Source: a virus
Virus record (IMG/VR): IMGVR_UViG_3300021976_000017
Span: 1-57,168 of that record
Length of the DNA stretch: 57,168 bases
Reading direction: 5' to 3' (one strand)
The position numbers and the translations under genes are program-made. The notes under the pieces are model-generated. The model worked only from the letters and a program-made list of their open reading frames with translations, searched no databases and was not told the DNA's origin. Shown here in pieces: positions 1 to 57,168 of this stretch (positions are counted from its first letter, which is position 1; each line of letters opens with the position of its first letter).

Positions 1-392
1 GTGTCCGGGGTGACGGGGTGGGGGGGTTGCCCCCCTGGGTCCGTTTTTCCCGGTTTGATTCCGCGTGCTTGGAGGGCCTCGCTTCGTGACTTCTCGGCGT
101 GGCAGTTGTGGCATGCGCCTTGCCGGTTGTTGAGGTCGTGGAGGTCGCCGCCTTGGGACAGCGGGGTGATGTGGTCGTCTTCGGTGCTGATGCGGGTGCA
201 GTTGGGTCCGTTGATGCGGCAGTGCGGGTCGCGTGCGAGCACGGTGTCGCGTTCGGTTCGTGATTGGCGTGTGCTGCCGCGTCCCCAGGTGCCTGCTGCT
301 CGCTGCTCTGCTGTGTGCTCGGGGCAGTAGGTCTGGGCTACCACGCGGGTCTGACAGTGGAGGCGTCCGCACTTCTTCGGCGCGCGTGGCAT
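1..392 (-). CDS. HNH endonuclease, C-terminus cut by window edge
   Basis: Phage-type HNH nuclease, 130 codons visible, running off the left edge without a stop. The N-terminus has a zinc-ribbon-like set (C8, C13, C23, H25). The HNH core is visible as EDDHI (71-75), then SQGGDLHDLNN (79-89), then CHNCH (94-98). In tailed phages such enzymes act with terminase at packaging sites and often lie next to terS. Here the terminase genes are at the other edge of the window, which suggests the two ends are close on the real molecule. ATG start at 392; no good alternative. The family is clear; the role in packaging is inference. Confidence 0.88.
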   Translation of the reverse strand, partial: MPRAPKKCGRLHCQTRVVAQTYCPEHTAEQRAAGTWGRGSTRQSRTERDTVLARDPHCRINGPNCTRISTEDDHITPLSQGGDLHDLNNRQGACHNCHAEKSRSEALQARGIKPGKTDPGGQPPHPVTPD

Positions 393-431
393 GACGTTAT
401 GTCAGCCTGCCTGGGAGAGGCTGGGCTTCCA

Positions 432-710
432 CTATGTGGGTAGGTCGGTGCGCAGCAGCGTGTCGTACCACTCGGACGCGAGGCTGTCGCCTGTCTCGTC
501 GAGCGCGGGCAGGCCGTCCTCATCGTCGAGGTACACCTGCATGCGCAGCATTGGTGCGTCGACCACGTCGTACGCGACGGCCATGACGCGTGCTGGGTCG
601 TAGCCGTGGGCTGCGATCAGGTCGCACACGTCGGGCTGCAGGTCGTCGAAGCGCTGCCGGAACACGCCGTCGTTGGCGTCGAGGCACGGATCCGTGATGG
701 TGTCGATCAC
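432..710 (-). CDS. hypothetical protein, 92 aa
   Basis: Unrecognised acidic protein. The GTG start at 710 forms a GTGA overlap with the stop of the upstream gene, which argues for translational coupling and for this start over longer in-frame extensions. No membrane segment or metal motif is visible. It is the last gene before the HNH gene in a small minus-strand operon (1161 down to 432). Confidence 0.7.
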   Translation of the reverse strand: MIDTITDPCLDANDGVFRQRFDDLQPDVCDLIAAHGYDPARVMAVAYDVVDAPMLRMQVYLDDEDGLPALDETGDSLASEWYDTLLRTDLPT

Positions 711-895
711 GGTGATAGCCCGTCGACGCTGTTGTGGACCACTGAGCGGTTGCCGTTGGAGTGGAGCTCGATGCGTGGCCGGCACGGGCAGCCGAGGCCA
801 TGCAGCTGGTGGACGATGGCGTCGCGGGCAGGCCACACGTGGACCTCGCGGTCGACGATCTCGGTGTCGCTCATCCACGCGCCGAGGCCGATCAT
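707..895 (-). CDS. hypothetical protein, 62 aa
   Basis: Short unrecognised protein with a CPC motif near the middle. The start at 895 is an ATGA overlap with the upstream gene; an internal ATG at 874 (MSDTEIVD) is also possible. Overlaps at both ends place it inside a coupled operon. Confidence 0.6.
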   Translation of the reverse strand: MIGLGAWMSDTEIVDREVHVWPARDAIVHQLHGLGCPCRPRIELHSNGNRSVVHNSVDGLSP

Positions 896-1161
896 CCCGG
901 CCCGACCTTCGTGCCGCGGATCTTGCCGCCATGCTCAAGCCTGTAGGCATCAGAGCCGGTGTGCTGGTGGAACACCTCGAAGTGCCACTTGCTGGTGGTG
1001 GAGTCGAGCAGATGCGGGTCGTGGATGAACCGCGCCAGATGGTCGTGCAGCGCCTGCCACGGGTGCGGCGAGCTCGCCCACTTGGCGAGCCCCGGTCCGG
1101 TCACCCAGTAGGCGTGGAGGCGTTCAGCGTCGACCTTGCCCTGAGGTGACTTCGCGACCAC
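892..1161 (-). CDS. hypothetical protein, 89 aa
   Basis: Unrecognised soluble protein rich in His and Trp (for example HPWQALHDHLARFIHDPH). The ATG start at 1161 sits 10 nt downstream of the previous gene. It overlaps the next gene by ATGA. No domain assigned. Confidence 0.65.
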   Translation of the reverse strand: MVAKSPQGKVDAERLHAYWVTGPGLAKWASSPHPWQALHDHLARFIHDPHLLDSTTSKWHFEVFHQHTGSDAYRLEHGGKIRGTKVGPG

Positions 1162-1171
1162 GGACGCTCAC

Positions 1172-1465
1172 CTAGCCGGCGGCTTGCTCTTCAGCTGCCG
1201 GCGGTACGACGCCACCGAAGTGGCCAGTGATCTGGATGACGTCGCCTGGCTTCAGCGCTGTCGCGTCCTCGTCGAGCACCAGCTTCACCTCGACCGAGCG
1301 GATCTTGCCCTCGGTGTTGCTGACGACGCACGAGTATGTGAACTCGCTGTCCGGGTTCTGGCCGGGCGGCTTCCACGTCTCGTCGGCGTTGGCGACGGCG
1401 AGCACGTCGATCGGCGAGGGTCCGTCGCTGACGTCCTGCACGGTGGCACGGGCGGTCCAGGTCAT
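1172..1465 (-). CDS. hypothetical protein, possibly OB-like beta protein, 97 aa
   Basis: Begins MTWTARATVQDV with an SD (GGAGAG) upstream of 1465. The composition suggests a small beta-barrel; the segment LKPGDVIQITGHFGG resembles the last strand of an OB fold. A nucleic-acid role is a guess. It is the first gene of the small minus-strand operon, back to back with the plus-strand recombinase gene at 1587. Confidence 0.65.
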   Translation of the reverse strand: MTWTARATVQDVSDGPSPIDVLAVANADETWKPPGQNPDSEFTYSCVVSNTEGKIRSVEVKLVLDEDATALKPGDVIQITGHFGGVVPPAAEEQAAG

Positions 1466-1574
1466 TGGCTCGCTCTCCTCGTATCTGGTGTCTCGAAAAC
1501 GGTCCGGTCGTACACGTAGCGGTCAGTGACGACGACGTGTGCACTAGCCGCGTGCGAGTGTCGCTGAACCCGCG

Positions 1575-1582
1575 TACGTTAC
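1575..1582 (+). promoter_or_regulatory. TACGTTAC octamer upstream of resolvase gene
   Basis: The octamer TACGTTAC followed by GGG-rich sequence lies just upstream of the recombinase start. Its reverse complement occurs after the gene (2182-2189), also flanked by a G/C run. The pair could be a -10 element, an operator for a shared regulator, or recombination subsites. Confidence 0.3.
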
Positions 1583-1586
1583 TGGG

Positions 1587-2153
1587 ATGGGAACGAAGCT
1601 GGGATATGCCAGGGTCAGCACCCGCGAGCAGGAACTCGGCCTGCAGCTCGACGCGCTCACCCGAGACGGCGTCGCGGCCGACGACATCTACACCGACCAA
1701 GCCAGCGGCAGCCTCGCCACACGGCCAGGGCTCGACGCTGTAACGGCCCGCCTAGCTGACGGTGACGTGCTCGTGGTGTGGAAGCTGGACCGGCTCGGCC
1801 GATCCCTCCAGCACCTCGTGACGGCCGTGAAGGAGCTAGGCGACCGAGGCGTCGGGTTCCGCTCCCTCACCGAGTCCATCGACACCACCAACGGCGCCGG
1901 CCGGTTCATGTTCCACGTGTTCGCTGCGCTCGCCGAGTTCGAGCGGGACATCATCATCGAACGCACGAACGCCGGGCTGGCGACTGCGCGGGCGCAGGGC
2001 CGCCGTGGTGGCCGGCCGCCGGCGTTGACCGAGCAGGCGACCACAGAGGCGCACCGCATGATCGACGCTGGCACGTCCGTCGCCGAGACCGCGAGGATCC
2101 TGCGCGTCTCCCGCGCGAGCATCTACCGCGCGTTCAATCGAGAGGCCGTCTGA
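1587..2153 (+). CDS. serine recombinase, resolvase/invertase family
   Basis: 188 aa small serine recombinase. The N-terminal catalytic domain begins GYARVSTREQ with nucleophile S11, followed by the usual VVWKLDRLGR segment (active-site Arg residues) and AEFERDIIIERTNAG. The C-terminus is a Hin-like helix-turn-helix (AETARILRVSRASIYR). This size fits resolvases or invertases, not large phage serine integrases. The phage already has a tyrosine integrase, so a role in multimer resolution or inversion of a segment is more likely. ATG at 1587 has no SD; a TACGTT hexamer lies 6 nt upstream, so the mRNA may be leaderless. Confidence 0.93.
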   Translation: MGTKLGYARVSTREQELGLQLDALTRDGVAADDIYTDQASGSLATRPGLDAVTARLADGDVLVVWKLDRLGRSLQHLVTAVKELGDRGVGFRSLTESIDTTNGAGRFMFHVFAALAEFERDIIIERTNAGLATARAQGRRGGRPPALTEQATTEAHRMIDAGTSVAETARILRVSRASIYRAFNREAV

Positions 2154-2159
2154 AACGTA

Positions 2160-2188
2160 TTGACGCTATCCAGCCGCCCGGGTAACGT
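2160..2188 (+). promoter_or_regulatory. sigma70-like promoter, leaderless
   Basis: TTGACG at 2160-2165 and TAACGT at 2183-2188 with an exact 17-bp spacer. The ATG at 2196 lies 7 nt after the -10 box, so transcription probably starts at the A of the start codon and the mRNA is leaderless, which is common in actinobacteria. Confidence 0.6.
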
Positions 2189-2195
2189 ATTGCGT

Positions 2196-2531
2196 ATGAC
2201 GCAGACAGCAGCAGTCGAAGCCATCCAGCGAGTCGACCCCCAGTGGGGCGAGGACTACTGCAACGGCCAGGTCGCCTACGTGGTCCCCGGATCGGGCACC
2301 TACGTGTGGATGTACCGCAAGGGCCAGAAGGTCCGCTTCTACGACACGAACGCCGTCCAGGTCGGTCCGGAGCACGCGAACGTCATGCCCGCGCTGTGCT
2401 GGGCAGCTGGTCAGGCATGGATCGACCCGTTCAACGTCAACCTGTCGCTCGCCTGCACCACCGAGGTCCGCAGCGGGGTGGCCGCCCGGCGTCAGGCCGC
2501 CCTGCTCAAGCAGGAGCGCGGCGTTGCCTAG
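2196..2531 (+). CDS. hypothetical protein, 111 aa
   Basis: Unrecognised soluble protein beginning MTQTAAVEAIQRVDP. It contains YVVPGSGTYVWMYRKGQKVRFYD and several aromatic residues. The start at ATG 2196 is chosen because a well-spaced promoter ends 7 nt upstream; the longer in-frame ATG at 2160 lies inside that promoter. The stop overlaps the TTG start of the next gene, so these plus-strand genes form an operon. Confidence 0.7.
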   Translation: MTQTAAVEAIQRVDPQWGEDYCNGQVAYVVPGSGTYVWMYRKGQKVRFYDTNAVQVGPEHANVMPALCWAAGQAWIDPFNVNLSLACTTEVRSGVAARRQAALLKQERGVA

Positions 2532-2691
2532 GCCAAACCGGGACCGGGTGATGGTCAGCTTCTACATCAGCCGAGCAGGGAAGGCCGCCGTCGAGGAGAT
2601 GGCGGCCGAGCGGGGCCAGTCCAAGGCCGACACGTACCGGGAGCTGCTCAGGATCGGGCTGCAGTACTCGCAGCAGAAGGGACGGTCGTGA
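2524..2691 (+). CDS. ribbon-helix-helix DNA-binding protein, 55 aa
   Basis: Small RHH-type protein. The segment RVMVSFYISRAGKAAVEEM gives the beta strand and first helix, and QSKADTYRELLRIGLQ the second helix. The TTG start at 2524 is preferred because AGGAG lies 7 nt upstream; ATG at 2551 would give 46 aa. RHH dimers usually bind operators, so this may control the neighbouring genes or the recombinase. Confidence 0.7.
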   Translation: MPRPNRDRVMVSFYISRAGKAAVEEMAAERGQSKADTYRELLRIGLQYSQQKGRS

Positions 2692-2840
2692 TGGGGTTCT
2701 TCGTCCGCCGGCCGCGCCTACTGCGTCGGCCCCGGCTCATCCCCCGCAGCGTCCGCATCGGACCGCTCCGAGTGTCCCGCCGGCGCATCACCCTGAGCGC
2801 TGGCCCTGTCGGTTACAGCGAGCCGAGGAAGCGCCACTAA
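2691..2840 (+). CDS. short basic DUF4236-like peptide, 49 aa
   Basis: Arg-rich peptide beginning MGFFVRRPRLL and containing RIGPLRVSRRRITLSAGPVG, which resembles the core of DUF4236 proteins (a Gly/Ser-rich strand pair after a basic segment). TGATG overlap with the previous gene. The resemblance is by eye only. Confidence 0.5.
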   Translation: MGFFVRRPRLLRRPRLIPRSVRIGPLRVSRRRITLSAGPVGYSEPRKRH

Positions 2841-2851
2841 CCTTGATCGTC

Positions 2852-2875
2852 GCCCGGGCTCGTGTCGAGCCGGGC
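2852..2875. terminator. bidirectional hairpin terminator
   Basis: GCCCGGGCTCG, loop TGT, CGAGCCGGGC: a 10-bp GC-rich stem with one bulged G. It lies between convergent genes ending at 2840 (plus) and 2886 (minus), as expected for a shared terminator. Confidence 0.6.
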
Positions 2876-2885
2876 CCGGGGTCCA

Positions 2886-3110
2886 TTACGCGGTGCGCGC
2901 CTTGCCGAGCGCACGGTTGCGGGTGTCACGGGCCGCACGTAGAACGTCGATCCGCTTGTACAGCGGCCGGTCGTGGTCATCCAGGCCGGCTGGCTCCAGC
3001 CAGCCTCGCTTCTTCCACATGCTGATCGTGGACCGGCCGACACCGCACATGTCGGCTGCATCGGCGGTGCTCACGAGGTCGTCTAGCGCCTCAGGGACCA
3101 GTTGATCCAC
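2886..3110 (-). CDS. MerR/excisionase-like helix-turn-helix protein, 74 aa
   Basis: Winged-helix DNA-binding protein: STADAADMCGVGRSTISMW is a helix-turn-helix and the wing follows at GWLEPAGLDDHDRPLYKR. The GTG start at 3110 has SD AGGAGG 5 nt upstream; upstream in-frame codons would read through that SD. It is a single-gene unit between two hairpin terminators. It could be an excisionase or a small regulator. Confidence 0.75.
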   Translation of the reverse strand: MDQLVPEALDDLVSTADAADMCGVGRSTISMWKKRGWLEPAGLDDHDRPLYKRIDVLRAARDTRNRALGKARTA

Positions 3111-3141
3111 GTGCACCTCCTGAGCCTTGCGCCTCCATGCG

Positions 3142-3176
3142 AGAGCCCCGACCAGAACGAGGCTGGTCGGGGCTCT
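3142..3176 (-). terminator. 13-bp stem terminator after early operon
   Basis: AGAGCCCCGACCA and its exact complement TGGTCGGGGCTCT separated by 9 nt. It is just downstream of the minus-strand gene that ends at 3206, so it probably ends the long early transcript. Confidence 0.7.
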
Positions 3177-3205
3177 GTGGCGCACTTCGCCTATTGGCAG
3201 AATGA

Positions 3206-3889
3206 TCACACTGTGACGGCGTCACTCGCAACAATCGACGCGTTCCGCGTGTCGTACGCGGTGATCAGTTCGTCGATGACGAGTCGGGTCAGGAACGGGT
3301 AGTGCTCCTCTCTGATGACCGTTGCGCAGTGACCGCATTCGATGCGTCCTGTTGTCCGTAGCAGCGCGGCGGTGTCGCAGTTCGGGCACGGGGTTGGGAG
3401 CCGCTGCGTGAACCGGGTCTGGCCGAGGGCGCGGCGCACCTGGGCGTGTAGATCGACCAGTTCGATCGCGGTGTCGCGGGCCGCGCTGTACGTGCAGAGC
3501 TGGTTCATGTGGTTGGTCAGGTAGTGGTGGGATCGGGCGATGAGGTGGGTCTCGACGGCGCGTAGGTGCAGCGGTGGCGGGTGACCGAGTTCTTCGCGGA
3601 GCCCGTCCTCCACCCAGTTCAGGTGGTAGGCGATCAGCGACGCCGTGTCGGATGCCCATTCGGCGGGGTGGCCGAAGGAGCGTGCACGGGTGGCGGCCAG
3701 TTTGCTGTTGCCGCTGGTCCGGGCCGGTGCTGGTAGGGCCGTCTTGACGGTGGCGTAGTCCATTATGAGCCAGTCGAATAGCCGGCGGTAGCGGCGGCGG
3801 CACGCGTCGCAGACACCGTCACCAGTGAGCTCGGGTTGGTCGTGGCCGTCGTCGCATCCCGGGTAGAGGCACGGGCTGACCAGGCTCAT
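3206..3889 (-). CDS. zinc-ribbon protein of unknown function, 227 aa
   Basis: Two Cys clusters: CLYPGC with CDAC near the N-terminus and CPNC with CGHC near the C-terminus (rubredoxin-like knuckle). The middle is helical and His-rich. Start at 3889 is chosen for the ATGA overlap with the upstream gene; an ATG at 3901 is an alternative. Last gene of the long early operon, next to a membrane protein and a HerA-like ATPase, which may be partners. Confidence 0.7.
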   Translation of the reverse strand: MSLVSPCLYPGCDDGHDQPELTGDGVCDACRRRYRRLFDWLIMDYATVKTALPAPARTSGNSKLAATRARSFGHPAEWASDTASLIAYHLNWVEDGLREELGHPPPLHLRAVETHLIARSHHYLTNHMNQLCTYSAARDTAIELVDLHAQVRRALGQTRFTQRLPTPCPNCDTAALLRTTGRIECGHCATVIREEHYPFLTRLVIDELITAYDTRNASIVASDAVTV

Positions 3890-4215
3890 TTGAGTCGCCA
3901 TATCTGCCGCTCGTGCTGCTGCCGCTCGTATTCGCGGGCGAAGCGGCGGGCCAGCTCCCATTTCCGCCACCACGACCGAGCCGCGAGCATCGCAAAGCCA
4001 CCGGCGATGTAGTTGCTGATCCGCCACCACAGGGAGTCCTGGATCGTTGTCCCGCCCCAGAACATGGCGGCTGCGAGCAGGCCGTCGGCTAGGCAGCGGG
4101 CCCGGAAGCGGGCCACGCCGTCGGGGATGTTCCACAGCCAGCCGTGGATGGCGAAGCCCCCGGCGGCAGCTGCCAGCAGCAGGAAGATCAGCGCGTCGAT
4201 CTGCGTGAGGGTCAT
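3886..4215 (-). CDS. small membrane protein next to HerA-like ATPase, 109 aa
   Basis: Membrane segments at about residues 8-28 and 60-82, with a further weakly hydrophobic stretch at 43-56. A basic cytoplasmic tail follows (WWRKWELARRFAREYERQQ). It overlaps both neighbours by ATGA, so it is made together with the ATPase upstream and the zinc-ribbon protein downstream. It may anchor the ATPase to the membrane; no family recognised. Confidence 0.7.
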   Translation of the reverse strand: MTLTQIDALIFLLLAAAAGGFAIHGWLWNIPDGVARFRARCLADGLLAAAMFWGGTTIQDSLWWRISNYIAGGFAMLAARSWWRKWELARRFAREYERQQHERQIWRLK

Positions 4216-5978
4216 AGCTGCGCTCCATGCATCAGGATCTCCGTGGCGACGATCAGGCCGGCCACGCGGTCGGCGAGGCCGTTGCGGACTAGGTCAGACA
4301 GGTACGTCGAGAACGTGCCGCCGGTGACGGAGATGCCAGCAGCCTCGCCGAGCTCGTCCTTCGTCAGCCCGCCCGGGTGTGCGGCGATGAGGGCGTCGAG
4401 CATCGTCGCCGCGCCAGACCGGAGGATCGTGCGGTAGTGGTCCTGCAGCTCGGCGGCGGTCATCGGCTCCGGTGCGCCGCCGAGGTAGTCGAACCCGGCC
4501 TGGGTGAGCGTGTAGCCGGCAGGGCCCTCGTCGATCAGGCCGGCGCGGCGGATGTCCGACAGGTACGTCGACCAGGTGCCTCCGCCGGTCTTCAGCTTCG
4601 CGACGGTCCCCCACTGCGACTTCGTGATCCGCAGCGGCGCCATCCGGCCGAGCGCTTCCACCATGCGCCGCGCGCCGCTACGTAGCTCGGTTGAGCGGCC
4701 GGCAGGGTCGTCCGGGCGCATCTCCGGACGTTCCCCTGCCGGCCTTCTCGGTGTGGCGGTACCCGACGGTGCGAGCCGTGCACCGTGGTCAGGCCTGACG
4801 CTCGGCGTGGCTGCGCTGCTGCCTCGCTGGCTCGGCGGACCCTGCTTAGCCGCCGCGGGTAGCTCCGTGGCGTTCCATCTGGCGAGCTGTTCAAGCATGT
4901 CACGGGAGACGCCGGTGATGTCCTCGCCGTACTTGCGGAGGTCGGTGAGCGCGGTCTCCAGCCGCCCAGCCAGTTCGTCGGCGAGGACGGGCACCTCGAC
5001 GATCTGGACTTCGGGTTTGATGTCGCCGAGCTGCTTCTCCAGGTCGCGGATCCGGGCCCGCAGCGCGCGCGGGTCGTCAGCCTTGGCGCGTTCGACGGTG
5101 TCGGCGATCCGCTGCCCCAACGCAGCCAGGTCGACCTCGGCGCGGCCGCGGGGCGCGGCGAGCGCCTGCCCCGGTTTCGGGGTGGCGTGCGAGTCGAACG
5201 TGCGGATCCGGCGCACCGTGGTGCGTTTCAGGAGGCGCAGCAGCGCCGGCGACCACACCCACGCTTCGCCGACCTGCAGCGACGGCAGCGACCCAATGAC
5301 CTCACCGACGGAGGTGCCCTCGTCGACGTTGACCGACACCCAGTCCTGGATCGCCTTGATGGAGCGGGGACCGGTCATGCCGAGCAGGAACAGCGTCTCG
5401 CAGAGGTCCAGGACGGACTTCGCGACCTCCTGCGGCCGCTGCGTCACCAGCGTGATGCCGAGGCCTCGTTGCCGGCCGCGTTTGGCGATGTCCTCCATCG
5501 CGCCGAGCAGCCGGGCTGTGTCGGCTGAAGCCCGTTGCGGGACCAGCACGTCGGCTTCGTCGACGAGGACGTGCAGTGCCTCACGGTTGCGACGGTAGAG
5601 CCGTTCAGCGAACGTCGTGGTGAACGACCGGGCCTTCGTCTTGGACATCAGGCTCATGTCGAGGATGCAGGCGACCCGCTCGTCGACGATCAGGTCGGCG
5701 ACCAGTTCGCCGGCGGTCGGCTCGAGGGGGACGTCGGCGTGGTCGCCGCCGAACACGACGAACGGCAGGCCGGGGCCTTTCCCGTCGGCTGAGGACCGTA
5801 GCCCCCACCAGTCGCCTTTGACGTCGAGGACGACGACGGGCAGGCCGGCTGCGTACATCTCCTCGACTAGGACGTGCGCTGTGGATGATTTGCCTTTGCC
5901 GCGGTTCGCGAGGATCGCGAACGTCTCGGTGACGGCGTCGTTCGGCAGGTCCAGGTCAGGTGAGATGTGGAGGCTCAC
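4212..5978 (-). CDS. HerA/FtsK-superfamily ATPase with two C-terminal winged helices
   Basis: 588 aa. Walker A at 25-32 (NRGKGKSS), Walker B at 137-141 (VLVDE), followed by TLVTQRPQEVAKS, typical of HerA-like hexameric DNA pumps. A coiled region (about 290-360) and a Pro/Arg-rich linker come next. The C-terminus carries two similar winged-helix units, each with a GGTxSTYLSD motif (about 472 and 555), suggesting internal duplication and DNA binding. It has no membrane segment of its own; a membrane protein is encoded immediately downstream. Role in DNA transfer, segregation or replication is inference. Confidence 0.85.
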   Translation of the reverse strand: MSLHISPDLDLPNDAVTETFAILANRGKGKSSTAHVLVEEMYAAGLPVVVLDVKGDWWGLRSSADGKGPGLPFVVFGGDHADVPLEPTAGELVADLIVDERVACILDMSLMSKTKARSFTTTFAERLYRRNREALHVLVDEADVLVPQRASADTARLLGAMEDIAKRGRQRGLGITLVTQRPQEVAKSVLDLCETLFLLGMTGPRSIKAIQDWVSVNVDEGTSVGEVIGSLPSLQVGEAWVWSPALLRLLKRTTVRRIRTFDSHATPKPGQALAAPRGRAEVDLAALGQRIADTVERAKADDPRALRARIRDLEKQLGDIKPEVQIVEVPVLADELAGRLETALTDLRKYGEDITGVSRDMLEQLARWNATELPAAAKQGPPSQRGSSAATPSVRPDHGARLAPSGTATPRRPAGERPEMRPDDPAGRSTELRSGARRMVEALGRMAPLRITKSQWGTVAKLKTGGGTWSTYLSDIRRAGLIDEGPAGYTLTQAGFDYLGGAPEPMTAAELQDHYRTILRSGAATMLDALIAAHPGGLTKDELGEAAGISVTGGTFSTYLSDLVRNGLADRVAGLIVATEILMHGAQL

Positions 5979-6304
5979 GGGGTCTCCTCTGGTCCAACCA
6001 CGGGGTCAGATGGCTTGCCGATCCGGACGTTGAACGTGTCGTCTCGGCCGTCCATGTACACGTCCAGCGACAGGCCGTACGCGTCGGACTGATCGAGGTA
6101 GGTCAGCGCGACGGCGCCGCCGGCCTTCTGCACCAGTGCGGCGATGAGCCAGCGGCGACGGTCCAACTCCCGCTGCTGATCACCCAGCAACCGTGTCAGC
6201 CGGTCGTTGTCGTGCTTGACCGCGCTGTAGCGGCGTTGGAAGTCGCATGGCTGGTGACCGAACCGCGATAGCCCGATCGTCCGGTCGTAGTTGATCTCAG
6301 CCAT
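5975..6304 (-). CDS. hypothetical protein, 109 aa
   Basis: Begins MAEINYDRTIGLSRFG. A helical middle (HDNDRLTRLLGDQQRELDRRR) looks like a short coiled coil, followed by a beta-rich end. SD GAGGAG upstream of 6304 lies inside the C-terminal codons of the upstream gene. The C-terminus reads VGPEETP, one of a series of similar gene ends in this region. Confidence 0.7.
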   Translation of the reverse strand: MAEINYDRTIGLSRFGHQPCDFQRRYSAVKHDNDRLTRLLGDQQRELDRRRWLIAALVQKAGGAVALTYLDQSDAYGLSLDVYMDGRDDTFNVRIGKPSDPVVGPEETP

Positions 6305-6563
6305 GCTGGGTCTCCTCTGGTTGGACCGCCGGATCAGCCTCTTCGCGGTAGTCGAATTCCTCCCATGTCGACGGCATATCCGAGTCGACAGCGGTGTCCA
6401 CGGCGAGGCTCTCGACGAAGCGGCCCAGCCGTGCAGCCTCAACCGTCGTCATGTCCTCAGGCAGCAGCAGCGGGACGACGACACCGGGGCGCACCGGGAA
6501 GGGGTACTCGACCATCCCCTCGGGGGTGTGCCTGCCGTTGAATCTCGTGATCAAGTCACGCAT
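6297..6563 (-). CDS. hypothetical protein, 88 aa
   Basis: Acidic small protein. The C-terminus QPEETQHG encodes the SD for the next gene, the same arrangement as its neighbours. No domain recognised. Confidence 0.65.
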   Translation of the reverse strand: MRDLITRFNGRHTPEGMVEYPFPVRPGVVVPLLLPEDMTTVEAARLGRFVESLAVDTAVDSDMPSTWEEFDYREEADPAVQPEETQHG

Positions 6564-6945
6564 GGTCCGGCTCCTCTGGTTGGACCGGGGCAGCCAGGGC
6601 AGCGCGGAAGTTCAGCCACAGCCAGTCAGCGTCGCCCCGGTACTTCGACGTGCGGCACGCGACCACGACCCGCTGAGCCTTGTCCAGCCGCCCACGCGCG
6701 TCCTGCGCCTCGTGGACGGCTACAGCCAAGTCGCCTTCTGTGCGCTCCAACTCAGCCTTAGCAGCTGCGACGCGGTGTTCAGCGTTGACGATCTCGTCGA
6801 GTGTGGCGACCGGCTCTAGGCCGCAATGCGGCTCGTGCTGGCCTTCCGGCCCGGTGGCGCAGGTGCAGGCTTCGACCTTCCCGCACAGCCACTCACCGAA
6901 CAGCATGAACCGCTCCGGGTCGATCTCGTCTAGCCGTTCAGCCAT
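6556..6945 (-). CDS. coiled-coil protein with Cys/His motif, 129 aa
   Basis: Start MAERLDEIDPERF at 6945 with SD AGGGGGA inside the end of the upstream gene. CTCATGPEGQHEPHC at about 25-40 could bind a metal. A predicted coiled coil follows (about 50-95). C-terminus QPEEPDHA matches the repeated gene-end pattern. Confidence 0.7.
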   Translation of the reverse strand: MAERLDEIDPERFMLFGEWLCGKVEACTCATGPEGQHEPHCGLEPVATLDEIVNAEHRVAAAKAELERTEGDLAVAVHEAQDARGRLDKAQRVVVACRTSKYRGDADWLWLNFRAALAAPVQPEEPDHA

Positions 6946-7189
6946 CTGCCTGTCCCCCTTGCTGCTCCGGGGCAGCGACGATCTTGCAAGGCGTCGAACT
7001 GGGATACCGCTCGTTGTGGTACCAACCCTTCGACCACAGTTGGACGTTCGTCTGTAGGTGCGGCTCCGAACCCCAGTTGCCGTGCTCAACCATGCTGAGA
7101 CGCCCGGTGTAGGTCGCGCCCCCGACGGTGAACGTGATCGTCGAGAGCAGGTCACCGGATGTCAGGCTGCCGAGCGTGCGTTCAGCCAT
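6938..7189 (-). CDS. hypothetical beta-rich protein, 83 aa
   Basis: Begins MAERTLGSLTSGDLL and looks like a small beta protein (ITFTVGGATYTGRLSMVEHG). SD AGGGGGA is in the upstream coding end. C-terminus EQQGGQADG is closely similar to the end of the upstream gene (EQQGGPGDG), although the rest of the two proteins is unrelated. Confidence 0.65.
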   Translation of the reverse strand: MAERTLGSLTSGDLLSTITFTVGGATYTGRLSMVEHGNWGSEPHLQTNVQLWSKGWYHNERYPSSTPCKIVAAPEQQGGQADG

Positions 7190-7592
7190 CCCCCGGTCCC
7201 CCTTGCTGCTCTCCAACCCCAGCCCAGCGGCGAAGCGCAAGCCTGTTGATCAGCACATGGATTGAGTTGTCGCAGATGATCAGGAGCCACACAGCCATCC
7301 AGTCCGGCTTATCGCTGCCGTACCCGGTCGCAGTGTGGCCCGGCCGCCACGCCTTCGGCGCGGCCTGGTTCTTCGCCCAGCAGACGTGCTTAGCGAGCCG
7401 CCACCGGTCGATCACGAAATGAGTCCCGCCGATCACCGCAAGAGCCCGCAGCGAACGGGTACGGGGCAGGAAGCACGCCGCGTAGCTGACCGCATGCAAC
7501 GCAGCCGGCAGGTGCCGCTTCGTCTTCTCAGCCGCCATCCAATCGCTTTGAAATACGTAATCCCCGAATGCGTGCGCGAGTAGTTCGCTCAT
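7182..7592 (-). CDS. DUF3307-like membrane-associated protein, 136 aa
   Basis: MSELLAHAFGDYVFQSDWMA, then LHAVSYAACFLP, then GGTHFVIDRWRLAKHVCW, match the pattern of DUF3307 proteins found in actinobacterial phages and plasmids (two to three hydrophobic helices with conserved H/D). Function unknown. ATGA overlap fixes the start at 7592. Confidence 0.75.
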   Translation of the reverse strand: MSELLAHAFGDYVFQSDWMAAEKTKRHLPAALHAVSYAACFLPRTRSLRALAVIGGTHFVIDRWRLAKHVCWAKNQAAPKAWRPGHTATGYGSDKPDWMAVWLLIICDNSIHVLINRLALRRWAGVGEQQGGPGDG

Positions 7593-7792
7593 TCGGTACC
7601 GCTGCCCACGCCCGGAAAAGGCCAGCACTTGGAGCACTTCTCAGGCACCGGCCCGACGTACTCGTCGGGTTCGACCTCGTCGAACACCGGGAACCCGCAC
7701 AGTGTGCGGCCTTCCTTCGGGCCGACACGATGGAGCATCGTTCCACTGACCGTGATGCACGCCTGTAGTGCCGTATCGATCCACTCAGCCAT
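7589..7792 (-). CDS. hypothetical Cys-containing protein, 67 aa
   Basis: Short protein with CGFPVF and CSKCWPF; the Cys residues and preceding acidic stretch suggest a small metal-binding fold. SD GAGGAGAC lies within the end of the upstream gene. Confidence 0.65.
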   Translation of the reverse strand: MAEWIDTALQACITVSGTMLHRVGPKEGRTLCGFPVFDEVEPDEYVGPVPEKCSKCWPFPGVGSGTE

Positions 7793-8249
7793 GGTCCGTC
7801 TCCTCGGGTGCAGTGACGTCGGCCATGCGCCGCAGCTTCGCGGCTAGTTCCGGCTCGGTCATCCCGGCCGCTTCCCTGGTTTCGATCATTCGGGCTATGG
7901 AACGCATGGCGTGTGCACGGGCGCGGTCTGCAGCCCCCAACATGCGATGCAGAGCGGCAGCGACGAAGCCCGAGCCATCGTTGTTCGCCATGTCGCGCAG
8001 CTCGTCGGCGATCTCGTCTGCGATCTCTGCCCGCAGGAGAGGCCCGGATACAGCCAAGACGGCATCGACGATCGGCCCCGCACCACCCATCCACGCGGCG
8101 CGGTACTCGCTGGTCTCACCCGCCCAGTTGACAACTAGGTAGCCCATTGCGTGGCCGTGCCGCTGGTACAGAATCCGCGCGACCGCTTCCATCGCAGCTT
8201 CGACCGCAGCCTCGCGCGCAGCTTCGGGTGTCGGCTGCTCAGTGGTCAC
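7785..8249 (-). CDS. hypothetical helical protein, 154 aa
   Basis: Ala/Glu-rich helical protein. The GTG start at 8249 overlaps the upstream stop (GTGA). C-terminus APEETDHG belongs to the repeated gene-end series. No recognised domain. Confidence 0.7.
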   Translation of the reverse strand: MTTEQPTPEAAREAAVEAAMEAVARILYQRHGHAMGYLVVNWAGETSEYRAAWMGGAGPIVDAVLAVSGPLLRAEIADEIADELRDMANNDGSGFVAAALHRMLGAADRARAHAMRSIARMIETREAAGMTEPELAAKLRRMADVTAPEETDHG

Positions 8250-8509
8250 CGGTCCCCCCGAGCAGCAACGTCGTCGAGTTGACGCACCGTCGCCAGCGGC
8301 TCAGGCGACTGCACATCCACCGACGCGATCAGTTTCCGGGCACGGTCGAACGCGCCGTCCGCGACGACGAACTCGACAGCGAACGCCACAGTCGGCAGCG
8401 CATCGCCGTAGGAGTCCTTCAGCGGCTCGTCGCTGGGTTTGCTGCTAGCGGCGATCTTCGTCCGGCCGGTATCAGCGCGAGCGATCCGCACGTAGGTCTT
8501 GACCTTCAT
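8246..8509 (-). CDS. hypothetical protein, 87 aa
   Basis: Begins MKVKTYVRIARADTGRTKIAASS. The pattern of a basic beta hairpin, then a helix, then a strand (PTVAFAVEFVVADGAF) is seen in small phage proteins of unknown role. Overlaps both neighbours. Confidence 0.7.
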   Translation of the reverse strand: MKVKTYVRIARADTGRTKIAASSKPSDEPLKDSYGDALPTVAFAVEFVVADGAFDRARKLIASVDVQSPEPLATVRQLDDVAARGDR

Positions 8510-8721
8510 TTTTGGTTCTCCTCCTGAGGGGCAGAAACAGCAGCGACAGGGAGCGACGAGACGAACCGGCCGGCCAGGTACGGCGTCAGCCGCTTGCCGC
8601 TCATGAAGCCGCGCGCCACCTCCCGCTCACGAGGGTTCGGCTCACGCTCGTTCGCGGCGATCAGCCGTAGCGCGGCCTCGTCCTTCCGTTGCGCTTTTCG
8701 TGCGTTGCCGTTGTTGCGCAT
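8506..8721 (-). CDS. small basic protein, 71 aa
   Basis: Start MRNNGNARKAQRKDEAALR at 8721, with SD GGAGG 9 nt upstream. Ends PQEENQK. First gene of the tightly overlapping block 8721-3206, though only a 72-nt gap separates it from the gene upstream. Confidence 0.65.
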   Translation of the reverse strand: MRNNGNARKAQRKDEAALRLIAANEREPNPREREVARGFMSGKRLTPYLAGRFVSSLPVAAVSAPQEENQK

Positions 8722-8793
8722 TTGGTTTTCCTCCGGTGGTGGGTTGAAGAATGGGCCAGCCCAGCCCCTGCCAGGCCGGCCCACGCGCGGGAT

Positions 8794-9216
8794 CTAGTCG
8801 GCGACCAAGCGCAGCTCGTCGGCCTGCTCCCGCTGACGCCGGATCTCATAGGTACCCGGGGCGATACCGACGTAGCCGTGCTCGGGGTGAGCGAGCCACG
8901 CGGTTGACTCGTCAGGGACGGTCAGCACCGCCACACGCAGTTCGGTCGCCCGCGGGCTGATGACGTCGCAGTAGACCGGGCCGTCGGCGACGATCGCGTG
9001 GGTGTTGCCGCCGTTCTCGCCGCGAACCACGGGCGTTCCGCCGGCCAGGACAGGCGTCGTCGCGACGATCTGGCCGAGCCCTGCACTCTTCCCGGGCACG
9101 ACGATCACATCACCCTGCCGCTGCAACCCGTCCAATACGGGGATAGTCGTTTCCCGGTCCAGGTGGTCGAGGACGTCGACACCGTGCCGGTCGATCAGAT
9201 CAGCTAGTGCATGCAT
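8794..9216 (-). CDS. partner of the DUF6745-like protein, 140 aa
   Basis: Unknown-function protein. Conserved-looking segments are GENGGNTHAIVADGPVYCD and AHPEHGYVGIAPGTYEIRRQ. From memory, actinobacterial genomes often carry this kind of protein beside a DUF6745 gene, and it is so placed here (30 nt gap). The ATG start at 9216 is preceded by AGGGGAA. Confidence 0.65.
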   Translation of the reverse strand: MHALADLIDRHGVDVLDHLDRETTIPVLDGLQRQGDVIVVPGKSAGLGQIVATTPVLAGGTPVVRGENGGNTHAIVADGPVYCDVISPRATELRVAVLTVPDESTAWLAHPEHGYVGIAPGTYEIRRQREQADELRLVAD

Positions 9217-9246
9217 TGCGGGGTTCCCCTTTCGAAGGGATTTGAG

Positions 9247-10674
9247 TTAGCAGGCCCGCGCGAGCGCGCGGTACTGCGATGGGTTGAGATTGAACGTCCA
9301 GCCCGCGGCAGCCACGGGGTCGCTGATGGACGCTGGGACGGTGAGGCCGAACCGGTGTCGCGTGCCGTCACGTTCGACCGTGGCGTTGGTGCAGAGCAGC
9401 ACCCGGACCGGCGAGTCGTAGATCTTCGCGGGCACGTCGTACAGCGACAGCTCCTGCCCCGGGTTACCGGGATCGGGCACCGTCTCGCCGACCTGCGCTA
9501 GGCCGGCGTCGGTGACGAACCTGTCCCATCCGAGCTTCTCGATCGCCACACGGCGTATCTCAGCGTTCGGTTCCCGCATGATCCGTTCCGTGTCCCAGCC
9601 GACCTCGATCAGATCAGCTGGGACCGGGGTTCCGTGCCACGCGTGCATCCCCCACCCGTCGGCCCAGGAGATGACTGGCCCGGTCTCGTTGTGGAGCCGA
9701 TGGCTACCCCACCCTGTCGGGCCGACCTGCTCAAGGTGGAGCTCGAGGGGCCGGTCGGAGACCATGACGAAGTCCTTGTGCGGCCACCACCAGCCGGCGG
9801 TCGATGCGGCGTCGTAGGCACGGGACCGATCCCAGGTCTCGCCGAGGTCGAGGTCGGTTTCGTCGCGGAAGAACCCGACCCAGGCTTGCCAGTACCCGGC
9901 CCAATGTTGGCCTCCGAGGCGGTAGTACCAGAGTTTCTGGATGGCATCGGCTATCCCTTGTCGAACCGCGCCGCCAACCGCGCCGCGAACCGCGCCGTCA
10001 ACCGCGCCGCCAACCGCGCCGTCAACCGCGCCGCCAACCGCGTCGTGAACCGCGCCGTCAACCGCGCCGTCAACCGCGTCGTGAACCGCGTCGCGAACCG
10101 CGTCGCGAACCGCGTCGTGAACCGCGCCGTGAACCGCGCCGTCAACCGCGCCGTCAACCGCGCCGCCAACCGCGCCGTCAACCGCGCCGCCAACCGCGCC
10201 GTCAACCGCGTCGCGAACCGCGTCGCGAACCGCGTCGCGAACCGCGTCGTGAACCGCGCCGTGAACCGCGCCGTCAACCGCGCCGTCAACCGCGCCGCCA
10301 ACCGCGCCGTCAACCGCGCCGCCAACCGCGCCGTCAACCGCGCCGCGAACCGCGTCGTGAACCGCGCCGCGAACCGCGTCGTGAACCGCGTCGTGAACCG
10401 CGTCGCCAACCGCGCCGCCTCGCTGACGCTCGGCGATCAGATACGCAGCCACGGGAGCAGCGAGCGACCCGACCAGCGGCGACGGCACGCGCACCACGAG
10501 ACCTGGCCACGGGATGCCAGCGAAGCGGTAGCAGTCCCTAGCGCCCTGTTCCCAGGCTGCCCACTCGTCGTCGGAGAGCGGGCCGGTGTGCCATCCGCGT
10601 TCGATCCACTGCTGGGCGTAGAGGCCCATTCGGGCTTGCTGCTCGGGGGTGAGCTTGTCGATGCGTTTAGTCAC
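9247..10674 (-). CDS. DUF6745-like protein with large tetrapeptide repeat domain, 475 aa
   Basis: N-terminal about 95 aa, then about 155 residues of tandem AVxx tetrapeptides (x mostly D/G, H/R-D), then a C-terminal DUF6745-like domain (GGQHWAGYWQAWVGFF, GWWWPHKDFVMVSDRP, LHNETGPVISWADGW). The GTG start at 10674 has SD GGAGGA 5 nt upstream; longer in-frame readings lack an SD. The valine every fourth residue suggests a regular coil or beta-helix. Function unknown. Confidence 0.75.
   Translation of the reverse strand: MTKRIDKLTPEQQARMGLYAQQWIERGWHTGPLSDDEWAAWEQGARDCYRFAGIPWPGLVVRVPSPLVGSLAAPVAAYLIAERQRGGAVGDAVHDAVHDAVRGAVHDAVRGAVDGAVGGAVDGAVGGAVDGAVDGAVHGAVHDAVRDAVRDAVRDAVDGAVGGAVDGAVGGAVDGAVDGAVHGAVHDAVRDAVRDAVHDAVDGAVDGAVHDAVGGAVDGAVGGAVDGAVRGAVGGAVRQGIADAIQKLWYYRLGGQHWAGYWQAWVGFFRDETDLDLGETWDRSRAYDAASTAGWWWPHKDFVMVSDRPLELHLEQVGPTGWGSHRLHNETGPVISWADGWGMHAWHGTPVPADLIEVGWDTERIMREPNAEIRRVAIEKLGWDRFVTDAGLAQVGETVPDPGNPGQELSLYDVPAKIYDSPVRVLLCTNATVERDGTRHRFGLTVPASISDPVAAAGWTFNLNPSQYRALARAC
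9955..10425 (-). repeat. 12-bp tandem repeat tract within coding sequence
   Basis: About 39 degenerate copies of a 12-bp unit (plus-strand form AACCGCGCCGTC or variants with C/T and G/C changes). Because 12 is a multiple of 3, the repeats keep the frame and encode the AVxx tetrapeptides of the DUF6745-like protein. Larger blocks of several units recur, for example about 10000-10130 and 10170-10300, pointing to expansion by slippage or unequal crossing over. Confidence 0.9.
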
Positions 10675-10708
10675 GCCTGTCCTCCGTTGGCGGGTTGGGG
10701 TGGGTCGG

Positions 10709-11974
10709 TCACTGGCTAGCGTCTGCAAGAAGGTCAACCTCTGCCTTGTCCCAGATCGGCGACCACGGCAACTCGCCTCCCCGGTACAGGCCGGCAGGGA
10801 ACTGACGGATGTCGCGGTCACCGCGGAACGTCGCAGCCAGCTCGTACACGTTCTCCGCGCGGCGCTGGATCACACGCCCATACCCAGCCCAGCGTTGCCA
10901 CACCGACGACCCGAACGGCATCTGCGGGCGGCTCGAGCCGTCACCTTTCGGCATGTGATGCTCCAGCCATAGCGCGATGCGGTGGCGGGCCCGGATCCGG
11001 TCGAACACGGCCCGGACCTCATCGGCGGCGGTCTCCCACGAGTCGCGGCCAGTATGGAACGCCTTGTACAGCGACCCGAAAGCGACCAGGGCAGGGCGGG
11101 TTTCCGCTACGACGCGTTCGAGGAGCTGAGCGTCGGCGTGCCGGCGCAGATCCAGCCCCTCGGGGCGCATCCACACATAGGCGTTGTCACCCGTCCAGTG
11201 ACCCAGCCGCGTGACTTGGCTTTGCAGTGGGCGGGACTGCCGGCGGACCGTGGACAGCGGGTTCTCCAGGTCGACGAGCAGGGTCCGCTGCGCCGGGATC
11301 CGCTCCCCCGGCTTGAACGGATGCACCCCCGCAGCGACGGCCTGGCAGATCTGACGGGACAGCCAAGACTTACCCGACCCCTCACCAGCCAGGATCATGA
11401 TCACGTCTTGGCGTTCGATCAGGCCCGGCACCACCCAGTCCTCCGCCCGGTCCGGCTGCGCGAGGAACTGATCCCAAGTCCACAGGCCGTCGACCGCCGC
11501 GTCAGACGCACGCTCATCGATGAGCATGTCCAAGGCGAGGGCTTCCCGCGCGGCCTGGTCCATCAGGTCGTCAGCGTCGACCATCTCCGTGGCCATCTGC
11601 GTGATCCGCGTACCGAGCTTCACCAGCTGCCGGCGGCGGGACGCAGTACGCATCTGCCCGGCGTAGTAGGACAGGTTCCCCGCGACGACGGGCCGGCTGT
11701 ACAGGGTGTGGACGTACGCGGTGCCGCCCACATTGCTCAGTTGGCCGGTGTTGCCGAGCTCGGTGTAGACGGCGGTCGGGTCGGGCGCGATGCCGCGGTC
11801 GGACAGGTTCAGCATGGCGGTGAACATCGCGGCGTGGCGTGGCTGCCAGAAGTCGGCGATGGTGACCATCTGCTGCGCGGCGTTGATGGCTGGCGGTGAG
11901 TTGAGCACCACGGCGAGCACGGTCTGCTCGGCGGCGACCGCGGCCGGGGTCGGGGTTTCGACGTCGTCGGTCAT
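10709..11974 (-). CDS. DnaB/RepA-like replicative helicase, 421 aa
   Basis: DnaB N-terminal-like domain (about 10-110, TPAAVAAEQTVLAVVL and FWQPRHAAMF), then a RecA-fold core with Walker A GEGSGKS (197-203) and a Walker B-like hydrophobic strand ending in D (LLVDLEN, about 230). WLEHHMPKG and GSSVWQRWAGYGRVIQR match RepA-type hexameric helicases. Encoded directly after the replication initiator (ATGA overlap), it is probably the phage replicative helicase. The 35-nt gap to the next gene holds nothing notable. Confidence 0.88.
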   Translation of the reverse strand: MTDDVETPTPAAVAAEQTVLAVVLNSPPAINAAQQMVTIADFWQPRHAAMFTAMLNLSDRGIAPDPTAVYTELGNTGQLSNVGGTAYVHTLYSRPVVAGNLSYYAGQMRTASRRRQLVKLGTRITQMATEMVDADDLMDQAAREALALDMLIDERASDAAVDGLWTWDQFLAQPDRAEDWVVPGLIERQDVIMILAGEGSGKSWLSRQICQAVAAGVHPFKPGERIPAQRTLLVDLENPLSTVRRQSRPLQSQVTRLGHWTGDNAYVWMRPEGLDLRRHADAQLLERVVAETRPALVAFGSLYKAFHTGRDSWETAADEVRAVFDRIRARHRIALWLEHHMPKGDGSSRPQMPFGSSVWQRWAGYGRVIQRRAENVYELAATFRGDRDIRQFPAGLYRGGELPWSPIWDKAEVDLLADASQ

Positions 11975-12744
11975 TGGTCCATCCCGAATTCCCAGCCAGC
12001 GGGACGTTCCTGAGGGGACGCCTTTGTCCCGTTCAGCGAACCCCAATGCTTGGCTAGCGCTGATGGTGTGAGCGTCGCGTCGCGGAATCGTTGTCGGAAG
12101 TTCCGAGCACGAAGCGTCACCTGCCCGGGAGTGGCATCGACGGAGCGGAGCTCCTTCAGCGCCTTGTTGACGGCGCCGCGGCCGGAGTCGGTCAGCGTCT
12201 TCGGGTCGATGCCGCACGCCGAGGTGAGGGCGTCGAATAGTTCGTCTCGTTCACGCGGCGGCTTGTCCGGCGCAATACCTTTCCCTGTTCCCTTCCCTGT
12301 TCCCTGATCCGCGGGCGCGCGCGAGGGTGGTGAGGGCTCAGTGCGGGCTCCGTGAGGGCTCACTGAAGGCTCACTGAGCGATCCGTGATCACGCGATGAG
12401 GGCTCATGCTTCGGGCAGTGAGGAATCCGTGACGGGGAAGGGCGATTCACCTTCTGGTGCTCGTCCCAGTTGACGAGGTGCAGGTAGCGCTTGCCGTCAA
12501 CTTCGTACCGGCATAGCGGTCCAGAGGCGGCTATCTCGCTGAGGTGCTGGTCGAGTTTCTTGATGGTCATGTCGTCGTCGAGCGGGTATAGCTCGGCTTT
12601 GATGAGACGCACGTCGTCCAAGCCGCGGCCTAGGTCGTCGAGGTACCCGGGTAGGCCGACGAACGTCCATCGGACGGGGTAGGGCCACGAGCACACCGTG
12701 TGGCTCTTCCGCATCTCAGGTTTGACCGAACGTATCCGCGCCAT
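11971..12744 (-). CDS. replication initiator/helicase-loader-like protein, 257 aa
   Basis: N-terminal winged-helix region (MARIRSVKPEMRKS, then LPGYLDDLGRGLDDVRLIKAE and KRYLHLVNWDEHQ), typical of actinophage replisome organisers. A Ser/Pro-rich linker (about 103-150) follows, then a helical C-terminal domain (LTSACGIDPKTLTDSGRGAV). The linker DNA contains an 11-bp iteron array, as lambda O contains ori. Followed by the helicase gene with a 4-nt overlap. ATG at 12744 abuts the stop of the preceding gene. Confidence 0.82.
   Translation of the reverse strand: MARIRSVKPEMRKSHTVCSWPYPVRWTFVGLPGYLDDLGRGLDDVRLIKAELYPLDDDMTIKKLDQHLSEIAASGPLCRYEVDGKRYLHLVNWDEHQKVNRPSPSRIPHCPKHEPSSRDHGSLSEPSVSPHGARTEPSPPSRAPADQGTGKGTGKGIAPDKPPRERDELFDALTSACGIDPKTLTDSGRGAVNKALKELRSVDATPGQVTLRARNFRQRFRDATLTPSALAKHWGSLNGTKASPQERPAGWEFGMDQ
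12331..12440. repeat. 11-bp iteron array, candidate replication origin
   Basis: Ten consecutive 11-bp units of form TGAGGGCTCAC: units start at 12331, 12342, 12353, 12364, 12375, 12386, 12397, 12408, 12419 and 12430. Units 1-4 and 7 match best; 5, 6 and 8-10 are degenerate but keep phase and usually the TGA start. Eleven is not a multiple of three, so protein repetition cannot explain the periodicity. One unit per helical turn inside an initiator gene is what an origin would look like. Confidence 0.7.
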
Positions 12745-12930
12745 TTACTCGGGTATCCCTTCTCGCAGCTCGTCGATGGTTGCTCCGAGCAGGGCCATCC
12801 GGGTGTCATCGGCGTCGCTGCGGCAGTCTGGGCACCAGTGCCGATGCCCCAGGATCGACAGGGCGAGCACGATCCGGGCGTTCGCCTGCCGGAACTCGTG
12901 ACGGGCTTCGACCTCAGCACCGGACGTCAT
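12745..12930 (-). CDS. small protein with CxxC, 61 aa
   Basis: Helical small protein with HRHWCPDCRSD, a possible zinc knuckle. ATGA overlap with the upstream gene; its stop abuts the initiator start. Unknown function. Confidence 0.7.
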   Translation of the reverse strand: MTSGAEVEARHEFRQANARIVLALSILGHRHWCPDCRSDADDTRMALLGATIDELREGIPE

Positions 12931-13496
12931 GACGGCACAGGCGGGGTTGAGACGAGGCGACGTTTGGCTTCACCAGTGGGGACGCCGCCGAGCAGCTGAC
13001 CGTCCGTGCTGACGGCGAGGGTCCAGTCGTACGCCCACACAGCCCACCATTCGTGCGCGGCCGCGCCGTAGTGGTGTTGGCCGCCGGGGTGGGGTGTCCA
13101 GCCGCCGCAGTCGCAGCCCGGGGTCGGGCATTTCTTGCCGCGTTTCCCGTGGGTGATCTCGGGGCGTTCCGCGTAGGTTGCTAGCCGGCCGGCGACCATC
13201 GGGCATGCCTGCTCGGCGTAGGTGGCGCACCATGGATGCAGCGGCGGCTCAGTGAGGTAGGTGTCCAGCTGGGTGGGTCCGCCGAGGAACACGACCGGGC
13301 GGAGTTTCAGCGGTTCGCCGCAGGTTTGGCAGATGCCTTGGGTCCAGGCCTGCATCCATTTTGTGTGGTGGGTGGTGCGGAAGTCGACGCCGCCGTCGGC
13401 GAGGGGGACGTTCACCCAGGGTGCGACGAGGCCGCCGATGGTGGGGCGGTGGGCGAGCGTGACCGGGATCGGGGGCCGGACCTCGGGTTTCGTCAT
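12927..13496 (-). CDS. zinc-binding-like phage protein, 189 aa
   Basis: Unrecognised protein rich in Cys, His and Trp: CQTCGEPL, HPWCATYAEQACPM, CPTPGCDCGGW. It probably binds one or more metal ions. Overlaps with both neighbours place it in the replication operon. Confidence 0.75.
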   Translation of the reverse strand: MTKPEVRPPIPVTLAHRPTIGGLVAPWVNVPLADGGVDFRTTHHTKWMQAWTQGICQTCGEPLKLRPVVFLGGPTQLDTYLTEPPLHPWCATYAEQACPMVAGRLATYAERPEITHGKRGKKCPTPGCDCGGWTPHPGGQHHYGAAAHEWWAVWAYDWTLAVSTDGQLLGGVPTGEAKRRLVSTPPVPS

Positions 13497-13612
13497 GCCG
13501 GCTCCTGCTGATCGTCGATCTCCACCCGCTCCGTAAACCGGGCCAGCGCGTCCTCATCCCGAACCGGGCCCCAGGTCGCGTCGGTCCACTCGATGCCGCT
13601 CTTGTCGCTCAC
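13493..13612 (-). CDS. 39-aa protein, possible remnant of DUF5131 family
   Basis: GTG start at 13612 (GTGA overlap with the methyltransferase stop), SD GGAGG 8 nt upstream, stop overlapping the next gene. Residues 6-16 (GIEWTDATWGP) resemble the start of phage Gp37/Gp68 DUF5131 proteins, but the Cys cluster and all the rest are missing. It is either an eroded copy or a small gene that kept the leader. Confidence 0.55.
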   Translation of the reverse strand: MSDKSGIEWTDATWGPVRDEDALARFTERVEIDDQQEPA

Positions 13613-15417
13613 GCGGCACCTCCGAGGATCTGCATCACGATGCCGCCGAGCCACTGCGCGACGTTCGAGCTGACAGCGTTGCCGGCCTGCATGGTCTGCT
13701 CGGACCTGTTGCCGGTGATCTCGTAGGAGTCGGGGAACCGTTGCGCCCGGGCGTGTTCACGGGGCTGGAGCATCCGGAAGTAGCAGTCGTCGACGTCGAT
13801 CGCGGGCGCGACGAGGGCGGCGCTGTCGTGGGTGCCGAGCGTGTGCAGCGGCTCGCCGGTGGTCTTGGCTTTGCCGCGCCGGTACGGGATGACCAGGGAC
13901 AGGTTCGGCTTCGCGACGACGCCCGGCATCGGGTCATGGACGTCCTTCGTCATGTGTCCGATGGGGCCGTAGTCGAGGCCGCCGTGATGCTTCTGGATGA
14001 ACGCGCCTGGCGGGGTGGTGAGGTAGTGGTGGCGGCCGGTGGCGACGGTGGCCAGGGCATCGTCGCCGATGCCCATCGGGCGGGAGTTCTCCCGCAGCAC
14101 GGTGACGAACTGCTCCGGCACCGCGACGAGCGCGTCGGTCTCGCGGGTGGTGCGTGTGCGCATCGGGTCGGCGAGAGGTGCGGCGGTGTCGTTCCAGGTG
14201 CCGCCGGCGGGGACGAGCATGCCGTCGCCGATCTTCGCGGTGCGGGGGTCGAGCGGTGCCGCGTCGAGCGGGTAGACGCGTCCGTGGTCGTCGTGGTTCA
14301 CGGTGACCGACAGCGGCGGGGTGACCAGGGTCCGGACGGTGCGCCCGCCGGCGGTGACGGCGCCCATCGGCTCGTCGACGCCGCGTAGCCGGCTGCCGTC
14401 GGCGCCGTCGTAGTCGCGGCGGTCCAGCAGGAACGGCGGCACCGCAACCCCGTCGCCTGGCGTGCCGGAACGGGCGATCAGCGGCGACTCGTTGACCGGC
14501 CATGCCCGGGTGTAGCCGTCGCGCTCGTAGGTGTTGCCGTGGACGGCGACCTCGACGGGCTGCGCGAACAGTTCGAGGCCGGCCTTGATGCGGCGGACGG
14601 TGGCGGCCGCGAGCGGCTTCGGGCGGTCCCCGATGCGGGTGCCGATGTCCGACCAGTCGATGGCAGTCGCGGCCGGCCGGACGTACGGCTCGACCAGGCT
14701 GTAGCTGCAGGATTGGCTGGGGCATCGGTAGTGGTACTGCTTGCCGTACTTCCCGACCCGACGCTTCGGGTTCCATGCCTGCTTCGCCGGCACGACCTCG
14801 TGGCACGTGTGGCACCAGGCGAGCGGCCGCGGCCGAACATCCGGCACCGGGACACCCTTCGCTGTGCAGAACACGTAGAGCCGGTCACGCCACTGCGGTG
14901 CGTGGGGGTTGTCGTCGTCGCCGACGTGCGCGCTCGACACCGAGATGAGTTGGCAGGTGTAGCCGCGCTGGCGGAGTCCGTCGAGCCACCAGTCGAACAT
15001 CTCCCACGCCGCGAACTCGACGACGTTCTCGACGATGATCACCTTGTACTCGTGGACTTCCGCCGCTCGGATCACGTCGTATGCGGTCGCCCGGGAGCGG
15101 ACACCGCCGTCGTTGGGGACGTAGTCCTCGAGCAGGTCCAGCTGGGCGCGCACCTTGGATGCTTGCTTGCGGCCGCCGGCCGGCGAGTGCCACGTGCACT
15201 CGGGGCTGGCCCACAGCACCTCGGTGTGAGGTAGTCGGCGCATGTCGTAGTTGGAGACGTCAGCGACCAGGTGCTCGGCGTCGGGGAAGTTGACCGAGTG
15301 GGTGGCGATCGCTCGGTCCCAATGGTTCGCGGCGAGCTTCAACTCGAGGCCTGCGGCGGACAGGCCGATCGAGGAGCCGCCCGCGCCGCAGAAGATGTCC
15401 GTATAGGTGAGGCTCAT
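13609..15417 (-). CDS. C5-cytosine DNA methyltransferase, 602 aa
   Basis: Motif I DIFCGAGGSSIGL (7-19), motif IV as ASPECTWHS with catalytic C74 (usual form PPCQ), motif VI ENV (130-132), motif VIII-like PQWRDRLYV, motif X GNAVSSNVA near the end. The variable region is long (about 200-540), holds a zinc-like CHTC/CPSQSC cluster and at least four units ending in ALVxPP, TLVTPP or YLTTPP. No cognate restriction enzyme is evident, so self-protection against host restriction is the likely role. Confidence 0.9.
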   Translation of the reverse strand: MSLTYTDIFCGAGGSSIGLSAAGLELKLAANHWDRAIATHSVNFPDAEHLVADVSNYDMRRLPHTEVLWASPECTWHSPAGGRKQASKVRAQLDLLEDYVPNDGGVRSRATAYDVIRAAEVHEYKVIIVENVVEFAAWEMFDWWLDGLRQRGYTCQLISVSSAHVGDDDNPHAPQWRDRLYVFCTAKGVPVPDVRPRPLAWCHTCHEVVPAKQAWNPKRRVGKYGKQYHYRCPSQSCSYSLVEPYVRPAATAIDWSDIGTRIGDRPKPLAAATVRRIKAGLELFAQPVEVAVHGNTYERDGYTRAWPVNESPLIARSGTPGDGVAVPPFLLDRRDYDGADGSRLRGVDEPMGAVTAGGRTVRTLVTPPLSVTVNHDDHGRVYPLDAAPLDPRTAKIGDGMLVPAGGTWNDTAAPLADPMRTRTTRETDALVAVPEQFVTVLRENSRPMGIGDDALATVATGRHHYLTTPPGAFIQKHHGGLDYGPIGHMTKDVHDPMPGVVAKPNLSLVIPYRRGKAKTTGEPLHTLGTHDSAALVAPAIDVDDCYFRMLQPREHARAQRFPDSYEITGNRSEQTMQAGNAVSSNVAQWLGGIVMQILGGAA

Positions 15418-15899
15418 CCGGCCCTCCGCAGCGGTGGCGTCTCATCCTCGGCCGGGTCGGCGTCGTCGACGGTGTCCTCGTGTCGGCTCAACTCGTCGAG
15501 CCGGTCCCGCACCGTCCGGTACTGCTCGTAGGAGATGTCGAGTTCGGTCATGGTCCGCAGCACCGGCCACCGGCGTGCGATGGCCTGTTCGACGCGGCGG
15601 CGGAGTTCAGCTTCTGGTTGGGCGGTTCGGAATTGGGCGGGCATGGCTGGTCCTTCCCGATGCGACGGCTGCCGTGTACGCGGCAGGGCGTGCATGTCGG
15701 TGGTGACGTCGCTGGCGGTGCCGGCGCTGGATCCGCCGCGATGGTCGACGATGGTGTGGTCCTGGGCGGCGACGAGGTCGCCACCGGGCCGGTCGCCGCG
15801 GCCGAATCGGGTGATGGTGGGGCGGCACCAGCACTGCTCGAACTGTTCATGCGCGGGCTGGCCGGGCAGCGCATGGGCGAAGATGTGGGTGATGATCAC
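15414..15899 (-). CDS. hypothetical protein, 161 aa (or 76 aa from internal start)
   Basis: The ATG at 15899 makes an ATGA overlap with the upstream gene. An internal ATG at 15644 (MPAQFRTAQPEAELRRR) has a good SD (GGAAGG) and begins the more convincing helical part, so both forms may exist. C-terminal acidic tail (HEDTVDDADPAEDE). Overlaps the methyltransferase start by ATGA. Confidence 0.55.
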   Translation of the reverse strand: MIITHIFAHALPGQPAHEQFEQCWCRPTITRFGRGDRPGGDLVAAQDHTIVDHRGGSSAGTASDVTTDMHALPRTRQPSHREGPAMPAQFRTAQPEAELRRRVEQAIARRWPVLRTMTELDISYEQYRTVRDRLDELSRHEDTVDDADPAEDETPPLRRAG

Positions 15900-16135
15900 G
15901 ACACGCTCCGCTGCTGCGCTGTCCGGGCGTGCTCCGTGTGCGCGGCGAGGACGTCCTCGATCGGCGTCCCCGTCTCGATCTCACCGAGAGGTGCCCGCAG
16001 CGTCCGAACATGCGGCTGGCAGGTGCAGGACCAGTTCAGGTGCCGGCCCGGGCCGTACTGGATTCGGATCTGGTGCGGCGCTCTCTCATCGGCCAGCATG
16101 TGGCCCGGCCAGACGATGGGATGCAAGTCGGTCAT
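15896..16135 (-). CDS. hypothetical protein, 79 aa
   Basis: Contains HLNWSCTCQPHVR, with a Cys pair. It looks like a small actinophage early protein of unknown function. ATG start overlaps the upstream stop (TGATG). Confidence 0.65.
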   Translation of the reverse strand: MTDLHPIVWPGHMLADERAPHQIRIQYGPGRHLNWSCTCQPHVRTLRAPLGEIETGTPIEDVLAAHTEHARTAQQRSVS

Positions 16136-16650
16136 CAGGCCACCGTCTTCCAGATCTCGCGGCGCCAGATCATGCCGATCAGTTGATTGCTGACGCCGTA
16201 TTGCTCAGCGACCGCACGGCCCGACGCAACGCCCCGAAGCGCTCTGATCTCAGCGACCTGCGAACCAGTCAGGCGGGCCCTGCCATTGGACTCACCTGAG
16301 CGAGGCTGGCGCCCTAGGATGCTGTACGAGTGCTGCAAGTTCGCGGCGCCAGTGACCCACTCAAGGTTGTCGACGACGTTGTTCGCGGGATTGCCGTCGA
16401 GGTGGTTCACCTGCAGCGATGCCGGGGTCGAACACGGCAGGAATGCGAGCGCGACGGCACGGTGCACGCTGAGCTCTTCCACGTGGTCGCCGTCATGGAG
16501 GATGACCCGTAGGTACCCCTTCGCGCTGACGCGAGGCGTAAGGATCTTGCCCGCAGTGGCGCCCCGCCCGGCCTTGATGCGCCGTACTCGGCCGAAGTCA
16601 CTGACTTCGTAGACACCAGCGAAGGAAACAACCGCGCGCCATTCGCTCAT
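16135..16650 (-). CDS. NUMOD4/HNH homing-type endonuclease, 171 aa
   Basis: N-terminal NUMOD4 motif (WRAVVSFAGVYEVSDFGRVR), central HNH core (VHRAVALAFLP, then QVNHLDGNPANNVVDNLEWV), and a C-terminal helix-turn-helix (AVAEQYGVSNQLIGMI). This is the architecture of free-standing phage homing endonucleases. ATGA overlap fixes the start at 16650. It sits between small early genes, probably as a selfish insertion that does not break a gene. Confidence 0.92.
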   Translation of the reverse strand: MSEWRAVVSFAGVYEVSDFGRVRRIKAGRGATAGKILTPRVSAKGYLRVILHDGDHVEELSVHRAVALAFLPCSTPASLQVNHLDGNPANNVVDNLEWVTGAANLQHSYSILGRQPRSGESNGRARLTGSQVAEIRALRGVASGRAVAEQYGVSNQLIGMIWRREIWKTVA

Positions 16651-17021
16651 GAAGACCTCGCAGTGAGAGTTGGCACGATTAAGGAATCCCAATCTGTTGT
16701 GCGCCACACGTCGAACGGTGCGGATGCGCGTTCGCTGAGCCGGGCGGTGAAGCGCTCCTCTGACCAGTGCGGTTCGCCGCTGATCTGCCGCGCCCAGTCC
16801 GCCTGCTCGGGCGCCAGCCGGCCCTTCGGCCCTTTCAACTCGCGCAGCAGCACCACACCGGCGCGTGCCAGCACGAGGTCAGGGAATCCGATGTGACCTT
16901 GGATCGCGGTGCGCCAGCCTGAGCGTGTCTTGGCTGGCCGGAAGTGGCAGACGGCCCACCGGTTCAGCTGAGCGAGCTTTATCGTCTGGTCGAGCAGCTC
17001 GGCCTCGTCGCGGGGGCTCAC
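16647..17021 (-). CDS. VRR-NUC domain nuclease, 124 aa
   Basis: PD-(D/E)XK-type VRR-NUC: GHIGFPDLVLARAGVVLLRE followed by LKGPKGRL gives the catalytic D and E-x-K. Stand-alone VRR-NUC proteins in phages are thought to act as structure-specific nucleases in recombination or replication. GTG start at 17021 in a GTGA overlap. Confidence 0.85.
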   Translation of the reverse strand: MSPRDEAELLDQTIKLAQLNRWAVCHFRPAKTRSGWRTAIQGHIGFPDLVLARAGVVLLRELKGPKGRLAPEQADWARQISGEPHWSEERFTARLSERASAPFDVWRTTDWDSLIVPTLTARSS

Positions 17022-17290
17022 GCTGCCACCTGCTCTCGGCAACAAATCCCGAACGTCGCCTCATGGTCGGGTGAGTACGCGGCGAGCTGGCCACGGTCCA
17101 GGCGCCGGTTGCAGCCCTCGCAGTCGAGGCGTTCATCCAGCGGCAGCCACGACAGCTTCGGCGCGACCTCATCGGCCGAGAGTTGCGGCTCGAACTCGGC
17201 CAGCAGCAGCGGGCTGGGCGGGTTGTACGGCAGGCCCTTGCAGATGCTGCACTGCCCGGTGAGCATGTCGTGCGCGCAGCGGGTCATCAC
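17018..17290 (-). CDS. zinc-finger-like protein, 90 aa
   Basis: Three Cys clusters: CAHDMLTGQCSICKG, CEGCNRR and CC near the end. Start at 17290 (ATGATG; the second ATG at 17287 is equally possible) overlaps the upstream stop. Unknown function; the nuclease genes on both sides suggest DNA metabolism. Confidence 0.65.
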   Translation of the reverse strand: MMTRCAHDMLTGQCSICKGLPYNPPSPLLLAEFEPQLSADEVAPKLSWLPLDERLDCEGCNRRLDRGQLAAYSPDHEATFGICCREQVAA

Positions 17291-17559
17291 GCGGCTCCTT
17301 CGATGCGGACCAGCCAGCCGATCGCGAGTGCTTCACCTGTATGCGTCTCGGCGTAGTCGTTGTGGAAAGCGCAGGAGGCCGCCCACCACGCCTGGTCGAG
17401 CAGCCGCAGCCCGCGTCGGCCCCGCTTGTGGTGCAGCTCGGTCGTCGCCTGCCCGCAGCCCGCTGGGAACTGGCACCAGGGATGGGCGGCGAGGAACGCG
17501 TCGCGCAGCGGCCGGTACTCGCGTAGTTGCCGCGCCCGCTTCTTCGAGACGGTCCTCAT
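17287..17559 (-). CDS. HNH-family nuclease, 90 aa
   Basis: Small HNH-like enzyme: CQFPAGCGQATTELHHKRGR has the Cys pair and the HH of the first strand, and CAFHNDY is the final HN element. Similar proteins in actinophage early regions are annotated as HNH or NinG-like nucleases. Start ATG 17559. Confidence 0.75.
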   Translation of the reverse strand: MRTVSKKRARQLREYRPLRDAFLAAHPWCQFPAGCGQATTELHHKRGRRGLRLLDQAWWAASCAFHNDYAETHTGEALAIGWLVRIEGAA

Positions 17560-17906
17560 GGTGTCCCGTCCCTTCCGATGGTCTGCAGTTCGGCGCGTAG
17601 ATCAGCGGAGTAGGTGCGGCCAGCGTCTACGCGCGCCTGGGCTTCCTTCATCAGCCGGACAAGGTGACGGACGTGAGCCTCAGCGGCCAGCGCCTGGAAC
17701 TCGATCTGCTCGGTGTCGACGCGGGCCTTGTGGCGGCGGATGTCCATCGATCCCTCAGCGGTGAGGAACGCTTTGGACTCGGAGATGTCTGCGTCCATGC
17801 GTTTGGAGATGGCGTCCTGTTCGGCGTCACGCAGCGACTCGATGACCTTGTGCAGTTCGTCGAGTCGCTGTCCGAGACGCAGGGCGGCGGCGTTGGGGCC
17901 GGTCAC
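17556..17906 (-). CDS. coiled-coil protein, 116 aa
   Basis: Almost wholly helical and charged, consistent with a coiled coil (LDELHKVIESLRDAEQDAIS). Lies directly downstream of recT with a GTGA overlap, so it may be an accessory to recombination. No family recognised. Confidence 0.65.
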   Translation of the reverse strand: MTGPNAAALRLGQRLDELHKVIESLRDAEQDAISKRMDADISESKAFLTAEGSMDIRRHKARVDTEQIEFQALAAEAHVRHLVRLMKEAQARVDAGRTYSADLRAELQTIGRDGTP

Positions 17907-18706
17907 GGCTCGGGCTTCCAGTCAGCGGGTGGCTCGGGCCATGCATCCCCGTCGCCCATCTCGCGGGCGGCAGGCACCTCATCAGCCGCGGGAGCGCCCG
18001 GCGCGGGCTGGGAGTTGAACCCAGAAGCCACGCCGCTCTCCGCGCCGGGCAGGGGCCCCGCGGCAAACTCAGGTTCAACCACCGGCTCCGGTAGCTGCAC
18101 ATCCTCGATCGGCTTGGCCGGCTTGCGTCGAGCGGTGCGCTTGGATGACGTCGGCCTCGCCTCGGCGGGCACGGTCTCATCCGCGTCCTGCAGCTCCTCG
18201 ATCGCGTACGGGATGCCGAGGATCACGTCCGACGCGACGAGGCGGCAGCATTCGCTCGTGGCCCGCGCTACGAGCATCGCCTGCGGCTGCTTACGCCATT
18301 GATCCCGTCCAGCCAGACCGAGCGCCTTGGCCCGGTCGATCGTCCAGATCGATTTCTGGATCTGGTCGGTGCCTTTGCGTCGGCCGCAGACGATCGCTCG
18401 GGTGCTGTTCGCTTCCTCTAGCCACACCTCGTGGCCCTTGGACTGGACGAGCCCCCGGAGGGCGTGAGCGCGCATCGCGGGCGTGCCGGAGATGATGTCG
18501 ATGGAGCGGAGCGCCGCCATGGGGGCGAGCCCGATCTCCTGACCCGTGAGGATCGCGGCGGTCGCCTCGTCCGCCTTGCCGCGCATGGAGTCGGGCACGA
18601 ACGCCGTCTTGACTAGGGACGTGGCGATCTTGTGCGCTTCGCCGGCGTCCATCGCCCACTGCATGAGTTCGGAGACGTGCTGCTCGGGGATCGCTATCTC
18701 GGTCAT
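17903..18706 (-). CDS. recT: RecT-family single-strand annealing protein, 267 aa
   Basis: Residues 1-170 match the RecT pattern: KADEATAAILTGQEIGLAPM, then ALRSIDIISGTPAMRAHALR, then LVARATSECCRLVASDVILG. The C-terminal 90 residues are Pro/Glu-rich and disordered. It pairs with the exonuclease encoded immediately upstream (ATGA overlap), forming a Red/RecET-like recombination system for phage DNA. Confidence 0.85.
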   Translation of the reverse strand: MTEIAIPEQHVSELMQWAMDAGEAHKIATSLVKTAFVPDSMRGKADEATAAILTGQEIGLAPMAALRSIDIISGTPAMRAHALRGLVQSKGHEVWLEEANSTRAIVCGRRKGTDQIQKSIWTIDRAKALGLAGRDQWRKQPQAMLVARATSECCRLVASDVILGIPYAIEELQDADETVPAEARPTSSKRTARRKPAKPIEDVQLPEPVVEPEFAAGPLPGAESGVASGFNSQPAPGAPAADEVPAAREMGDGDAWPEPPADWKPEP

Positions 18707-19461
18707 GACGCTGCCTGGCCTGGCTCGCGCTCCGGGCTGATCAGCCGGTCGCGCATGTCCTTCGTCTGGCGGGCGAGCCACGCCACGTGCTGGAAGATCT
18801 TGAAGCCCTGCGCGAGGTCCACCTCGTACACCGAGTAGCCGTCTGCCCGGATCCACACGGCCATGCCATGGGTGATCCCGAGGTCCGCGATCGGCTGCTC
18901 GTCGCCGTGGTCGTCGAGCCACACATCGGCGTTGGCGTAGGCGCCGAGTTGGATGGCGGTCTCCCCGAAGATCCCCGACCGGCTCGTCTTGTAGTCCATG
19001 AGCGGCACCCCGCCGTCCGGCAGGCGAGCGAGGAGGTCGAACGTCCCCGCATACCCCCACGTGCGGGAAGCGACGACGGTCTCCGTGCGGAGCACCTCGG
19101 GCTTCCATTCGTCGAGGAACGCAATCGCCGACTCGACATGACCCGCGAGCTCCTCGGGCACATCGACTTCCTCGTGGCGGGACAGCTTCTCGGCGAGCGC
19201 GTGAACCTCCGTGCCCCGCTTCGACGCCTGATCAAGATCCATGTAGCGGGCGCGCTTCAACGTGTCGAGCCGCTTCGACGGAGTCTCCTGCGCGAGGTCT
19301 TCCCAGTGGTCGACCGCGTAGGCGGCGGTGGTGTTCGCGGCCCATCCGACCAACGCGGGTTTCGGCATGCCGTCGCCGATGAGCGTCGTCACCCCGTCGG
19401 CCTTCCGGCCGTCGATCTCGTAGGAGTGGCCACGGCCACGGTTGATACGTTTGATCGTCAT
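18703..19461 (-). CDS. PD-(D/E)XK exonuclease, RecB/Cas4-like, 252 aa
   Basis: Nuclease core: GTEVHALAEKL (conserved H region), then WGYAGTFDLLARLPDGG (catalytic D), then PLMDYKTSRSG (D-x-K) and AIQLGAYANA (motif with Q and Y). This is the layout of YqaJ/Cas4-like phage exonucleases that work with RecT. The start at 19461 overlaps the upstream gene by ATGA. Confidence 0.88.
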   Translation of the reverse strand: MTIKRINRGRGHSYEIDGRKADGVTTLIGDGMPKPALVGWAANTTAAYAVDHWEDLAQETPSKRLDTLKRARYMDLDQASKRGTEVHALAEKLSRHEEVDVPEELAGHVESAIAFLDEWKPEVLRTETVVASRTWGYAGTFDLLARLPDGGVPLMDYKTSRSGIFGETAIQLGAYANADVWLDDHGDEQPIADLGITHGMAVWIRADGYSVYEVDLAQGFKIFQHVAWLARQTKDMRDRLISPEREPGQAAS

Positions 19462-19793
19462 CGGGCCAACACCACCGCGGTGAGCAGCAGCGCTGCGAGT
19501 GCAGCCGGGAACACCAGCGGACTAACCCACTCGCGTACACCGAGGACGCGTCGGTCGGAGAACTCCGAGCGGACGATGTGCGCGAACCGCCGCACGACCA
19601 GTTCGAGGTCGCCGCTGCCGGCGTTCTGCAACGGGATCGCTTCCGCGATGAACTCGCGGAGAAGATGGTTCGGCATCCACTCAAACTCGCCGGCGAGCGC
19701 AGCAGGGGCGTCGCTACTGCCGAGCGCGGTCAACGCGGTTTGGGCGAGCACCGCCTCGTCGAGGTCACGGACAGGACGCAGCAAAGTCAGCAT
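19458..19793 (-). CDS. hypothetical protein with C-terminal membrane anchor, 111 aa
   Basis: Soluble helical part followed by one C-terminal transmembrane segment (SPLVFPAALAALLLTAVVLA). Start MLTLLRPVRDLDEA at 19793. Next to the nuclease gene, but no functional link is visible. Confidence 0.65.
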   Translation of the reverse strand: MLTLLRPVRDLDEAVLAQTALTALGSSDAPAALAGEFEWMPNHLLREFIAEAIPLQNAGSGDLELVVRRFAHIVRSEFSDRRVLGVREWVSPLVFPAALAALLLTAVVLAR

Positions 19794-19906
19794 CAGTGGT
19801 TGTCCCTCCGGTCGACGTTGTGCAGGGCAGCCCAGACGAACACGAACGCCACGTTGAACAGCAGCCATGAGCCGAGGCCGACCCACAGCCAGTCGAGGCC
19901 GTTCAC
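19793..19906 (-). CDS. small membrane protein, 37 aa
   Basis: GTG start at 19906 (GTGA overlap with the upstream stop), stop TGATG-coupled to the next gene. One transmembrane helix (LWVGLGSWLLFNVAFVFVW) and a short charged tail. Unknown function. Confidence 0.6.
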   Translation of the reverse strand: MNGLDWLWVGLGSWLLFNVAFVFVWAALHNVDRRDNH

Positions 19907-20211
19907 GGCGTCATCTCCTGCGTCTGCGCCTGCTGCAGGTCGGCGTCCTTGGGCTCGTCTGCTGCTCTCGTCTTGTCCAGGTTGTCGGCGAGGTCGCTGG
20001 CCAGCTCTGCGAGACGCCGCAGCGTGTCCGAGTCGTCGACCAGCAGGATGAGGTCCGCGCCGATGTTCAGGTGCGCCGACCAGTTGCCCGGGTTGCCGAT
20101 CACGACCGACCGCATTTGAATGTCGAGGGGCAGGGTCGTCTGGTAGTTGTGCTGCGAGGCGCTGTAAACGCTGCCCGACTCGTGCCGGTGCAGATGCGTG
20201 TACTTGCTCAT
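19903..20211 (-). CDS. hypothetical protein, 102 aa
   Basis: Beta-rich N-terminal half (SVYSASQHNYQTTLPLDIQ) and a helical acidic C-terminal half. Overlaps both neighbours. No family recognised. Confidence 0.65.
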   Translation of the reverse strand: MSKYTHLHRHESGSVYSASQHNYQTTLPLDIQMRSVVIGNPGNWSAHLNIGADLILLVDDSDTLRRLAELASDLADNLDKTRAADEPKDADLQQAQTQEMTP

Positions 20212-20432
20212 CGGTCGACCTGCAGCATCGTTCCGGCGGCCAAGTGCTGGACGAAGTCAGGGAACTCGTCGGTGACGAACGCGACCCCGCCGCCGGTGTC
20301 GACGTCGACCCGCTTGATGTGTTCATCCCAGTTGGGGCGGTGCATCAGGTCGTGGGCGTGGAGTTCACCGGCCGGGATCGTGATCCGCGCGGCGATGTTC
20401 GCGGGTTGGGCTTTGATCTGCTGTACTTGCAT
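20208..20432 (-). CDS. hypothetical protein, first gene of early operon, 74 aa
   Basis: Soluble protein with MHRPNWDEHIKRVDVD. SD GAGGAAGG upstream of 20432. It is the first gene after the hairpin at 20464-20495, so a promoter for the long early operon should lie just upstream or transcription must read through the hairpin. Confidence 0.65.
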   Translation of the reverse strand: MQVQQIKAQPANIAARITIPAGELHAHDLMHRPNWDEHIKRVDVDTGGGVAFVTDEFPDFVQHLAAGTMLQVDR

Positions 20433-20463
20433 CTGACTGGCCTTCCTCGATGGGTCTGGTCGT

Positions 20464-20495
20464 GGCCGCCCGGGTTCTGGTCCACCCGGGCGGCC
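20464..20495 (-). terminator. 12-bp stem hairpin between regulatory and early operons
   Basis: GGCCGCCCGGGT and ACCCGGGCGGCC flank an 8-nt loop. It lies just after the stop of the gene ending at 20500. With no T-tract it may be a partial terminator or attenuator controlling entry into the early operon. Confidence 0.6.
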
Positions 20496-20499
20496 CCTT

Positions 20500-20715
20500 C
20501 TATTTCGGGGTTGCTCCGGTGGCGGCAGGCTCGGGGGGATGACCCACCGCCACCGGAGCTTTCGGGGCCGCCGCGTGCGCGATCAGGTGTTCCGCGCAGT
20601 AGCGGGTCATGGGGATGACGGGTTGGTCGCAGCGCACCGAGACGCGTTGGCCGTGGTCGATCCAGGGGAGTCGGCCGACGCACTGGTCGAAGTGGCCGAG
20701 GGGCATCGCGCTCAT
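20500..20715 (-). CDS. hypothetical Cys-containing protein, 71 aa
   Basis: MSAMPLGHFDQCVGRLPW, then VRCDQPVIPMTRYCAEHL, looks like a small zinc-binding unit (C-x-x...C-H). The start at 20715 is inside the end of the excisionase-like gene (ATGA). Confidence 0.6.
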   Translation of the reverse strand: MSAMPLGHFDQCVGRLPWIDHGQRVSVRCDQPVIPMTRYCAEHLIAHAAAPKAPVAVGHPPEPAATGATPK

Positions 20716-20957
20716 GACGCTCGCCGCCGGGATCCGGCCGGGCGCAGGTCCCCGGGGTTCGCTGGAACGTGCGTGTGCATGGCGACGATCTGTTCGAGCT
20801 GCGCCTCGCTGAAATGGATCTTGTTGGCGATGCGGGTGTACGGGATGCGGGACTTCTGCACGTTGTCCTGAAGCCACCTCGCGGTGAGTTGCAGACCGTG
20901 CTCGGTCAGCAGCGCCGCAGCCGCTTCAAGGCTGTAGAAGGTGGGGATGCCGGTCAT
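20712..20957 (-). CDS. excisionase-like helix-turn-helix protein, 81 aa
   Basis: MerR/Xis-type fold: TFYSLEAAAALLTEHGLQL, then TARWLQDNVQKSRIPYTRI and KIHFSEAQLEQIVAMH. Directly downstream of the repressor-like gene, a usual place for xis. With the tyrosine integrase at 23036-24352 it is the best candidate excisionase. Confidence 0.65.
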   Translation of the reverse strand: MTGIPTFYSLEAAAALLTEHGLQLTARWLQDNVQKSRIPYTRIANKIHFSEAQLEQIVAMHTHVPANPGDLRPAGSRRRAS

Positions 20958-21202
20958 GCGACCGGCTCGCAGGTCTTGGCCGAGGGGTAGGTGCACAAAG
21001 CAGCGACCGTCGTGTCGAGCGCCGCCGCGATCCGTTCCAGGTCGGCGAGGGAGAAGGGCACCTCGCCGCTGAGGCGCTTGGACAGCGCCGACTCGTGCTT
21101 GAATCCCGCGCTGCGCACGAGGTCGACCTGCGCCCATCCGCGAGTCTTCAACTCGTCTCGGATGACGGCCACGACGTGCTGCGTGATGGGAACTTCCTGC
21201 AT
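20954..21202 (-). CDS. XRE-family repressor/Cro-like regulator, 82 aa
   Basis: Helix-turn-helix at about 20-60: GWAQVDLVRSAGFKHESALS then GEVPFSLADLERIAAALD. The ATG at 21202 is preferred to the upstream in-frame ATG at 21238, which overlaps operator 1. Divergent from another XRE gene at 21320, with palindromes between, forming the lysis-lysogeny switch. Confidence 0.82.
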   Translation of the reverse strand: MQEVPITQHVVAVIRDELKTRGWAQVDLVRSAGFKHESALSKRLSGEVPFSLADLERIAAALDTTVAALCTYPSAKTCEPVA

Positions 21203-21212
21203 GACGTGAAGA

Positions 21213-21229
21213 CTTCCCGTTCTAGGAAG
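21213..21229. promoter_or_regulatory. operator 1, CTTCC-N7-GGAAG
   Basis: 17-bp inverted repeat with perfect 5-bp arms, located 11 bp upstream of the leftward repressor start. The same arms recur at 21252-21268, centre to centre 39 bp away. Confidence 0.65.
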
Positions 21230-21251
21230 CTCTGTCAAGTCAGAGAGAACA

Positions 21252-21268
21252 CTTCCTGTACCGGGAAG
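21252..21268. promoter_or_regulatory. operator 2, CTTCC-N7-GGAAG
   Basis: Second 17-bp inverted repeat with identical arms to operator 1 and different spacer bases. Near the middle of the divergent intergenic region. Confidence 0.65.
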
Positions 21269-21290
21269 TACTCTTAACGCCGAGTTGCTA

Positions 21291-21307
21291 GTTCCCCTGG
21301 GGGGAAC
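21291..21307. promoter_or_regulatory. operator 3, GTTCCCC-N3-GGGGAAC
   Basis: 17-bp perfect palindrome with 7-bp arms, different in sequence from operators 1 and 2. Lies 13 bp upstream of the rightward XRE gene, so it may be the site of the second regulator. Confidence 0.6.
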
Positions 21308-21319
21308 CTAGGCTGGCCA

Positions 21320-21616
21320 GTGATGAGCACCGAGCAGGCGCCGGCCTTGCCGGACAGCGAGGAGTTCCGGAAGGCGCTTGCCGCCGAACTCCGAGCCCTG
21401 CTCGCCCGAAAAAAGCTGACGCAGCGCGTCGTCGCGCAGCGATTCGGCTGGCGCGAGAACGCGGTGTCCAAGCGGCTGAACGGCGCGGGGTGGGACGTGC
21501 GCGACCTGATGGCCCTGTGCTACATGCTCGGCACGGACATCGGTACGGTGACCGAGGCCGCGCGCCAAGCCGCAGCCGCAGAGGCTGACGGCGAGGACGA
21601 CGCCGCCGCACTCTAA
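21320..21616 (+). CDS. XRE-family regulator, 98 aa
   Basis: Helix-turn-helix at about 35-60 (LTQRVVAQRFGWRENAVSKR). GTG at 21320 is followed at once by ATG (21323), so the protein is 97 or 98 aa. Acidic Ala-rich tail. Opposite in direction to the repressor at 20954-21202; which is repressor and which is Cro cannot be told from sequence. Confidence 0.8.
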   Translation: MMSTEQAPALPDSEEFRKALAAELRALLARKKLTQRVVAQRFGWRENAVSKRLNGAGWDVRDLMALCYMLGTDIGTVTEAARQAAAAEADGEDDAAAL

Positions 21617-21703
21617 AGTCGGCGTTAAAAACCTGATTAGCGATCTTCGTCAGTGTCGTGTTAGGTCTGTAAGTTCACCTCAGCCGATCATGACGAAGGG
21701 GCG

Positions 21704-22000
21704 ATGCGTATGCGGCAGGTGACACCAATGATTGAGCGGGTGGGGACAGCAGCAACCTCACTCGTCGGAGGGATCGGTCTACTCGCGGCCAGCTGCGCGG
21801 TAGACAACAGGCCCAGCCACGCGCTGAGCACCGCCGGATGGGTTTTCTTCATGACCGGCGGCGGCCTGTTCCTCCTCCAAGCACTGCTGCACGACCGCAA
21901 CTACTCGCGCGGTCACCGCGACGGCTGGCGGCTCCGCCATAAGGTCGATTCGCACCTGTCGATCGTTCCTGACGAGGACAGGCAGCGCGCCCAGCATTAG
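21704..22000 (+). CDS. small membrane protein in immunity region, 98 aa
   Basis: Two transmembrane helices (about 15-33 and 44-63) and a basic cytoplasmic tail (DRNYSRGHRDGWRLRHK). SD AAGGGG upstream of 21704. Membrane proteins expressed from lysogenic regions often block superinfection; that role is only a guess. Confidence 0.65.
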   Translation: MRMRQVTPMIERVGTAATSLVGGIGLLAASCAVDNRPSHALSTAGWVFFMTGGGLFLLQALLHDRNYSRGHRDGWRLRHKVDSHLSIVPDEDRQRAQH

Positions 22001-22016
22001 TGTCGGCGTGCGAGGA

Positions 22017-22039
22017 GCCGGGCGATCGCCCCGCCCGGC
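22017..22039 (+). terminator. hairpin terminator
   Basis: GCCGGGCG, 7-nt loop, CGCCCGGC, 16 bp after the stop at 22000. No long T-tract. Confidence 0.5.
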
Positions 22040-22176
22040 CCCTTCTCGCAGATCAACGAACACACACCGTAAATGTGACGGTCGATCTTGCCGACGTTTT
22101 CCGATCGGATCAGCACGAAGCGGCATTTAGCGTGTCCCCTACGCCTTCATGATCACCAACCGGGCAGTCTGCGGCC

Positions 22177-22515
22177 GTGGAGGACTGGTCGCGCGTCGGC
22201 GTGCAGATCCGCGCCGCACGCCGCCGCCTCGGCTACACCGTGAAAACCCTGGCTGAAGCGACCCACCTGTCGACCCGCACGATCAACAATCTGGAGCACG
22301 GCCACCAGGGCAACTACGACGACGACACCCTCGGCTTCGTCGAGGCTGCGCTCGGCTGGGACGACGGCGAGATCCGAGCCCGGGCCGCCGGCCAGCGCCC
22401 CCGCCGGACCCACCCCGAGGATCTGCGCCTGGTGATCAGCGCCTGGCCGAGGCTGTCCGAGCCCGACCGGCGGCTGATCGTCCAGATGGTCAGGGAGCGC
22501 CGCGGTCACCGATGA
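22177..22515 (+). CDS. XRE-family transcription regulator, 112 aa
   Basis: Helix-turn-helix at 10-45 (IRAARRRLGYTVKTLAEATH, then LSTRTINNLEHG). GTG start with no SD, so translation may be leaderless. It lies between the immunity switch and the integrase and may be part of the lysogenic programme. Confidence 0.75.
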   Translation: MEDWSRVGVQIRAARRRLGYTVKTLAEATHLSTRTINNLEHGHQGNYDDDTLGFVEAALGWDDGEIRARAAGQRPRRTHPEDLRLVISAWPRLSEPDRRLIVQMVRERRGHR

Positions 22516-22569
22516 CTGGACGCCCGCCGGGGGCCCGGTGGACACTGACGCCAGCATCAGGGGGGAACC

Positions 22570-23046
22570 ATGCTGGCCAAACTCACCATCGCCGCTGTCC
22601 TACTCGCCACAGCCGCCGCGTGCACCTCCGGGAAGCACACCGCCACGAGCACACCGACACCCAGCCCGAGCAGCGGCTCGTCGACGCCAGTCACGGACAC
22701 GCCGACCACTGAGCCCTCGCCGGCCATCGACGAGACCGGCCGCACCACATGCGGCATGTTGAAGGCGAACCGCACGCTGCAGTCCACGATGGGGTTCATC
22801 ATCGTCGCCGGGGTCGTGAACGAAGGCGATGTCCTGCCCACCGTCGACGAGCTGCAGCTCGAGGCGTCCGAGGCGCCGGCCGAATTCCAGCATGGCTTGA
22901 CCAGCCTCGCTGCCGTGCTGCAGGAACTCGACGACTCGCTCGCGGCCGGCGGCGGGGACAGCATCGACACGTCATCAGTGCAGCCCAACGTGAACCAACT
23001 GGTCGGGCTGTGCCGCGCGCGCGGTGTGCCGATCCCTATGGAGTAG
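22570..23046 (+). CDS. secreted lipoprotein, 158 aa
   Basis: Signal peptide with lipobox: MLAKLTIAAVLLATAAACTS, lipidated Cys at 18. A Thr/Ser/Pro-rich linker follows, then a small folded domain with two Cys (C61 and near the end GLCRARG) that could form a disulphide. SD GGGGGG upstream of the ATG. Phage-encoded lipoproteins beside the integrase are often expressed in lysogens (superinfection exclusion or surface change). Convergent with the integrase, overlapping by 11 bp. Confidence 0.8.
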   Translation: MLAKLTIAAVLLATAAACTSGKHTATSTPTPSPSSGSSTPVTDTPTTEPSPAIDETGRTTCGMLKANRTLQSTMGFIIVAGVVNEGDVLPTVDELQLEASEAPAEFQHGLTSLAAVLQELDDSLAAGGGDSIDTSSVQPNVNQLVGLCRARGVPIPME

Positions 23047-24352
23047 CCACCCGCCTGAACGCCACCACCACATCGCTGCCGGTGTCGTCGAGCCACTCCA
23101 GGGACCGCTCGACCGCGTCGTTCACCGCGTCGTCCATCTCGGGCATCTCATGCCCGTACCGGTCGACCGTGACCTGGATGGAGGCGTGACCGAGCCGCTT
23201 CGAGATCACCGGCAGGGACAGCCCCTCGGCGATGAGCAGCGACGCGTAGGAGTGCCGCAGGTCATGCACCCGCGGCTCCTTCGTCAGCACCCCTTGGCAC
23301 TGGCACGGCCTCGCGGCCGGCGGCCGGATCCGTTTACCGGTCTCGGCCTGCCGGGCGAGCCGCTTCGCCTTCTCCCCGACGGTCTCACCGCCGGCCTCGA
23401 CATGCTCGTCGCAGACGGAGGCGCGGGCGACGGCCGGGATCCACGCGTTGTCGTGGAACGTCGAGTTCAGCAGCTGCCCACCGAACCGGGCCGGGAACAC
23501 CAGGTCGTCCGCGCGGCGGCCACCGATCAGCGGGCGCAGCGCGGCGACCAGCCGCGGCGAGAGGGTGAGCTTGCGGCGGGCGCGGCGGGTCTTCGGCTCA
23601 CCGACCGAATAGGTGCCGTCGTCCTGCCGCTTCCACGCCCGCACGACCCGCACCGCCGGCCGTTTCCCGTCTAGGACCAGGTCGCCGACCCGCAGCGCGG
23701 TCGCCTCGCTGTACCGCAGCCCAGTCGCCCACAGCAGCAGCGTCAGCGGCCGGTAGAACTCGGGGACGTGCCGGTAGATGAGCGCGAACTCGGCCGGGGT
23801 GAGGAACACCATCTCCTCGGCCTTCACGTCGGGCAGCTCGCGCAGCTTCGACGCGAACGGGTTGTGGTCACACACCGGCGGCCGGTGCGTCATCCCGTCG
23901 GACATGATCGAGGACACCAGGCCGTGGACGTTCTGGATGGTCTTCGCGGCGAGCTCGGCGGCGATCAGCTGGTCGAGCCAGGTCGCGACGTGGGTCGCGG
24001 TGATGCCGTCAACGGGGAGATGCGCGAGGTGGGGGTGGACGTGCCGCTCGAGGTCGCGCCGGTAGTCGGCCTTCGTGCGGTCGTTGGCCTTGGTGCGCAG
24101 GCTGACGGCCTGCTCGGCCCATTCGCGGAACGTGATGCCGGCGCCGGTCTTGGCTTCGCCGGTATAGCCGTGGCCTTTGATCCAGCCGTGCGGCCACCGG
24201 TTGCCGGACCCTTCGACGAGCCCCTTGAACCGGGTCGCCTCGTCTGCGGTGACGAACAGTTCGGTCTGCCGGTCGGGGCGCCCAGCCTGCCGCCAGTACA
24301 CGCGCCACGTGGGGCCAGTGGTCTTGTTCTCACGCTTCTGGATTCCCGCCAT
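23036..24352 (-). CDS. int: tyrosine integrase, 438 aa
   Basis: Phage integrase with N-terminal arm-binding region, SAM-like core-binding domain (about 75-160) and catalytic domain. Active-site residues are all visible: R213 (TGLRYSE), a Lys near 254 (EPKTRR), H363 and R366 (HDLRHS), H389 (RLGHAS), Y399 (DRYGH). An insertion of about 60 aa with CDEH and CQCQ between Lys and HxxR is typical of actinobacterial integrases. Start ATG 24352; the reading upstream crosses the att region and is not coding. Confidence 0.96.
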   Translation of the reverse strand: MAGIQKRENKTTGPTWRVYWRQAGRPDRQTELFVTADEATRFKGLVEGSGNRWPHGWIKGHGYTGEAKTGAGITFREWAEQAVSLRTKANDRTKADYRRDLERHVHPHLAHLPVDGITATHVATWLDQLIAAELAAKTIQNVHGLVSSIMSDGMTHRPPVCDHNPFASKLRELPDVKAEEMVFLTPAEFALIYRHVPEFYRPLTLLLWATGLRYSEATALRVGDLVLDGKRPAVRVVRAWKRQDDGTYSVGEPKTRRARRKLTLSPRLVAALRPLIGGRRADDLVFPARFGGQLLNSTFHDNAWIPAVARASVCDEHVEAGGETVGEKAKRLARQAETGKRIRPPAARPCQCQGVLTKEPRVHDLRHSYASLLIAEGLSLPVISKRLGHASIQVTVDRYGHEMPEMDDAVNDAVERSLEWLDDTGSDVVVAFRRVATP

Positions 24353-24410
24353 AACCGGGCATCCTAGCGCGAGGCCGGTTCCATGCCGGTTCCGCGACTC
24401 CCCCGAGACG
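24353..24410. promoter_or_regulatory. possible integrase arm sites and promoter region
   Basis: Short gene-free segment upstream of int. It has two direct copies of GCCGGTTCC at about 24372 and 24385, possible arm-type sites. No clear promoter seen. Confidence 0.3.
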
Positions 24411-24440
24411 CTTGCAGCCCCGGATTTCCGGGGCTGCAAG
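24411..24440 (-). terminator. perfect 13-bp hairpin beside att
   Basis: CTTGCAGCCCCGG, loop ATTT, CCGGGGCTGCAAG. Immediately after the tRNA-like 3' end, so it is likely the terminator of the host tRNA/tmRNA carried over with the att sequence, restoring a complete gene end after integration. Confidence 0.7.
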
Positions 24441-24480
24441 AGTGGAGGTGGCGGGAATCGAACCCGCCTGAACGGCCCGT
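24441..24480 (-). other. attP candidate: 3' end of a tRNA or tmRNA gene
   Basis: On the minus strand GCGGG-TTCGATT-CCCGC forms a perfect T arm (24451-24467) followed by CACCTCCA, as in the acceptor 3' strand. No matching 5' half (GGAGGTG) exists upstream, so this is not a whole tRNA. Position next to int supports an integration core. The acceptor bases could fit actinobacterial tmRNA, but that is uncertain. Confidence 0.7.
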
Positions 24481-24599
24481 GAACGTTGCCCCCGGTCGAA
24501 TCAGCCCAACAAATACGGGCGGTACCTACCGGGGCCTGACAACCAGAGACAGCGTCAGACACCCGTTTGGTGCCGCGCGGAACCAAGGATCCGGCCGAG

Positions 24600-24818
24600 C
24601 TAGTGGCGGATGCGCCCTTGGACAACAGCGGCGATGAGCTCGGGTGAGCAACCGACAGCAGCGGCGAGACGCACGTAGGTCCAGTGTCCCGGGTCGGTCT
24701 GACGTAGCTGGCGAATCAGCTGGTCGCGTTGTCTGCGGTGCTGGTCCGCCAGCTTCCCGGCCTCGGCGATTGCGCGGTGATGCTCGCGGGCCTGTTGGGC
24801 GCGGGCATCAGATGGCAC
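24600..24818 (-). CDS. small helix-turn-helix-like protein coupled to Ro gene, 72 aa
   Basis: Helical basic N-terminus (long charged helix up to LADQHRRQRDQLIRQL) followed by a HTH-like end (VRLAAAVGCSPELIAAVVQG). The GTG start at 24818 overlaps the Ro stop by 11 nt, so it is probably made together with Ro. It might bind DNA or RNA; unrecognised. Its other side is the att region. Confidence 0.65.
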   Translation of the reverse strand: MPSDARAQQAREHHRAIAEAGKLADQHRRQRDQLIRQLRQTDPGHWTYVRLAAAVGCSPELIAAVVQGRIRH

Positions 24819-26418
24819 GGCGAGAGAAGTCCGAGATCAGCGTCGGGACAGCGGAGTCCAGCCCGGCGATGTCGAGCATGCCGGGATCCGTGGGGTCGGC
24901 GATGCTGAACTGGGTCGGGGTCATGGCCATCACAATGAGTCGGGCGTCTATGCCGCTGGCCTGCCGGTAGGCGCGCAACGCCTGATGCGGGTGAACAGTC
25001 CCGGCCCACGTCTCGTTGTCGGTATAGATGCAGAACGTGTCGACCTCGAGGTTGTTCCGCTGGGCGTGGAGCATCGGCAGAGCACAGTCGGTACGACCGA
25101 ACGGCAGGTTCGACACCGCAGAGACGGCGTCATCCAGCCGCTGCCGGGGACTGATGGCCAGTTCGGTCAAGGCGGAGGTCGTGTTGTATGACCAGTTGTT
25201 ACCGCTTCCGGTGAATCCGACGATCATGTGCTGCGGCTCGGTGGCGGCCGTCACGAGCGCGAGCGCAGCTGACGCTTCACGGCAGGACAGCGGCATCCCG
25301 GCCACAGCGGATGTCATCGACCCCGACACGTCCAGCGCCAGCATGGTCCGCTTGCCTGCGGGCTCAACCGCCCCGAACGCGGCGTAGAACGCACCGTCGA
25401 GCGCGTCCACGATGCCCGCGACAGGAGTCCACTCACCCTGGCCGCGAGCGGACTGCCCCGACGCGTACGTGCGGGCAGCGACGAGCACGTTGACTGGGTG
25501 GACGCGTGCCTTGCGGAGCTTCTCTGGGTCAGCCAGCTGTTCGGCGACGGTCTTCCCGGTGGCACTCATCGGCTTCAACACGCCGAGACGCGTCAACCGG
25601 GGAAGCTGCCGCATCAACGCGGTCTGCGGCATGCCCTTTTCGATCAGCGCAGCCCACACGGCGGGTTCGCCCAGAGCAGTGTCGGGGAGCATCTCCCACG
25701 ACACCGGCGCCGAACCGATGCACTCCAACCAGCCAGCCACGGTCGTGGCGCGCTGCGCGTTCTCGAACGCGTCAACGATCGCTGGCACCTCGCGGTTGTC
25801 CCGGCCGCAGATCCAATTGAACAGCGACTTCCGGGCCGTCTCATCGGTCGGCGGGTGGGCGAGGCGGAGTAGGTCACGGTGAGTCCAACCGTCCCGCTGC
25901 CGGTACTTCACAGCCTGGTACGCCACATCGTCGACCGGCTTGGACAGGTACCAGTCGGCGACCGCGCGCCGCAGCCCACGGCCCCAGCCACGGAACTGCT
26001 CGACGTAGCTGGCGAACAGGAACAGGTGCGTTCCCGTGCGAGCAACGAGGGGCAGTGCGTCGAGTGCGGCCTTCCGACCCTCAGCATCACCGAGGGACGC
26101 TGCGGCGGCGAGGGCGAAGATCGCTGGGTTCTGGCGAGGTGCCCGTCCGGACGTGGACAGTGAAACGATCTCAGCGACGAGTTCGGTCGAGCGCTGCCGC
26201 GCCCAATCCAGTACGACTCCGGCGTTGTCCTTCGTCACCTCAGACTGGCTCGTGTAGTACGTGCCGCCCTCCGTGCCTAGGACCAGGAACCGGCGCAGCC
26301 GCGTCTCATCCGAGACGGTGAACGTGTACCCACCGGCGCTGTTCTCCACCTGACGCTTGTCGGCCTGCTCGGACTGCGGGGTGCGTCGCAGGTTGATCGC
26401 GGTCAACGCGTCGGGCAT
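24808..26418 (-). CDS. rsr: Ro60/TROVE-domain protein (Rsr), 536 aa
   Basis: Bacterial Ro60 orthologue, which binds Y RNAs and structured or misfolded RNAs. TROVE HEAT-repeat ring at about 20-345 (RRFLVLGTEGGTYYTSQSEV; AVKYRQRDGWTHRDLLRLAH; TRLGVLKPM) and a vWA domain from 355 with intact MIDAS D363-S365-S367 (LDVSGSMTS). Normal family length. Start ATG 26418 (MPDALTAINLRRTP) has SD GGAGAG at 26422-26427; the 19 upstream in-frame codons lie in the Y3 RNA. Three Y RNA-like genes precede it on the same strand. In Deinococcus the homologue with Y RNA guides PNPase and affects stress survival. Confidence 0.96.
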   Translation of the reverse strand: MPDALTAINLRRTPQSEQADKRQVENSAGGYTFTVSDETRLRRFLVLGTEGGTYYTSQSEVTKDNAGVVLDWARQRSTELVAEIVSLSTSGRAPRQNPAIFALAAAASLGDAEGRKAALDALPLVARTGTHLFLFASYVEQFRGWGRGLRRAVADWYLSKPVDDVAYQAVKYRQRDGWTHRDLLRLAHPPTDETARKSLFNWICGRDNREVPAIVDAFENAQRATTVAGWLECIGSAPVSWEMLPDTALGEPAVWAALIEKGMPQTALMRQLPRLTRLGVLKPMSATGKTVAEQLADPEKLRKARVHPVNVLVAARTYASGQSARGQGEWTPVAGIVDALDGAFYAAFGAVEPAGKRTMLALDVSGSMTSAVAGMPLSCREASAALALVTAATEPQHMIVGFTGSGNNWSYNTTSALTELAISPRQRLDDAVSAVSNLPFGRTDCALPMLHAQRNNLEVDTFCIYTDNETWAGTVHPHQALRAYRQASGIDARLIVMAMTPTQFSIADPTDPGMLDIAGLDSAVPTLISDFSRRAI

Positions 26419-26421
26419 CGG

Positions 26422-26427
26422 CTCTCC
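26422..26427 (-). promoter_or_regulatory. ribosome-binding site of the Ro gene
   Basis: GGAGAG 3 nt before the ATG at 26418 (4-9 nt for its bases). It begins 9 nt after the 3' strand of the Y3 terminal stem, so Ro bound to Y3 in the nascent mRNA could affect ribosome access. Confidence 0.6.
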
Positions 26428-26435
26428 AGTCTCAA

Positions 26436-26505
26436 AGCCGTGCGGGCGTGTGAGTAGCTGCCGGGATATCTCCAAGGTAACCGACCGCTTCCGGCCCGCA
26501 CGGCT
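26436..26505 (-). ncRNA. Y RNA-like 3 (minimal), in leader of Ro gene
   Basis: 12-bp perfect terminal stem: AGCCGTGCGGGC at the 5' side pairs with GCCCGCACGGCT at the 3' side. Inside are the conserved 5' bases CGGAAGCG and the conserved 3' bases ending CTCACAC. A second helix, GUCGG with CCGGC, closes a loop of about 17 nt with UUACC. There is no effector module. About 70 nt. It may be an independent RNA or a cis element in the Ro mRNA. Confidence 0.75.
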
Positions 26506-26517
26506 GTTCAGTTTGAG

Positions 26518-26614
26518 ACGCCGGGCGTGTGATGCGATCCGGGTTTATGTGCGCTGGCCTCACGGCCCCGCTTCCATCCTCCACATGGATAACCGAATCA
26601 CTCCGGCCCGGCGC
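26518..26614 (-). ncRNA. Y RNA-like 2, with GNRA hairpin effector
   Basis: 97 nt. Terminal stem GCGCCGGGC with GCCCGGCGT (8 Watson-Crick pairs plus one G-U). Core CGGAGTG on the 5' side and CATCACAC on the 3' side. Second helix AUUCGG with CCGGAU. Effector part: a hairpin AUCC-N7-GGAU and a hairpin GGCC-GUGA-GGCC flanked by GCG/CGC pairs. No tRNA-like element. The terminal stem differs from Y1 and Y3 yet still pairs. Confidence 0.8.
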
Positions 26615-26630
26615 TGTTCACTTGTTCAGG

Positions 26631-26754
26631 GGATGGGCGTGTGATGACTGCCGGGTTTAGCGCTCTAGGCCGCTGAGCTACACCCCGAGGGGCGCCGGGA
26701 TTCGAACCCGGGTCTCTCCTGTTAAAGAGGTAACCGACCGTCTCCGGCCCATCC
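26631..26754 (-). ncRNA. yrlA: Y RNA-like 1 (YrlA type) with permuted tRNA-like module
   Basis: 124 nt. Terminal stem GGATGGGC with GCCCATCC. Core CGGAGACG on the 5' side, CATCACAC on the 3' side, and helix GUCGG with CCGGC. Effector module is a tRNA in permuted order: T arm CCGGG-TTCGAAT-CCCGG (26695-26711), acceptor strand GCGCCC capped by CTCG and returning as GGGTGT (26680-26695), U8-A9, then D arm GCTC-AGCGGCCTA-GAGC (26662-26678). This is the known plan of bacterial YrlA RNAs, which mimic tRNA. It is not a functional tRNA: no anticodon arm or free acceptor end. Confidence 0.88.
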
Positions 26755-26763
26755 TTACGGCGG

Positions 26764-26792
26764 ACTGTATCGGGTTACAGCCAGTGTCGCAA
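26764..26792 (-). promoter_or_regulatory. promoter for the Y RNA-Ro operon
   Basis: TTGCGA at 26787-26792 and TACAGT at 26764-26769 with an exact 17-bp spacer. A start 8-10 nt after the -10 box would fall at 26754-26756, the predicted 5' end of Y1. Confidence 0.6.
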
Positions 26793-26826
26793 AGGCGGTT
26801 ACCGTCGCGCGCAATTCGCGCGTAAT

Positions 26827-28740
26827 TCAGCCGGCCAACTCGGCAGGGTCCTCCGTCGCCGACCACACACCGTGCCGGACCTGCACCGCGAGGCCGTCCT
26901 GTTCGAGGCGTCGCAGCGTGGACGACACAGTCGGCAGCGGCGCCCCGACCCGCTCAGCCAACGCGCCGGTGCGGATCTGGGCATGCTCACGGAGCTGGGC
27001 GAGGATCGCGTCGCGGGTCGACCGTGCGACGTCATCGACGGGGGCGAGCTCGATGACGGCCGCTGGTTCCCGTTCGTCGTCGTCGCGGCGGGCCCGCCAG
27101 TTCGCGTAGTCCTCGCCGGCGTCCTCAGCTGCCGCAGCGTCGAGCGTCACCGAAGGCGCCGGGCAAGTCGCCCAGTAGTACGGGTCCTCGACATACTGCC
27201 CACGCATCGGCGACACCCGGCCACCGGCCGACGCGACATACCCCAGCCCGGCCGTCGACGAGCCGTCGGGCCACTGCTCAGGCAGGTTCACCGGGTCCAC
27301 CGGCAGATCCTTCGGCATGCCCATCTTCCCCGACAGCCGGTCCGACGTGCGGAACATGACGATGTTCATCGACGACACCATCGACCGGATCGTGACGTTC
27401 CCGCCGAGCTCCCCCACCGACGGGACCTGCGCGACGACGTCGACGGACACACCGAGTTTGCGGCCCTTCTTCGCGATCAGGGCGATGATCCCCACGCAGT
27501 CGGGGTCGTTCATCACGTCGGGGGATTCGTCGATCACGATCGTCAGCTGCGGCTCGGCCGGGGTCGGGTCGAAAGCGGCGAGGCCGCGCCGCTGCCGGCC
27601 CTGCTCGTCGGTCCACACGCGTCGGGCGCGGCGCTTCTTCCGCCCGTTCATGACCCGTTCAGCGGCCTGCAGCATGCGGCGGATCTCCGGCACCGACGGC
27701 GCGAACCAGTCGGCGGCGTCCTGCCAGTCGGGGACGGAGACGCCTTCCTCCGGGTCGGCGAGCCACAGCACGACGACACCGGAGTGGCGGATCTCGGTGC
27801 ACAGCAGGTTGATGAATGTCGACTTCCCGGAGCCGGTGGTGCCGGCGATCAGCCCGTGGCAGGCGCCCGAACCGGGGGTGAACAGCCGCCAATAGGCGGT
27901 GGTGCCGTCGGCGTAGACGCCGATCGGGAATTGCCCGGTGGCCAGGTCGAGTTGCGGGCCGGTGAACGTCTGCGTCGTCTGCAGAGGATTGCGGGTCAGC
28001 ACGAGCAGCCGCGCCCGGTGCGCCTCCCCGGTGGCCGGCGCTTCGATCACGACCGACGTGCCCGGTACGCCGTAGGCGGAGGCGATGCGGCCGGCGGCGC
28101 TGATGGCCTCGATCGTGGTCTGCTTGCCGCCGACCAGCGCGATCGACGCGGACCATCCGGTGGGCATCGGCGCGACGTCGTAGAGCCGTGACCCGGGCAG
28201 TGCCCCGCCCTGGCCGGCTACCCGCTGCGCCCACACCTCGAACCGGTCGTCGTCGTCGGGGATCTGCGCGCGGATCCGGTGATGCCACCACCACGGCACC
28301 GCGGCGGCGACGAACAGGGCGGCGAGCCAGCCGGGCATCGGCGGGCCGAACCCGATGATCGCGGTGGCCTGCAGCCATCCGAAGCCGGCGAGGAACACGC
28401 CGGCGGCGTAGACCCGCTCGGCCGTCCTCCAGCCACGCCGGTGGGCACGCCACCAGGTGAGCAGCCCGAGCGGCAACGCGAACAGTGCGACGGTGTTCGC
28501 GCCGTGGGGGCTGACCGCGAACACGACACCCGCGATGTACAGCAGCAGCGCGGCGACGAACGGGGCTAGCGGCCGGCGGCGGGCGAAGGAATGCCGGGCG
28601 ACCGCGCGGCTGGCCCGCCACGTCACCCGGGCGGCGCCCCGCTTCCGGCCCGGTGTGCGGGTCAGGGCACGGTTCTGGGCGTGCAACGCTCGGCGCACCG
28701 CAGCATCGATGTCCGGGCTGGGGGCTGGCTGGCTGTGCAT
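26827..28740 (-). CDS. TraB/FtsK-SpoIIIE-like DNA translocase, 637 aa
   Basis: N-terminal membrane segments (about 60-77, 82-98, 110-130, 135-152), then an FtsK-type motor: Walker A GTTGSGKST (300-308), Walker B VIDE (402-405), then VVAQVPSVGELGGNVTIRS. The C-terminus is a winged helix (about 570-628, STRDAILAQLREHAQIRTGA). This layout matches the TraB translocases that move double-stranded plasmid DNA between actinomycete hyphae and recognise short repeats with their winged helix. SD GGAGG upstream of the ATG. Unusual in a siphophage genome. Confidence 0.87.
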   Translation of the reverse strand: MHSQPAPSPDIDAAVRRALHAQNRALTRTPGRKRGAARVTWRASRAVARHSFARRRPLAPFVAALLLYIAGVVFAVSPHGANTVALFALPLGLLTWWRAHRRGWRTAERVYAAGVFLAGFGWLQATAIIGFGPPMPGWLAALFVAAAVPWWWHHRIRAQIPDDDDRFEVWAQRVAGQGGALPGSRLYDVAPMPTGWSASIALVGGKQTTIEAISAAGRIASAYGVPGTSVVIEAPATGEAHRARLLVLTRNPLQTTQTFTGPQLDLATGQFPIGVYADGTTAYWRLFTPGSGACHGLIAGTTGSGKSTFINLLCTEIRHSGVVVLWLADPEEGVSVPDWQDAADWFAPSVPEIRRMLQAAERVMNGRKKRRARRVWTDEQGRQRRGLAAFDPTPAEPQLTIVIDESPDVMNDPDCVGIIALIAKKGRKLGVSVDVVAQVPSVGELGGNVTIRSMVSSMNIVMFRTSDRLSGKMGMPKDLPVDPVNLPEQWPDGSSTAGLGYVASAGGRVSPMRGQYVEDPYYWATCPAPSVTLDAAAAEDAGEDYANWRARRDDDEREPAAVIELAPVDDVARSTRDAILAQLREHAQIRTGALAERVGAPLPTVSSTLRRLEQDGLAVQVRHGVWSATEDPAELAG

Positions 28741-28782
28741 GGTTCCTCCGGCTGATTCACGGCGGGGGGCTGTCGACTAGGC

Positions 28783-28822
28783 CACCGGCGGGGACTGCGG
28801 GGGGATCGGTACCCCGCCGGTG
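28783..28822 (-). terminator. 11-bp stem hairpin upstream of TraB-like gene
   Basis: CACCGGCGGGG and CCCCGCCGGTG around an 18-nt loop in the 99-nt gap between two transfer genes. It could terminate or process the upstream transcript. Confidence 0.5.
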
Positions 28823-28839
28823 ACGTACTCGGCAGCCGC

Positions 28840-29694
28840 TCAGGCCTGGTAGAACGACTTGTCGGCTGCGTGCGGGGTAGCGGCGTGCGCCTCCTGCATC
28901 AGGGAATGCCGCGACTGCACACCCTTCAACGCGGTCTCGGCCTGCGCGAGCTGCGCGTCGGCCGCGGACGCCCGCAGGTCGGCGGCCTTGGCCCGCTGCC
29001 CCGCGGTCTCGGACAGGGCACCGACGTCGGCGATCGTCGCCTGGTCGAGGTCGAGCGCCTCCAGTGAGGAGACCATGTTGTCGAAGCGGGTGACGTTCTC
29101 GGCGGCGCGTTTCCTGTCGGCCTGCGCGTCCTCGAGCTCGGAGGCGGCGTCGGTGGCGATGTCGTTGAGTTCACGGAGCAGCTGGTCCATGGTGAGGACT
29201 TCGCCGCCGGTGCTGCTGGTGATGGTGGCCATCGGTTCGGTTCCTTCCGTAGTGGTGGTGTCGATCGGGTCGGTGTACGCCGTGCTGTCCCGGTCCGGTT
29301 CGGGGTCGGTGAGGGTCTCGGTCCCGGCTGGGCGGGACACGGCCGGGACCGAGACGTCTGTGGCCGGCTCGCGCCGGACGTATGGAAGCGGGCCTGTCTT
29401 CTGCTCCGCGAACTGGGCGGCGTCGCGGTGCCGCTGGCGAGCCTCGGCCCACTCCGGCCACTTGCCAGCCAGCCACCGGCCGCCCGCGACGCCGGCAGTG
29501 ACGCCAAGGCTGACGCCGCCGATCACGCCAGCTACGACACCACCGACCAGCCCCGCGGCAACACCGGCCACAACTCCCGCGGCGAGGCCGGCGGCGGCGC
29601 GGAACGGTGCGATCGCGTCCGGTTGCCGCTTCATCCAGCGGGAGATCGCGTACGCGGCCACGGCCACGATCAAAATGCCAATGACTGCTTCCAT
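28840..29694 (-). CDS. membrane/coiled-coil transfer-associated protein, 284 aa
   Basis: N-terminal transmembrane helix (MEAVIGILIVAVAAYAI) and a Gly/Ala/Val-rich region (about 35-75) that looks like further membrane-inserting helices. A disordered acidic linker follows, then a coiled coil (about 175-265). An internal ATG at 29232 with SD GGAAGG would yield the 130-aa soluble coiled coil alone, so two products are possible. Similar small proteins flank tra genes in actinomycete plasmids; exact family not recognised. Confidence 0.65.
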   Translation of the reverse strand: MEAVIGILIVAVAAYAISRWMKRQPDAIAPFRAAAGLAAGVVAGVAAGLVGGVVAGVIGGVSLGVTAGVAGGRWLAGKWPEWAEARQRHRDAAQFAEQKTGPLPYVRREPATDVSVPAVSRPAGTETLTDPEPDRDSTAYTDPIDTTTTEGTEPMATITSSTGGEVLTMDQLLRELNDIATDAASELEDAQADRKRAAENVTRFDNMVSSLEALDLDQATIADVGALSETAGQRAKAADLRASAADAQLAQAETALKGVQSRHSLMQEAHAATPHAADKSFYQA

Positions 29695-29708
29695 CGGGAT
29701 CAAGCTCC

Positions 29709-30188
29709 TTATGCGAGGCCGAAGGCCTGGCTGATGCCCCACGCAACTACCGCGACAAGGGCTGTGACTGCGGTGTAGGCGGCGTGGCCGAGCGGGCCGG
29801 GAATGGTGCTTACGCTGACCGGGACGAGCACAGCGAGCAGCAGCGTCCAGTTGTCGACCTTGCTGTCCTTCAGCCGCACGATCAGCACGAACGTCGCGAT
29901 GCCGCCGAGCAGCCCGGTTACGGCTGCACCGGTCCATCTGGTCGTCACGTTCGCGGCAGCCTGGTTGGCCCAGTCGACGACCGAGCGGAGCCAAGCGCCG
30001 ACCGGCGTGCCGAGCATTCCGGCCGCACCAGTCATGAGCAGCAGCACGGTCAGCCGTGGGGCGTGGTGGCCTGTGAACCACAGGCTGCCTGCGACGGCCA
30101 GGGCGACCAGGCCGATCAAGGCGGACACGGTGCCGTTCAGGTGCAGGCTGTTCAGGTCGGGTGCCGTGGCAGCGGCCAATTGGATCAT
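29709..30188 (-). CDS. polytopic membrane protein, Spd-like, 159 aa
   Basis: Four to five transmembrane helices (about 22-40, 46-62, 88-106, 114-131, 136-155). Hydrophobic proteins of this size accompany TraB in Streptomyces plasmids as spread (Spd) proteins; the match here rests on topology and place, not sequence. Overlaps the upstream gene by 4 nt. Confidence 0.65.
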   Translation of the reverse strand: MIQLAAATAPDLNSLHLNGTVSALIGLVALAVAGSLWFTGHHAPRLTVLLLMTGAAGMLGTPVGAWLRSVVDWANQAAANVTTRWTGAAVTGLLGGIATFVLIVRLKDSKVDNWTLLLAVLVPVSVSTIPGPLGHAAYTAVTALVAVVAWGISQAFGLA

Positions 30189-30532
30189 GATCGTGCTCCT
30201 TCGGGGTGGGTCGCCTCGCGTACGCGTGCGCGCGGGTCACGTCCGCGCGCGCCGCCTGTGTGCGTTGGGGCGGCGAAATTGGCAGTCGGCCGTGCGAAAT
30301 TTGCATGCGAATATGGGTCGGGGGCGAACCCGTCGAGTAGGGCGGTGAGCGCGCGCCACGCAGCCACCTGCTCGTTGGTGGGCAGCTTCCGGATGCGTGT
30401 CCGGACCCCCTGATAGGCGAGGTGGGACTGAGCAGACGGCGTGGTCGCCGCCGCCCTACGCTCAGCCCAGAATTCGGCTTGCCGCTGCGCACGCCGCTGT
30501 GCGCGCTCCTCACCGCGGGTCGGCTTGGTCAT
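30185..30532 (-). CDS. basic protein of unknown function, 115 aa
   Basis: Start MTKPTRGEERAQRR at 30532 inside the end of the DUF2637 gene (ATGA). Arg-rich N-terminal helix, then a region with FARPTANFAAPTHTGG, likely disordered. No family recognised. Confidence 0.6.
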   Translation of the reverse strand: MTKPTRGEERAQRRAQRQAEFWAERRAAATTPSAQSHLAYQGVRTRIRKLPTNEQVAAWRALTALLDGFAPDPYSHANFARPTANFAAPTHTGGARGRDPRARVREATHPEGARS

Positions 30533-31281
30533 CGCCCCGCCTCCACTGCGGCCGACTGCTCGGCCGCGGTCCACCGGCGGATCAGCTTGCGGCCGTACCC
30601 GTCCTTCGTCCCGCCGACCCGGTCAAGGTCAGCACCGGTCGGGGTCCGTCCGGCGGCCCGTTCCCGGTCGTAGTGCTCGCGCATGGCCCGCTCCGCCCCG
30701 CCGCGGCCGGCCGGGACCAACTCGAGCCGGCGGCCGGGACTGGTCGGCGCCGGGTCCGGTACCGCATGGCGGGCTTCAGGGCGGGACTGCGGCCGGGACT
30801 GCGTGCGGGCCTCGGCCCGGGCCGTCGTCCGGGACCGGTCCGCGCTGACCAGTACCGCTGTGTGCACGACCGCGCCGAGCATCAGCGGCGGGACAGCCGC
30901 GACCGCGACGACGACCCAGGCCCGGGCCGAGGACGGGTCGACATGGTAGACGGCGTTGCCGGCCATCGACGCGGCGATCGCAGCGAGCGCGTTGGCCCTG
31001 GCCCAGTCTCGGGTGCCTTTGCTGGTGCCGGACCGCAGCCACACCCGGGTCGCGGTCGCCGCGTAGGCGTCCACCGCGATCGGGAACAGCCAGGCCAGGC
31101 GCAGCGGGCCGACCTCGCCGCGCACGCCGGCGAGCGCGGCCAGTCCCGCGAGGGCTGCGAACGACATGACCGCGGCCGCTGCGCCGACCACGAGTAGGCC
31201 GGTCGCGGTGGCCCGGTCACCGTTCCGGGACTGACCAGTTCCCCCGCTCGGGGATACCCTTGCGGGCACAGAGGTTTCCAT
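30529..31281 (-). CDS. DUF2637 membrane protein, 250 aa
   Basis: DUF2637-type: four helices with SFAALAGLAALAGVRG, LRLAWLFPIAVDAYAATATR (residues about 60-80) and AWVVVAVAAVPPLMLGAVVH. Linker then a cytoplasmic tail with KDGYGRKLIRRW. DUF2637 proteins are typical of actinobacterial conjugative plasmids and AICEs, near TraB/FtsK genes. First gene of the leftward transfer operon. Confidence 0.82.
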   Translation of the reverse strand: METSVPARVSPSGGTGQSRNGDRATATGLLVVGAAAAVMSFAALAGLAALAGVRGEVGPLRLAWLFPIAVDAYAATATRVWLRSGTSKGTRDWARANALAAIAASMAGNAVYHVDPSSARAWVVVAVAAVPPLMLGAVVHTAVLVSADRSRTTARAEARTQSRPQSRPEARHAVPDPAPTSPGRRLELVPAGRGGAERAMREHYDRERAAGRTPTGADLDRVGGTKDGYGRKLIRRWTAAEQSAAVEAGR

Positions 31282-31325
31282 ACCGGCGACGGTAGGTAGC
31301 CGCTGGCGCGGGCGGGACTGACCAG
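31226..31325. repeat. 13-bp direct repeat pair near divergent promoters
   Basis: CGGGACTGACCAG at 31226-31238 and 31313-31325. The first lies just inside the DUF2637 gene, the second in the intergenic region before the XRE gene. They may be operators for the XRE regulator. Confidence 0.4.
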
Positions 31326-31357
31326 GAGTGCCGCTTTAGTCGAGGAGACGTGACGCG

Positions 31358-32413
31358 GTGGCCGCATCCGGGCGTAAACCACTCACCGGGGGTGAGGCCC
31401 TGTCCGGACGGATCGCCGGAACGGTACTTCAAGCGATCCGGCAGGCCGCCGGACTCACCCAGCCGGACCTCGCCGAGCACGCCGCGACGGGCCTCACCAC
31501 GGTGCAAGGCTGGGAGTCAGGACGCCGCCCGCTGATCAACGTCCGGCACGCGGAACTGGGCCGGCTCCGCAGGCTCCTCCAGACCAGCGGCGCCGACCCT
31601 AAGCTGCTGCGGCTGCTCGACCCCGCGCTCACCGCCGACACCATCCTCGCCGAGATCAGCACCCCCGACCCGGAGCTGCATCCGCTTGCGCTGCTCGTCC
31701 CGGATCGGACGCTCACCGAGTTGCTGGCGTGGCCGATCACCGGGACGCCGCCTCGGCAGCTCCGAGACACCCGCGCGCATCTACCGGTCGGCGCCGGCGT
31801 ACGGGAGCATCTCGTCGCGCAGCTGCGTGAGCTCGCCGAACGCGCCCCCGCCTCGACGACGGCCGGGGCGATGCTGCGCCGGCAGGCCCAGTTCCTGATC
31901 GCCAGCCACCCCGGGTTCCGGGAATGGGCCACCGACGCGATCCGGGCAGACCTACGCCGCGCCAGCCTCGGCGACTGGTCCGTGCAGTGGCCAGTCGCCC
32001 GCTCGCACGCCGTCTCATCGGCGATCGCCGGCGACCTCGAACCTTTGCACCGCTTCGCCGACGAAGGCCTAGCCACCGAACAGGGAACCGCAGCGAACCT
32101 CACCTACTGGGCGTACTGGGTCGGTGAGATCAGCGGGCAATGGACCAACGACTCCGAGATGCTCCACGACCAGGCTTGGTCCGGTGAGACGCTGCTGCAG
32201 TCGCTCACCGAGGGCATCGTCCACGCGCCGTACCGGGAGCTGTGCGCGCACACCCTGTGGGCGTTGATCCGGGTCAAGCGTGGGCTCGTGGCCGGTCCGG
32301 GCGCGGCAGACAGGATCGGAACAGCGATCGACGCCGCTCTAGCTGACGGTATGGTCCCCGACGCGGCCCGCCGGAAGTTGGAGCAGGTCGACTACCTCGT
32401 GAGGAGCCGCTGA
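31358..32413 (+). CDS. XRE-family regulator with large C-terminal domain, 351 aa
   Basis: Helix-turn-helix at about 20-70 (IRQAAGLTQPDLAEHAATGL, TTVQGWESGRRP) followed by an about 280-aa helical domain without recognised motifs. GTG start with SD GAGGAG. Divergent from the transfer operon and coupled to an HD-domain gene. This pairing is seen in actinobacterial mobile elements, where the regulator controls transfer. Confidence 0.8.
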   Translation: MAASGRKPLTGGEALSGRIAGTVLQAIRQAAGLTQPDLAEHAATGLTTVQGWESGRRPLINVRHAELGRLRRLLQTSGADPKLLRLLDPALTADTILAEISTPDPELHPLALLVPDRTLTELLAWPITGTPPRQLRDTRAHLPVGAGVREHLVAQLRELAERAPASTTAGAMLRRQAQFLIASHPGFREWATDAIRADLRRASLGDWSVQWPVARSHAVSSAIAGDLEPLHRFADEGLATEQGTAANLTYWAYWVGEISGQWTNDSEMLHDQAWSGETLLQSLTEGIVHAPYRELCAHTLWALIRVKRGLVAGPGAADRIGTAIDAALADGMVPDAARRKLEQVDYLVRSR

Positions 32414-33012
32414 TGGACGACGCCGCGATCATCGGGTTCGCCTACGAAGCCGGCTACCTGAAGCGGCTCCCCCGCGCGGGGTGGCTGCTCGGCGGTGTCC
32501 GTACGCCGGAGAGCGTCGCCGAGCATTCGTTCCGGGTCGGTGTGATCGCGTACGCGCTGGCCGTGCAGGAGGGCGCCAACCCGGACCGTGCCGCGGCTCT
32601 CGGCCTGTTCCATGACCTGCCCGAGACCCGGATCGGTGACGTTCCCTCCGTGGGCCGCGGCTACGTCACGACCACGAAGCCGCACTCGATCATCCTCGAC
32701 CAGGTCGCTGGCCTACCCGACGAGCTGGCCTCGCACATCGTGGCGCTCGTCGACGAGCACGAGTCGGCGAAGACGGCGCAGGCGACCCTCGAGTCGCGGT
32801 GTTCGCGCGACGCGGACAAGCTCGACTGCCTGCTGCAGGCCCGGGAGTACGAAGCCGAGGGCTATCGGCAACTCGGGCCGTGGGTGTCGACGATGGTGTC
32901 CGCGGTGACGACCGAGACCGGTAAGCGGCTCGCGGTCGCGGCGCAGGAGATCCCGTCGAGCGTCTGGTGGGACCGCTTCGCCGCCTCCTACGGCATGACC
33001 CGGGAGGGGTAG
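32413..33012 (+). CDS. HD-domain phosphohydrolase, YfbR-like, 199 aa
   Basis: HD superfamily: SVAEHSFRVGVIAYALAV gives the first His, LGLFHDLPETRIGDVPS the HD pair, and SRDADKLDCLLQARE the last Asp. This matches YfbR-type 5'-deoxynucleotidases, which dephosphorylate dNMPs. Start overlaps the regulator stop by 1 nt (TGATG). Possible roles are nucleotide pool control or removing an alarmone-like nucleotide; the substrate is not known. Confidence 0.85.
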   Translation: MDDAAIIGFAYEAGYLKRLPRAGWLLGGVRTPESVAEHSFRVGVIAYALAVQEGANPDRAAALGLFHDLPETRIGDVPSVGRGYVTTTKPHSIILDQVAGLPDELASHIVALVDEHESAKTAQATLESRCSRDADKLDCLLQAREYEAEGYRQLGPWVSTMVSAVTTETGKRLAVAAQEIPSSVWWDRFAASYGMTREG

Positions 33013-33017
33013 ACAGC

Positions 33018-33266
33018 ATGGCTGCGAAACGCGTGACGCTGCGCCTGTACTGGCGCAAAACCAAGCAGGCCGAGACCGACACGAACATCGACCTGAACGA
33101 CGAGACATACCTGCGGGAGAAGCTCGAGGAGATGGTGCTGGCGAAGCGCGGCACCCTGAAGCTGGATCTGTCGGAGTACTCGATGGTCGTCCACAAACCG
33201 GGTGGCGGAGCGATCCAGCGGCGGGTGTTGGTGCTGCCGTCGGGCGCGACGCAGGTCAAACGCTGA
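33018..33266 (+). CDS. hypothetical protein, 82 aa
   Basis: Small alpha/beta protein, MAAKRVTLRLYWRKTKQAET, ending AIQRRVLVLPSGATQVKR. Six nt after the HD gene, so third gene of the plus-strand unit. Not recognised. Confidence 0.6.
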   Translation: MAAKRVTLRLYWRKTKQAETDTNIDLNDETYLREKLEEMVLAKRGTLKLDLSEYSMVVHKPGGGAIQRRVLVLPSGATQVKR

Positions 33267-33302
33267 GCGAGAGTCCTCTGTCTTCTGTTTCCGGGCATGC
33301 AA

Positions 33303-33386
33303 AAACCCGCCCCGCTCAACCTGCCCGTGGGGAAACTGTCTCAGTACCGGACTGAGTCAGCTGCGGGTTGGAAGGTTGAGCGGGGC
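33303..33386. terminator. large bidirectional hairpin between convergent units
   Basis: GCCCCGCTCAACCT (33309-33322) pairs perfectly with AGGTTGAGCGGGGC (33373-33386). A second hairpin CTCAGT-ACCGG-ACTGAG lies inside. AACCCGC (33303-33309) can also pair with GCGGGTT (33364-33370). It lies between the plus gene ending at 33266 and the minus gene ending at 33409. Confidence 0.75.
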
Positions 33387-33408
33387 GTAGCTGTTGTTAC
33401 GTCGCGCC

Positions 33409-33720
33409 TCACTTGATGTCGAACGGACCATCAAGACGTAGTGGCAGCACTTCGGGTGAGTCGCCGACCCAAGCCCACAGGTACTGCCCATCGGCAACAG
33501 CGGCGGCGGAGTCGATCAGTTTCTTGATCACCCGTGAAGCCCCTGTGCTACCAGGCTGATCCACGTCAGGTGAGATCGCGCTGGTGCGGTTGGGTGGGGT
33601 GTAGTAGCGCGCCACAGCCACGGTGATCGGGACGGCCGAGATGTCCTGGCCGCTGGTCTCGGTGATCGTGCCGCCCCGGTATTCCTTTTCTCCCAGGGAA
33701 ACCCAGATGGTGTCGGCCAC
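33409..33720 (-). CDS. hypothetical late protein, 103 aa
   Basis: GTG start at 33720 with SD GGGAGG; begins MADTIWVSLGEKEYRGG. Soluble alpha/beta protein. Last gene of the late operon, directly after the GDPD-like tail protein, and may be its chaperone or a structural partner. Not recognised. Confidence 0.65.
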   Translation of the reverse strand: MADTIWVSLGEKEYRGGTITETSGQDISAVPITVAVARYYTPPNRTSAISPDVDQPGSTGASRVIKKLIDSAAAVADGQYLWAWVGDSPEVLPLRLDGPFDIK

Positions 33721-33734
33721 GTGTATCTCCCTCC

Positions 33735-35522
33735 CTAGTGCGCGATCGGAGTGGTAGCGAACCGGCGGCCGAGCGGCACGGCAGTGACGTTGATGTCGCG
33801 GGTGGTCTGCGCCGAGGTGATCGCCGAGCCGAACAGGTTGAGCGTGCCGGCGCCCATGCCAGCCCCGACGCCAGTCAGCGCCACGGCCAGGCTCAAGGCT
33901 GCCAACGCCGTATCGGGAGCCTTGGCGGCACCACTGGCGGCCAGGGCGAGGGTGGCACCCGAGGTCGCCGTATCGGTCGGCACCGCCTCCATGACCCCGG
34001 AGACCATGACCCCGGAGGCACCCTTGCCGAAGGCCGTGGTGGCGCCAGCGAGGGTCGGGATGATGTGCCCGAGCACCGGCTTGCCGTAGCTGGTGACCGC
34101 AGTCCAGGAAGGGGCGTCGGCGGTGTAGTCCATGCCGAGCAGATCCCAGTTGGCCTGGGTGGAGGCCAGGTTGGGCACGTCGGCTTGGTAGTAGTAGCCC
34201 CAGGTCTTGTATCCGCGAGCGTGGGCTGCGGCGGCGCCCGAGGTGTTGGTGTAGAAGGACTTGCTCACGATGCGGGCCGCGCCACCGGATGCGTCGAGCA
34301 AGTTGTAGAACGCGGTGGAGGACTGGTTGCCCTTGTTGTCGATGAACAGGACGCGGCTGGTCCCGTAGAGCGTCAGGAAGTCGCTCAGCAACATCATCGG
34401 GAAGTTGCCGACCGTGGTGCGCAGCGCCGAGAGCGTCGTCCAGCTCGTGGTGGGGATGTCGAGGTTGGTGCCGAACATGCGCCCGGTGGTCTGGTCGTGG
34501 GAGCCGACCCATTCACCGGTTGAGCATTGCCAGGTGCTGAACTCCAACGCCAACCCGGAATACCAGCCGGCAGCGTGGGCGTAGGCGTCGGCGGTTTCCT
34601 CCACCCAGTCGACTGACCCGCCTCGATGCGCGCAGTACATCGGGGTGGCCGCCATCCACAAGTCCAACGGCGTGGCTTGGCGTGCCGAGATGCTCAGCGA
34701 GGCTGAGGCCGCTGCTTCGGCACCCACGCCAGCGGACGCAACCACGGACAAGGCGCCGGCTGCGGTGGTGCCAGGGGGTTGTGCAGCGCCGGCCAGGTCG
34801 ATCTCGGCAAGCGCGGCACCTGGCGCCTGAGCAACCGAGGAGCCGGTGAGGCTGATTGAGGCGGCGGCGCCGAAGATGGGGTTAAGGGCGAGGATGCCCA
34901 TGACCGCAACCGAGGTCGAGATACCGGTCAGGGTGCGGCTGTAGCTACCGGCGGCCAGATCGGCGCCCGAGTCCTGGATGTATTGGGTGGTCGCGGATTG
35001 AACGAGCAGATTCTCTCGGACGGTGTCGCCTGCGGTGCCGGTGTAGGTCGAGTTGGACTTGTCCGAGGTGCACGAGACGATCCAGCGCGTGCCACTGGTG
35101 GTGATCGAGCTAGTAGCCCGCGCGGTGGTCGTGGTGGCCTGGGCGAGGTAGGCCGACTCGCCACTGACGACCGGCGTAGTCGTGTTGACGCCCGAGTAGG
35201 TCAGGATCGACCCGATGATGCCCAGGTTGTTGTTGGCGGCGGTGGTGAACGTGTAAGCAGTGCCGGGCTCACCGACTCCGACGACGCGGGAGTACTGGTT
35301 GAGGCGCACCGAAGGGCTACCGAGGTCGACCTGGCCGCCGATCAGCGTCCAGCCGGCCGGCGCGGTGATCGCGTTGTCGGCGCTGTTGGTGGCGCTGGTG
35401 GCGGTGATCGTCGCGATGGCCACGTCACCCACGGCAGCCGAGGCCGGCAGCGTGACCGTAACCCCGCTATTGCCGGAGACTGCCGAGTTGTGACCCTCGA
35501 AACCGAAGGCGAGACCGCTCAT
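33735..35522 (-). CDS. tail protein with glycerophosphodiester phosphodiesterase-like domain, 595 aa
   Basis: N-terminal beta-rich domain (1-215) of a kind common in actinophage minor tail proteins, an Ala/Ser-rich linker (220-285), then a GDPD-like barrel (about 290-510): AHRGG with H299-R300, E327 in ALEFSTW, H342-D343 in GSHDQTTGRM, DNKG near 395. The second metal ligand usually seen as E-x-D is Ser here. An Ala/Leu-rich tail follows. GDPDs cleave glycerophosphodiesters, so teichoic acid of the host wall is the likely target, either cut or merely bound. Confidence 0.8.
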   Translation of the reverse strand: MSGLAFGFEGHNSAVSGNSGVTVTLPASAAVGDVAIATITATSATNSADNAITAPAGWTLIGGQVDLGSPSVRLNQYSRVVGVGEPGTAYTFTTAANNNLGIIGSILTYSGVNTTTPVVSGESAYLAQATTTTARATSSITTSGTRWIVSCTSDKSNSTYTGTAGDTVRENLLVQSATTQYIQDSGADLAAGSYSRTLTGISTSVAVMGILALNPIFGAAASISLTGSSVAQAPGAALAEIDLAGAAQPPGTTAAGALSVVASAGVGAEAAASASLSISARQATPLDLWMAATPMYCAHRGGSVDWVEETADAYAHAAGWYSGLALEFSTWQCSTGEWVGSHDQTTGRMFGTNLDIPTTSWTTLSALRTTVGNFPMMLLSDFLTLYGTSRVLFIDNKGNQSSTAFYNLLDASGGAARIVSKSFYTNTSGAAAAHARGYKTWGYYYQADVPNLASTQANWDLLGMDYTADAPSWTAVTSYGKPVLGHIIPTLAGATTAFGKGASGVMVSGVMEAVPTDTATSGATLALAASGAAKAPDTALAALSLAVALTGVGAGMGAGTLNLFGSAITSAQTTRDINVTAVPLGRRFATTPIAH

Positions 35523-35534
35523 GGTCTCGCTCGG

Positions 35535-35912
35535 CTAGGTCGCGGACAGCGTGATCGACCCGGCGGCGAAGGTGATCGAAGCGGCCGTGACCGAGCTGGT
35601 GAGCGCGCCGCCGATCGCGTAGGTGCCTGCGCCGTAGGTGGCCGAGTTCCACGTGCCGAAGTGAGTGACGGGGACCGAGCCGGCCGTGGCGAAGGTCAGG
35701 GCCGTCGAGTTGGTCTTGGTGCCGGTGCCTGAGTTGGCTGCGTTCCATGAGCATGCCTGGCGGGCGTAGGAGCCGGTGTTGGCGTTCTCGTTGGCGCCGG
35801 TCGTGGACGGGCTGGATGTATGCAGGCTGACGTCGGGAATCACGTTGGTCGAGCCGGTGCCGTCCAGTCCGTTGAGTGCGGCAGCCTCGGCGGCTCCCGA
35901 AGCGAGTGGCAT
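35535..35912 (-). CDS. minor structural protein, 125 aa
   Basis: Ser/Thr/Ala/Gly-rich beta protein (NTGSYARQACSWNAANSGTG; THFGTWNSATYGAGTYAIGG) of a type found among actinophage tail genes. TAATG overlap with the upstream gene. Likely virion component; precise role unknown. Confidence 0.65.
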   Translation of the reverse strand: MPLASGAAEAAALNGLDGTGSTNVIPDVSLHTSSPSTTGANENANTGSYARQACSWNAANSGTGTKTNSTALTFATAGSVPVTHFGTWNSATYGAGTYAIGGALTSSVTAASITFAAGSITLSAT

Positions 35913-36190
35913 TACTCAGCCCTCCCGGGCTCGTAGATGAACGGGTTGTCGGCGTCGTGGTCGGGATGGCCCTCGGCCTCGTGGCGTAGTCCGATCTGGT
36001 GGGCGACCTCATCGGCGTGGGCCTGGTTCTCGACCTCGATGAAGTCGTCGGACACGTTGTAGGTGGTGCCATCGGCGAGCGTGATGTCGCCCTTGACCGG
36101 GCCGGTCAGCACGACCGGCTTGTCCGGGTCCGGCGGGTCCTGCCGGTAGTTGGCGACCCCATCGGGGCCCACGGTGCGGATCAGAGGCAT
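35912..36190 (-). CDS. hypothetical late protein, 92 aa
   Basis: Small soluble acidic protein: MPLIRTVGPDGVANYRQDP; KGDITLADGTTYNVSDDFIE. Compact beta fold likely. SD AAGGACGG. In the tail/lysis part of the late operon. Confidence 0.6.
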   Translation of the reverse strand: MPLIRTVGPDGVANYRQDPPDPDKPVVLTGPVKGDITLADGTTYNVSDDFIEVENQAHADEVAHQIGLRHEAEGHPDHDADNPFIYEPGRAE

Positions 36191-36240
36191 GGGAATGCCG
36201 TCCTTATCTGGAGTTATGCAACTGGGTCAGTTGGACGCGG

Positions 36241-36687
36241 TCAGGCGGCTAGCGCGTGGTCGGTCTGGGTTGGGAGAAGCGACGCGCCTTCGGACCACGG
36301 CGCGGCGAGCGACGCGAGCGCCTTCAACAGGGCGGCGATCATCGTCGGGACCGCGACAGCGAGCGCCGCTTTCCAGTCGGCGTGCACCACGGAATGGGTC
36401 ATCTGGTCAGCGGCGAGGACACCGAAGAACGACTGCAGCCCCGTCTTGACGGTGCGCCAGACGACGTCCCACAGGACGGGAAGCTTCGGGATCGAGAACG
36501 TCAAGATCGACGTGATCAGCGACAGAACCGCGGCGAACCCGGCGACGTCAGCGGCGAGGCCCCACTGCTGGTAGGAGACCAGCCCGACCGAGCCGGTCGC
36601 GAGGAGCAGCACCGTGAACTGCTGCACGAACGTCGACGAGGCGCGTTCGAGCGGGTCGAGCAGGTAGGCGTGGACGAGGTTGGACAT
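36241..36687 (-). CDS. holin-like membrane protein, 148 aa
   Basis: Start MSNLVHAYLLDPLERASS at 36687 with SD AGGAGGG. Transmembrane helices at about 20-38 (TVLLLATGSVGLVSY), 47-67 and 118-138. Located in the lysis region three genes after the endolysin. Size and topology fit a holin; sequence family not identified. Confidence 0.65.
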   Translation of the reverse strand: MSNLVHAYLLDPLERASSTFVQQFTVLLLATGSVGLVSYQQWGLAADVAGFAAVLSLITSILTFSIPKLPVLWDVVWRTVKTGLQSFFGVLAADQMTHSVVHADWKAALAVAVPTMIAALLKALASLAAPWSEGASLLPTQTDHALAA

Positions 36688-36745
36688 GGAACCCTCCTGG
36701 GCGAAGCGGTTCAGGGGCTTGCAGGGCTGAGTGAGGCCGAAGGCG

Positions 36746-37477
36746 TTACGGGCCTGGCGGGGGTGAGGTGCAGACGATGACGGCCCCGCCGTCGAGTTGC
36801 GGCTGCGGAGTCGGGCTGTATCCGGCGGGGCAGTCCGGGCCGGCTGGCCCCGTCGGCCCGGTGTCGCCTTGCGGTCCGGTCGCGCCGTCAGTTCCGTTGG
36901 CGCCGTCCTTGCCGTCGGCCCCGGCCGGGCCTTGCGCGCCTTCCGGGCCGGTGACCGACGAACCCGACGGGCCGGGCGGCCCGGTGACAGATGAGCCGTC
37001 CGCACCGCGGACACCGGGCAAACCCTGCGGACCGGTATGGCCGGTGTCGCCCTTCGGGCCAGCAGGACCGGACGGACCGGCGGGCCCCTGGACGGCGGGC
37101 ACGGTCACGGTCACGGTTGGCAGCGGTACCTGTGAGGACGGGGTCGGGACCGGAGGTAGGCCGTTCGCCCTCAGCCGGCCGTTGGCTTGACTGGCCTGGC
37201 CTTGCGCCTGCGCGGCCGCGATGCACGGGCCGCGTTTGTCCCCGGCCACGCACGGGTCGTTCGCGTTGTGCCGGGCCTCGGCCGCGTTGCGGTCCGACGT
37301 GGAGGACACCGACCACAAGGCGCCGGCCACGATCGCGACAGCGACAGCCAGCACCGCGAGACCGGCCCATATGGCTCGGTCCCGCCAGAACGGCTCCGTC
37401 GGCCCGGCGTGCTTCCCGCCGATCCGGTCCAGATCCTCATCCGGCAGCGACTCCGGGATCGGCGGAAACTCAGTCAC
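36746..37477 (-). CDS. membrane-anchored collagen-like protein, 243 aa
   Basis: A 31-aa cytoplasmic start, one transmembrane helix (about 36-58), a linker, then about 29 G-x-y triplets from 132 to 222, broken twice by SSVT, and a short end with two Cys. The topology would put the collagen-like stalk outside the membrane. Lies between holin-like and other lysis-region genes. Collagen-like stretches are common in tail fibres, but a membrane anchor is not. Confidence 0.75.
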   Translation of the reverse strand: MTEFPPIPESLPDEDLDRIGGKHAGPTEPFWRDRAIWAGLAVLAVAVAIVAGALWSVSSTSDRNAAEARHNANDPCVAGDKRGPCIAAAQAQGQASQANGRLRANGLPPVPTPSSQVPLPTVTVTVPAVQGPAGPSGPAGPKGDTGHTGPQGLPGVRGADGSSVTGPPGPSGSSVTGPEGAQGPAGADGKDGANGTDGATGPQGDTGPTGPAGPDCPAGYSPTPQPQLDGGAVIVCTSPPPGP

Positions 37478-37796
37478 CGGAGGCTCCGGGCAGCCGCGGC
37501 AACCGCTGCTGCTCGCATTCGTCCCACCGCTCGCGGAACATCTCGGCCCGATCCTCGGCCCGCGTCACCCGGGCTTGCAGCCGCTTCATCTCCGGGACGA
37601 CGAACTGCTCCCGGTACACATCGACGGCTTCTGCGCCCGCGGCCCGGTTGTGTCTGCGCTGCGTCGCCTTCGACGGCTTCGCGCGCCGCGTCGTGCTCAA
37701 CGCGACCAGCACCCCGCCGAGAGCGGTGAACAGCGCACCTACCGCGATCCACAAGCTTCCCGCGTTCACGTCGAGAGCAGCATCGGCTAGCCACAC
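37470..37796 (-). CDS. small membrane protein in lysis cassette, 108 aa
   Basis: One transmembrane helix near the N-terminus (SLWIAVGALFTALGGVLVAL), then a basic and coiled-coil cytoplasmic part (EMKRLQARVTRAEDRAEMF). GTG start at 37796. It is directly after the endolysin gene, the place of a holin or antiholin. Confidence 0.65.
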   Translation of the reverse strand: MWLADAALDVNAGSLWIAVGALFTALGGVLVALSTTRRAKPSKATQRRHNRAAGAEAVDVYREQFVVPEMKRLQARVTRAEDRAEMFRERWDECEQQRLPRLPGASGD

Positions 37797-37837
37797 TGGT
37801 CACCCCTGCCCGCTCGTCGGTGCTCAATGGACGAGGA

Positions 37838-38512
37838 TCAGATGCCGAGCTTCGCCTCGATCGCGGTCAGGCGGTTAGCGAACGAGTCCATGTTGTTGGG
37901 GTGCGTCTCGTTGCCCTTCGGATCCTTTTTCCCGTGCATCAGCACCACGATGTCGTCGTGCAGCGGGTCGGTGTGCGCCTTGATGACCGCGTCGAGATCA
38001 GTCTTGGTTGCCATGTCGAACCAGTCCTTCGTTGGTGTCGGAGCGATTGCCAGACCCCACGCTGCGCGTGAGTCCAGCGCTGGAACCCAACCGGATGGGC
38101 TGGGGTTACGGCCGTTGACCTGGGTCACACTGATGTGCAGGTGTCCGTAGTCGCCCGGGTCGTTGTGCGTGCCGGTGCCGAACCAGGTGGTGATCACGCC
38201 GTCTTTATGGACGTAGCCGTAAGGCCAGACCCGTGAGTCGTGGGCGGCGTATTTGGCTTGGATGAAGTTGAACAGGGCCTGCTGGATCGCCTGCGGCCCG
38301 CCGATGTCGATGGCGCGGACGTAGCGCTTCCCGTTGTGGGTGATGAACGGGTTGTGGTCCGAGCCGTACCCCTCGGTCTGGTGGCTGGAGTCGCCGATCT
38401 CGCCGAGGTTGACTGCATCCGGGTACTTCTGGGCGATCTCCGAACACAGCACCTGCAGGCACGGCGCGAGGATGATGCCGTTCCCGAAGTCGGTCGTGAA
38501 GGTATAGGTCAT
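37838..38512 (-). CDS. endolysin, M15-like peptidase, 224 aa
   Basis: Catalytic domain at 1-140: SSHQTEGYGSDHNPF, then RYVRAIDIGGP, then GDYGHLHISV supply the His/Asp/His zinc set of D-Ala-D-Ala carboxypeptidase-type enzymes. The C-terminal 60 residues (TKTDLDAVIKAHTDPL) form a helical region that may bind the wall. No signal peptide, so export needs a holin. Start MTYTFTTDFGNG at 38512. Confidence 0.82.
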   Translation of the reverse strand: MTYTFTTDFGNGIILAPCLQVLCSEIAQKYPDAVNLGEIGDSSHQTEGYGSDHNPFITHNGKRYVRAIDIGGPQAIQQALFNFIQAKYAAHDSRVWPYGYVHKDGVITTWFGTGTHNDPGDYGHLHISVTQVNGRNPSPSGWVPALDSRAAWGLAIAPTPTKDWFDMATKTDLDAVIKAHTDPLHDDIVVLMHGKKDPKGNETHPNNMDSFANRLTAIEAKLGI

Positions 38513-38540
38513 GCGAGTTTCCCCTTGCGTAGGAGGGAGA

Positions 38541-39182
38541 TCAGCCGCCCACGACCGCGAATGACGCGTTCGAGATGCCAGGGCCGAAGGTGGCGTTGTT
38601 CGCGGTGCTGCTGGACACGCCGACTTGCAGGTTCCATGCGCCGCTCGCGCCTGGGATCCACGGGTAGCGGAAACCCGTGTCGACCGCGGCGGCGCCGGTG
38701 GAGCCGGTGATCGGCTGCTGCGCCTGAACAACGACGGGTGAGCCGATGACGACCGTGCCTTGCAGGGCGTGCACCCTGACGATCGTGGCCGTCGCACCGG
38801 CCGCTGAATACCGGCCGAACACCTCGATCCAATACTTCCGCCCGGCCGTCACCGTGACGGCCACGGCCAGCGAAGGATGCAGCACTTCGGTGACGCCCGA
38901 GGATGACGCCGTCGTCGCTGAGGTCACCGCAGCGAGGTCACCGCCGGGCAGCGGCTCCCAGTTGACGCCGGTGTAGAACTCCATCCGCTTGGTGTCCTGC
39001 TGGTAGGACTGCATGCCGCCGACCGGCGAGGGGATCGCGGTGGTGCGCGCGGCCGAGGTGGCGAACACCATGACCAGCTGCTTCTCCAACGCCTGCGCCA
39101 GGGTCTGCACATGCAGCGGCACGTTCGTGACGTCGGACAACTGCATGATCGGCAGACCCTGGACGGGTGTAGTGGTAGGCAT
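38541..39182 (-). CDS. minor tail protein, 213 aa
   Basis: N-terminal segment of tail assembly type (MPTTTPVQGLPIMQLSDVTN, then a helix, then RMEFYTGVNWEPL, often seen in fibre-base proteins), followed by a beta-sandwich domain (AGRKYWIEVFGRYSAAGATA) that could be carbohydrate binding. Located between baseplate-type genes and the endolysin. Confidence 0.7.
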   Translation of the reverse strand: MPTTTPVQGLPIMQLSDVTNVPLHVQTLAQALEKQLVMVFATSAARTTAIPSPVGGMQSYQQDTKRMEFYTGVNWEPLPGGDLAAVTSATTASSSGVTEVLHPSLAVAVTVTAGRKYWIEVFGRYSAAGATATIVRVHALQGTVVIGSPVVVQAQQPITGSTGAAAVDTGFRYPWIPGASGAWNLQVGVSSSTANNATFGPGISNASFAVVGG

Positions 39183-39189
39183 AGCGCTC

Positions 39190-39423
39190 CTAGCCGATCT
39201 TGAAGGCGACGAACATGCGGCGGGAATCGGCCAGCACAAGCACCACGTCATTGACCGCGAGAGTCAGGGCGGCGCTGTAGTTGACGGTGAGCGTCGAGCC
39301 GTCGCCGAGGTTGATGCCGACCAAGTGAGAGGCCGGGGCGACCGAGACGGTCGCAGTGAGCATCCGCAGTCCCGCCCCGGCCGCTCGAGCGGCGACCTGA
39401 GCGATGGCTTCAGTGCGTTTCAC
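39190..39423 (-). CDS. small tail-associated protein, 77 aa
   Basis: GTG start at 39423 in a GTGA overlap. Beta-rich: [19 protein letters not shown] then [14 protein letters not shown]; this looks like a small OB-type module as found in baseplate proteins. Structural role inferred. Confidence 0.6.
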
Positions 39424-39773
39424 GTGCCGGCCGTGTCGTCGAGCTGGTTGAGCAGCAGCCGGATCAGTGCGCTGCATTCGCGGGTGAGCAGTGCGACCTG
39501 CGGGATAGCCTGGGCGGCCGTCACGGGTGTTGGGAGCGCCAGATAGGTGGCGTTAGCGGCGAGCGCGATCTGGGCTCGCTGGCGCAGCGTGACGCCGTTC
39601 GCGGTGACAATCTGGGCGGCCGGCTGGCCGAGGATCATGGTGGCTTCAGTGGGTCGCAGTTCGCGCTGCTCGACGACCGCGCCGTACAGGTCGTGCCGCT
39701 CGTAGGTTGCGGCGTCGGTGTCGAAGATTTCGCGGACCGTGCCTCCGTCGTCGAAGAACGTCTGGTAGATCAC
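39420..39773 (-). CDS. minor tail protein, 117 aa
   Basis: Begins [20 protein letters not shown]. Helical C-terminal half with [21 protein letters not shown] overlaps with the tail protein gene upstream and with the small gene downstream. Unknown role, but within the tail tip cluster. Confidence 0.65.
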
Positions 39774-40867
39774 TGGTTCGCCTCGTCCGGCTTGTTGGAG
39801 CGCGTGGTGCCGCTCATTGCCCCGTTCGCCAGGCTCAGGCTCAAGGTCTGGATCATGTGCAGTTCGACCTGCCCGGTGGGGTAGACGATCTGGATCACGT
39901 CACCGCCGTCGAGTGCAGGGTTGGGCACCGCGGCGAAGTTGACGGAGAACGCTGAGCCGACCGAGCGCGCGAGCACACCGTTGGCGGCAGTGGTGGCCTG
40001 GGCGGTATTGGTGATCAGGGCCGAGGTGTAGAAGCGGGGAACCTGCCCGAAGTTACCCAGCCAGTTGGTCGCCGAGTTGGGATCGAAGTCATAGGCGATG
40101 GCTTGGACTGGCGGGGTGCCATCGATCGGGTCCGAAGTGGCAACCACGGCGTTGTAGACGTTCTGACGATTCAACGTGCGCTGAGCCGAGACCATGACGC
40201 CCGCGGCACCCGCGTCGATCGTCCAGACCGGGCTGAGGGCGAGGGTGGGCACCGGGCGGATGAAGCAGGTGCCGCCCGGATCGAAGATCACCTCGGCGCC
40301 GATCGAGGTGGCCATGTCGCTGATGGCGCCCCAGCGGTCCTGCGTCCAGGACATGAGCGTGGCCAGGGTAGTGGCGGTGGTCTGGTTGGTGACCACCTGG
40401 CCCGGCAGTGCACCCACGATCAGGCGAGTGATCTCGGCAACGATGGTGTGGTTGGTGATCGACTGGAACGGGGCCAGGAACTGAGCCTCTTGGAGCTTCT
40501 TGACCCGGTCGGAGCACTGCAGCGTGATCAGCGACGAACCGGTGGACGGGCCGGCTTCGTCGATGCGTAGCCGCCCGACCGGGACCAGTTCCTGGCTGCG
40601 GTCTGGGTACTGCACGCCGAGGCTGAGCTGAATCTCGTTCCCGTACGGCGCGAGAGGATCGGTCGCGGCCCACGGCACCAGCGCTGAGCTGGCGATCGAG
40701 ACGGTGGCCGTGCGCCGGACCGGTGAGCCAGCGTCCACATTCAGGGTGCCGTCGCTGACCGGCAGGCCGGCCGCGAGCAGCATGGCGCCGCTGTACAGGT
40801 CGGCCTTCACGACCGGTGTGTGGGACTGGCGCAGCGCCTGCAGGAACGCGCCGCTGACCGCCTGCAC
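39770..40867 (-). CDS. tail tip/baseplate protein, DUF5047-like, 365 aa
   Basis: N-terminal [20 protein letters not shown], central [20 protein letters not shown], and [20 protein letters not shown] fit the DUF5047/tail-hub-like proteins of actinophages. GTG start directly abuts the upstream stop. Follows the distal tail protein, the usual order of siphophage tail tips. Confidence 0.78.
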
Positions 40868-41647
40868 TTAGGGGCTGCCCGAATTGACGACGAGGTCGGA
40901 GTAGACGTGCCCCGAGGCGGCGAGCGTGCCGTAGTTCGCCCACGAAGCCAGCAGCACTGCGTAGGTGTTGTTCGAACCGCCCGAGGCCGCACCAGCCGGC
41001 GGGTCGACCTGATCGAACGGCAGGCTGTAATCCCGGTAGCCGTCGTTCATGTCCGGGCTCGGCTCGACCCCCACGTCGCCGATCGACATGTAGAGGTTGC
41101 CGAGGTTGCTGACCTTCGGCGCCTGCAGCAGCAGCGGCGCCCCGTCGGCGAGCATCAGCAGCAGCGTGCCCTCGACGGTGGTGTCGGGCACCATCACGGT
41201 CAGCGTCCCAGCCAGGCCAGCGCGGGCCATCGACAGCACCACCGGGCGGGACCGGCCCACCACGGTGAGGACTTCCCGCCGCGCTGCTCGCACCTGCTGC
41301 TCGATCCCGGGGGCCGCCCCGGGGATCTTCATGTTCAGCGCCGGCTTACCCGGATGCTTCAGCCACAGCAGCCCATACGGGGTGTCGGTCACCGCGGCGG
41401 ACGCGGTCAGCGTGGCGCCCGTGTTGGACACGGCGGTGTAGCTGGCGGTGACCCCGACCGGTGCCTCGTAGTCGAAGTCCGTCCACGCCGCCGCCACTAG
41501 CGTGGCCGGGTTGCCTGAGCGGACCGGGTTGATCGACCCGTCCGGATCGGTGCGCGTGACGGTCGCCGAGGTCATGCCGGTCCAGTTCAGCGACAGTTGG
41601 ACGCGGCCGTTGACCGGGTCGTTGGCGGCGGTGAAGGTGGCGACCAT
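40868..41647 (-). CDS. distal tail protein, 259 aa
   Basis: Position immediately after the tape measure marks the distal tail protein. Fibronectin-like beta domain at the N-terminus (ATFTAANDPVNGRVQLSLNW) and a second beta domain (PGIEQQVRAARREVLTVVGR; GTLTVMVPDTTVEGTLLLML). Start codon abuts the tape measure stop. Confidence 0.75.
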   Translation of the reverse strand: MVATFTAANDPVNGRVQLSLNWTGMTSATVTRTDPDGSINPVRSGNPATLVAAAWTDFDYEAPVGVTASYTAVSNTGATLTASAAVTDTPYGLLWLKHPGKPALNMKIPGAAPGIEQQVRAARREVLTVVGRSRPVVLSMARAGLAGTLTVMVPDTTVEGTLLLMLADGAPLLLQAPKVSNLGNLYMSIGDVGVEPSPDMNDGYRDYSLPFDQVDPPAGAASGGSNNTYAVLLASWANYGTLAASGHVYSDLVVNSGSP

Positions 41648-44600
41648 TTACGGGACCCGCCCGGCGAGCAGCGAGCGGGTCTCGGCCTGGCTGTGGTGTT
41701 CGATCCGAACATCGGCGCGGTGGTCGATCACGTCACCGTCGAGCATCGCCGTCACATACACGACGGGCACCTGGCCGCTGGCCCCGATGCTGGGCACCGA
41801 GGCGCGGGGAAGCGACGCCGCGGCGAGCGAGGTGGCGGCACGCCGGACTGTCGGCTCATGCGACGCGATCCCGTTCGCCAAGCCGAGCCCGAAATAGGCG
41901 CCTAGGTCGTGCCCGACCTGCGACGGCGAATGGATCTTCAGCGACTTCTTGATCTGGTTGACCATCACGTCGGCCAGTCGCTTCATCTGAGCGTCGAGCG
42001 ATTTCTCCTGCGACTTCAAACCCGCGACGAGGCCCTTCGCGGCGTTCACCCCAGCCCCGTACAGCGAGTTAGCGGTCGCCTTACCGGCCGAGGTGCCCGC
42101 CGCGCCGAGCTGGCTGTACAGGGTGTCGAACTGACGGATCTGCGCTGCGGACGCACCGGCCAGCGCGGACAGGTTCGTCCCCGCCTGGTCCGGGCCGGCC
42201 TCGGCGAGCTGCTGCAGCACCGTCTTGGACAGGCCCTTCTTGCCGAGCGCCTTCAGGTTGGAGCTGAACTTCGCTGACTGGTCGACCCGGAACTTCAACG
42301 ACGCCAGGATCGAGTCGGGACTGGACGCACCACCGGATTGCTGCCCGGCGGTCGTGATGTCGAAACTGCCCAGCACCGCGGAGCGGACCGTGCGGATCTC
42401 GTCGTTGTACTGCCCCTGCACCGCCGCCAACTTGCTGTTGGCCGCCTTCAGCTTGTTCGCGACGACAGCGCGCCGCGCCGACTCCGACACCAGTTGGCTG
42501 TTCTCCCGGGCGATCGTGTTGACCAGGCTGGCGGAGCCGGCGCCCTTCAACGTCGCGGTCCGCACGTCGGCGAGCAGCGTCCGCGTCGCCGCCGCGAGTG
42601 AGCTCGTGGATCCGGTGATGGCCTGGATCAGCCGAGCGAAATCCGTGTTGTCGATCTTGAAGCGGATGTTCGCGCGCTGCGCGGCGAGCGACTTCTGCTG
42701 CGCCGCGGTCGTACCCGACGCGAACCCCGGAATGGACTGCCCCGTCGGACCGCCGGGCAGCATCTTCCGCGCGTCGCGGTTGGAGTAGATGTCGAGTTTC
42801 GCGCCGACCTTGTGCGCGAGTTCCCACGTGTTCGGGTTGCCCTCACCGAGGGTGAACCAGCCCTCCGGCGCGTGCCCGCCCGCAGCACCGCCGGGGATAC
42901 GTGAGTCGCGGCCCTGCGCGCGTGCGGTCGGCAGGATCACGTTCTTCACGTAGGTGGTGATGTCGATCGTGTGGTCCTTGAGCGCGGCCAGGTTCTCCTG
43001 GATCTTCGTGATCTGCGTCGACGCGGAGTCCTTGACCGAGATCGTCGGGTGCACCTTCGTGCCCGCGATCGCCAGCATGATCCCCCGGATCGACTGCAAG
43101 ACGCTCAGGACCGGGTTGGCGCCTTCCTGCTCGATCTTCGTTTTCACGTCCGCCGGGACTCCGAGGTATTCCTTGGCGAGGTTGTGCGCGGCGGTCTTGT
43201 TAAGCCCGAGCTTCGTCAGCTGATCCTCGAGCTGCGGCCCGGTGCGGGACACGTATTGGTTGTAGGCGTCGGCGCCGGCGACGACACCGCCCTTGGTGGC
43301 GACCTCATGCTGGAACGTGGCTTGCGCGGCGGCGATCTGCGCGTCCTGAATCGACTGCAGACCGTGGATCAGCGGCGCGGCGGCAGCGTTATTGTAGTTG
43401 ATCACACCGGTCTTCAGGTTCACGATCGAAGCCAGATAGGCCTTCGTCGATTCGCCGTTCTTCCCCACAGCAGCCGCAGCGGACTTGATGTCCTCGCCGA
43501 ACGTCTTCTGCGCGACCGCCGCCTGGTTCAACGTGCCGGCGTAGCCGAGGGCATCCCCGGAGGCTTGCCGCAGGGTGGCGCCGATCAGCGCGGCCCGGTC
43601 CGCGCTGGAGCCCGCGGACTGGGCGAACTGCTGCTCAGTGGCCAGGAACGCCGTCCCGCCCGCGTCAGCGTTGTTGTACGCCTTTGCGACGAGATCCACA
43701 GCGTTGGCGTAACCCAGAGCTGACCCGACGCCGTTGCCCTTCAGTTCGTCCTGGGTGATGCCGAGCGCCGTCGCGTACTGCTGCACCTGCGCAGTGGTGA
43801 TCCCGAACGTCTTCGCCAACTGCGCCTGCGTGCCCTGCAGTTGGTAGTTCTGCGCGATCTCGACCTTCTGCCGATCAGCCTTCAGCTGATCAGCGTCGGT
43901 CTGCTTCTTCCGGGCGTCCTGCGCGGCCTGCAACGACGTGACCGTCAGCCCGAGCGAGTCCGCCTGCTTCGCGAGCAGCGGGTTCTGCTGCGCGAGAGCC
44001 TTGTTGTTCGCGGTCGTCGCGTCCGTGTAGTCCTTCTGCTGCTTCTGCGCCGCGAGGAACGCCTGCCGCTGCTCATACAGCACCGTGGTTTGTGTCTGCC
44101 CGACCGCGCCGCCCTTAGCCAACGCGACAGTCAGCTCCGAGTAGGCCTTCCCGCCGTGCTCGACCGCGTTCACCCACAGGTCGGTGGAGATCCCCAACTT
44201 CTGCAGGGTGGACAGCGACGCCGAGCTGGTCGCCTGCTGCAGCACCGCGTCCGTGGTTGCGGCTGTGACCGCCCCGTGGGTGTCCTGCAGCGTCTTCAGG
44301 TAGGCCTGGGTGGCTTGGTTCACGTACTGCTGCTTCGCGGCGTTGTCGGCCATGATCTGCGTCAGCCCGAACATCGCACCGGTGAAGATGACCGCCGCGC
44401 CGCCGGCAAGCCCGAGCCCGGCGGCGAGACCGGTCCCACCGGCGCCGAGGCCCTTCGCGGTCGTGGACACCGCCGCTAGGTTCTTCGCCACCGAGGACAG
44501 CACCGACAGGCCGGTCGACGCGATCCGCAGCGAGATGAACGCGGTCGCGAGAGCCGTGATCACCCCCGGCGGGAGGGCGTTGATCACGTCGGCGAACGTC

Positions 44601-45814
44601 TTCAGCACCGTTAGCGACACCCCGCCGAGCGGCCCGACAGACGCAGCGATGTGGGCGATGGCTGACCCGACAGAGTCGAGGGTCGCGATCGCCTCGGGGA
44701 GGTTCTGCTGCACGAACGCCTGGAACTTCCCGAGCCCGCCGCCGTTCGCGTACCGGTCGAACGACGCCGCCCCATGATCGGCGAGGACCGCGAGTTGCGA
44801 GAACAGCGGGTTCAGCGCGTGGAACCCGCCGATCAACCCACCGAGCACATGCCCGCCGATGTCGCCGCCGATCGCGGCGAAATCATGCACCTCGGGGTTC
44901 AGCAGCTTCAGCTGGGTCTGCGACCGGGCCACGGCGGCGTTGAACGGGCCGAGGAACCCTGACGCGGCGGACTTCTCCAGCCCGGCCAGGCTGAATTTCA
45001 ACGCTGTGATGTCGGCGGCATACTGCTGCCCCACCGGGGTGCCGGCAGCCATCTCCTTCTTGATCCCGAGGACGGCGAGGGCACCGGACGCGCCGAGCAG
45101 ACCGAACGCGCCCGCGCCAGCCAGAGCTACCGCAGTGAACGGCACCAAGGAAGGCCCGAGCGTCGACAGGGTCAGCGCGAGTAGATGCGCGTCATGCTGC
45201 TGCTTGAGGAACCCGTCCTTCGCGCCGACGTCGTCGACAGCCTTCCCGAACTCGGTGACCGCACTCCAGTCGCTTCTGCCGATGACCTTGGTGACGGGAC
45301 CCCATATGTCCGCGATCGCTGGCGCAGCCTTATGCGCGTCGGCCTCCAGAAGGCCGAGCTCGGCGCGCAACTTCACCAGTTGGGCCTGCGCCGCATCGGC
45401 ATTGATACGCAGCCGCACATCAGGTGACTCGCGGGAAATCGCTTCTAGCTTCGCCTGGAAGCCCTTCAACGTCGCCAGAGCAGCCGTGTCGGACAGGTTG
45501 AGCAGAACCCTCTTATCGGTCAACCGAGCCAGGTTCGCCCGAAGCTGCGCTAGTTGGCGTTGCGCTGGAGTCGAGTCGGCATCGATCGTCGCCTTCGGGA
45601 GGGCTTTAAGTGCCGCCTCCATACGGGACCGCAGCCGCCTCGAAAACTCGTCGCCGGCGTTGTCTCCCTGCCGGCCGAGACCGGCCGAAACCTGCCGGCC
45701 AACCTGATCCCCAGCCTGCCGGCCCTCAGCCTGGGTCTGCGCCTTGAACTTCGTCCAGAACGCACGCGCGTCCGGAACGACATCGACGGAGACAGAGCCG
45801 ATTGACGCGGTCAT
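41648..45814 (-). CDS. tape measure protein, 1388 aa
   Basis: Largest gene of the window. N-terminal part (MTASIGSVSVDVVPDARAFW) as in siphophage tape measures, a long helical body with Ala/Gln-rich coiled coils, hydrophobic segments (about 230-260 and 470-510, GAGAFGLLGASGALAVLGIK type), and a C-terminal part ending in a conserved-looking tail. Its length sets tail length, about 200 nm at 1.5 angstrom per residue. Start at 45814 (ATGA overlap with the GT chaperone) has SD AAGGGG. Confidence 0.93.
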   Translation of the reverse strand: MTASIGSVSVDVVPDARAFWTKFKAQTQAEGRQAGDQVGRQVSAGLGRQGDNAGDEFSRRLRSRMEAALKALPKATIDADSTPAQRQLAQLRANLARLTDKRVLLNLSDTAALATLKGFQAKLEAISRESPDVRLRINADAAQAQLVKLRAELGLLEADAHKAAPAIADIWGPVTKVIGRSDWSAVTEFGKAVDDVGAKDGFLKQQHDAHLLALTLSTLGPSLVPFTAVALAGAGAFGLLGASGALAVLGIKKEMAAGTPVGQQYAADITALKFSLAGLEKSAASGFLGPFNAAVARSQTQLKLLNPEVHDFAAIGGDIGGHVLGGLIGGFHALNPLFSQLAVLADHGAASFDRYANGGGLGKFQAFVQQNLPEAIATLDSVGSAIAHIAASVGPLGGVSLTVLKTFADVINALPPGVITALATAFISLRIASTGLSVLSSVAKNLAAVSTTAKGLGAGGTGLAAGLGLAGGAAVIFTGAMFGLTQIMADNAAKQQYVNQATQAYLKTLQDTHGAVTAATTDAVLQQATSSASLSTLQKLGISTDLWVNAVEHGGKAYSELTVALAKGGAVGQTQTTVLYEQRQAFLAAQKQQKDYTDATTANNKALAQQNPLLAKQADSLGLTVTSLQAAQDARKKQTDADQLKADRQKVEIAQNYQLQGTQAQLAKTFGITTAQVQQYATALGITQDELKGNGVGSALGYANAVDLVAKAYNNADAGGTAFLATEQQFAQSAGSSADRAALIGATLRQASGDALGYAGTLNQAAVAQKTFGEDIKSAAAAVGKNGESTKAYLASIVNLKTGVINYNNAAAAPLIHGLQSIQDAQIAAAQATFQHEVATKGGVVAGADAYNQYVSRTGPQLEDQLTKLGLNKTAAHNLAKEYLGVPADVKTKIEQEGANPVLSVLQSIRGIMLAIAGTKVHPTISVKDSASTQITKIQENLAALKDHTIDITTYVKNVILPTARAQGRDSRIPGGAAGGHAPEGWFTLGEGNPNTWELAHKVGAKLDIYSNRDARKMLPGGPTGQSIPGFASGTTAAQQKSLAAQRANIRFKIDNTDFARLIQAITGSTSSLAAATRTLLADVRTATLKGAGSASLVNTIARENSQLVSESARRAVVANKLKAANSKLAAVQGQYNDEIRTVRSAVLGSFDITTAGQQSGGASSPDSILASLKFRVDQSAKFSSNLKALGKKGLSKTVLQQLAEAGPDQAGTNLSALAGASAAQIRQFDTLYSQLGAAGTSAGKATANSLYGAGVNAAKGLVAGLKSQEKSLDAQMKRLADVMVNQIKKSLKIHSPSQVGHDLGAYFGLGLANGIASHEPTVRRAATSLAAASLPRASVPSIGASGQVPVVYVTAMLDGDVIDHRADVRIEHHSQAETRSLLAGRVP

Positions 45815-46520
45815 CGGTCCCCTTCCGTCGTGGTCTTCCACTTCTCGGCGAGCCTCGCGAGACGCTGATCGTGTTTGCGTGTTTCGCCGGGGCGTGGGAG
45901 TGGTTTCGGTTTCGGTGCTCGGGCGTTGCCGCCGCGCTGCCAGTTCGCGGCCTGCAAGACGTCGACGATCAACGCCAGTAGGTGTTCCTGGTCGCCCCAC
46001 GCGGACGCGTCCGGATCGGGGTCAAGCGCCCGCATCAGCGCTGAGCCCGGGGGGAGGTGGCGGAGGATCACGTCCAGGCGCCGCCACGACAACTCGCCCC
46101 GCCACACATCCAGCAGGTCAACCGGCGACGGAAGGGTCAGCAGGTCGTACTCGATTTCCTCGTGGTACTCACGTACGAGTGCCGCGAGGGTCAGGAGTTT
46201 CCCGAGCCCCGGGCGGCGGCGTAGGCGTCCATGAACTCGGTGATGACTTTCTCGCCGTTCTCCATCGCGTGCCGCGCTAGCAGCATCTGGTACTGCGCGG
46301 GGCCGAGCAGCGACGCGACGATGTCGGTGTCGCCGCCGCGCTGCATCGCGTTGCGGAATATCAACGTCTGCGTCGCGTCCGGGCCGATCTCGTAGTCGAA
46401 CCCGCCGTAAGGGACGGTGAAACCACCCTTGTCCTCGGTGGCTTCAGCGACCGCGGCATCAGTCGGGGTCTTCGGGGGCGTCGTCTTCCGGGGCGTGGCC
46501 TTACGGGGCTGTGCAGGCAT
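45811..46520 (-). CDS. tail assembly chaperone GT, made by -1 frameshift, about 236 aa
   Basis: Extended form of the chaperone. Ribosomes slip -1 at 46197-46203 and continue as LLTLAALVREYHEEIEYDLL and then DVWRGELSWRRLDV to 45811. The T part contains DPDPDASAWGDQEHLLALIV, typical of tail chaperone T domains. There is no SD for separate expression of T, which supports a frameshifted product. GT proteins load the tape measure and recruit the tail tube protein. Confidence 0.88.
46191..46520 (-). CDS. tail assembly chaperone G, 109 aa
   Basis: Short form: basic Lys/Thr/Pro-rich start (residues 1-30), then GGFTVPYGGFDYEIGPDATQ and a helical end (YQMLLARHAMENGEKV). Position between major tail protein and tape measure identifies it as the tail chaperone. 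Confidence 0.88.
   Translation of the reverse strand: MPAQPRKATPRKTTPPKTPTDAAVAEATEDKGGFTVPYGGFDYEIGPDATQTLIFRNAMQRGGDTDIVASLLGPAQYQMLLARHAMENGEKVITEFMDAYAAARGSGNS
46197..46203 (-). promoter_or_regulatory. -1 programmed frameshift slippery site GGGAAAC
   Basis: On the minus strand the heptamer GGGAAAC is read in zero frame as G-GGA-AAC, the canonical X-XXY-YYZ arrangement, two codons before the G stop codon (TCC TGA follows). The -1 frame is open from here to 45811. Confidence 0.92.
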
Positions 46521-46612
46521 GCGTGGAGTGCCTCTCTACGGGGTGGGTGCGTGGATTCAGGGAGTTGGAGCGGCGGGGCAGGCTCCACGCGCCCACCCCG
46601 CCGCCGTCGTAG

Positions 46613-47500
46613 TTAGACGAACAGGCCAGAGCCGCGGGCCGGGTCGTCGTTCAGGTTGTAGAAGGCGTTCCCCAACGCATCCGGGTACGGAGTGCAGGTG
46701 AACTCGAACCCGGTGATGTCCGTACCGGCGAGGGTCACGTCGCCGGTCTGCACGGCTTCCGCGTTCGGCAGCAGGATCCGCTCGTGCACGGGCAGGTCGA
46801 CCGCGTCGATGACGAACTGCCGCAGATTCCGGCCCACGAACGGCGGGACGGCCAGGGTGTTGGTGCCGTTCACGCCGGGGGTGCCCGTCGCGACCGACGC
46901 GGCCGGTGTGGTGCCGCCGGTGAACGCCGTCGTGACCGTCATCTGCCCGATGTTCCCCAGCGACACCGGGAAGGTGCAGACGTAGGAGCTGCCCGCCGTG
47001 CCCGTCACGGTCACGGTGCCGCCGACGAGCGTGGTGAGCGCGGCCGCCACCGCCGCCGTGGTCGGCAACGACGCGCCAGCAGTGAGCGCAGGCGTCGACC
47101 CGAACCCCGGCACGCTCAGGGTGAACGTGCCACCCGTCGGCGAGCCGGTGATCGTGACCGTCTGCACCTCCGCCGTCCCACCGATCGTGACCGGGGTGGA
47201 CGTCGGGAACCGGAGCCCCTGCACCACGGCGTTGTTCTCGATCGCGATGAACTTGAACGGGTGCTCCCACTGCGAGCGCAGCGTCCGGACGACGCCGCCG
47301 CCCTGCCACGCGTACTTCTTCGTCTCGTTGTAGGACTGGGTTTCCGTCATGCCCGTCTCGTCGATGAACCCGACGTCATAGAACCCCGCGGCGACCGCCT
47401 GCGGGTACGGCAGCGTCGGCGGCGCCACCCCCAACGCTGCGGTGTAGATGCGCTGCAGGATGTCTCCGTAGGCGCGGATGTTGTTGGTGTTGATTGCCAT
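46613..47500 (-). CDS. major tail tube protein, 295 aa
   Basis: N-terminal MAINTNNIRAYGDILQRIY, TGMTETQSYNETKKYAWQGG and RTLRSQWEHPFKFIAIENN are typical of siphophage tube proteins. An inserted domain at about 110-210 (AEVQTVTITGSPTGGTFTLS; ALTTLVGGTVTVTGTAGSSY; GNIGQMTVTTAFTGG) resembles the insert in the decoration protein. C-terminal FEFTCTPYPDALGNAFYNLN. High expression expected. Confidence 0.88.
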   Translation of the reverse strand: MAINTNNIRAYGDILQRIYTAALGVAPPTLPYPQAVAAGFYDVGFIDETGMTETQSYNETKKYAWQGGGVVRTLRSQWEHPFKFIAIENNAVVQGLRFPTSTPVTIGGTAEVQTVTITGSPTGGTFTLSVPGFGSTPALTAGASLPTTAAVAAALTTLVGGTVTVTGTAGSSYVCTFPVSLGNIGQMTVTTAFTGGTTPAASVATGTPGVNGTNTLAVPPFVGRNLRQFVIDAVDLPVHERILLPNAEAVQTGDVTLAGTDITGFEFTCTPYPDALGNAFYNLNDDPARGSGLFV

Positions 47501-47614
47501 CGTCGTTGCTCCTTCACCAAAGGGCGGTGGGGTTGGGAGCCGACGGCAGCGTGGATGCCGAGGGCGTGGGTTGGAGCCCCAACCGGAGACCGGAGGAGCC
47601 GAAATGTGTTGCGG

Positions 47615-47992
47615 TTACGCGGGTTCCAGATCCTTCAAATAGACCTGGTGGATCGCGCCGTAACGGCGCACGTTCGGGTTGTCGTACGGGCGCCAAGACG
47701 GAACCGAGGGGCGGACGTGGGTGACGACGGACCCGCTGATCTGGCCGCGCATCCGATACGTCAGCGCGTCGCTCACGTCCCCGGCGAGGTCACGCGCGGC
47801 GTCCCTCGTGGCGGCGTAGCACTCGACGTCCACAGTCGGCCGGGCCAGCACCAACTTCCGCGGCCCCCCGAGGCCCCGCACCTTGATCAGCGGCAGGTTC
47901 GCTTCAAGATCCGCTGGGATCTCCGTGACGACCCGGGCACCGGGGAACTCGGCGTCGAGGAAGTCACGGGTGACCTTCTCTTCGCTGATCAT
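47615..47992 (-). CDS. tail terminator-like protein, 125 aa
   Basis: Gp11/tail-terminator-type protein: EKVTRDFLDAEFPGARVVTE, ARPTVDVECYAATRDAARDL, GAIHQVYLKDLEPA. Directly before the tail tube gene, as in other siphophages. ATGA overlap with the upstream gene. Confidence 0.8.
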   Translation of the reverse strand: MISEEKVTRDFLDAEFPGARVVTEIPADLEANLPLIKVRGLGGPRKLVLARPTVDVECYAATRDAARDLAGDVSDALTYRMRGQISGSVVTHVRPSVPSWRPYDNPNVRRYGAIHQVYLKDLEPA

Positions 47993-48336
47993 GAGCCGGC
48001 CGCCGCCTGCATCGCGTTCCAGATCGTGTGATGCGCCGGGGTGTTGCTGTTGCCGAACTCGACCGCGGCCGCGACGGAGAAGCCGTCCGGGGTGGTGTCG
48101 TCGTTCTCCAGGCGGCCGTAGGCGCGGTCGTGGTGGATTCCGCCGTGCGTGCCGCTGGAGACGGAGAACCGTTCGTTGTAGTGCTGCCCGTCCGGGTCAG
48201 CCGGGTCGAACGGGGCGGTCGCCTGAGCGATGCCCTTACCACGCTCGGCGATTGACGCCATGTGCGCTTCCATCCAGGCAGAGTTCAGGACGTGCTCCCC
48301 GAACGCGGCGTAGTCGAGGTGGTACCGGACCGCCAT
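47989..48336 (-). CDS. HK97 gp10-like head-tail/tail component, 115 aa
   Basis: Helical start (DYAAFGEHVLNSAWMEAHMA) and middle with RGKGIAQATAPFDPADPDGQ, the pattern of gp10-like minor proteins. Order connector, gp10-like, terminator, tube is normal. Confidence 0.78.
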   Translation of the reverse strand: MAVRYHLDYAAFGEHVLNSAWMEAHMASIAERGKGIAQATAPFDPADPDGQHYNERFSVSSGTHGGIHHDRAYGRLENDDTTPDGFSVAAAVEFGNSNTPAHHTIWNAMQAAAGS

Positions 48337-48339
48337 GGC

Positions 48340-48669
48340 TCACCCCGTCACTCTCTTCAGCGGCACCACGACACCGGCGTTCCAGCCGGTGAAGGGCGAG
48401 TTCCACACGTTCGCGACCCCGTCGACCTCGTACCGCAAACCCCGGACCATGACAGCGTCCACGGATCCGACGACCGTGCCGGCGGGGAGGAGCACCTGCG
48501 GTTGCGAGGAGACTTGATCCATGCCGCCCGTGCGCTCGAACCCGATCGCCGGATCGAACGCACCGACCACCTCCGACGTCGTTTCGCCGTAGACGTCGTT
48601 GCCGTCGACGTCCTCGCCGGTGACGCCGCGGCGGATGAGAGTGATCGTCTCCCCGTGGGGGAAGTTCAC
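48340..48669 (-). CDS. head-closure/head-tail adaptor protein, 109 aa
   Basis: Beta-barrel-like: GETITLIRRGVTGEDVDGND, LLPAGTVVGSVDAVMVRGLR, YEVDGVANVWNSPFTGWNAG. GTG start in a GTGA overlap with the connector gene. Stopper-like position. Confidence 0.75.
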   Translation of the reverse strand: MNFPHGETITLIRRGVTGEDVDGNDVYGETTSEVVGAFDPAIGFERTGGMDQVSSQPQVLLPAGTVVGSVDAVMVRGLRYEVDGVANVWNSPFTGWNAGVVVPLKRVTG

Positions 48670-49202
48670 TCGACACCGGTTCCGGGTGCGATGTCCTCGA
48701 CGATGAACGGCTTGCCGAGGCCGGACTGCCCGATGCTGCGGTAGGCGGGGACCAGGATCTTCGGCCTGGGCACCCGGTACCGGAACGACGACGCCACCGC
48801 AGCTGGCACAGCCGGCCGCAGCTGGTCAATGTCCGACTCGGTCACCTGGATAGCGCCGCGCACGTCGGACCCGGTCTTGTCGTACCGGTTCACATACGTA
48901 CCGGAGCGGCTGAACGGCCCCGCCGCCTCACTGGAGGACGCGAAGCCGTCCTGGTTGACCAGGAACCGTTTCACGATCTGAGCGACCACGTCAGCCACCA
49001 CGGACGGGTCGAGCGCTGTCGGCGCTGCCGGGGTCGTCGCGAACAGAGCGATCCGCTCATCCAGGTTGAACGGGCAGACGTGGACCAGTTTCGCCGCTGC
49101 CTTCTCGATCAGGCTCGCCACCCGCTGTTCGTCTGCGGCGGTGTAGGACGACCAAAGGTCAGCGACGTCGCTCGCGTCCGCGAAGGGGTAGTAGCTGGTC
49201 AT
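48666..49202 (-). CDS. head-tail connector (adaptor), 178 aa
   Basis: Start MTSYYPFADASDVADLW at 49202 with SD GGGAGGA. Helical first half (EQRVASLIEKAAAKLVHVCP; DPSVVADVVAQIVKRFL) as in gp6-like adaptors, then a flexible end. Next to the closure protein gene. Confidence 0.78.
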   Translation of the reverse strand: MTSYYPFADASDVADLWSSYTAADEQRVASLIEKAAAKLVHVCPFNLDERIALFATTPAAPTALDPSVVADVVAQIVKRFLVNQDGFASSSEAAGPFSRSGTYVNRYDKTGSDVRGAIQVTESDIDQLRPAVPAAVASSFRYRVPRPKILVPAYRSIGQSGLGKPFIVEDIAPGTGVE

Positions 49203-49221
49203 TGGCCGTCCTCCCATTCGG

Positions 49222-49563
49222 TCAGTCGACGGATTTACCGGCGTCGACGATGGCCTTGATGATCGGGTCGCGGGCGAACGGGACGCCGCTGATGTCCACC
49301 TCGATCGCGGCGGCGTAGGCGGCCCACGCCTCCTTGTTCGATCCCTTCCCGACCATCGGCGGCGGGGAGCCGTCCGGCGGTTGGTCGCCACTGTCGTCGG
49401 CTGGTTTCTCACCGTCGGCCGGGTAGGGATGTTCGCCGTCCTCGAAGCAGTGGGCGCCCATCTGCTTGGCCGCCCACTCCGGCACGTCATCGCCGGGGCT
49501 GAAGACGTTCTTCCCCCCCGGCGGGTAGTCGTGCACGTGAACCGTGCTGATCAGCGCGCCCAC
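49222..49563 (-). CDS. capsid-associated protein of unknown function, 113 aa
   Basis: Begins MGALISTVHVHDYPPGGKNV. A flexible acidic/Pro-rich middle is followed by a C-terminal helical motif (KEAWAAYAAAIEVDISGVPF) resembling small three-helix modules placed after major capsid genes in actinophages. Likely a minor head protein. Confidence 0.65.
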   Translation of the reverse strand: MGALISTVHVHDYPPGGKNVFSPGDDVPEWAAKQMGAHCFEDGEHPYPADGEKPADDSGDQPPDGSPPPMVGKGSNKEAWAAYAAAIEVDISGVPFARDPIIKAIVDAGKSVD

Positions 49564-49565
49564 GG

Positions 49566-50612
49566 CTACGCCACCGTCGCGACGAGCAGCGCACGCGGGT
49601 TGACGAGCGCCGGGATCCCGACGGCGTCAACGAACGTGTACGACCGGAAGGGTGGGCCGTCCTTGATGACGACCCCGACGATGCCGGGGGCGTTCTCGAA
49701 GGACAGATCCACCTCGGCGGAGCTGACCAACTCCAGAGCGGTCGCCGACACACCCCACGCGGTGTACCCGAGGTTGTTCATCGGGTCCGGCGGGACCATC
49801 ACCAGCTTGTTGTCGGGGAACGTCCGGGTGAACGTGCCGTCGACGTCGACCTGCGAGTCGTAGGGCGGCAGCAGCGTCGGCAGGCCGAAGTCGGACAGGA
49901 CGCTGTTCAGCTGCGACGGAGACACCCGTGACGGCGCGCCGACGAGGCTGGAGAACATGTTCCGGATCGACACGTTGTTCAGCAGGTAGTTCATGATCCG
50001 CAGCGACGGCTGCATCTGAGCGGGCCGGAACCCGTTCAGCAGCGTCGTCGCGTAGGCCTGCACCCACGTGATCAGGTCGCTGATCGGCAGCGAGTTCGTG
50101 GTGTCCGACCACAGCGTGCCGGCCGTGACCGAGTTCCCCGCCGGCAGACCGAAGTCGGCCTCCAGCAGACCCTCCGAGGTGAGCATCGTGAACTTGCCGT
50201 CGTTGAGGACGTCGCCTCGGGCCAGTTCCATGCGCCGCTGGACGTTCTGCGTGAGGTCGGTCGCGTCGTTGTAGATCGCGTCGACGAACGCGGCCTGGTT
50301 CGTGCCGCCGGTGCGGGCGTACTCCAGCTGGAGCCGCTCGAGCTCACCCATGCCGAGGCTGTCGGACAGGGGCGGCAGCTTCACGACGCTGGTCGACGCG
50401 GTGTCTCGCTGCGCGACGTGCAATGGACCGTCGAACATCCGGAACCGGGCGGTGCGGCCCGTCTTGGTGATGTTGCCGAAGTCGATCCGGTTGGAGTTGA
50501 CCAGCTTGTCGGGCAGCAGCTGGTTCAGGGTCAAACTGTTGGGCAGCGGCACCTCCCGCACGAAGACCGTCAGGTCATCGGGCAGGACCGGGCCGTCGAA
50601 GACGATAGCCAT
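49566..50612 (-). CDS. major capsid protein, lambda gpE-like, 348 aa
   Basis: HK97-fold capsid protein of the gpE type: LNQLLPDKLVNSNRIDFGNI, GTNQAAFVDAIYNDATDLTQ, MNYLLNNVSIRNMFSSLVG, VVIKDGPPFRSYTFVDAVG. Located after decoration and scaffold genes. Start ATG 50612. Confidence 0.9.
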   Translation of the reverse strand: MAIVFDGPVLPDDLTVFVREVPLPNSLTLNQLLPDKLVNSNRIDFGNITKTGRTARFRMFDGPLHVAQRDTASTSVVKLPPLSDSLGMGELERLQLEYARTGGTNQAAFVDAIYNDATDLTQNVQRRMELARGDVLNDGKFTMLTSEGLLEADFGLPAGNSVTAGTLWSDTTNSLPISDLITWVQAYATTLLNGFRPAQMQPSLRIMNYLLNNVSIRNMFSSLVGAPSRVSPSQLNSVLSDFGLPTLLPPYDSQVDVDGTFTRTFPDNKLVMVPPDPMNNLGYTAWGVSATALELVSSAEVDLSFENAPGIVGVVIKDGPPFRSYTFVDAVGIPALVNPRALLVATVA

Positions 50613-50636
50613 GATGCATGTGTCCTTTCAGGCCGG

Positions 50637-51368
50637 TCAGGCGGCGAAGTAGATGAGGGGAAGCGCGGTCTTGGCGGCCGCGTCGATGTACCCGCCGGCG
50701 GGGGCGGTCGTCGGCGTGAACGGCAGCTTCGACTGCGAGACGACGCCGTGGACGCGGTACGCGCACCCGACCTTCGCCTTCACCGCGCCGTTGATTTGCA
50801 GCACCTGCACGGACGCCTTGAGGATCCCCACCGCGGTCTGCGTGCCGTCGGAGGCTGCGGCGCCGCCGGCGGTCACCGTCGCGACGGTGACCGTGCCGGT
50901 GCCGCCGGTCGGGGTGGCGGTCATCTGCGCGACGTTCGTCTCGGCGAGAGTGCCGACGAACGACACCGTGTAGGGGCCGCCGTTCGCGCCGGTCACCGTG
51001 ACGTTCCCGGCGCCGATGTTGGACAGCGCGGCCAGCGCCGTCTGGACCTGCGCTGCGGTCGCGGCCGCGGCGAGCGAGCCAGTCGTCTGCCCGGAGTAGG
51101 TCAGGGTGAACGACGTCAGACCTGAGCCGCCTTCGGTGACGGACTGGACCTCGTTGCTGAGCCCCGAGTACGGGGCGAGCAGCCCGCTCGCGGTGATCAG
51201 CCCGAGGGCGGTGCCGGACGGGATGTACCCGTTCGGGTAGTGCTGAGCCTGGGTGAACGCAGCGACCGACAGGGTGCCCTGCTGGTCGAACCCGCCGTGG
51301 GGCGGGGTGAGGTCCCAGGCGAGGTTCTCCGCCTGGAATGGCTGCGTGAAGACTGAGATGTCGGTCAT
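50637..51368 (-). CDS. head decoration-like protein with inserted beta domain, 243 aa
   Basis: N- and C-terminal parts match lambda gpD-like decoration proteins (MTDISVFTQPFQAENLAWDL; AHYPNGYIPSGTALG type; AYRVHGVVSQSKLPFTPTTA). Between them (about 70-170) sits an Ig-like/NEVQ-type domain: NEVQSVTEGGSGLTSFTLTY, AAQVQTALAALSNIGAGNVT, GGPYTVSFVGTLAETNVAQM. Such inserts may bind cell surfaces or stabilise heads. Confidence 0.83.
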   Translation of the reverse strand: MTDISVFTQPFQAENLAWDLTPPHGGFDQQGTLSVAAFTQAQHYPNGYIPSGTALGLITASGLLAPYSGLSNEVQSVTEGGSGLTSFTLTYSGQTTGSLAAAATAAQVQTALAALSNIGAGNVTVTGANGGPYTVSFVGTLAETNVAQMTATPTGGTGTVTVATVTAGGAAASDGTQTAVGILKASVQVLQINGAVKAKVGCAYRVHGVVSQSKLPFTPTTAPAGGYIDAAAKTALPLIYFAA

Positions 51369-51413
51369 GGCCGACGTCCTTTCCGTCGTTGAGTTGGGAG
51401 TCGGCCCGAAGCG

Positions 51414-52109
51414 TCAGGACCCGGTCTTTTTTCCGAACCGCTTCTCGGCTGCAGCCCGGCCCGCTTCACCGGGCTTGGGCTGCGCCTGCTGCTGGTTCCC
51501 CTGCCCCAAGTTGCGGGGCGGTGCCGTCTTACCGTTGCCGCCGCCCGCCGGGGCGAATGCGGCGACCTTCTTCTCGACCTTCTCCTCGTCCACGTCACCT
51601 TTCGGGGTGAGGTATTTGGACAGGTCGAGGTCCTCTAGCAGCGCGGTCAGCTGATCCGCGCTGAGCACACCTTTCGCGGCGGCCTTGAACTCCGAGCGGA
51701 CGACCCGCGGAGCCCACTCGCCGGTGACTTTGCCCTGCTCCTCGTCGCGGGCGGCCTTCACGGCTTTCTCGCCATCGGAGGCGAGCTGGGCCTCGAGCGC
51801 GTCGTGCTTGGCGGCCTTCGCCTTGACGTCGTCGTAGTCGGCGAATTTCGCCCGTTCGCGGGCGAGTCGGGACTCGACGATCTTGTCGAGGTCGGCTTGG
51901 CTGCCGGGCGGTGTGTAGGCCGCGGCCGCGTCGGCTGCGGCTTTGGCTGCAGCGTCAGATGCGGCCTTCGCCGCGGCTGCCTGAGCGGCTGCGTCCGAGC
52001 TTTCCTCACCCCCGAGGATCGGCCACACCGGGCGGCCTTTGACGATCCCGACCGCACGCAGTCCGGTGCGGGGGTGGGTGGGCAGGGTGCAGTGCAGTAC
52101 GTGATGCAT
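51414..52109 (-). CDS. capsid scaffold-like protein, 231 aa
   Basis: Start MHHVLHCTLPTHPRTG at 52109 with SD GGGAGAG; longer in-frame readings have no SD. Ala/Lys/Asp-rich helical body (about 45-150) with a coiled coil, then a flexible Gly/Gln-rich end and KRFGKKTGS, a common scaffold C-terminus. Located between MuF-like and decoration genes. Confidence 0.82.
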   Translation of the reverse strand: MHHVLHCTLPTHPRTGLRAVGIVKGRPVWPILGGEESSDAAAQAAAAKAASDAAAKAAADAAAAYTPPGSQADLDKIVESRLARERAKFADYDDVKAKAAKHDALEAQLASDGEKAVKAARDEEQGKVTGEWAPRVVRSEFKAAAKGVLSADQLTALLEDLDLSKYLTPKGDVDEEKVEKKVAAFAPAGGGNGKTAPPRNLGQGNQQQAQPKPGEAGRAAAEKRFGKKTGS

Positions 52110-52183
52110 GTGGTGTCTCTCCCGTGAGCCCGTCGGCGTAGATCCCGGCCTTGGACGCGGCCGTAGCGTTCCGTGCAACCCGC

Positions 52184-53290
52184 CTATGCGGCGGTGGTCA
52201 GGTCGACAGCGAGCTGCTGCCGCAGGTCGGCGATCCGCGCGTCGAGCGCGTCGGCGTACCGGCTCCACTTCTTCGGGTCAGCCCCGGCGAGCGCGTGCGC
52301 CTTGTCTTGGGCGCTCAGTTCGCCAGCAAGGATCCGTTCGATGTCTTGCCGGGTCCGCTCCAGGCTCTTCGGTTCCGGCCGCTTGGTGGCCCGCTCAGCC
52401 TGTTTCGCGGTGCGGAACTTCCCGTCGGTCAGCACAGGTCCCAACTCACCATGCTCGTCGATCTTGTACCGGCTGCGTTTCAGGTCCACGGCGCCGGTTG
52501 AGCCGGCCCGGTTGTAGAGGGTCTTCAGGTCGAGGTTGTTCAGCCCCGACCCGGGATCGAGGCTGCCGACGATCGGGAGGACGGTGCATTCGCAGCGTCC
52601 GTGGATCGCCTTCAGATCCTCCACCTGGTAGATCCGGTCTGACGCGGCGATGCACAGCCCGCACGTGCCGCCCTTGGACAGTTCGGGGTGGATCACCCGC
52701 CGGTACCCGCGGATGTCGCGCCGGTCCTGATGCTCGGTCAGCACCTGGTGGGTTTGGGCCCGATCCGCGAGCTGCATGTCCATGTCGGCGACCGCGGTGA
52801 CCCGGTTGACCGCCGCCTCACGAGGAACGATCAGAGCGTCCGGGTTCAGCGGCGCCCCGTCGACCAGGGCCGTGCCCCCGTCGACCAACGCCGTGGCGAG
52901 GCTGCGGGCGAACGCGTCGAGTTGGGCCTGCTGCCACCGGTACGTGTCCGCCGCCCGCCCGTAGGCGCCGGCGTGGGTGACGCCGGTGCGGAGGTCCGCG
53001 ACGTTCACCCGCCCGATCGGGCGGATCCGGCCGCCGACCATCAGCGACAGCGCCCGGGCGAGGTACGCGTCGGTGGATTGGGCCTGGGCCCGCTGCAACG
53101 CCTGCAGCCGTTTCGCGAGGTCGGTGGCCCATTCGGTGATGCGGCCGTGGTCATACCAGGCGGTGAATGACCGTGCTGCCTGCCCGGCGAGTGCCTTGGC
53201 CTGCGCGGTGAGGGCCGCCCGGGCGGCGGCCTGCGCCGCGACCAGCGTCGCTATCTGCGCCGCTGCCTGCTCATCCGCCTGGGTTGGCAT
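52184..53290 (-). CDS. MuF-like minor head protein, 368 aa
   Basis: Helical first 230 aa, then a MuF-like motif: GTCGLCIAASDRIY, then LKAIHGRCECTVLPIVG (the Cys/His cluster of this family). C-terminal helices after residue 290. Overlaps the portal gene by 20 nt, which is the usual order. Confidence 0.85.
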   Translation of the reverse strand: MPTQADEQAAAQIATLVAAQAAARAALTAQAKALAGQAARSFTAWYDHGRITEWATDLAKRLQALQRAQAQSTDAYLARALSLMVGGRIRPIGRVNVADLRTGVTHAGAYGRAADTYRWQQAQLDAFARSLATALVDGGTALVDGAPLNPDALIVPREAAVNRVTAVADMDMQLADRAQTHQVLTEHQDRRDIRGYRRVIHPELSKGGTCGLCIAASDRIYQVEDLKAIHGRCECTVLPIVGSLDPGSGLNNLDLKTLYNRAGSTGAVDLKRSRYKIDEHGELGPVLTDGKFRTAKQAERATKRPEPKSLERTRQDIERILAGELSAQDKAHALAGADPKKWSRYADALDARIADLRQQLAVDLTTAA

Positions 53291-54728
53291 TCGCGTTCAC
53301 GCTCGCTAGGCCGTACTGCTGGTCGAGGATGAAGTCGTCGGTCAGCTCCGACATGGCCCGGTCGGCCTGCGCCGGGTCCATACCCCAAATCTCGGTGAGC
53401 TGCTGGTAGCGGGGGATGACACCCTTGGTTTGCGCGATCGCGCTGGCCCGCTCGGTCATGGAATACCGCTCGGCCGGCGCCCACATCATCTCGATCGTCC
53501 CCGGCTGGGACCGTTCGACGTCGCCGAGGGTCTTGAAGATCAGTTCGGAGGCGAGGTCGTGGGCCGGCTCGAACCGGTCCTGCCGGGATTCGACCTTGAA
53601 CGTGGTCTGCTCCCGCTGCAGCGACGCCGCCTCAGCGGACGCGTTCGGGGCGTCCGGAGCGGCCAGGTACGCCGGCGTGCCGGACGTGCCGTAGAGGTCT
53701 TTCACGTCGTCGCGGATCGCCATCAGGATGCTGGACATGTCGACCTGACCCGACTCCCAGATCTCCACCGACGCCGGGATGTTCCACACCGCTCCCGGGT
53801 CGGCGACGAAGATCTGGTCGTAGTCGATGACTTCGCCGGTGTCGGGGTCGGTCTTCGGGAGGCCTTTGAACGCCCGCTGCTTGAACGCCTGGATCGTGGC
53901 GATCGTCATCCGCTGCAGGATCTGCTGGTTTATCCGGTCGATCTGGGAGATGAACGGCTCGAACTCCGACTTGCCGTCCTCGTTGACGAACGGCACCACC
54001 GGCACCAGGCCGTCGATGTTGCCTTCGCCGTCGGTCTCGGCGAGCCACTCGATCGGACCCGACGCGCCCTGGTGGATCACGTCGCCGAGGGAGCTGAGGA
54101 TGTTCACGTCCCACGTGTAGGCGGCGGGGTTGAACCTCACGTCCGACGACCCTGGGGCCCGTTTCCGGGGCTTCTTCGCGACCATCAGCCGACCCGGCAG
54201 ATACAGGTAGGCGACGTCGGCCTGCTCCACGTCGTCGTGGAACAGCTTCAACGCGGCCAGCACCTTGTACGGGTTCGCCGGGTCGGTGATCGCTGTGACG
54301 AGCCGCGGGTCCTCAGCGGTGACGAGGAGGTTCCCGTCGTCGTCTTTCCCTACGATCAGATACGCCAGCGACATCGCGAGGGCCATCTTGTGGACATCGA
54401 GCGTGAACAGCTTCCCCCGCGCGCGGCGCCACGTCGTGAACGCGTCAGCGTCGCCGCCCTCATCGGAGTCGACGGCGGTCCGGATGCCGCGGATCCGCAG
54501 TCGCGACAGCACCGCGTTGACGATGACCCGCTCGAAGTTCGTCCGAGATTTCTCCACGAACCACTTCACCGCGGACCGCTGAATGTCGGAGACGAACGGC
54601 AGCGGCGAGTTCCCCTCGAACCGTGACTGCAACTCCTGGCAACGTCTCTGCTGCACACGCAGCTGCGTGTACAGCCGGTCCAGCCACCACGCGTCGGAGT
54701 AGGGGACGTCGGTGCCTTCGATCGCCAT
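53271..54728 (-). CDS. portal protein, SPP1 gp6-like, 485 aa
   Basis: Fits the SPP1 gp6-like portal family: WLDRLYTQLRVQQRRCQELQ, VEKSRTNFERVIVNAVLSRL, FVNEDGKSEFEPFISQIDRI, MIDQ-like helix QQILQRMTIATIQAFKQRAF, then AWNASAEAASL-type segment with EQTTFKVESRQDRFEPAHDL. Directly downstream of the large terminase gene. Confidence 0.92.
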   Translation of the reverse strand: MAIEGTDVPYSDAWWLDRLYTQLRVQQRRCQELQSRFEGNSPLPFVSDIQRSAVKWFVEKSRTNFERVIVNAVLSRLRIRGIRTAVDSDEGGDADAFTTWRRARGKLFTLDVHKMALAMSLAYLIVGKDDDGNLLVTAEDPRLVTAITDPANPYKVLAALKLFHDDVEQADVAYLYLPGRLMVAKKPRKRAPGSSDVRFNPAAYTWDVNILSSLGDVIHQGASGPIEWLAETDGEGNIDGLVPVVPFVNEDGKSEFEPFISQIDRINQQILQRMTIATIQAFKQRAFKGLPKTDPDTGEVIDYDQIFVADPGAVWNIPASVEIWESGQVDMSSILMAIRDDVKDLYGTSGTPAYLAAPDAPNASAEAASLQREQTTFKVESRQDRFEPAHDLASELIFKTLGDVERSQPGTIEMMWAPAERYSMTERASAIAQTKGVIPRYQQLTEIWGMDPAQADRAMSELTDDFILDQQYGLASVNANANPGG

Positions 54729-54737
54729 GCGGCCCTC

Positions 54738-56405
54738 CTACCTGATTCTGTATGGCACGAACTCGGCCAGCTTGCGGGGCTTCGCGTCCGTGCGGATCGC
54801 CTCGAGCCGCGCCTGCCAGGACAGGCAGCCGGCCATCGCGTTGTCGAACTTGCGGTCCTGGTGGATCTTCTGCAGGACGAACAGCCGACGGCCTTTGTCT
54901 TTATCGGCGTCGTCGTAGATCTCGACGTTCTTCCGTCCCGCTGCGGCGATGTGCCGGTCGAACGCCGCGTCGAGATCCAGAACCTCACCGCGCTGGTCTG
55001 CGCGGACGACGTGGGTGACGCTGCGGGTGTCCATCGCCTCGTGGTACTCGCGGACCGCGATCGCCATGGCCCGGAGCCGGTTCGTCCACCACTCCTCGAA
55101 CTGATCCGGCCACCGGGCGGACCATGACCCGAACGTCTCCGTCCAGTGCGGCGGGTCACCGAAGCACACCCACATGTCGAACGTTTGGGTGATCTGCTCG
55201 AACGCCGCGGTGACCTCAGCCTCGTCGATCTCCCACACGTCGACGTCGACCGGCCGCTCCCATGTCGCCCACAGCTGCTGCTTCCCGGTCGGGATGTCGG
55301 TGAGCACGATCCCAGTGGAGTCACGGAACCGGGCGCCGTCGAACCCGGCGGTGACGAACGACCCCGGGGCGATCGGCTCGGCAACGGCCAGCTCGGCCCA
55401 CCGTTTCACGTCGAACGCCTGCGCACCCGACCGCAGCCACCGGTTCAGCCACACCCGCTCGAGGTAGTTCTTGTCGGCCTTCGGGCGGTCCCACTGCTTC
55501 GCGATCGAATAGAACTGGCCCGGGCCGTACTCGCCGGCCGCCCCGGTCGCTTCCTTCACCGCCGCGACCCGGCCTTCGATGCTCACCAGGTCATGCCCGG
55601 GGGAGGCGTCACGGTGGAGGTAGAACAGCTGCGGGTCGTCGATCTCACCGCGGTGGATCAGCTCCGCCTCGTGATGCAAACCCTCCGCGACGCTGTCCTG
55701 CCCCGGTTCCCCCGCGGTGCCGACATACATGCCCCACGGGTCTTCCAGGACCCGCTTCTCCAGGTTCGCGACCATCGTCTCGTGCGCGCTGACCTGCCGA
55801 GGCAGATACAGGCGGTGCGGCTCGTCGAACCCCTGGAACGTGGTCCGGGCGCCGTCCCGCGCGCCGGGCGAGTTCGACAGCGGCACACACTTCCCGTCCG
55901 CCGCCCCCGTCGGGCCGAGCCGCACGATCCGATCCAACGTCGCATCGAACAGGTCAGCGTCCGGGCCCTCCGTGCAGAACACGTACAGCGCGCCGTAGGC
56001 GAGCTCCTCGACCTGCTCCACCGTGACCGCGAGCAACGGAATGTACGGGTCCCGCACCGGCCGGCCGACCGGGTTACCCGACGAGTCGAACCCGTCGCAC
56101 CGCACCGGGGCGTCCGGATGCAGCTCGGCGAACGCGACCTGCCCCAGCTTCTCCGTCTTGGCCAGGCCCTTCCGGACCGAAATCCCGACCCGCTTGAACC
56201 GGCGCCGGCCAGCCCACTGATGCCCCCGCGGGTACACCTCATACGCCCGGTACAGCGACGCCCGGAACTCCGAATCAACCTTGTACGGCTGACCCTTCAA
56301 CGACCCCGGCCCGAAGATCGACCGCTCCTCCAACAGATCCACAACCTGCGGCCCAAGCGTCGGCCACGGCTCCTCATCCAAAGTCGGGACGACCAGCACC
56401 GACAT
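54738..56405 (-). CDS. terL: terminase large subunit, 555 aa
   Basis: ATPase domain with a degenerate Walker A, RKGLAKTE (78-85), and Walker B region FQGFDEPHRL (about 195-205). The nuclease domain starts TAGFDGARFRDSTGIVL (about 350) with the metal Asp, and ends with QDRKFDNAMAGCLSW. Motor and headful or cos cutting enzyme of packaging. Next to terS and portal. Confidence 0.94.
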   Translation of the reverse strand: MSVLVVPTLDEEPWPTLGPQVVDLLEERSIFGPGSLKGQPYKVDSEFRASLYRAYEVYPRGHQWAGRRRFKRVGISVRKGLAKTEKLGQVAFAELHPDAPVRCDGFDSSGNPVGRPVRDPYIPLLAVTVEQVEELAYGALYVFCTEGPDADLFDATLDRIVRLGPTGAADGKCVPLSNSPGARDGARTTFQGFDEPHRLYLPRQVSAHETMVANLEKRVLEDPWGMYVGTAGEPGQDSVAEGLHHEAELIHRGEIDDPQLFYLHRDASPGHDLVSIEGRVAAVKEATGAAGEYGPGQFYSIAKQWDRPKADKNYLERVWLNRWLRSGAQAFDVKRWAELAVAEPIAPGSFVTAGFDGARFRDSTGIVLTDIPTGKQQLWATWERPVDVDVWEIDEAEVTAAFEQITQTFDMWVCFGDPPHWTETFGSWSARWPDQFEEWWTNRLRAMAIAVREYHEAMDTRSVTHVVRADQRGEVLDLDAAFDRHIAAAGRKNVEIYDDADKDKGRRLFVLQKIHQDRKFDNAMAGCLSWQARLEAIRTDAKPRKLAEFVPYRIR

Positions 56406-56418
56406 CGGCGCCGGCTCC

Positions 56419-56877
56419 CTAGTTCACGGCACGGAGGATGCTGCGAGGATCAGCGTCCGCCGACGGCTGCTCAACACCCTGCCGCGCGCGCCGCGACTTC
56501 CCGCGGTCCTTCGAATCCTCCGCCAACTCGATCGTCCACTCCAGGCGACGCCGGTCATAAGGCGTCATCCCGAACGCTGTCCGGTGCTGCCGGATCTCCG
56601 CAGAGATCGTCGTCCGCATCGTCCGCGAGTCCGCCGTGAAGAAGTCGTCCATCAGCATCGCCAGCACCACGATCTGATGCCGATCCGAATCGTGGTACTC
56701 CGACGACATCGGCGACCGCCACAGATCCGTCCACCACGCCAGCGTCAACGGCGACCACTCGCGGATAGCCGGCAACTTCGCGATCGCCCCGGACCGCCGA
56801 GCTGCGGACAGAGTGGCGCGCGTCGACGCATGGTTCGCTCGAGCACGGACTGACGGGTGCTTCTTCGCCGCCGACAT
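56419..56877 (-). CDS. terS: terminase small subunit-like, 152 aa
   Basis: Helical DNA-binding protein just upstream of terL: MSAAKKHPSVRARANHAST, WSPLTLAWWTDLWRSPMSSE, ADSRTMRTTISAEIRQHRTA, MTPYDRRRLEWTIELAEDSK; the last part resembles P27/TerS proteins. Start at 56877 overlaps the preceding stop by 1 nt (TGATG). Confidence 0.85.
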   Translation of the reverse strand: MSAAKKHPSVRARANHASTRATLSAARRSGAIAKLPAIREWSPLTLAWWTDLWRSPMSSEYHDSDRHQIVVLAMLMDDFFTADSRTMRTTISAEIRQHRTAFGMTPYDRRRLEWTIELAEDSKDRGKSRRARQGVEQPSADADPRSILRAVN

Positions 56878-57068
56878 CAGACGACGTCCAGTGTCTTGGC
56901 GTGCACCAGCACCGCTCGCGCGCCGCACTGCTTGGCGAACGCGTCGAGCGATTCGGTGTCCGCCTTGGTGATGTCGCCTTCGGCCTGGTCGATGACCAGC
57001 GCGAAGGTCTGTGTCTCGGCGCTTCCCAGCTTGTCGTAGGTGAGGTTGAGGACTCGGATACGTGCCAT
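56877..57068 (-). CDS. small protein upstream of terminase, 63 aa
   Basis: Start MARIRVLNLTYDKLGSAETQ at 57068 with SD AGGGGAG; upstream in-frame GTG at 57137 has no SD. Alpha/beta small protein. First visible gene of the late operon; the 100 nt to its right hold no gene and may contain the packaging site or late promoter. Not recognised. Confidence 0.65.
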   Translation of the reverse strand: MARIRVLNLTYDKLGSAETQTFALVIDQAEGDITKADTESLDAFAKQCGARAVLVHAKTLDVV

Positions 57069-57168
57069 GGTGAAACTCCCCTGACGGGTGGCCGCCCAAA
57101 GCCCGGGCGTAGGGCGTCGAACCCACCCCGCGGGCACCCTCCGGGAACCGTAGAGGTGGAAATGATCA

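Follow-up and report, generated by a model that had tools for sequence, protein, structure and literature searches.

Can short repeats lying inside a phage gene be the place where replication of that phage begins? This question is raised by a locus in the virus record IMGVR_UViG_3300021976_000017, of which we analyzed positions 1 to 57,168 (57 kb, hereafter the window). The gene concerned (11971-12744, minus strand) encodes a protein of 257 aa that matched PHROG 2149 (E 5e-33, residues 2-194) and PHROG 1408 (E 3e-25, residues 1-127) in profile searches, and, as judged from these matches and an AlphaFold model, its product is a phage replication initiator. Profile searches returned no Pfam or NCBIfam family for this protein, a sequence search of solved structures gave no relatives, and its homologs in viral contigs, none of which were found via single-sequence search, were recovered via alignment queries. 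A megablast of positions 1-25000 of the window against known phages was also without a match. The stop codon of the initiator gene overlaps by 4 bp (ATGA) with the start codon of a DnaB-type helicase gene (10709-11974, minus strand; Pfam DnaB 1.4e-19, AAA_25 4.5e-19; PHROG 19), and other genes in the window encode a portal protein, terminase, RecT and a methyltransferase. Close by, an ORF at 9247-10821 (minus strand) contains ~38 copies of a 12-bp repeat (9964-10417, 90% match) encoding a long GAVDGAVHDAVRGAV-type run ahead of a DUF6745 domain; this repeat is in frame and can therefore be a protein-level repeat, unlike the arrays in the initiator gene. The protein encoded at 26827-28740 (minus strand) combines an FtsK/SpoIIIE-like segment with a C-terminus resembling transcriptional regulators, and is an odd neighbor for the phage structural genes beside it.

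The AlphaFold model of the initiator consists of a winged-helix domain (residues ~1-104, with the winged helix confidently predicted at ~10-100), a low-confidence linker (~111-165) and a helical C-terminal part (~168-237). The encoded linker is Ser/Pro-rich, and the two repeat arrays described below, A and B, lie mostly in its codons, in agreement with the original prediction that the repeats run through the linker of the initiator. Array A consists of ten consecutive 11-bp units on the minus strand (12335-12444), which match the consensus CTCASTGAGCC at 10, 10, 10, 11, 7, 6, 6, 8, 7 and 6 of 11 positions. The four strong iterons form the core (12335-12378; TRF called period 11 at 12330-12378), and the six degenerate in-phase units (6-8 of 11 matches) form the outer part (12379-12444), in which several units keep one intact half-site (CTCA or TGAG). 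The mean match score in the genome is 3.4, and scores of at least 6 occur at just 6.8% of sites. The ten-unit sum of array A is 81, compared with 54 at the next best place in the 57 kb, and the six outer units, which were not used in defining the consensus, sum to 40, a value reached at 14 of 114,196 positions. Ten in-phase units had been predicted at 12331-12440; the array is there, but it is made of four good and six degenerate units and its phase is that of 12335-12444. Since the units are partly dyadic (CTCA-S-TGAG plus CC), the unit given in that prediction, TGAGGGCTCAC, describes this array on the opposite strand, with the register shifted by 4 bp. The lag-11 signal of the initiator gene was reached by 2 of 5000 synonymous shuffles, indicating that the period is not imposed by the protein or its codons, and the same test gave 0 of 221 control ORFs at p<=0.01, which bears out the proposed constraint at the DNA level.

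Directly 3′ of array A lies a second array that was absent from the original prediction. Array B (12281-12307, minus strand) is the G/A-rich tandem GGGAACAGGGAAGGGAACAGGGAAAGG (TRF period 12, 100%), is unique in the window, has a GC content of 59% (16/27) and gave a synonymous-shuffle p of 0.02 at lag 7. It is contained in the least stable 36-bp segment of the initiator gene (12273-12308), which according to nearest-neighbor duplex energies is less stable than 99.8% of such segments in the 57 kb. As we read the sequence, the 11-bp array is thus half of a structure in which array B is an equal part.

We then asked whether this arrangement extends beyond one gene. Homologs were gathered from 193 phage records and several hundred loci across several bacterial phyla, and 300 non-redundant initiator genes were each compared with their own synonymous shuffles. 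Array A was significant in 114/300 homologs at p<=0.01 (168/300 at p<=0.05) and array B in 227/300 at p<=0.01 (260/300 at p<=0.05), compared with 0/221 and 1/221, respectively, of the control ORFs from the same loci at p<=0.01. In 140 of the 145 genes with both arrays at p<=0.05, array B was located 3′ of array A. The significant periods of array B were 5, 7, 8 or 10 bp, usually one of the first three; periods divisible by three were excluded, as they could arise from the codons. Common units in the homologs were (GGGAACA)n, (GGGGAACA)n, (GGGAA)n, (GGAAA)n and (GGGAGCA)n, and in the initiator gene of L171 (Xenophilus azovorans) array B takes the form of a longer unit, GGGAAGGGAGAGGAA, repeated several times, with signals at lags 20, 25 and 35. 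Counting of GGA was dropped as a test for array B in favor of the period tests, because the encoded linker is Gly/Glu-rich and the count therefore has low power. The Ser/Pro-rich composition of the linker and its low-confidence prediction would fit repeats that merely reflect a low-complexity protein segment or chance. This explanation has a negligible probability in our view, since none of the periods 5, 7, 8 and 11 is divisible by three, the periods hold up against synonymous shuffling, and the false-positive rate in the control ORFs was clean; at the family level, a protein-level or slippage origin of the arrays is ruled out by these two comparisons.

The composition of array B bears on how it might work. 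In the family, its mean GC content is 58%, compared with 62% for the initiator genes, and it is less stable than a median of 88% of the segments in its own gene. Since array B is not AT-rich, its designation as an unwinding element is something we infer. Its coding strand is ~86% purine and contains 3% T, a property expected if array B acted via RNA or transcription, with a purine-rich non-template strand forming an R-loop or G-quadruplex and transcription of the initiator gene opening the origin. A strict G3+ quadruplex motif was indeed found on the coding strand of array B in 121 of 300 genes, compared with 32 expected, and the other strand was not enriched; the motif is nevertheless absent from most genes, so that a strict quadruplex is not a shared, defining feature of array B and was rejected as its description. 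Fixed periods of 5, 7 and 8 bp moreover suggest the spacing of a protein, beyond composition alone. We regard an action through transcription as a doubtful, though not far-fetched, reading, and transcription-driven opening of array B can be compatible with an origin fired by the initiator.

The iteron cores in the homologs share the dyad CTC..GAG and occur as CTCASTGAG, CTCGCGAG, CTCGNCGAG and CTCCGGAG. Of all columns in the DNA-binding domain, the one following HQ[KR][IV] had the highest mutual information with the core class (1.43), and the runner-up (0.75) adjoins it. In the window, this column is Asn100 (motif HQKV-N-RP), the predicted specificity residue, whose codon (12445-12447, minus strand) abuts the end of array A. 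Asn goes with the arm CTCA, Asp or Glu with CTCG, and Ser or Gln with CTCC (Gln in one case), a rule that was derived on 97 labelled genes and holds in 163/163 (D/E to G 103, S/Q to C 36, N to A 24). A held-out test on 158 additional non-redundant genes, with the classes named by arm base, gave agreement in all labelled cases (N 5/5, S 16/16, D/E 56/56). Without a threshold, 210 of 220 cases agreed and 10 went against the rule, compared with an agreement of 306/499 (61%) after synonymous shuffling. On a tree built without residue 100, the arm base changed 11 times, compared with 55 changes expected with shuffled labels. The well-supported independent switches, four for N and three for D/E, were all concordant, and the two for S were concordant except that in an occasional pairing the base was the same on both sides; none went in the wrong direction, but each set is too small for formal significance alone. 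Even among initiators with 70-77% identity in the DNA-binding domain, residue and iteron were found switched together. This covariation makes it very likely that the initiator recognizes its own iterons. Pairing of Asn with adenine, and of Asp with the cytosine opposite G, is sensible protein-DNA contact chemistry, and residue 100 may contact the arm base directly.

Alternatively, array A might be an operator or timing site for the initiator's own operon, with the origin elsewhere. Initiators often autoregulate, which would suit such a role, and two further observations point in this direction. In many homologs, a second iteron cluster of the same class is present in the part of the gene coding for the DNA-binding domain (gene nt 120-270), where motifs of the matching class occur at 4-7 times the frequency expected from synonymous recoding, and mismatched motifs mostly show no enrichment; examples are L003 (1669-1708) and L010 (1665-1708), ~170-190 bp from the linker array. 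This second cluster suggests looping or autoregulation. In the window, the corresponding part of the gene contains a single near-match, CTCGCTGAG (12535-12543). Secondly, a perfect isolated iteron, CTCACTGAGCC, is found at 13246-13256 (minus strand), ~0.8 kb upstream and inside the ORF 12927-13496; it is possibly an extra initiator site or a chance occurrence. However, an operator has no need of ten in-phase units within the linker or of an array B conserved 3′ of array A, and the origins of lambda and pSK41 are known to lie inside the gene in just this way, between the parts encoding the DNA-binding and the C-terminal domain. We therefore consider it improbable that array A serves only as an operator.

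The initiator also appears to be modular. In 45 discordant cases, the period of array B followed the nearest relative in the DNA-binding domain 29 times and the nearest relative in the C-terminal domain 7 times, which suggests that the DNA-binding domain and the putative origin move as a cassette and leaves a link between array B period and C-terminal domain unsupported. A natural parallel to this exchange in phage initiators is plasmid pPR9, in which the N-terminal domain and the origin were exchanged and the C-terminal domain was kept (PMC5703833). Such an exchange might also be taken to mean that the arrays are a recombination joint, and a parS-like partition site could be considered as well, as the parS of phage RedRock has eight 8-bp direct repeats (PMC7157519). 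Yet module exchange accounts for mosaic C-termini and not for phased repeats, and array A covaries with a DNA-binding residue of the initiator itself rather than with ParB, which makes both roles very unlikely.

Taken together, we consider with good confidence that 12273-12444 is a theta-type origin within the linker-coding part of the initiator gene, where the initiator would bind array A and open array B and the helicase would be loaded. The original prediction that the 11-bp iterons are likely a phage origin thus gains weight from the profile-based assignment of the initiator, the DnaB-type neighbor, a layout repeated in hundreds of homologs and the covariation. Both arrays, selection at the DNA level, the fixed order and the residue-base covariation are the parts of this model that the sequences support; initiator binding, opening at array B, helicase loading and origin firing are steps that we infer. 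The tandem iterons of array A would all be bound from the same side of the DNA by the winged-helix domain, probably as dimers on the CTCA-S-TGAG dyad, and residue 100 would read the base at position four of each iteron arm. The crowded nucleoprotein on array A might then strain and open the adjoining array B, with its unequal strands and weak duplex, and the helicase encoded next door would be loaded there; the initiator, transcription (via an R-loop) or both may bring about the opening. GC skew shows no sharp switch or clear inflection at 12.3 kb, which counts against this model, as does the degeneracy of six of the ten iterons. Rep proteins of plasmids contact a single strand of the repeats found in the unwinding region (PMC4081077), and array B, being repeated and strand-asymmetric, could by analogy be a G/A-rich counterpart of these elements.

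This organization resembles that of phage lambda, where the iterons bound by the O protein lie inside gene O and adjoin an AT-rich tract that unwinding requires (PMC7466680). In both cases the iterons lie in the linker region of the initiator gene, between its DNA-binding and C-terminal parts, an opening tract (putative in our phage) adjoins them and a helicase-related gene follows (PMC7466680). In contrast to lambda, the iterons are 11 bp here and longer in lambda-type origins, the phage carries a DnaB-type helicase gene of its own, and the place of the AT-rich tract is taken by the G/A-rich tandem array. The parallel with lambda that had been drawn for this locus hence applies to the intragenic iterons in the linker and not to the AT-rich tract. 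The staphylococcal RepA_N plasmids, among them pSK41, are just as close a parallel. The rep gene of pSK41 has four Rep boxes at its center, in the codons of a linker that the protein can do without; in RepA_N proteins of the pSK41/pTZ2162 type, the N-terminal domain has a winged-helix fold and binds iterons that are partly palindromic, and the C-terminal domain is host-specific (PMC5703833). Repeats in mid-gene, a predicted winged-helix N-terminal domain and partly palindromic iterons are features of the phage locus too. Differing from it, RepA_N iterons converge on a poly-A tract (PMC7145576), whereas those found here are GC-rich dyads of 8-9 bp at 11-bp spacing, and array B is not described in RepA_N plasmids. 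The best Foldseek hits for the initiator model were the RepA_N initiators 4pt7 and 4pql; these were weak (E 0.03-0.04), and their VIA-align Z of 7.0-7.6 lay among those of many other winged helices. Neither RepA_N (PF06970) nor the lambda O family had a Pfam match in the window protein or among 67 homologs, so the initiator appears to work like both systems and is filed in neither protein family. RK2/TrfA-type iteron plasmids have their origin outside the rep gene and differ further by AT-rich 13-mers and a Rep with two winged helices. Iterons combined with an opening element of strand-specific direct repeats are common to both (PMC4081077). For the RepA of the mycobacterial phages Miko and Jeeves, the initiator gene is sufficient for replication, and the authors suggested an origin just upstream of or within repA, similar to the situation here; that system serves prophage maintenance, and no repeat motifs were seen in the regions examined (PMC7157519). 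Among these systems, a candidate origin of the lambda/pSK41-like intragenic type, with a G/A-rich instead of an AT-rich opening zone, is our best reading of the locus.

An origin of this kind is already known; the parts that look new are the G/A-rich array at which opening would occur and the rule that ties specificity to one residue, both spread over several phyla. Our literature search found no paper on these arrays or on the residue-base code; it was confined to open-access papers, and this absence therefore carries little weight. Probably, the locus represents a widespread, unnamed class of phage origins, characterized by a two-array cassette in the linker, by the code pairing Asn with A, Asp/Glu with G and Ser with C, and by cassette exchange. 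The proposed layout would comprise 11-bp CTC..GAG iterons followed by a GGA-tandem opening array that replaces the AT-rich element, in phages of Actinomycetota, Pseudomonadota and other phyla. As far as we are aware, replication origins have been mapped in only a minority of actinobacterial phages; the sequence rule would locate the origin in hundreds of these phages and indicate which of their initiators have a common specificity. A specificity switch that depends on one residue also lends itself to simple tests. How a GC-rich phage would open its DNA at a G/A-rich instead of an AT-rich repeat is a further question posed by this locus. If the proposal is true, the origin and the specificity of this class would be readable from sequence alone.
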